24,514 bases of DNA from a virus. Positions 1 to 24,514 of the stretch are shown one piece after another. The stretch covers positions 1-24,514 of the IMG/VR virus record IMGVR_UViG_3300028557_000186; one strand, 5' to 3'. Numbering within the stretch: position 1 is the stretch's first letter; each line of letters opens with the position of its first letter. The notes below the pieces were generated by a model, which saw nothing but the letters and a program-made list of their open reading frames with translations, was not told the DNA's origin and did no database searches. The translations under genes and the position numbers were made by a program.

Positions 1-2802
1 GTTGGTGTTGGAGCTATAGACGCGGCCATTGTTGCTCTCAACGATCTCATTTGCAGGGATTGGTACGCCGCCATTCCACGGAAGGGCGTCATAGTTGGTG
101 CCGCTGCCCACAAACTCAAACGTATGAGAGGGCGCCGAAACCTGCGACCGGTTGCGGAAGTCCAGCCGCTGCCCCGCAGCGATTGGGTCTTTCAGCCCGC
201 CGTTGGTGTCAGAGAAAAATTCAACCCGGTAGCCGCCACTGATCGGCGTGCTGCTGGTGACCACGTAGGCGCTGGTGGGGCAGATGAACGTCAGCCCCCC
301 GACCAGGACATTTCCATTGCCCGCAGGGAGGGTCGTCTTGGTGGTCAGCGTGACCACGCCGGTGGTTTTGTTGTAGACGGCATTGGCCACCCCGTAGTCG
401 ATCCCACCGATCACAGCGGTCCCGCCGCTCACGTATTCGTGCTCAGGGCCGCTGGGTAATGCGGTCTCGTTGTAGGTGAGCGTGGTGTCGCTGGCGCGGA
501 TGTAGCTGAATGTCTTGGCCTCTGCGGCGCCCGTGCTGGCGTTCCTCGGGAACACCAGCTGCGGGAACATCAGTTGCCCAGCGTTGGGGCGGGATGCGCT
601 TGAGCAGATGAACGACAGGCCCGCCAGCGTGACCTGATCGCCCACTGTTGGCGCGTAGCCGGTGGCCGTCAGCACCATTACGCCTGTGGTGTTGTCGAAG
701 GTCGCGCTGGTGATCGGGTAGCTAATCCCCCCGAGCGTCACCGCGCCGCCGCCCACATACTCATGAATGATCGTGCTGGTTGCCAGGGTCACCGTGAAGG
801 CGCTGCCAGCGGTGGAGCCGCTTACAGCCGTGATCGTGACCGGGTTGCCGGCGCTGCCAGTGCTGCCGGCGCTTGGGTATTTGATCTGGCGGCCCAGCCT
901 GTTGGCCGAGAAGCCGACTACATCGACCTGGGTAGCTCCTTGGCGGATGAACTGATAGGTGCCGGTGGCGGCGCCGGTCATGTTGATTGCAGCGCCACCA
1001 GCCGTCGCGCTCACCCGGAACGCATCGGCGGTAAACCCTGATGCGATTACGTGATACGAGGTCAGCGAGGTGGGGGTGGCTGCCAACCCCGTGGGGAAGT
1101 CCCCATTCGTCACTTCAAACCGCACCTGGCTGCCAACGCTCAGCCCGTGAGCAACGCAGCTGAAGGTGTCGGTAGTGGTGTCGATCGTGACGGCCTTTTG
1201 CAGTCGCGTTGCGCCATAGGTGGCTGCCAGCGCCCCACCGGTGTAGAGCGGCTTGGGGCTGTAGCCATCGGCCATCAGGCCGTAGATGCCGAAGTCAGAG
1301 GTGCCGCCGCCGCTGAGATTGACCTGGCCGCCGCTCTCGCAGCGGACGTGATACTCACAGAACGTGCCGAAGAACGACACGAGCTGCGCATAGCCGTCGT
1401 TGATGACCAAACAGCCAGGGCCACCCAAATTCACTTGGGTGTAGCTATCGACCACCATCGAACGGATGGGGGAGTTGAGAGCGCATGCACTGCCATCAAC
1501 CTTGATGCCGCCGCCCGTGTTGCCGGTGGACTGGGAACCAGCGGTGCCGGCATCATCCTCTGCCGTGATGCTGGTGCAGTTCTGAATGTACGGGCTCTTG
1601 AGGATGAACGCGCCGGGGCTTATTGCGCCCCGAGCTGTGTTATCCGCCAGCCCGTTGAAGCTGATGGCCCATGCCTGGCGCATGGCGTCCGCTTGGTGAC
1701 CTGCAAATGAAAAGCCCCAGCACCAGAACCCGGAATCGACCTTGAAGATGTCCGTGAACTCCAGGCCGGTGGCGCCTTGAATGACGGTTGAGCGCAGGCC
1801 AGAGCCAAACAGCGTCACATCGGGGCGCCACCGGATCGGCAAGACCGGTTCCACGTAGGTGCCGGGGGAGGTGAAGACCACATCGCCTGGCAGGGCGAGC
1901 GCGGCAGCGGCGCCATGGGTCTTCAGCGGTGAGTCGATCGTGCCGGTGTTGTTGAGGTCGTGGCCGCTGGTCGCAACGTAGATGCAGTTGGAATGCCGGA
2001 TCTTCGCCAGCGCATATTGAGGGTGGGCGTTCGCATCCAACTCATGGGTGTCAATCGCGCCTGTGATTGCGTCAGCAACTACTTGGGGGACGCCGCCGCC
2101 ATCGGCTGATTGCTTGACGTAGCGGCTATCAGGGTCACCAACGATGTAATCCACCCATTCCCAGCTGGAGCCGGAATAAGACAGCCGCACTTTGAGCTGG
2201 GCGCTTCCAACGAACCCAGCAGGCCTGCCAGAGAGAGGGGAGAAGCTCTCGATCCCAGTGCTATTGGCAATCTCGATCCGTGCCCCCGCGGCTGGGCTGG
2301 CAGGAATTGCCGCGACCGTAGCAATCGGGGCGTAAGGCAGGGCGCTTCCGACCCCAGCAAGCGCCGCATCAGCCGCCGCAGATGCAGCGTCAGCGGTGGC
2401 GACAGCCTCTAGCGCTTCGGCGATTGCCTCTTGGCTGACTTGGTTGGATCGAGTTGCAAAATCAATCCACTCCTGCACCACATAAAGGCTCTGCAGATCT
2501 GAAATGTTCAGATCGTCTTGGATCAGGTTTGATCCGTCGTTCCATGCAACTACCTGAGAGCCGTTAGGCGTCTCCCTGCGCACCGTGAGCCGCACCCCTG
2601 CCGCCGGCGCTGCAGTTACCTGCACCTGGGTGTCACTGACCCAGGCGTAACCGGTGCCCTCGGCCAGCAGCGTGGTGTAGGCGCCGGTTTCGATTGCCAG
2701 CCCTAGGTAAACCTTGACGTGCGCCTTCAGCAGGTACGGGAACGGGACCGAAAATGTGGTGGCGGACCCGTTGCCCGCGTACTGCGCGTATGAGTAGGGC
2801 AC
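1..2802 (-). CDS. T7 gp17-like tail fibre / tailspike, partial (3' end beyond window)
   Basis: Receptor-binding fibre on the short tail. A continuous frame of 934 codons runs from a GTG at 2802-2800 to the window edge with no stop. It begins MPYSYAQYAGNGSATTFSVP, the style of the T7 tail-fibre N-terminal domain that docks to the tail (about residues 1-150). An Ala-rich segment (SNQVSQEAIAEALEAVATAD) follows. Next comes a tailspike-like stretch beginning IYVATSGHDLNNTGTIDSPL and GDVVFTSPGTYVEPVLPI, typical of beta-helix fibres. A module with CVAHGLSVGSQVRF and two copies of a 54-codon module (HEYV...FIC) come later. No ATG is available: the frame has an in-frame TGA at about 2826 and only GTG 2802 fits the family N-terminus. 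There is no clear Shine-Dalgarno; a small hairpin (2811-2822) sits just upstream. The N-terminal and beta-helix calls rest on family resemblance; receptor and enzymatic activity cannot be told. Confidence 0.88.
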   Translation of the reverse strand, partial: MPYSYAQYAGNGSATTFSVPFPYLLKAHVKVYLGLAIETGAYTTLLAEGTGYAWVSDTQVQVTAAPAAGVRLTVRRETPNGSQVVAWNDGSNLIQDDLNISDLQSLYVVQEWIDFATRSNQVSQEAIAEALEAVATADAASAAADAALAGVGSALPYAPIATVAAIPASPAAGARIEIANSTGIESFSPLSGRPAGFVGSAQLKVRLSYSGSSWEWVDYIVGDPDSRYVKQSADGGGVPQVVADAITGAIDTHELDANAHPQYALAKIRHSNCIYVATSGHDLNNTGTIDSPLKTHGAAAALALPGDVVFTSPGTYVEPVLPIRWRPDVTLFGSGLRSTVIQGATGLEFTDIFKVDSGFWCWGFSFAGHQADAMRQAWAISFNGLADNTARGAISPGAFILKSPYIQNCTSITAEDDAGTAGSQSTGNTGGGIKVDGSACALNSPIRSMVVDSYTQVNLGGPGCLVINDGYAQLVSFFGTFCEYHVRCESGGQVNLSGGGTSDFGIYGLMADGYSPKPLYTGGALAATYGATRLQKAVTIDTTTDTFSCVAHGLSVGSQVRFEVTNGDFPTGLAATPTSLTSYHVIASGFTADAFRVSATAGGAAINMTGAATGTYQFIRQGATQVDVVGFSANRLGRQIKYPSAGSTGSAGNPVTITAVSGSTAGSAFTVTLATSTIIHEYVGGGAVTLGGISYPITSATFDNTTGVMVLTATGYAPTVGDQVTLAGLSFICSSASRPNAGQLMFPQLVFPRNASTGAAEAKTFSYIRASDTTLTYNETALPSGPEHEYVSGGTAVIGGIDYGVANAVYNKTTGVVTLTTKTTLPAGNGNVLVGGLTFICPTSAYVVTSSTPISGGYRVEFFSDTNGGLKDPIAAGQRLDFRNRSQVSAPSHTFEFVGSGTNYDALPWNGGVPIPANEIVESNNGRVYSSNTN
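280..765 (-). repeat. Duplicated 162-nt (54-codon) module in tail fibre
   Basis: Two diverged copies of the same module lie 324 nt apart at 765-604 and 441-280. Both begin HEYV(G/S)GG, contain a core of the form TTGV(M/V)(V/T)LT, and end in (L/G)GL(S/T)FIC. They have exactly equal length. This beta-rich module with TGV...GL.F.C is of a type I associate with structural proteins of marine and freshwater phages. Likely a domain duplication in the fibre shaft or tip. Confidence 0.75.
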
Positions 2803-2810
2803 GGAAGATA

Positions 2811-2822
2811 TGCACTGGTGCA
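2811..2822 (-). other. Small hairpin upstream of tail-fibre start
   Basis: The 12-nt element TGCACCAGTGCA (minus strand) is a perfect inverted repeat with a 5-bp stem and a 2-nt loop (or 4 bp with 4 nt). It lies in the 41-nt gap between the upstream giant gene stop (2844) and the GTG start of the fibre (2802). It occupies the region where a ribosome-binding site would be expected. Possible regulator of fibre translation; it could also be chance. Confidence 0.35.
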
Positions 2823-2843
2823 GACCTCATGTTATGGGCCTTG

Positions 2844-5800
2844 CTACTGCCGGCCTACCCCCAGCACCGAAAGCGCTTCCATCCGTTCCTGCAGCTGCGT
2901 TGAGCGGTATCGCACCATTGCCCCGTAGCGATTGGCAAAGCCCTGGGCCACCGGGTCTTCATTGGACAGCAGCTGCATTAACGCTGCCTTGTCGTAGTAG
3001 TTGATGATGTCCTGAATGGGCTGGTAGAGCTCGGTTTCTCTGCGCTCGGCGAACTTGGCCTTATTCACCCGCCTGTCTGGTCCCATCGGATCGGTGGACA
3101 CCAGCTGCTGGTAGCCAGGAGCGTTCATTAGCGCACGCAAAGCGCCAACCATGTCCCGGCCCTGAATAAAGCCATCGATGGGGATGTACGGCTCGCGGCC
3201 CAGCATCTGCGCAGCAGGGATGTCGGCCTTGATGGTGCGCATCTGCACCCGGTAGAAGGTCTCCTCGGCGTTGGTCATGGTCAGCCCAACGTCGCCCTCG
3301 CCGCCAGGGATGGGCAGCGCCACAAGTCCATCTGGTCGGGGTTTGCTCGTCACCCCTGTATCAATCAGCCACCGGTAAAGGCTGTCTTGCGGCTGAATCA
3401 CCGGCATAAAGGGGATCACCGCCTCGGCGGGGATGCCAAACGGTCGCTTGATTTCGCTGCCCAGCCAGTCGAATCGAGTGGGAGCCTTGAGCACCTGGTT
3501 GAGGCCAGGGATCGGCCGGGCCGCTTTCTCGCCCACCTTCTGCAGGAACTCAGCCACCGGGGCAACGTGGTCCACGTAGATCGGGTCCATCTCCAGCGCC
3601 TTCTTCTCATCCTTGGTGAGGAAGCGGCGGCGGTCGGTAGCCTCCAGGGCGCCGCGGTCAGCTCGAGCAACCATCGAGAGCAGGCCCGACAACGGCATGA
3701 TCCCGCCCATCTGGGTGGCCAGGATGTCGGCCATGTCCGCCCGGTCGGGCTGAGTCATGGCGTTTAGCATCGTGGTGGTGTTGAGCAGGCTGGCTTTGTT
3801 GTTTAACATCCGCGCCATGGCCATGGTCAGGCCCTGCAGGGCCTTGGTGCCATCGCCCTCGCTGATGCCCTCCTTTATCACCAGTTGTATGATGTCGGCG
3901 TAGAGCCCCAGGATGTCGATTGGATCGATGCCACCAAAGCGGAACCGGGCGGCCGGGATTACCTGACCGTTGAGTTGGAAGCTGTAGGGGGTGTTGAGCC
4001 TGCGCCAGCGGGCGTACTCCTCAGGATCGGAGGGGCCGCCACCGGTGAAGCCACCACTGGCGATCATGGCGCTGCCGGCGGTGAAGAAGCCCAGCGACAC
4101 GATCGCCTGGGCCCGGGCCTGGGCCAGCACCTCTGGCGATGCGCTCTCCATCTGAGCCCCCAGGGCCTTCACCACCGATGGAACTACGGTGCGGTCGATG
4201 CTCCACAGCAGGGCGCTGATCGGCGTCTTGAAGAACGGCATCTGCCACGCCACCAGTGCATTTGCTCGGGTCATGTTCAAGCCCTGAATAATCGGGTCCT
4301 TAATCGTGTTGGTGAAGGTGACATTCGCTGCCCGCTGCAGCCCGATCGCGCCTAGCTCAGTGTCGGCCCGGGGCACACCCTTGAGTTCGTTGAAGGCCTG
4401 CAGCCGCAGCACGTCATCAGGCAGCTCATCACCCATCGGGATGCCCCGCTCGCGGCGGAACGTCACCAGATCTTCCTGGCTCATGTAGCCGTCAAACATC
4501 GACTTCTCGGCCATCTGCTCGGCCCGGTTGGCCACCCAGTCGGAGCCCAATTGGCGGCCCGTGGCTTCATCCATCACGCCTTTGGCTTCCTCGAAGGCCC
4601 GCAGGTAGGACTCATGGTTCACCTTCCAGGCGTAGGCCATGGTGCGGATCATCTCGTCACCGGCCCCCAGCAGCCGGAAGGCGGGTAGATAGCCGCCGTT
4701 CCAGCCGCCCAGGAACCGTTCGCCCAGCTTGCCCAGCGTCAGGCTGGTGGCGGCGTTGAGCACGTTCATCAGCGTCACCGCCGGGCCGGCCCCAACGGTG
4801 TTGCGCCAATAGGAGAGGTCTTGCAGCAGGGCAAAGCCGGTGGTGAGGGCATCAACGATCTGCTGCTTTTCGTTCTGGATCAAGTCGGGCGCAAGCTCCA
4901 TGGCGTTGTCCAGTCCCATCCGCGCCTTGCCGGTGCCCAGGAAGGTGCTCGCGTTCTTCCATGCCATCTGCCACGCATCGAGGGTGGCGCGGTTGGCAAA
5001 GGCCGCAGCACGCAGGCCACCGGCCATCCCTGCCCTCAAGCCACCTTCAACGATGTCTTCCATGCCGTGGTGAAAGGCCACCAGTGCGCCGCTGACCGGG
5101 TTGCGGGCCAGCCACGTACCCGGCGATAGCAGCATGTTGTTGCGCCGGAAGTTATTGAGCAGTTCGATCTGCCCCATGATCCGCGAGCCATTCATGCTGG
5201 TGCGCGTCAGCCGGTTTGTGCGAGCGACGGCCGCCAACTGCCGCAGCTTCAGGAAGTCACCCTTCTCAACATGCTCAAGCGTCTGCCCCAGCAGGGTTTC
5301 ACCCTTGATGTCGGCCATCGTCAGGTTTGACCGGTTGGCATCAGGGCTGATCAGATCCATCTCGGTGCCGCGGAAGTCGAACTGCAGCCCCCGCATGGCC
5401 CGGCCCAGCTGCGTTCGCACCGCGCTGTCCAGGTTCTCAAAGAAATGCGCCCACTGGGCTGAGTGCCCCAGCTGCAAACGCATCTCGTCGGTCAGGGACC
5501 CCACCTCCAGGGCATTGGCCACTTCCTCGAGCTTGTCGGCGTACTGGCTCACCGAATCCCAGCGCGCCTTGGCCACCTGCACCACTGAAGCCGGCAGTCG
5601 GTCAATCTCTTTGAACCGCCGCCCTAGTGCTGCGGCCACCTCTCTGGGACTACCCCCGTACTCCTGAGCCATGCGCATCAGGCTGCGCATCGCCACCGTC
5701 TCGGTGAAGCGCTGCTTCAGCTCCACACCCTTGGGCGTGTTGGCCCGCTGCAGGCCCATCACCTCCAGCAAGCCGTTGATGTTCTCCAGGTCCGGTGGGA

Positions 5801-6134
5801 GCTCGCTGTAATCGACTCCGTACTGCCGATAGTTGATCATCCGGCCGCTGCTGCCACGGGGGCCCTGCTGCTCGCGGAAGCCGGCTTCAACCAGCTGCTG
5901 CACCGATCGGTCACCCTTGGCGATCAGATCCGCCTCCCCCTGCTTTATCCAGGCCTCATTGGAAACTCCCACCTCCTGGCCGGTGTAGGTGCGCAGCTTG
6001 GCCACGCTCTTGCCCGCCGCCGGCAGCTCATCTAGCTCGAGGATGGCGCGGGCGGCGGCCTCCATCTCATCCAGTTGCCGGATCTTCGCTTCGATCTCAT
6101 CAATTTGTTGGGCCAGATTGTTGCAGTCAGCCAT
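2844..6134 (-). CDS. Giant internal virion / ejection protein (gp16-position, second of two), 1096 aa
   Basis: Probable internal core protein ejected with the DNA, in the place of T7 gp16 (just before the fibre). Visible features: N-terminal predicted coiled coil (QIDEIEAKIRQLDEMEAAAR, about residues 9-28); long helical middle; a segment RANALVAWQMPFFKTPISAL at about 625-650; a hydrophobic stretch (about 674-695, SLGFFTAGSAMIASGGF) that could insert into a membrane; then RFRFGGIDPIDILGLYADII (about 725-745). The WQMPFFKTP...GIDP style is what I know from large internal virion proteins and other polyvalent phage proteins. T7 gp16 is 1318 aa; this protein is shorter and lacks any recognisable transglycosylase. 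Start ATG overlaps the upstream stop as TAATG and has a strong AAAGGAGG about 9 nt upstream. Not secreted; acts in the virion and host envelope. Exact role is inferred from position. Confidence 0.8.
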   Translation of the reverse strand: MADCNNLAQQIDEIEAKIRQLDEMEAAARAILELDELPAAGKSVAKLRTYTGQEVGVSNEAWIKQGEADLIAKGDRSVQQLVEAGFREQQGPRGSSGRMINYRQYGVDYSELPPDLENINGLLEVMGLQRANTPKGVELKQRFTETVAMRSLMRMAQEYGGSPREVAAALGRRFKEIDRLPASVVQVAKARWDSVSQYADKLEEVANALEVGSLTDEMRLQLGHSAQWAHFFENLDSAVRTQLGRAMRGLQFDFRGTEMDLISPDANRSNLTMADIKGETLLGQTLEHVEKGDFLKLRQLAAVARTNRLTRTSMNGSRIMGQIELLNNFRRNNMLLSPGTWLARNPVSGALVAFHHGMEDIVEGGLRAGMAGGLRAAAFANRATLDAWQMAWKNASTFLGTGKARMGLDNAMELAPDLIQNEKQQIVDALTTGFALLQDLSYWRNTVGAGPAVTLMNVLNAATSLTLGKLGERFLGGWNGGYLPAFRLLGAGDEMIRTMAYAWKVNHESYLRAFEEAKGVMDEATGRQLGSDWVANRAEQMAEKSMFDGYMSQEDLVTFRRERGIPMGDELPDDVLRLQAFNELKGVPRADTELGAIGLQRAANVTFTNTIKDPIIQGLNMTRANALVAWQMPFFKTPISALLWSIDRTVVPSVVKALGAQMESASPEVLAQARAQAIVSLGFFTAGSAMIASGGFTGGGPSDPEEYARWRRLNTPYSFQLNGQVIPAARFRFGGIDPIDILGLYADIIQLVIKEGISEGDGTKALQGLTMAMARMLNNKASLLNTTTMLNAMTQPDRADMADILATQMGGIMPLSGLLSMVARADRGALEATDRRRFLTKDEKKALEMDPIYVDHVAPVAEFLQKVGEKAARPIPGLNQVLKAPTRFDWLGSEIKRPFGIPAEAVIPFMPVIQPQDSLYRWLIDTGVTSKPRPDGLVALPIPGGEGDVGLTMTNAEETFYRVQMRTIKADIPAAQMLGREPYIPIDGFIQGRDMVGALRALMNAPGYQQLVSTDPMGPDRRVNKAKFAERRETELYQPIQDIINYYDKAALMQLLSNEDPVAQGFANRYGAMVRYRSTQLQERMEALSVLGVGRQ

Positions 6135-9100
6135 TAGCAGGAGCCTCCTTTGGATTGTTTACGCAGCTCCTCAAGCTGCTTGGCGAGCTCGGCCCGCGCC
6201 TTGGGGATGTCGCCCAAGGCCTGTTTGGCGGCCTGGGCCTCGGCGGTGCTGGGCTTCGCCTTGGCCTTGCCCTTCCCCTTTGCAGGGGCGGCAGGGGCCG
6301 GCACGGCCGCCTTGGGCGTCACCACCATCTCTCCGTTCTGGTGAACCATCACCCAGTCGAGGTCAAAGACGGCTGGCTTCCGATCGGGCTTCGGCTTTAG
6401 CTCTGGTGTGAACTGCTGCACGTTGGCCTGGGCCGCTGATCCCTTCCCTCGATAGGGCTTCGGCGAACGAGGGCCCGCTGCATCCAGATCGGGGTTGAAT
6501 GGCGCAGTCGCCGGCCGCACCACATCCACCGGGTTAGCAAGCTCATCGGCCGACATGCGGAACATGCCGCGGCCCATCAGCCCCAGCCGCTTCTTCTCTT
6601 CCCAGCTCAGGCGATCCCAACCATGGGCCGCCATCCATGCGTCCTTCATCCCTTGCTGGGCCTGGGCATCGAGCAGGTTGTACTCAAACCGCAGCCGCAT
6701 CTCATCAATGAGCGCATCAGCGTTCTTTCTGCCTGCCTTGTACGGAGGCAGGGAGTCGGCATTGAACGCCATCGCCAGCTGCCCGGTTTCATCGCTCATC
6801 AGGTCATCGATGAGGCTCTGCTGCTGGAAGGACTCAGGCTCTCCCGGCCGGTTCGGGATCGGTGTCATCGGCGCCTGCACCTCGCCGTTGTCGATCGCAC
6901 GGCGCAGGATCGCCATCTTCAGCCGTTCACGGGTTTCGGTATCCATCCCTCGAGGTTTGAACTCAGCCAGTGGCACCGTGATCTCATTGCCATCGGCATC
7001 AAGGATCTGCCCCATCGGTGACGAGGTGCTCAGATCAGCCGGCGTGTCTAGCAGCGGCGCATCGTCAACGCCAGCCATGTTGGTGCGCAGCGGCGCCATG
7101 AGCTGTTCAGGTTCAGGTGGCAGGTAGCGATCCCGCTTTTCGCTTAGCTCCACTAGGGCGTCGATGATGTCGCTCTTTTTTGAGTGCCACACCCGCCGGC
7201 CGGTGCGTGCCTTGATTAACGCCGCAACCTCTGGAGAGGAATTGGGCATCGCCAAGCGGCGCAGCAGATCACGGGACCAGCCCTGCAGCGCTGATCGGTA
7301 GTCGTCGGGGGTTTGGTAGCCGTACAGGGTGCCGCGCTGCATCACCTGTTGCAGAGGGGGCAGCTGCACTTCGGGGGACAGGTCCATGCCCAGCTGTTGC
7401 GGCAGGTCCATGCCCAGCTGCTGACCCACCAGTGATTCAGGAGCTTGCAGCCGTTGCTGAATGGTTTGCACTTCTTGCTGTGCAAACTGCAGCTCTCGTT
7501 GTACGCGGGTTACCTGGCCCTTGGCGCCGCGGGGGGTAATTCCCCCTGCGGTTTGGCGGGCGTCGATGTCGGCGAGCCGCTGGGTGAGCTCCTCGATCCG
7601 CTGCTGTGCTGCCGTCAGGTCTTCGGCATTGCGAGCTTCGCCGGCCTGGCGCCACACGCGGGAGTGAATGTCCCGCAGTTGGGAATCATCCAGCTCGTCA
7701 AGCTGAGCCAAAAAGGTGTCTAGCTCGGGCCTGGTGTCTAGATCCAGTTCGCCTTGCCGGCTGCCGCGTGGAGCCAAAAACTTTTCAGTGGTGCCTGAAA
7801 GGTTCAGGTCGGCAATCTGCTGATCGATCTCATCCACCTGCTGCAGCAGCTGCTGGGTGATTTCAGGGTCAGCTTCTGCCACCTGAGAGATCAGCTGGCC
7901 GCGCTGCCGCTGCAGCTGCTCAATCTCAGCCCTGGCGGCCGGGTTGCCGGAGTCCACCTTCAGGGCCAGCTGGCCGGCTTCACCCTGCTCAAGCAGGCCG
8001 GCGGCCATCAACCGTTCGCGCTGCTCCTCCACCTGGCGGATTTGGGTCCCCTCGTCGAGGTAACGCTCAATCGCGCTGCCGTTTGGGGTGGTGGGCACCA
8101 GGGCGCCGCCGGGCTGGTATTCGGGCAGTGCCGGGGCATCAGGAGGGGTGCCGGGTAGTGCGCCGCCTGGGGTCGCCACGTCGATCCGTGCTGGCGGGAT
8201 CGGGCCACTGTTAGCTGCTGCTTGCATTTGCGTGCTGGGCAGCTGGGGGATGACCGCCCCCGGTGGCAGCTGTGGCGCATCCGTGCCCCGGTACATGTAG
8301 GGAGCCAGCTCTGCATCGGCCAGGTCATCGAGCGGGGTGGGGCCGCCGAACATCGCCTTGCGCAGCAATGGCACGAAGCTGGCGGCGCCGATCACGAGCA
8401 ACGGTGCGACGAGGCCCTCCACCAGAACTCCCTTGCCGAACTTCTGCAGGTAGTTGTCGTTCTCATCAGCGCGGCCCGGCAGCTGGAGGCCGAACGCATC
8501 GCCAAGGTTGGCGAGGTTTTGCTCCATATCGATGAACGGCGCTGCCATGGTGGTGCTCACCAGCGCTTTCCCGACATTGGTGGTCACCTGCACGCCGGTG
8601 CGCAGCACTGGGTTAACCCGCTGCGCCACTGCCAGGCTCCGCACCGCACGGGTGGCCTTCACTGCGTCGGCAGCACGCTTGACTTGTGCGACCTGCCCCA
8701 AACGTCGCAGCAGGGTGGCGCCCGTCAGCGCACCAAGCATTTCACCGCCGACCGCGCCCCCCACCTCCATGCCGGCCATGTCCGCCGGCGTCACTTCCCC
8801 GTAGAACGGGCCAACGCGGAACGGGTTGAGAGATCGGGTTACTTCATCTGGGATTCGCCAGGCATCTCGGGTGTCAATCGGTTTGCGCTGCACCCAGTCG
8901 CCGATGGCGTTGCCGAGCTTGCTGACGGCATTGATCGGTCCCACCACGATGCCCGCTTTAAAGTCGGGTGAAGCCAACATGTTGCTGAACTGAGCCAGCG
9001 GCTTGATCGGGGCCGCTGCCTCAAGGCGTTGGTTCATCTCGGCTCGTGTGAGCCGCTTGCGATTGCGCTGTTGCTGCGGCTTGGCTCCACCACCACCACC

Positions 9101-9214
9101 ACCCTGGGCCGGTGCGGTTGGAATGACACCGCCACCGCCCTGGGTCGGTGCGGTTGGAATGACCGGCTCAAACGCTGAATCGTCTTCGATTGGTGCGAGG
9201 TTGAATGCAGGCAT
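6134..9214 (-). CDS. Giant internal virion / ejection protein (gp16-position, first of two), 1026 aa
   Basis: Large protein between the gp15-like and the second giant protein; very likely a virion or ejection protein, but I do not recognise a family domain. It opens with two 12-residue repeats (VIPTAP(T/A)QGGGG, about residues 19-42) and a basic Gln/Arg segment. Hydrophobic segments follow: AGMEVGGAVGGEMLGALTGA (about 147-166) and VLVEGLVAPLLVIGAASFVP (about 264-283), both plausible membrane-inserting parts. A Gln/Leu-rich, coiled-coil-like region spans about 400-630. It contains a duplicated QLGMDLPQ. The C-terminus is Ala/Lys/Pro-rich (KGKGKAKAKPS), perhaps nucleic-acid binding. Start ATG is 4 nt after the upstream stop, with GGAG about 10 nt upstream; its stop overlaps the next start (TAATG). 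It could be the N-terminal half of a split gp16 or an additional core protein. Confidence 0.72.
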   Translation of the reverse strand: MPAFNLAPIEDDSAFEPVIPTAPTQGGGGVIPTAPAQGGGGGGAKPQQQRNRKRLTRAEMNQRLEAAAPIKPLAQFSNMLASPDFKAGIVVGPINAVSKLGNAIGDWVQRKPIDTRDAWRIPDEVTRSLNPFRVGPFYGEVTPADMAGMEVGGAVGGEMLGALTGATLLRRLGQVAQVKRAADAVKATRAVRSLAVAQRVNPVLRTGVQVTTNVGKALVSTTMAAPFIDMEQNLANLGDAFGLQLPGRADENDNYLQKFGKGVLVEGLVAPLLVIGAASFVPLLRKAMFGGPTPLDDLADAELAPYMYRGTDAPQLPPGAVIPQLPSTQMQAAANSGPIPPARIDVATPGGALPGTPPDAPALPEYQPGGALVPTTPNGSAIERYLDEGTQIRQVEEQRERLMAAGLLEQGEAGQLALKVDSGNPAARAEIEQLQRQRGQLISQVAEADPEITQQLLQQVDEIDQQIADLNLSGTTEKFLAPRGSRQGELDLDTRPELDTFLAQLDELDDSQLRDIHSRVWRQAGEARNAEDLTAAQQRIEELTQRLADIDARQTAGGITPRGAKGQVTRVQRELQFAQQEVQTIQQRLQAPESLVGQQLGMDLPQQLGMDLSPEVQLPPLQQVMQRGTLYGYQTPDDYRSALQGWSRDLLRRLAMPNSSPEVAALIKARTGRRVWHSKKSDIIDALVELSEKRDRYLPPEPEQLMAPLRTNMAGVDDAPLLDTPADLSTSSPMGQILDADGNEITVPLAEFKPRGMDTETRERLKMAILRRAIDNGEVQAPMTPIPNRPGEPESFQQQSLIDDLMSDETGQLAMAFNADSLPPYKAGRKNADALIDEMRLRFEYNLLDAQAQQGMKDAWMAAHGWDRLSWEEKKRLGLMGRGMFRMSADELANPVDVVRPATAPFNPDLDAAGPRSPKPYRGKGSAAQANVQQFTPELKPKPDRKPAVFDLDWVMVHQNGEMVVTPKAAVPAPAAPAKGKGKAKAKPSTAEAQAAKQALGDIPKARAELAKQLEELRKQSKGGSC
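7379..7420 (-). repeat. 24-bp tandem repeat inside first giant ejection gene
   Basis: The 18-nt core caggtccatgcccagctg (plus strand) occurs at 7379-7396 and again at 7403-7420, a 24-bp period. It encodes the duplicated QLGMDL(P/S) peptide. In-frame, so it expands or contracts by eight residues without breaking the gene. Confidence 0.8.
9102..9163 (-). repeat. 36-bp tandem repeat encoding VIPTAPxQGGGG
   Basis: Two 26-nt cores at 9102-9127 and 9138-9163 differ at a single base and are 36 bp apart. They encode two consecutive 12-residue units, VIPTAPTQGGGG and VIPTAPAQGGGG, near the N-terminus of the first giant ejection protein. Low divergence suggests a recent duplication in a flexible linker. 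Confidence 0.85.
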
Positions 9215-9217
9215 GGG

Positions 9218-9727
9218 TCAGTTTCTCCGCTGTTGGGAATTGCCCAGGTATTCGCGTCGGGCCTGTTTGAGCATTGCTCTCACCTGGCTGGCCGGGATAC
9301 TTGCTCTGTTGCCGGCTTTATCGCCGTCGCGGACCCCTCGGCCGTTGGGGGCCTGCAGCGCCATCCACTCGTGGGCTATGTCCCAGTGGGCGGCGTCGAG
9401 GTTGTTGCTTTGACCGGTGATGTAAGCGGCCAGGGCCGGCCGCTTGCTGCCGGTGATCAGCGTTATGGCCATCCGGTTTTGGTTCTCGGGCGTAAAGGGT
9501 GCATTCGGCGATAGGCCCGATTCGCGGCGAGCACGGGCCAGCACTCCAGTAGTGAACTGGTAGGCCCCCACAGCAAATACTTGGTCCTTGGCCTGCATCG
9601 CCTCAAGCGAACCGATCGAACGATTGGTGATGGTGCCAATCCCCCTGCCGGTGTTGTTTACCGTGCCGAAGTTCACGGAGTTCCATCCGCCTTCACCACT
9701 GCGAATCAAAGCAAGAAGACCGTTCAT
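9218..9727 (-). other. Candidate in-frame internal gene: free lysozyme-like protein, 169 aa
   Basis: The same frame as the gp15-position gene, from an internal ATG at 9727-9725 to the shared stop. The product would be exactly the lysozyme-like domain, beginning MNGLLALIRSGEGGWNSVNF. Seen directly: AGGAGGAGG seven bases before this ATG, and the ATG sits at the domain border. A free product could serve as a lysis enzyme or work with the virion-bound form. That it is translated is my inference; peptides alone could not separate it from the full-length protein unless the N-terminus is seen. Confidence 0.45.
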
Positions 9728-12145
9728 GCCGTTTCCTCCTCCTGTTGTTGAAGTCATGGGACGAGAGCGCTGCAGATAGACCGCTGCCAGAGTCCCCGCT
9801 ACCGCCGGCGGGGTAAACATCCGCATCAGCCAGCCGCCATTCGCAAACGGGTTGTATCCAGCAGGGGCCGCACCTACCGTCGCGCCCTGAATGTTGGGCA
9901 GCTGGCTACTCGAGACCTTGCGATTTGCGCTCTGCTGCTTCTGCTTCTCCTCCAGCCAGCGTTTTGCATCACCGCTGGGATCGAGCTTCGGGTAAAACTT
10001 CAGCTGGTCCAACAGGTAGCGGAACGTGCTGGTGCCGGCGCGGTTGGCCATGTTGTAGAGCTCACCGCTCACCGGCTTGTCGGTCTGCAGCCGCAGCAGC
10101 TCATCCCGCACCCATTTGCCATCCATCACCGGGCGGTTCTCGTAGTTGCGCACCGTTGAATCCGGCAGCGACTTAGCCCCTGCCCTGGGCACGCCGCGGG
10201 CATTCTTCGGATCGGTGCCAACGGTGCGGGGCCCCACCTCACCAGGCATGCGGCCGGTCAGCTCCAACATCGTCTGGGCCCACTCCCGGCTATTGCGCAC
10301 CGCCACCTCGGTTTCGCTCATCACCACGCTGCGGGCGGCAGGGCTCAACACCATCCCCGGCCGCTCAGCCTGCCAGTTGCGGATACCAGTGGACAGCGCC
10401 CGCTCGTAGAGCGCCGTGAGCCGGTTGGCTGCTGCCGTCAGCTTGGTGTTCTGGTAGGTGGCCGAAATCGCCTGGGTGGCTGAAGCGCCGCCAGACATTC
10501 GATGCGCCAAGGCTTGAGCCAGCGCATTACCGCTTTTGCCGTTGACCTTCTGCTGGTTCTTGATCTCCCGTACCGACTGGCTGTCGAGGTCTTGCAGCAC
10601 GGCAGAGGTGACCCGATCCTTCACCCCAGGGTCAACCTCCGTCGCATCCTTGCGGGCCTTATTGATGGCTGACACCATCCGCTGGTAATCGTCCTTCCTG
10701 CCTTCCGGGGTGCGGTTGTTGTTGGCAATCTCCCGCGCATTGCGCAGAGCGTTTTGGTAGCTGTTCGGATCGTCGGTCCAGGCGCTGGGCCCAACCTGAC
10801 CAACCGAAACAATGAAGTCCTCCACTGCAAATGGGTCAGGAGGCCTCACCACTTGGATGAACTCGCTCTGATCCTTCGCCCGCTTGGAGATGTACGCCTC
10901 TGGGGTGAGGTAGCCCAGGGCCATCGCATCATTCCTGAACTTCAGCAACGCTGGCCCGTATTGCTCAATGTTCGCTGGGTCAATTAGCCCTGGGCCGGAA
11001 TACCAAAGCTCGTCCAGCTTTCGCTCAACCGTCTGCTGCGCCAGGTCAAACTTCTTCTGTGCCGTTTCCTGGCCACGCACCTGCAGTTCCAGCGTTTCAA
11101 ACGGAGCCATTGCACCCCACGTCGGCCGCTTCTCGTAGGGCATCGACGGGTCGCCGCTTCGCACATTGCTCAGCAGCTCCGAGGCAAATGGGTCTTGACC
11201 AAAAAACAAAGTCACCTGCTCGCGCAGAAACTGGATCGTTCGCTTCCGCGCCTCAGGCGACAACAGCCGCAGCTGCTGATCCAGCCCATAGGTGATCATC
11301 GCGGGCCCGTACTGTCTCCACTCGGGTGACCCAGGCTTGAAGGTCACGCCTTGCACCTCAACCCCCTTGGTGAGCATCTGCTCCACCGTTGCGGTGGTTC
11401 CCGACACCGTGGTGTTGCGGGTCGATTCCTCCACCGCCGCGTCATAGAACTTCCGCTGCTTGTCCCGGTAGTCGTCCCACGACTTGTTGAGCCTCGGGGT
11501 CACATAGAACTGCACCTCTGGCTCATCGCCCGTCAGCCCAAAGCGATCCAGCACCTGCGCAGTTAGCTGCACCCGCCGCTTCTCGATCTCAGGGCTGTCC
11601 GGCCGCAGCCGGCTCAGCTCTCCTGCATTAGCGCTCAGGTCATCCTCAAGCGCCCTGCCAATCTCGGGCCCCGCCAGTTGCGCCACCGCCCGCCGCCGGC
11701 CAATCAGCTTCCACGGGTTGGTTTCATTCAGCAGCTGAGCTGCAACCGGATCTTTCTTTTGCAGCTCGCCGATCTGGCTAGCAGCATCAGCAGCGCTCGT
11801 CTCTGCCTGCACCTGCAGGGAGAGCATTGCCTTGGCCCGCTGGTTCTTGAGCTCGTCGTAGTAGCTCTGCTCAATCAGTCCCTTGCGAGATTCCAGATAC
11901 CCCTGCCCTACCGTTTCGGTCAGCGCTCGGCTAAACGGCGCCAGGGCTTGCGCCAGCTGCTCGAACTGGTTGGAGCCTTGGACGTTCGAGGTGCCACTGA
12001 TGGCGATGGTGTTGATCCCTGTCGGGTTGTCGAGCTGTACCGGCCGCGCTGGCGCAGCAGGCTGGAACTGCGCCGGCTGCGCAAAGGCGCCGATCGGCCG
12101 CGCTACCGGCGTGATCTGACCAAGTGGAAGATTGCGGTCTGCCAT
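9218..12145 (-). CDS. gp15-position internal virion protein with C-terminal lysozyme-like domain, 975 aa
   Basis: Internal core / ejection protein, expected to form part of the trans-envelope tube in T7-like phages (T7 gp15 is about 747 aa). Residues 1 to about 780 are mostly helical and match no motif I can name; the assignment is by position after a gp14-like gene. Residues about 807-968 form a peptidoglycan hydrolase-like domain: SGEGGWNSVNFG with the likely catalytic Glu at 818, then FAVGAYQFTTGVL (about 857-869), an RPALAAYI segment and HEWMALQAP. Its pattern is that of phage lysozyme/transglycosylase folds. A short hydrophobic stretch (FTPPAVAGTLAAVYL, about 780-800) and a Thr/Gly linker precede it. 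In T7 such an activity lies at the N-terminus of gp16 instead. Start ATG 12145 is 6 nt after the gp14-like stop, without a clear Shine-Dalgarno. An internal ribosome-binding site is annotated separately. Confidence 0.82.
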   Translation of the reverse strand: MADRNLPLGQITPVARPIGAFAQPAQFQPAAPARPVQLDNPTGINTIAISGTSNVQGSNQFEQLAQALAPFSRALTETVGQGYLESRKGLIEQSYYDELKNQRAKAMLSLQVQAETSAADAASQIGELQKKDPVAAQLLNETNPWKLIGRRRAVAQLAGPEIGRALEDDLSANAGELSRLRPDSPEIEKRRVQLTAQVLDRFGLTGDEPEVQFYVTPRLNKSWDDYRDKQRKFYDAAVEESTRNTTVSGTTATVEQMLTKGVEVQGVTFKPGSPEWRQYGPAMITYGLDQQLRLLSPEARKRTIQFLREQVTLFFGQDPFASELLSNVRSGDPSMPYEKRPTWGAMAPFETLELQVRGQETAQKKFDLAQQTVERKLDELWYSGPGLIDPANIEQYGPALLKFRNDAMALGYLTPEAYISKRAKDQSEFIQVVRPPDPFAVEDFIVSVGQVGPSAWTDDPNSYQNALRNAREIANNNRTPEGRKDDYQRMVSAINKARKDATEVDPGVKDRVTSAVLQDLDSQSVREIKNQQKVNGKSGNALAQALAHRMSGGASATQAISATYQNTKLTAAANRLTALYERALSTGIRNWQAERPGMVLSPAARSVVMSETEVAVRNSREWAQTMLELTGRMPGEVGPRTVGTDPKNARGVPRAGAKSLPDSTVRNYENRPVMDGKWVRDELLRLQTDKPVSGELYNMANRAGTSTFRYLLDQLKFYPKLDPSGDAKRWLEEKQKQQSANRKVSSSQLPNIQGATVGAAPAGYNPFANGGWLMRMFTPPAVAGTLAAVYLQRSRPMTSTTGGGNGMNGLLALIRSGEGGWNSVNFGTVNNTGRGIGTITNRSIGSLEAMQAKDQVFAVGAYQFTTGVLARARRESGLSPNAPFTPENQNRMAITLITGSKRPALAAYITGQSNNLDAAHWDIAHEWMALQAPNGRGVRDGDKAGNRASIPASQVRAMLKQARREYLGNSQQRRN
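9735..9743 (-). promoter_or_regulatory. Internal Shine-Dalgarno (AGGAGGAGG) within gp15-position gene
   Basis: Minus-strand AGGAGGAGG ends 7 nt before the internal ATG at 9727. It is made by three consecutive GGA glycine codons, preceded by TCA ACA ACA. Elsewhere in the window glycine runs use GGC and GGT (for example the QGGGG linker near 9138). The A-rich, GGA codon choice is therefore unusual for this GC-rich sequence and fits selection for ribosome binding. Confidence 0.55.
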
Positions 12146-12151
12146 GGGGCG

Positions 12152-12991
12152 TTACGGAGGGGTGCCGGGGCCGAGGCCCGTATTGGGGGTCTTGAGCGCA
12201 TTGAGCTGCGTGCCCATCGCCGTACCGGTTTGAATCCCCCCGAGAATCGAGGTGCCGATATTCAGCACTGCAGCCCCAGCGCTTGGGCCGCTTCCCGTCA
12301 TCGACGGTGGCGGTGGCGTCAGCAGCGTGGGCAGTGGCGCAAAGGGCGGAATCGGATCGATGTACGGCTGCTCTTCGTAGAACTGCTGACTGTTCCACCG
12401 GCTCAGATACTGCGTTGCGGCAGCCGCCTGCTCGCGGCTGTATTGCCGCGTTCGCAGCTTCTGGTTGATGTCCATCAGCGTTGCGTAATCGCCCTCCTGG
12501 CGGGCGTAGTCGTTCACGATCCGATCAACCGACCGCCCTTCTTGGTTCATCGCCTGCACCGATGCCCGAGCCTGCAGCGCTCGCCAGCGGTATTGCTGCA
12601 TCGCCACGGCCTCTTGCATTGAGGCCTCCTGATAGGCCTGGCTGACGGCTTCGCTGTCCTGCACAAATGCTGCGCCAGCCGCAGCACGGGTCTGGCCAAC
12701 AGTCTCAGCCTGGCGAACGCTTTTGATCAGCTCAAAATTCCGCAGCGAATTGGTGTAAGCCCGCTGCTGGTTGTAGTTGACCGTCTCCGTCCAATACTTG
12801 AACTGCGAATTGGCATCGGTGACACGCTGGTTAAAGCCGGCCTGCCATTGCGCAAACTGGGAATTGGCGCTCTGAAACGCCTTCTGATTGATGTAGTCCT
12901 GCTTCTGCGCCTGGCCGCCGGTAATGGCGCCCATCACTCCCATCAGGGCCTGGGCTCCACCGATCGCTAGCGCAGGGGTAATGACAACCAT
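12152..12991 (-). CDS. gp14-like internal virion protein, 279 aa
   Basis: Internal core protein; in T7 gp14 is ejected first and forms the outer-membrane part of the channel. The N-terminus (ITPALAIGGAQALMGVMGAI) is hydrophobic and glycine-rich like that of gp14, followed by Gln/Ala-rich helices to about residue 200. GRSVDRIVNDYARQEGDY (about 152-169) resembles the GSSMDRI segment of T7 gp14. The C-terminal 80 residues are Pro/Gly-rich (PIPPFAPLPTLLTPPPPSM) and an extension compared with the roughly 196-aa T7 protein. Start ATG overlaps the upstream TGA (TGATG) and has GAGAGGT about 8 nt upstream. Assignment from N-terminus, composition and position. Confidence 0.82.
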   Translation of the reverse strand: MVVITPALAIGGAQALMGVMGAITGGQAQKQDYINQKAFQSANSQFAQWQAGFNQRVTDANSQFKYWTETVNYNQQRAYTNSLRNFELIKSVRQAETVGQTRAAAGAAFVQDSEAVSQAYQEASMQEAVAMQQYRWRALQARASVQAMNQEGRSVDRIVNDYARQEGDYATLMDINQKLRTRQYSREQAAAATQYLSRWNSQQFYEEQPYIDPIPPFAPLPTLLTPPPPSMTGSGPSAGAAVLNIGTSILGGIQTGTAMGTQLNALKTPNTGLGPGTPP

Positions 12992-13440
12992 CAGGCCGAC
13001 CTCTCGAAGTAACGGAACAACTGAGCGCAGGGGCCATGGGGCTCAGCTGGCCAAAATTGAAAGCCCAGTGATTTCAACCAGCGGATTGAATCGCGGTTAC
13101 CCGCAAAGGCCCAGTTATGCAGTGGTCCTGCCCCATCATCTAGCAAGCTATCTATCCATTGCTTTGCACCTCTGATGAATTGCTGCCGGTGGCTCTTGGT
13201 GGCCAGCAGCTCCTCGGTGCTCAGCAGCCAGATCACCCCTCCAGGCGCCACTCCACAAATGCCCACGGGGGTGCCGGCGTCTCCATCTATACAACGACAG
13301 TCTGGGCTGTTTTTCCAGCTCTCGTAGACCGCCTCCTCTGGTTGCATTGCATGGCTGTAGAAGACCTCGGCTGCATCCTGCTGCCGCAGGTGGGTGGCAA
13401 TGTGCGCCACGCGCCATTCATCCGGTGTGGCCCATTTCAT
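12991..13440 (-). CDS. gp13-like (GNAT-fold) virion assembly protein, 149 aa
   Basis: Sits between tail tube B and the gp14-like gene, as T7 gene 13 does, and has the right size (T7 gp13 is about 138 aa). The sequence ends with a GNAT-style motif, AFAGNRDSIRWLKSLGFQFW (about residues 112-131), matching the VGNTSHIRFLKTIGA part of gp13 as I recall it. Earlier, PVGICGVAPGGVIWLLSTEE parallels PLAIGG...CWFVTSD. In T7 gp13 is needed for virion assembly; an acetyltransferase activity is not established. I chose the ATG at 13440 rather than upstream ATGs (13503) because it forms an ATGA overlap with the tail-tube B stop and has AAAGGAG about 9 nt upstream. Confidence 0.82.
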   Translation of the reverse strand: MKWATPDEWRVAHIATHLRQQDAAEVFYSHAMQPEEAVYESWKNSPDCRCIDGDAGTPVGICGVAPGGVIWLLSTEELLATKSHRQQFIRGAKQWIDSLLDDGAGPLHNWAFAGNRDSIRWLKSLGFQFWPAEPHGPCAQLFRYFERSA

Positions 13441-15944
13441 CGCTGCAGGCTCCTTTTTTGGCTGGTTACCAGTCCCACCCATTCGCAAGTGGAGAACTTG
13501 CACGGGTGGATGGTGTCGTTATGGATCTCCACGATGCAGTTTTCACCCTTGCTCTGAATCGGGATCTGAAACACTCCCTCGAAGTAGCGCTTCGTTTCTG
13601 GGTCGTAGCCGTTGGGTAGTGCGCTACCAATTTCTGAGTTGCGGCTGCCGAGCACCGTGCCGTCGAATTTGTAGATCGCCCTATCCCGCCGCTCGGCCAT
13701 CACCCAGGCTTCAAAGAAGCCCGTCTCGTGATACCTGAGCTTGGCGTGTCGCACCTGGGTGCGCTCTACGTTGGCCGCCGCCTTGCCGCCGCCGACCTCC
13801 TTGTAGAGCTTGAACCGGGTGAAGCGGTAGACGAAATCAAAGGCCTCGCCGAACACCACCGGCGCCGCCGACCAGTTGCCCCGGACCACGATCTGATTGC
13901 CGCTGACAGCTGAGCCCAGCAGCACTCCACCGTTGGTCGTTGCCGAATAGCCCGACCAGGCTTGAGTGAGTGCATTGATCGTGTACGGCAGCGTCCAGGT
14001 CGTTGTCTTGAGGATGGCGTTGTAGACGCCGGGCGCCACGCGGATGGCCGCTGGTGTCGCGCTGGTGGTGCTCACCTGGCGGTCCAGCAGCAGTGGATAG
14101 GGCGCCGGCGTGGCATCGCTGAGCCGGTCGGCCACCGGCATACTCTCCAGCCACACCTCAGCGCCGTACTCCACCAGCAGATACATCACCTCCTGCACGC
14201 AGAGGACCGAGAGGATCTTGTCGGCGCCATTTAGATCCCAGTAGCTCCAGCTGCTCTGAGCCCGCTCAGCACCGTTGCCGCTGTTCCGGTAGAAGTATTT
14301 GTAGACGTAGACCCGAGACTGATAACCCACCTTCTCGGAGATGGCGAACCAGCTGTTGCCGGTGTCGTTGGCCGTCAGCTTGAACACGTCCGCCGGCACG
14401 TAGCTGCTGACGTAGCCGGTCAGGTCTGAGGCATCGGCCACCAGCGCAGTTCCCGCACCGCGGACACTGAACTCTCGGAACTGTGACCACTGGCCGTTGG
14501 TCTGGCAGAAGATGATCGTCCCGGCTACTGGGATCGGCCGGCAGTCCGGGTCGATCTCGTATTGGGTGAGCACCGTGATCACAGCCGTCCCAGGCGTGAG
14601 CACGGTCTCAGCTGCGTTGAACCTGAACTGGATCTGATCGCTGAAGATGATCAGCTCGTCCTGGTACGGAATCGCGTAGCGCAGGATCGACACCCGGTTG
14701 TTGCTGGCCGTCAGGTCGATCGGGTCGGTATCGAGCACCGTGGTGACGGTCTCAGGGAAGAAGGAGAAAAATTCCCTCGTCCGCGACAGGATCACGTTCT
14801 CATCAGCCAGGAACCCCAGCCGGTTCTTGTAAATGAAGACGTCCTGAATCGGGTAGCCAATGAAGCTCGGGTCTGGCGCCGTGTCGTAATCGCCTGCGGT
14901 GCGCTGACCCCAGCTCGGAATCGTGATGCCGCCCTGGACGCTGCCGTTGGCCGGGCCGAAATAGAAGGTGCCGTTTGGCAGCCGCACCAGCAGATGGGGC
15001 ATTGTGCTGGCGTTGATCAGGTACTCAACGCCAGGGCTGACGGTCTCCTGCCAAGCCCCTTCTCCGAACGTTCCAGCGCCGTCACGGGTGACGAATTGGA
15101 CGTGATAGCCATCGAACTTGTTGCCAGGGTCGCCCAGGATCTCCATCTGGTAGCCCTGTGGCGCGATTGTCGGCAGCTCAACAAAGGCTTGCACCGCGCT
15201 GGTGATGGCCGTGATGTCGGCGTTAGCCCGCGCATCGCTGGCCGCCACCGTGATTGCACTCGCAGACCGCAGGTGCAGCACGCTGCCCACACGGGCGATC
15301 GTCACCGCCGTCACCCCAGCCAGTGCGGTTGCGATGTCGGTGGCGATCTGCTCTGTGCTGATCCGGTTCTCGGTCGTTGTCGAGCCGCTCACGATCACCG
15401 GTGCCACAGGCGTGGTCACCGTTGCCAGCGTGCCGTTGACGTTGACCTTGTAGCTCTGGCCGTAGTTAGCGGCCTTCACCCACACCAGCGCTTCATGGGC
15501 CGCCGGCCTGGCAATGGCGGGCGCCACTGCAGCAGCCATCGCCGGCACCGCCCTGGTGTTGCTGATGAAGGTGTAGTCGGCAATGCTCGCGGCCCGGATG
15601 TCGCTCTTGGCGCTCACCACCGAGGACAGGTAGCCGTAGCCGTAGGGCGCCGAGACCGTCTTTTCAACGCCCTGCAGATCGAACACCTTGATGGCGGTCT
15701 TGCCGATCACCACCAAATACTTTTCGTTGGAGTCCCTCAGCACCTGGTGGAAATAAACGTCCCCAAAGCTGGTGGTGCCCACCCTGGCCACTGCGCTGGA
15801 GCCCTCCCGCTTGCGCAACCCCTCCACCAGGGAGCTCATTCCATTGATCTGGACCTCCCCCTGGCTCGGCTCCCGCTGCGCGTCTGGCTGCTGGCTGATC
15901 CCCTGGATCAGGCTTGGGATCGTGTAGCTGACGAGGTTAGCCAC
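13437..15944 (-). CDS. Tail tubular protein B (gp12-like), 835 aa
   Basis: Forms the nozzle of the short tail in T7-like phages. The N-terminus, SYTIPSLIQGISQQPDAQRE (about residues 6-25), is the hallmark of the gp12 family, followed by QINGMSSLVEGLRKREG. Further family-like parts are FIYKNRLGFLADENVILSRT (about 370-390) and DTDPIDLTASNNRVSILRYA (about 410-430). Length is close to T7 gp12 (794 aa). The start is GTG at 15944, which overlaps the last codons of tail tube A by 8 nt; no ATG fits the conserved N-terminus. The stop overlaps the gp13-like start as ATGA, so translation of the two is probably coupled. Confidence 0.95.
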   Translation of the reverse strand: MANLVSYTIPSLIQGISQQPDAQREPSQGEVQINGMSSLVEGLRKREGSSAVARVGTTSFGDVYFHQVLRDSNEKYLVVIGKTAIKVFDLQGVEKTVSAPYGYGYLSSVVSAKSDIRAASIADYTFISNTRAVPAMAAAVAPAIARPAAHEALVWVKAANYGQSYKVNVNGTLATVTTPVAPVIVSGSTTTENRISTEQIATDIATALAGVTAVTIARVGSVLHLRSASAITVAASDARANADITAITSAVQAFVELPTIAPQGYQMEILGDPGNKFDGYHVQFVTRDGAGTFGEGAWQETVSPGVEYLINASTMPHLLVRLPNGTFYFGPANGSVQGGITIPSWGQRTAGDYDTAPDPSFIGYPIQDVFIYKNRLGFLADENVILSRTREFFSFFPETVTTVLDTDPIDLTASNNRVSILRYAIPYQDELIIFSDQIQFRFNAAETVLTPGTAVITVLTQYEIDPDCRPIPVAGTIIFCQTNGQWSQFREFSVRGAGTALVADASDLTGYVSSYVPADVFKLTANDTGNSWFAISEKVGYQSRVYVYKYFYRNSGNGAERAQSSWSYWDLNGADKILSVLCVQEVMYLLVEYGAEVWLESMPVADRLSDATPAPYPLLLDRQVSTTSATPAAIRVAPGVYNAILKTTTWTLPYTINALTQAWSGYSATTNGGVLLGSAVSGNQIVVRGNWSAAPVVFGEAFDFVYRFTRFKLYKEVGGGKAAANVERTQVRHAKLRYHETGFFEAWVMAERRDRAIYKFDGTVLGSRNSEIGSALPNGYDPETKRYFEGVFQIPIQSKGENCIVEIHNDTIHPCKFSTCEWVGLVTSQKRSLQR

Positions 15945-16596
15945 GTAGATAGCCCCCGTTCCGCCCCAGCAGACCCATCCCCGGCGAGTACGTGGGGAAC
16001 GGCCTCAGGCCCGGGCCGCCGGTAAGGCTGTTGGGCTGGGCCTGCTCAATCTCAACCCGCTGCAGCTCCACCAGGGCGGCCTGCTCATCGAGCGCTGTGT
16101 ACTGGAAGGAGGAGGAGTCCCCCAGCACTCGACCGCTGAACACCCTCGCTGAGCGAATTGTGACCCAGCGGTTAAACGCTTCTGGCGACTCGTCCCAGGG
16201 CAGCAGCCACACCACATCGGCTTCCAGGCTGGGTACGTCAACGCCCAGCACATAGGTGCGCTTCTCCTTGTCGTAGACCCGCTGCCCCCGCAGCTGAAAT
16301 CGCCCAGCCCAGCGGTAGGCATCAGGTGCAAACGACACCACGTTGGCCGGCACCTTGATCTCATTGGTGCTGACGTCCTTCAGGAACTCGTATCCCAGCT
16401 CAGTGTTCCAGCTCCAGCCCCTGACTTGCCCTTCCTTGTGAAACTCCAAGATCGTGCGCAGCGCTGTTGATGCCTCAACAACCTGCTGGTTCTCCAGGTT
16501 GTTGACCGGCTGCTCACCAATGTTTTGCAGGCAGACGTTCACCGCCTCCAGCAGGGTGGTGCGTCCTGGCGTGGCTCCCTGGCTGGCGAGGCTCAT
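15937..16596 (-). CDS. Tail tubular protein A (gp11-like), 219 aa
   Basis: Adaptor ring between portal and nozzle. TTLLEAVNVCLQNIGEQPVN (about residues 14-33) is the typical gp11 N-terminus, and the middle has the family-like RGWSWNTE and YDKEKRTYVLG. Size is near T7 gp11 (196 aa). It is the first gene after the capsid terminator. No Shine-Dalgarno is visible before ATG 16596; instead a hairpin (16603-16618) ends 6 nt upstream. Its 3' end overlaps the GTG start of tail tube B. Confidence 0.94.
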   Translation of the reverse strand: MSLASQGATPGRTTLLEAVNVCLQNIGEQPVNNLENQQVVEASTALRTILEFHKEGQVRGWSWNTELGYEFLKDVSTNEIKVPANVVSFAPDAYRWAGRFQLRGQRVYDKEKRTYVLGVDVPSLEADVVWLLPWDESPEAFNRWVTIRSARVFSGRVLGDSSSFQYTALDEQAALVELQRVEIEQAQPNSLTGGPGLRPFPTYSPGMGLLGRNGGYLRG

Positions 16597-16602
16597 CCGA
16601 CC

Positions 16603-16618
16603 GCTGCAGTAGTGCAGC
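16603..16618 (-). other. Hairpin just upstream of tail tube A start
   Basis: Minus strand GCTGCACTACTGCAGC is a perfect 6-bp stem with a 4-nt loop. It lies between the capsid terminator and the start codon of the gp11-like gene, where a Shine-Dalgarno would normally be. It could control translation or processing of the downstream message. Confidence 0.5.
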
Positions 16619-16639
16619 CCTCATGCTATCGGTGGGCAC

Positions 16640-16668
16640 AAAAAAACCCCCCACTTTTACGCAGGGGG
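16640..16668 (-). terminator. Intrinsic terminator after major capsid gene
   Basis: On the minus strand CCCCC (16668-16664), an 11-nt loop, GGGGGG (16652-16647), then seven T (16646-16640). A GC-only stem of 5 bp followed by a T run is a standard factor-independent terminator. It starts 32 nt after the capsid stop, the same place as T-phi of T7, which lowers but does not abolish transcription of the tail genes. On the plus strand no T run follows the stem, so the direction is clear. Confidence 0.85.
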
Positions 16669-16699
16669 CAGAATCCTCGCGTCCTCACCCAGCCAAAGG

Positions 16700-17704
16700 C
16701 TAGGGGAGTTCGATCACACCGGCACATTCAGCACGCAGAACACCCATGCCGATCGCCATGCGGGCGACCATCAGGCTGGCCTGGTACATGATGTTGAAGT
16801 CGCCTCCTTGGGGAGTGACTTGCAAGCTGGGGCTGCGCAGGGTCAGTACACCAATCGCATCACGGTGGAAGATCAGGCCGCGGCACTTCGACAGATCTTG
16901 CTGGTAAGCAGTGTTCTTGTCGTAAGCGGTGTTGGTGTAAGCCGCCTGGGTGACGTGGTTCGATTCGATGATCGGAATCCCCTTGACGCGCAGCACGCGA
17001 CCAGAAGCGAAGGAGCCGTTGGAGCCCTCGCCGTTGAAGTCGGTGTTGATCGCCCTGGTGGAATCGAGCAGGAAGTCGTACTCATCAGGAGGAACGATGC
17101 ATACCAAGTCCTCGGTGGGCACGTCCTTCTTCTTCATCGCCACCTTGATGGCGCCGATCCGAGCGGCCAGCTCGTCACCCTTGGCGTTGGCGGTAGCAGC
17201 GGCGTAGCCAGCAGAGAGAGTCTGGGCAGAGCCGATGCGGCCGGCGTTGCCGGCTTTGGCCAGGGGTTCGGTGGTTCTTTTGGCAGCCGCGTAAAGCACG
17301 CGGGCCGCCCGTTGATCCCACTCCCGAGCCAGTGCTTGGCCAAGCTGGTGGGTGACGTCCTGGCGAACGTCGTAGTAGTTCATCATCTCGTCCAGGTCGT
17401 AAATGACCTGATCGGCGATCATGAGCCCGTCGAGGTTGATGATCTCCTCGTTGCGGTCACCAGGGCTGTTGCCTTCACCCAGGATCGGAGTGCCAGGGAC
17501 GTGGTAACGCCCAGTGGCCTTGCCGGAAACAGGGAAAGCAGCGGACTTGCCGCCCTTGATGTTGCGCTCTTTGATTTTGCCCTTGAACACGCATGTGCGG
17601 TCGAAGGCTGAAAGGAGCTCGGCAATGCCGAGTTTGAGGAACAGGGCATCAACTGCACCTGCACCTTTGATTTGACCTAAACGCTCAAGAGAAACATTGG
17701 CCAT
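16700..17704 (-). CDS. Major capsid protein (gp10-like), 334 aa
   Basis: Shell protein of HK97 fold, assembled on the scaffold. Family-like parts: KSAAFPVSGKATGRYHVPGT (about residues 53-72), EIINLDGLMIADQVIYDLDE (about 86-105), NYYDVRQDVTHQLGQALARE (about 108-127), and the C-terminal VARMAIGMGVLRAECAGVIE. Length matches T7 gp10A (345 aa). It lies between scaffold and tail tube A as in T7. Oddly, no Shine-Dalgarno stands at normal distance from ATG 17704; an AGGAG lies about 22 nt upstream, and a strong hairpin is further up in the 107-nt leader. A terminator follows. No T7-type frameshift extension is convincing. Confidence 0.96.
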   Translation of the reverse strand: MANVSLERLGQIKGAGAVDALFLKLGIAELLSAFDRTCVFKGKIKERNIKGGKSAAFPVSGKATGRYHVPGTPILGEGNSPGDRNEEIINLDGLMIADQVIYDLDEMMNYYDVRQDVTHQLGQALAREWDQRAARVLYAAAKRTTEPLAKAGNAGRIGSAQTLSAGYAAATANAKGDELAARIGAIKVAMKKKDVPTEDLVCIVPPDEYDFLLDSTRAINTDFNGEGSNGSFASGRVLRVKGIPIIESNHVTQAAYTNTAYDKNTAYQQDLSKCRGLIFHRDAIGVLTLRSPSLQVTPQGGDFNIMYQASLMVARMAIGMGVLRAECAGVIELP

Positions 17705-17811
17705 TGGTCAAAAGGGGCTGCGAGCTCCTGCTCCCTTGTTTCATTGAACGGGGTATCTCCCTAAGGAGGCCCGCTCAATTACACATGTGCAGAACAACTC
17801 ATGCGCAAACC
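17705..17811 (-). promoter_or_regulatory. Scaffold-capsid intergenic leader with hairpin (17746-17776)
   Basis: With the capsid-tail A gap, one of the two longest gene-free gaps in the window. The minus strand holds a 7-bp outer stem (GAGCGGG with CCCGTTC, one G-U pair) enclosing a 4-bp inner hairpin CTCC-ttag-GGAG. The hairpin contains AGGGAGA, the initiating end of T7-type promoters, but the upstream half does not match the T7 consensus. In T7 this position carries the phi10 promoter and an RNase III site. I see a candidate promoter and/or processing hairpin; which one cannot be decided by eye. Confidence 0.5.
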
Positions 17812-18678
17812 TTACCCGAATGGATTACTCCTGGCCATGGTCTTGTCGTACCAGGACCTGTAGTTGGGATCGGATTCATAAAGCCGCCGGCCGCTCTCGC
17901 CGCGTTTGTCGAGCGCGTCGATCGCCTGCTGACTGGTCTCGAACGTATTGGCGCGGGCTGCCGTGCCGCCGCCAATCAGCTGCGGCTCGCGTGGTGTGCC
18001 GGTGCCGGCCATCGATTTGATTGCCTTGAGCGCAAACCGGGCGGCCTCCTTGTTGCCGCTATCCACCGCCGCGTTGTAGTCGGCCAGGTCCTGGGGGTCG
18101 AGGTTGCTCACGGCCCACTGGCTGATGCGCGCAAACTCTTGGTCACCGCCCACGGCAGCCTTGATCTCAGCCACGTCAACCTCGCTAAATTGGCCAGCCG
18201 TAGCAGGCTGGGGCGCTGCAGCAGCCGGCCGCACCCCGTTTAGGTAGGTCTGTACTAGCTCTCGCGGTAGCCCGCCCTTCTCCACCAGAGCATCCACGTA
18301 GGTGGAAACGTCTTCGCCGGCCTGCACCTTCTGCGCCATCTCCAGCGGGTTGATCTCGGCTGCCGCGATTGCGGTTGACACCGTGTCGCCGTAGAGCTGC
18401 ACACCCATCTCGGGGGTGTACTGCTCAGGGGTGGGGCTGGCCGGCTCCTCGGCGGGAGGCTGCTGGCCTCGCTGACCGATCAGCTTCTGCGATTCGAGGT
18501 AGGCCTTCTCCAGGTCCTCGGTGCTCTTGAACTTGCCGGCCAGTAGCTGCTCACCGGGCTGGGGCTCAGCGCTCTCCAGCAGGCCCTCCTGCTCCTGCAG
18601 CTCCTCAAGGAAGCCGTCGATCATGTCCTCCTGCCCGGGCGCGAACATGCCCTGCAGGTCAGAAGTTGAGCTGGTCAT
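17812..18678 (-). CDS. Capsid assembly scaffolding protein (gp9-like), 288 aa
   Basis: Internal scaffold for procapsid assembly, absent from mature heads in T7. The protein is acidic at the N-terminus (EDMIDGFLEELQEQEGLLES), Gln/Glu/Ala-rich, with GKFKSTEDLEKAYLESQKLI (about residues 48-67), and a C-terminus RRLYESDPNYRSWYDKTMAR of the kind that binds capsid in this family. T7 gp9 is about 307 aa. It sits between portal and capsid. Start ATG overlaps the portal stop as ATGA; there is no separate Shine-Dalgarno, so coupling to portal translation is likely. Confidence 0.93.
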   Translation of the reverse strand: MTSSTSDLQGMFAPGQEDMIDGFLEELQEQEGLLESAEPQPGEQLLAGKFKSTEDLEKAYLESQKLIGQRGQQPPAEEPASPTPEQYTPEMGVQLYGDTVSTAIAAAEINPLEMAQKVQAGEDVSTYVDALVEKGGLPRELVQTYLNGVRPAAAAPQPATAGQFSEVDVAEIKAAVGGDQEFARISQWAVSNLDPQDLADYNAAVDSGNKEAARFALKAIKSMAGTGTPREPQLIGGGTAARANTFETSQQAIDALDKRGESGRRLYESDPNYRSWYDKTMARSNPFG

Positions 18679-20312
18679 AGGGGTTGGGGTTCAGTGGGTT
18701 GGGGTTCGCCCATTTGCTGGGTGATGGCCGCGGCATTGGCCAGCTTTTGCGGGTCGGCCATGCCGGCCGCCATCGCTTGCTGGGTCTGCTGGGCTTGCAT
18801 TGCGGCCTGCTGCTCTTGCTGCAGCTGTTCTTCTGTCTTGACCAGGCCGATGATGTCCATTCCCATGGCACCGGCCAGCCGCCGAATCAACTCAGACGGC
18901 ATCACGTAGGTGGCGACACCCTCGGGGCCGAGCGTCTGCTGCAGGATCTGCATGAACCTGGCGGTCTTCTCTAGGTCGTTGCCACGGCCCACAGCCGCTA
19001 GGCCAACGCTGACCACCGGCTCAACCAATCCCTTTGGTAGCTTGGGCAGCTTGCCGCTTTCTGACAGGAGGGCCAGCTTGCGCTTGACGTAAGGCTGCTG
19101 AAATTCGGTGGTGAGGATCGCGTACAGAGAGCCAAGAGACTGCTCGATCAGCAGGGCCTGCAGCCTTACCTCCTCGGCGGTGGTGCGCTCGGAGTCGCGC
19201 ACATCGGCAAGCATGAAGGCCTGAGATAGGCGGGCCTCGATGCGTGCCAGGCCCTGAGCCGCCACGTTGAGATCGGCGGCCTTGTTCACCTGGATGGTGG
19301 TGACATCTTCCGGGTTGCCTGGCAGGTAGGCACCGTTGGGGGCCTCGGCCAACTTCTTGGCGTTGGTAACAGCGTTTGGCTTGACCAGATGCTTCACCTG
19401 GGCGCTCACTAGCGAGCCCTCGGCGATGGCCTGATTCAGCGCCTCAGCTGTGGTGAGGTCGGCAATGCACGCGCCTTCGATGTAGCCGGGGCTGTAGCTA
19501 CTGCCACCCACCTGATACATCCGCAGCAGTAGCCACGGCGACTCATCCGCCGGGCGGCTGAAGCTGGTGCCCTCGATCTCCTTGCCCTTCACCTCCTGAT
19601 GCCAGCTGACCTTGCCGGCCTTCCAGGTGATGTGGGTGAACAGCTTGATGGTGCGCTCGTATTGAGGGGTCTCGTCGCCATCGCTGTCGATGATGCCCGA
19701 CACCTCGCCATCGGCTTCATCAACCATCGCCTGGACCTTCTCAGGCAGGCTTTCGTAGGAGAGCTGCTCACACACGATTGCTTCCAGTGGGTTGCCCATT
19801 AGGTCCCGCTGGCACACATACCGGTCGAGGTGAAATGCTTTGAGCCCCTCCTTGGCGATGTAGCCCAGCACGTTGCCGCCAACAATCAGGTGCAGGAGCA
19901 TTTCATGCACTGCCACGCGATCGTTGCTGGCTTCGATGCTGCGCAGCACCATCCGTTCCAGCTTGGCCAGCCCGATCTCAAACTCAGATTTGAACTTGGC
20001 GATCTCCTCTTCTGATGCACCGGCCGCAGCCATCTGCATTTCGCTCTCAACCATCTTGGCTTCGTCAACCGTGAACCTGAAGAAGGTCTCGGTTGGTGGC
20101 AGCAGGGCCAGCAGCAGCCGGCTAGCCAGGTTGTGAACACCACGGGCACCAATGCCATTCCACGGCAGCGGGAAGGTGTTGTTCTCCCTGCCAGTGGACT
20201 CGTTGCTGATCGGGATCAGGTACGGAATCGTCAGCTTGGCAGCAGTGCGAGCTCGTTCGAGGTAGTAATCCCGGTCAGATTCCAGTGCGTGGTAACGGCG
20301 TTCGCAACTCAT
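18675..20312 (-). CDS. Portal / head-tail connector protein (gp8-like), 545 aa
   Basis: Dodecameric portal through which DNA is packaged and ejected. Family-like parts are YHALESDRDYYLERARTAAK (about residues 7-26), YLIPISNESTGRENNTFPLP (about 31-50), WNGIGARGVHNLASRLLLAL (about 51-70), FSRPADESPWLLLRMYQVGG and YSPGYIEGACIADLTTAEAL (about 250-295). T7 gp8 is 536 aa. The C-terminus is very Gln/Ala-rich (TEEQLQQEQQAAMQAQQTQQ). ATG 20312 is preceded by GGAGG with 5-nt spacing, which is part of the last codons of the upstream small gene. The stop overlaps the scaffold start. Confidence 0.96.
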   Translation of the reverse strand: MSCERRYHALESDRDYYLERARTAAKLTIPYLIPISNESTGRENNTFPLPWNGIGARGVHNLASRLLLALLPPTETFFRFTVDEAKMVESEMQMAAAGASEEEIAKFKSEFEIGLAKLERMVLRSIEASNDRVAVHEMLLHLIVGGNVLGYIAKEGLKAFHLDRYVCQRDLMGNPLEAIVCEQLSYESLPEKVQAMVDEADGEVSGIIDSDGDETPQYERTIKLFTHITWKAGKVSWHQEVKGKEIEGTSFSRPADESPWLLLRMYQVGGSSYSPGYIEGACIADLTTAEALNQAIAEGSLVSAQVKHLVKPNAVTNAKKLAEAPNGAYLPGNPEDVTTIQVNKAADLNVAAQGLARIEARLSQAFMLADVRDSERTTAEEVRLQALLIEQSLGSLYAILTTEFQQPYVKRKLALLSESGKLPKLPKGLVEPVVSVGLAAVGRGNDLEKTARFMQILQQTLGPEGVATYVMPSELIRRLAGAMGMDIIGLVKTEEQLQQEQQAAMQAQQTQQAMAAGMADPQKLANAAAITQQMGEPQPTEPQPL

Positions 20313-20313
20313 G

Positions 20314-20874
20314 TCAGCCTCCGATGTTTAGGCCAATGCCTGGGGCAGTGACTGATGAACCAATGCGCAGCCCCTGGCTGCCAGACGTGGCGCGAACCTT
20401 GGTGCGGGCCTGGCCTCGGGTGACCTGAGCGGTCGGGGCCGTGCCGGATTTGCCAGCACGGCCGAGTACCTGCATGGACTGCGACATGGCTTGGCTGGCC
20501 GTGCGTTCGCGGCCGATCTGCTCCTCTTGAGCTATCCGGTCCCGCCCTACCTGCTGCTGTAGCTGGTCTTGTCGCTGCATCTCTGTCTGCTGCTGCTGCT
20601 GCATTTCCCGCATCTGCCGCTGCTGGTCTTCAAGAGTTGCTTGGCGCTCGGCTGCGATAGTTTCCAGCTGCTCCCTGATCTGTTGCCTGCGGCCAATCTC
20701 GGCCTGAGCCTGGTCGTAAAGGTTCTGCTCGTAGGTGTGATTCTCGCCGTAGCTGTAGAGCGGGTTGCCTTCTTCGTCAATTCCCGCCAACTGGGCGACA
20801 GGCGATTGATACCGCGCAAGGTCTTCGTCGCTCTGGGTCTCGATTGAGCCGTAGTCCGCGCCACCACTGCACAT
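20314..20874 (-). CDS. MCSGG...GLNIG small protein, third of three, 186 aa
   Basis: Unknown function; probable minor virion or ejected protein. It begins MCSGGADYGSIE, has a Gln-rich central helix (about residues 60-110, MQQQQQTEMQRQDQLQQQVG) and ends SQGLRIGSSV...GIGLNIGG. Both end motifs are shared with the two genes before it. They recall T7 gp6.7 (starts MCF, contains GLKVERD) and gp7.3 (ends GGGINI), which sit in the same place before the portal; this is from memory of T7. The upstream gene's last codons supply GGAG 7 nt before its ATG. Its own last codons ATC GGA GGC supply the portal ribosome-binding site. Confidence 0.8.
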   Translation of the reverse strand: MCSGGADYGSIETQSDEDLARYQSPVAQLAGIDEEGNPLYSYGENHTYEQNLYDQAQAEIGRRQQIREQLETIAAERQATLEDQQRQMREMQQQQQTEMQRQDQLQQQVGRDRIAQEEQIGRERTASQAMSQSMQVLGRAGKSGTAPTAQVTRGQARTKVRATSGSQGLRIGSSVTAPGIGLNIGG

Positions 20875-20876
20875 GA

Positions 20877-21269
20877 TCAGACTCCGATGTTGAGGCCAGA
20901 GCCAGCGGTCGATTCGACCGAACCGGCAGAGATCTTCAGCGAAGACACCGGCTTCTTCTTCGGTGCAGCGGCTTTGGTTGTCTGCGCTAGCACCGGGTCT
21001 GCTGCAGCTGATGTCACCGAATAGGCCTGCTGCTGCTGCGCAGCCATCTCAGCAGCGGCCGCTGTGCGCTCCTGGTCCAGTCGCTGCCGTTGCTCAGCTG
21101 CCTGGGCGTTGGTCTGATCAACCTGCTGCTGCAGCGATGCGGCGAACTGTTGCTGCTGCGCTGCTGATTGCTGCATGTAGGACTGCAGCGAAGCGTTTTG
21201 CGATTCGATGTCCGCCGCGCTGGGACCGGAATAAACAATCTGCGGTGCGCTAGATCCTCCGAAGCACAT
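20877..21269 (-). CDS. MCFGG...GLNIG small protein, second of three, 130 aa
   Basis: Unknown function. It starts MCFGGSSAPQIVYSGPSAAD, continues with a Gln/Ala-rich coiled-coil-like body (SAAQQQQFAASLQQQVDQTN, about residues 34-53), and ends SSLKISAGSV...GSGLNIGV. The doubled C-terminal motif (S/G)L(K/R)I...GLNI is shared with its neighbours and resembles the SLSV...GGGINI end of T7 gp7.3. Two bases separate it from the previous stop. A Shine-Dalgarno is weak (GCGAG). Confidence 0.8.
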   Translation of the reverse strand: MCFGGSSAPQIVYSGPSAADIESQNASLQSYMQQSAAQQQQFAASLQQQVDQTNAQAAEQRQRLDQERTAAAAEMAAQQQQAYSVTSAAADPVLAQTTKAAAPKKKPVSSLKISAGSVESTAGSGLNIGV

Positions 21270-21271
21270 GG

Positions 21272-21667
21272 CTAACTCGCGGTGATGTTTAGACCAGTGC
21301 CTGAGGCCTGGCTGGTGGCAGCGGGGCGATCAATGCGCAGGCCGGCCTTGCCTTTTGGCTTGGTCATGCCGGCGCGATCAGAACCCACCACTGGCGCCTT
21401 GGCGGTTTTCTCTGGTGGGGGTGTGCCGATCAGCGCTGCCAGCCGTGCGGCATTGGCGGCGGTGTCATTAGCCCGCTGAATACTGAAGTCGCGCAGCTCT
21501 GTGAGTACGCCTTGCTGTGCCTGAATTGCCTGGCTGAGCTCTGACTGCTTAAGCGAGGCAGCGCCTTGCTGCTGCTGGCGCATCAGGTCGATCTGCATAT
21601 TCGCCATCCGGTCGTAGGCACCGGTGTCGGGCATGTTGATCGTTGCTCCCTTGCCGCCAGAACACAT
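21272..21667 (-). CDS. MCSGG...GLNI small protein, first of three, 131 aa
   Basis: Unknown function, first member of the trio. Starts MCSGGKGATINMPDTGAYDR, has a helical Gln/Ala-rich body (MRQQQQGAASLKQSELSQAI, about residues 29-48), a basic stretch (KGKAGLRIDRPAA) and ends ASGTGLNITAS. GLRIDRP resembles GLKVERD of T7 gp6.7. Start ATG overlaps the preceding stop (TGATG) and has GAGGTG 5 nt upstream. Confidence 0.8.
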   Translation of the reverse strand: MCSGGKGATINMPDTGAYDRMANMQIDLMRQQQQGAASLKQSELSQAIQAQQGVLTELRDFSIQRANDTAANAARLAALIGTPPPEKTAKAPVVGSDRAGMTKPKGKAGLRIDRPAATSQASGTGLNITAS

Positions 21668-21894
21668 CAGAGCACCTCAAGATCAAGGTGCTCGTTCTGT
21701 TGCTCATCAAGCAGTTGGCGCAGGTAGTTGATCACTTCCTGCTGGCCAATCCAGATGTCGATCTCGCGTTGCGGGGTCGCCCTGGTGGGGGCTGGGGGGA
21801 AGACTCCCTCCAGCCTCTTGATCAGAGCATCGGTAGCCAGAGACTGAAGCACTGCAGCACTGCAGAACAGCTTTAGGTTACCGGTGGACTCCAT
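21667..21894 (-). CDS. Hypothetical protein, 75 aa
   Basis: No family recognised. The acidic C-terminal part, REIDIWIGQQEVINYLRQLL followed by DEQQNEHLDLEVL, is predicted helical; the N-terminus contains Cys and hydrophobic residues. It overlaps the end of the exonuclease by 22 nt and its stop overlaps the next start (TGATG). No Shine-Dalgarno is visible, so re-initiation after the exonuclease is likely. It takes the position of the small T7 genes 6.3/6.5. Real by its tight fit between two firm genes. Confidence 0.7.
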   Translation of the reverse strand: MESTGNLKLFCSAAVLQSLATDALIKRLEGVFPPAPTRATPQREIDIWIGQQEVINYLRQLLDEQQNEHLDLEVL

Positions 21895-22613
21895 AGCAGG
21901 GGAGTGGATGCCGCAAGGTCGTACTCACCAGCTCGAAGGATGCGCGCACACCTGGCCTGAGTGATGGCATAGGACTCGTCAAAGCCCTTCTTTTGGTAGG
22001 CCCCCAGCACGGCCTGCCACATCTCCACCTCTGTAGTGCAACCGGCCAGCAGTTTCTCGGCGGCAACGGGGCCCGCACCTGGGCAGCCGGGGTAGCCATC
22101 GGTGGAATCACCGGTGAGCACCTGGCCGTAGAAGTTGCGGTCAGCCTCCAGCCGGCTCACCTCCCGCACCTCGCCGTCACGTAGGTGCAGGCCAGGGATG
22201 GTGAGCAGGTCCTTGTCGATGGAAACGATCACATCGCCCTCTTCGTAGAACACGCCGAGCACATCATCCGCCTCCACGTCGCTCAGGGTTTGCACCTCCC
22301 AGCCGCGAGCCTGGGCGCCGTGCCAGGCCCACTTCATTAGATCGAGGTATCCAGCAGGGCGGCGCACACCTTTTCGCTTGGCCTTGTACTGAGGCCACAC
22401 GCCATAGCGGAAGCTGAAGCGCTGACCAAATGCCAGCACTATCTGGTGATCTGGCAGCACCTTACGCACCTTGCCAATGCTGTCATGAAACAAGGCCTTG
22501 GCATCGCCGTGGCGGCAGAGATAGGTCCAGTCATCAGGAGCCCACTCAACCTCGTACTCGCTGGCGGCGGCAGCCGGGAATAGATAGTTCTCGGCGTCGA
22601 TCAGGGCTTTCAT
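21873..22613 (-). CDS. 5'-3' exonuclease, T7 gp6-like (PIN / FEN family), 246 aa
   Basis: Degrades DNA from 5' ends; in T7 gp6 removes RNA primers and breaks down host DNA. Metal-binding acidic residues are visible: LIDAENY (Asp6), EADDVLG (Glu114, Asp116, Asp117) and SIDKD (Asp133, Asp135). The arch/5'-end region is YGVWPQYKAKRKGVRRP (about 70-86). The helix-3-turn-helix DNA-binding motif is LTGDSTDGYPGCPGAGPVAA (about 166-185). T7 gp6 is about 300 aa, so this is a compact form. I chose ATG 22613 because it overlaps the upstream stop (ATGA) and has GAGGAGGG 4 nt upstream; an earlier TTG at 22628 is less likely. Confidence 0.94.
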   Translation of the reverse strand: MKALIDAENYLFPAAAASEYEVEWAPDDWTYLCRHGDAKALFHDSIGKVRKVLPDHQIVLAFGQRFSFRYGVWPQYKAKRKGVRRPAGYLDLMKWAWHGAQARGWEVQTLSDVEADDVLGVFYEEGDVIVSIDKDLLTIPGLHLRDGEVREVSRLEADRNFYGQVLTGDSTDGYPGCPGAGPVAAEKLLAGCTTEVEMWQAVLGAYQKKGFDESYAITQARCARILRAGEYDLAASTPLLWSPPVT

Positions 22614-22732
22614 TTGCCCTCCTCGCAAAACGGAATGAACTCGCCAGGGCCAGCAGCTTCGAGCGAAGCAATGGCCTCGCGTGCAAGGTCAGCCATTACG
22701 TAAGGGGATAGCAACGTAAGAAGGAGGGTCAT
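22610..22732 (-). CDS. Small hypothetical protein, 40 aa
   Basis: A short frame, M T L L L T L L S P Y V then MADLAREAIASLEAAGPGEF and IPFCEEGK. Its ATG (22732) overlaps the previous TGA and its TGA overlaps the exonuclease ATG, both as ATGA. AAGGTG lies 3 nt before the ATG. Such double junctions are very unlikely by chance in a gap of this size. The first 12 residues are hydrophobic; a second ATG at codon 13 would give a 28-aa soluble product. Function unknown. Confidence 0.65.
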   Translation of the reverse strand: MTLLLTLLSPYVMADLAREAIASLEAAGPGEFIPFCEEGK

Positions 22733-22953
22733 TGCACCTTGCCCAGCATCGTGACCTGGGCTTCCTTCCCCCAGCGGCGCTGAGCAAAGCTCTTGGCCTG
22801 ACGGGAGTTGAGAGCGCGCAGTCCTACTTTCATCGGCCGCTGTCCTGCGAGCTGCACCTCTAAGCGATAGATCGAAGTGCCAGGGCCATCGGTCCAGGTG
22901 ATGCCTTTATCAACCCGGTTGTCATAAAAGCCTAGTGGTGACTTAGCAGGCAT
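22729..22953 (-). CDS. Hypothetical basic protein, 74 aa
   Basis: Begins MPAKSPLGFYDNRVDKGITW and contains RALNSRQAKSFAQRRWGKEA (about residues 46-65), a positively charged helix that could bind nucleic acid. No family recognised. ATG overlaps the upstream TAA (TAATG) and has GGAG 8 nt upstream; its TGA overlaps the next ATG. Confidence 0.7.
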   Translation of the reverse strand: MPAKSPLGFYDNRVDKGITWTDGPGTSIYRLEVQLAGQRPMKVGLRALNSRQAKSFAQRRWGKEAQVTMLGKVQ

Positions 22954-23072
22954 TACTCGTTCTCCATGGCGAGCACATCTTCCAATGCGCGGTGATAGCC
23001 AGCCTGATAAGTTGAGACATAGTTAGCCCCTTCTTGCTCAGCCTCGTTGATTCGGGTCCGCGCCAGTTCCAT
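22953..23072 (-). CDS. Small hypothetical protein, 39 aa
   Basis: Frame MELARTRINEAEQEGANYVS followed by TYQAGYHRALEDVLAMENE; acidic and predicted helical. The ATG at 23072 forms a TAATG with the preceding stop, and its own TAA forms a TAATG with the next gene. An upstream in-frame ATG at 23132 would give 59 aa but overlaps the previous gene by 61 nt and has no Shine-Dalgarno, so I prefer 23072. Function unknown. Confidence 0.6.
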   Translation of the reverse strand: MELARTRINEAEQEGANYVSTYQAGYHRALEDVLAMENE

Positions 23073-23302
23073 TAACCGAACGACAGCTGATCGTTCGATG
23101 TCGAGGGTCCGATCTGATTGTCGGTTTGGCATGGCTGAATGTTTCGTGGGTCGTGAATGTTTATGGTTGTCGGCTCACCTGATTTGATGAGCCCAACCAT
23201 GCAGCTATTTCTGCGGATGGCGCATACACGCGCCCGGCACCAGTAGCCCTGGTGGCGCACCTTTACCAGCTGGCCGGCTAGGTAGTCCTGGGTCCAGGTC
23301 AC
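23072..23302 (-). CDS. Hypothetical protein with SH3/KOW-like barrel, 76 aa
   Basis: DYLAGQLVKVRHQGYWCRAR and VGLIKSGEPTTINIHDPRNI (about residues 6-52) read like a small SH3-like beta barrel (KOW/Tudor type); the tail is disordered. Family not certain. Starts are GTG: the one at 23302 makes a GTGA overlap with the preceding stop; another GTG is one codon earlier. GGAAG lies about 10 nt upstream. Function unknown. Confidence 0.62.
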   Translation of the reverse strand: MTWTQDYLAGQLVKVRHQGYWCRARVCAIRRNSCMVGLIKSGEPTTINIHDPRNIQPCQTDNQIGPSTSNDQLSFG

Positions 23303-23517
23303 CACGACAGCTTCCGGCCGTGACCGTCGCGGAAGGCGTCAATATCTCGAAAGGCCTTGTCGAAGAACTGCGGGTGTTGGGTGAGAAACCCTGCACCTGG
23401 CAGCACCGGCTCACCCTTGGGGCTGGTCTTGTTGAATTGGTCGATGCTCCATAGCCCCGACACCAGACCCTGCTCAAGAATTCGCTGGCGTTCAGCTGTG
23501 CCGATCAGCTGCTGCAT
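23299..23517 (-). CDS. Hypothetical protein, 72 aa
   Basis: Begins MQQLIGTAERQRILEQGLVS and contains SIDQFNKTSPKGEPVLPGAG and a C-terminal FRDIDAFRDGHGRKLSW. No family recognised, but the mix of conserved-looking Gly/Pro turns suggests a compact folded domain. The ATG at 23517 has GGAGG 6 nt upstream and overlaps the preceding gene by 13 nt; an upstream in-frame start at 23556 would add a Gly-rich stretch and lacks support. Confidence 0.68.
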   Translation of the reverse strand: MQQLIGTAERQRILEQGLVSGLWSIDQFNKTSPKGEPVLPGAGFLTQHPQFFDKAFRDIDAFRDGHGRKLSW

Positions 23518-24062
23518 GTCGCCTCCTCCTGCACCTGCTTGAGGTAGGCCTGCCATATCTCATCGGATAGACCGGAGCCCATCAGCAGTGCCGGCTCAGC
23601 TACAGGCTGCAGGGGTAGGCCCTGGGCCTCGGCTTCACCAGCGCGGCCAACCGTGCGGTAGGCGTCGATGTTTTGCTGGTCAGGCGGCGGCGCGATTGAT
23701 CGCGGCGCGATGGGCAGCAGCGCCAACTGCTCGGGCCTGAAGCGAACAAAGCCCGGCAGCTCAGCCCGTGGGCCCCAGCTGCGGTTAGCCCGCCCTGCCT
23801 CAGTTCGATACAGCGGACCCATCAACTCGCCCCATGTGGGGTAACGCAGGAAGGTGCCGGCATCGGTGCATTGAATCCACTGCTCGGCAGCCCACATGAA
23901 TTGCGGCTCGTTGATCTCTGGGAACTCGGAGGTGAAGCTGTGAAACTTCAGCCGGCAGATATGCGCGCTCCAGCGGTCGGACTCCTTGATGCGGAGGTGG
24001 CCGGCGATCATCTCGGCCACTGCCAAGAAGGTCTCGGGGGTCAGGCTGCTTTGTCGGGCCAT
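23505..24062 (-). CDS. Hypothetical protein, 185 aa
   Basis: No family recognised. The N-terminal half looks helical with aromatic residues (LTPETFLAVAEMIAGHLRIK, FMWAAEQWIQCTDAGTFLRY), and the C-terminal half is Pro/Ala-rich with a final helix (LSDEIWQAYLKQVQEE). It lies in the early/replication side of the cluster, next to other unknown genes. ATG 24062 overlaps the preceding gene by 22 nt; GGAG is only 2 nt upstream. Confidence 0.7.
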   Translation of the reverse strand: MARQSSLTPETFLAVAEMIAGHLRIKESDRWSAHICRLKFHSFTSEFPEINEPQFMWAAEQWIQCTDAGTFLRYPTWGELMGPLYRTEAGRANRSWGPRAELPGFVRFRPEQLALLPIAPRSIAPPPDQQNIDAYRTVGRAGEAEAQGLPLQPVAEPALLMGSGLSDEIWQAYLKQVQEEATCSS

Positions 24063-24514
24063 GACTCCAAAGCGGCGAGCATTGCGGGGTCCTTAGGCAT
24101 GGGCCGGCCGTCGCCAGTGGGCTTGGCCAGCTCGTCTTTGAGGTACTCGGGCTTGAGCGCTTGCCAGCCGTGCTCAACGCCGGCATGGGCCAGCAGCATT
24201 TGCTGCCATTTGGGCAGCGCTGACACCCGCTGAACAGATGCCTCCCATGCCGCCTTGGTCCAAGTGGCATTGGCGCGGTGCTTGCTCTTGCGGCTCTCGT
24301 TCCACCACTGCACCAGCAGCAGCTGGGCCTCGGCGCACACGTTCACCAAGCAGTCCTCGTCGAGGCTGGCCTGGTAGCGAGCGGTGGCCGCAACCTTTTT
24401 CGTGGGCTCAGGAATATGGTCTGGCACCACCTCGAGCAGAGGCGGTGGGGGAGGTGGTGCGCCTAGTTCCACGTAGCCAGCAGCGCGGCCGGCGTAGATC
24501 GCCACACGTTCAAA
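24041..24514 (-). CDS. Hypothetical protein, 5' end beyond window (157 codons visible)
   Basis: The frame is open at the window edge, so the true start may lie outside; an in-window GTG at 24505 is possible but weak. Visible parts: a polyproline GAPPPPPPLLEVVPDHIPEP, then a Trp-rich helical region (QWWNESRKSKHRANATWTKA, LPKWQQMLLAHAGVEHGWQA) and basic/acidic C-terminus. The Trp-rich domain after a proline linker recalls C-terminal parts of phage replication or loader proteins, but I cannot assign it. Confidence 0.6.
   Translation of the reverse strand, partial: FERVAIYAGRAAGYVELGAPPPPPPLLEVVPDHIPEPTKKVAATARYQASLDEDCLVNVCAEAQLLLVQWWNESRKSKHRANATWTKAAWEASVQRVSALPKWQQMLLAHAGVEHGWQALKPEYLKDELAKPTGDGRPMPKDPAMLAALESWPDKAA

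Follow-up and report, generated by a model that had tools for sequence, protein, structure and literature searches.

The ejection protein gp16 of phage T7 carries a peptidoglycan hydrolase, a transglycosylase domain, at its N-terminus. The locus described here resembles that arrangement, but the hydrolase domain is C-terminal and lies on the protein at the gp15 position. Virion-associated lysozyme domains of the same fold and of related sequence occur in S-CBS2 (gp082), S-CAM7 and ACP17, where they are on other virion proteins or alone, whereas here the domain is fused to the gp15-position protein. In Synechococcus phage S-SRP02, ORF45 (QTP86401.1, MW822601.1) has the same position, domain and ATG codon; it was annotated as an amidase and hence proposed as a lysis gene (PMC8790148).

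In-frame internal translation starts are established in endolysin genes of Gram-positive phages (PMC9430671, PMC4777826, PMC7098653). As in CTP1L, LysIME-EF1 and LysP7951 (PMC4777826, PMC7098653, PMC9430671), an in-frame Shine–Dalgarno (SD) run and ATG at a domain border would here yield an N-terminally truncated isoform. Those three are dedicated endolysin genes, and what their short product contains is usually the binding domain, whereas in the present case the gene presumably encodes a virion protein and the predicted short form would be catalytic. A literature search for virion-associated enzymes with internal starts returned nothing beyond the endolysin papers. If the start is functional, production of a free hydrolase from the gene of a virion protein would be unreported in the literature searched.

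The analysis presented here indicates that the gene probably has one main product, an entry protein of the virion to which a muramidase domain is fused, and that the SD-like run and ATG are most likely incidental or of minor use. This reading is preferred because the domain fusion is kept without the ATG or SD, the neighbouring genes are gp13-, gp14- and gp16-like, the domain family occurs in virion proteins elsewhere, and a separate endolysin is present.

Genomic context of the gp15-position gene

The window, that is the whole stretch of 24,514 nt that was analysed, is a 24.5-kb piece of the ~42-kb genome of a freshwater cyanopodovirus. S-SRP02 (42,143 bp) is a close relative by gene content, and its late genes are colinear with the window.

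9218..12145, minus strand: gp15-position gene, an ORF of 975 aa with a C-terminal lysozyme-like domain; putative internal virion (ejection) protein

The full-length product (107 kDa) shares 69.6% amino acid identity with S-SRP02 ORF45 over the whole protein (99% coverage). By synteny with S-SRP02, the gene order is nozzle, gp13-like, gp14-like, the 975-aa gene, orf46 and gp16-like. The gene therefore lies within the late operon between the gp14-like and gp16-like genes, separated from the latter by the extra gene orf46. The gp14-like neighbour matches the Pfam family T7_gp14 with E=4e-4, which is under that family's cut-off, and the gp16-like gene matches phrog_6651, an internal virion protein (E=1.7e-8). 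No sequence homology to T7 gp15 was found; the N-terminal 807 aa matched no PHROG and the whole 975-aa protein matched no Pfam family, and the protein is therefore called 'gp15-position' rather than gp15. It is most likely carried in the capsid, and would open the peptidoglycan locally during genome entry.

The lysozyme-like domain

9218..9727, minus strand: lysozyme-like domain, recognized from PHROG profiles, an SGEGxW motif, AlphaFold2 and structural matches; equal to the 169-aa product if the internal ATG is used
9728..9793 (start approximate), minus strand: variable linker between a conserved TPPAVA (PPAAAA) motif and the domain, from a 24-sequence alignment

The domain matches phrog_30077 (E=9e-17) and the endolysin profile phrog_90 (E=4e-10); the PHROGs matched fall in the categories unknown function and lysis. 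An AlphaFold2 model of residues 1–169, counted from the ATG at 9727, is a complete globular domain (pLDDT 91.4), confident from the first residue and with a helix at residues 2–12. The preliminary description had placed the ATG exactly at the border of a lysozyme-like domain, and the predicted fold does begin there. Structural matches in BFVD, with E down to 8e-13, are phage proteins, among them a named lysin-domain protein; several of the structural neighbours are tail, baseplate or lysin-domain phage proteins, and gp5/VgrG OB-fold proteins are also present. A sequence match to the domain was also obtained with S-CBS2 gp082, which is 200 aa long, stands alone and carries the annotation 'structural protein'. 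Glu12, within the SGEG of the motif, is invariant in 22 sequences and may be the catalytic residue. The profile and fold matches, taken with this conserved Glu, place the region among phage lysozyme/lysin domains. The Pfam family Phage_lysozyme2 gave a weak match, in 3/22 members (best E=0.004). Foldseek against the PDB returned nothing below E=0.6, and sequence searches of solved structures found no lysozyme.

The domain is fused at the C-terminus in virtually every relative examined, including many that lack the ATG or the SD. The protein is most likely an ejection protein whose C-terminus carries a muramidase-type domain, attached through a variable, partly Gly-rich linker. In two contigs (L003, at 10484–11224, and L011) the gene extends ~240 aa past the lysozyme domain; the additional tail in L003 matched no Pfam family. 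On a non-syntenic phage contig, L089, a gene of up to 250 aa (5989–6741) encodes the lysozyme-like domain on its own. This was considered as a split version of the 975-aa gene, and was rejected because the contig has no other match to the gene or its neighbours.

Upstream of the variable linker (window 9770–9840, minus strand), a conserved amphipathic-looking stretch is followed by the TPPAAAA-like motif. Both are kept in distant relatives, and the motif is a possible processing site. A free lysozyme might arise by proteolysis at this PPAAAA (A-x-A-like) motif, for instance while the protein is ejected into the periplasm or afterwards. The motif persists in distant relatives even though the length and sequence of their linkers vary, which is consistent with such cleavage; against it, the motif may be structural, and no protease was identified. 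This route seems improbable.

The SD-like run and in-frame ATG

9725..9727, minus strand: in-frame ATG, codon 807 of the gene, at the domain border
9735..9743, minus strand: AGGAGGAGG, SD-like run encoding linker Gly-Gly-Gly, 7 nt before the ATG

The junction reads, on the minus strand, 5'-TCA ACA ACA GGA GGA GGA AAC GGC ATG AAC GGT-3', and a product from this ATG would be 169 aa (18.2 kDa). The nine-base run (AGGAGGAGG, 9743..9735) and its distance from the ATG at 9727 are as originally described, as is the unusual choice of GGA codons in the linker: GGA makes up 12% of the Gly codons in the gene. The predicted duplex energy of the run with the anti-SD is −12.2 kcal/mol, ranking third among 160 in-frame internal ATGs in 13 genes. 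Synonymous shuffling gave an expectation of 1.25 sites of such strength per module, against three observed. Within the window, AGGAGG followed after 4–10 nt by ATG occurs six times (1.9 expected), and GGAGG with the same spacing nine times (8.8 expected). Given the Gly-Gly-Gly residues, the single-site probability at the junction is 0.15–0.18. Taken by itself, the window shows a strong signal, though not an exceptional one. The RNA around the junction has no fold more stable than those of shuffled sequences. The SD of the window is paired in a predicted hairpin that is absent from relatives.

Conservation of the junction among relatives

The junction was read in 77 relatives with the domain, including S-SRP02 and L134, a contig from a Cyanobium MAG that is an SD-ATG member almost identical to L005. 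An ATG occupies the codon-807 position in 12 of the 77; elsewhere the position is mostly Phe, with Ala, Tyr, Lys, Arg and other residues in the remainder. Six contigs (L002, L004, L005, L006, L007 and L134) combine GGAGGA or GGAGGG with a correctly placed ATG, and the SD-bearing lineages number five (the window; L002; L004; L005/L007/L134; L006). A scan with a degenerate pattern for more MNGLL junctions recovered only contigs already in the set. The AGGAGGAGG-ATG arises where the Gly linker meets a hydrophobic residue at the helix start, which is Met in this clade and mostly Phe elsewhere.

In the closest clade, SD and ATG are kept together in five of seven lineages. The ATG is also retained in S-SRP02 and L003, but these have lost the SD, with TTC GGC in its place (TTC GGC AGT GGC ATG in S-SRP02). 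In a tree built from the remainder of the protein these two fall inside the SD-bearing group with 84–91% support. A single loss in their common lineage would be the simplest history, the support in the tree being moderate.

The five SD lineages have pairwise identities of 0.44–0.69 at four-fold sites, their linker residues vary, and GGA accounts for 6–13% of the Gly codons in the gene. Among the 55 all-Gly columns of the gene in these lineages, the SD column is the only one that is invariantly GGA, a point against the one-product reading. Of the 71 internal ATGs conserved across 13 genes, none has a better conserved anti-SD energy than the junction. When its Gly columns were replaced by random all-Gly columns, with relatedness kept, the observed SD strength was reached in all five lineages in 1.2% of trials (p ~0.012); per-lineage probabilities are only 0.03–0.30. 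Across the 13 genes in four lineages there are five all-GGA Gly columns, and two of the four others lie at authentic SDs, those of the gp16 start and of the gene after p037. Both serve as a positive control, the former for a conserved SD within coding sequence.

6132..6149, minus strand: AGGAGGCTCCTGCTAATG, start signals (SD, ATG) of the gp16-like gene; they overlap the end of orf46

The SD of the gp16-like gene is kept as GGAGGC/T in all seven phages. A 10-codon scan for synonymous constraint gave z values of 2.8–2.9 at the two authentic SD sites and of at most 0.9 at the junction, which is no hotspot.

These results suggest that, in the five-lineage subclade, the junction signal is kept somewhat better than chance. 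The sole invariant GGA column, the best conserved SD and the coincidence of such columns with authentic SDs argue for some selection on ribosome binding, and amount to modest evidence that such selection acts weakly in one subclade. The selection proposed in the preliminary description is favoured by the column statistics of the subclade, and not by the synonymous-constraint scan or the single-site probability. Similarly, retention of the GGA run and ATG while the linker varies holds for the five lineages, and fails in S-SRP02, L003 and most of the 77 relatives, where the domain persists without ATG or SD.

An internal start used in the subclade would release a free 18-kDa muramidase beside the fused form, which could assist lysis or co-assemble with it, as an accessory to the C39/M15 endolysin. 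The spacing of SD and ATG is ideal, the domain border is exact, and the signal is kept in five lineages despite varying linker residues (column-shuffle p 0.012); endolysin genes provide a precedent (PMC9430671, PMC4777826, PMC7098653). However, the signal is missing in S-SRP02, L003 and ~70 other relatives, and in the window the SD is covered by the predicted hairpin, which is not common to relatives. In addition, the survey of endolysin internal starts included a portal-protein control in which internal starts were predicted at a rate of 15%; these are taken to be false positives, for which the control is a fair measure (PMC9430671). On balance a functional internal start is rather unlikely. 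The broader proposal, that in this subclade of S-SRP02-like cyanophages the ejection-protein gene is dual-product, giving a free muramidase beside the modular endolysin so that entry and exit would both rely on one domain, is one that we regard as unlikely.

Alternatively, the GGAGGA run could be a ribosome pause site, or a codon quirk at the domain boundary, with slower elongation aiding folding where linker and domain join, and no initiation. Its position at the boundary and the conserved GGA codons are consistent with this, but the exact spacing to the ATG would then be a coincidence and the role of SD-like codons in ribosome pausing is disputed; we consider this explanation quite unlikely. 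With the single virion entry protein as the preferred reading, a low level of initiation may still occur at the SD-ATG, perhaps under weak selection in one subclade, but the site would be neither general nor the source of the endolysin.

A separate endolysin gene

The absence of a visible endolysin was noted when the locus was first described. The window is a partial genome, 24.5 of ~42 kb, and so the absence of an endolysin within it says little. A contig designated L118 (IMGVR_UViG_3300028559_000288) has 99.73% nucleotide identity to window positions 1–9527 and extends past the left end; judged by this identity, it is a contig of the same phage. Its gene order is tail-fibre gene, C39-type gene and terminase (maturase) region; the endolysin lies just outside the window.

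L118 13415..12882, on the opposite strand to the tail-fibre gene: C39-type endolysin gene, 177 aa; phrog_10051 'endolysin', E=1e-67

Ten records of relatives exceed 35 kb (nine contigs and S-SRP02), and nine of them contain a dedicated endolysin; G009 is the sole record in which no endolysin gene was found. Where mapped, these genes lie between the tail-fibre and terminase genes. All near-complete SD-bearing relatives (L002=G001, L004=G003, L005=G004 and L007=G006) have one.

The endolysin gene is modular, with a common N-terminal module of ~60 aa joined to three unrelated catalytic domains in related phages (L030–L037). The module is combined with a C39 peptidase in S-SRP02 (6443–7156), G001 and G020, with an M15_3 peptidase in G003, G004 and G006, and with a glucosaminidase in G022 and G025. 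G012 encodes an M15_3 protein, and G014 a glucosaminidase and M15 in one open frame. The C39 protein of L118 is without the ~60-aa module. From their families and modular make-up, the C39, M15_3 and glucosaminidase genes would encode lysis enzymes, and lysis is most likely effected by this separate gene between the tail-fibre and terminase genes.

It had been proposed that the internal product might serve lysis, and the S-SRP02 authors placed ORF45 under lysis by annotation (PMC8790148). The separate endolysin genes in L118 and in nine of the ten records of relatives argue against this, since the domain would not be the sole lysis enzyme of the genome, and S-SRP02 is without the SD yet lyses its host. 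That the internal product is the lysis enzyme of the phage is thus highly improbable. Both the evidence on the domain and the presence of a separate endolysin likewise speak against the published lysis role of ORF45. For the S-SRP02-like lineage the assignment can be corrected: ORF45 more probably encodes an entry protein of the virion, and the endolysin is probably encoded by the gene beside the terminase.

Other features of the window

In window positions 1–2802, the plus-strand ORFs are likely to be spurious; the minus strand is a single open tail-fibre frame, with 934 codons without a stop, which runs off the window edge. Its counterpart in L118 encodes 1214 aa with a T7 tail-fibre N-terminus. 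In the p043 gene (12991–13440), at about alignment codon 52, the DNA run CGT TGC ATA GAT GGA GA is nearly invariant in seven phages. It includes an ATA codon, and no conserved start codon adjoins it.
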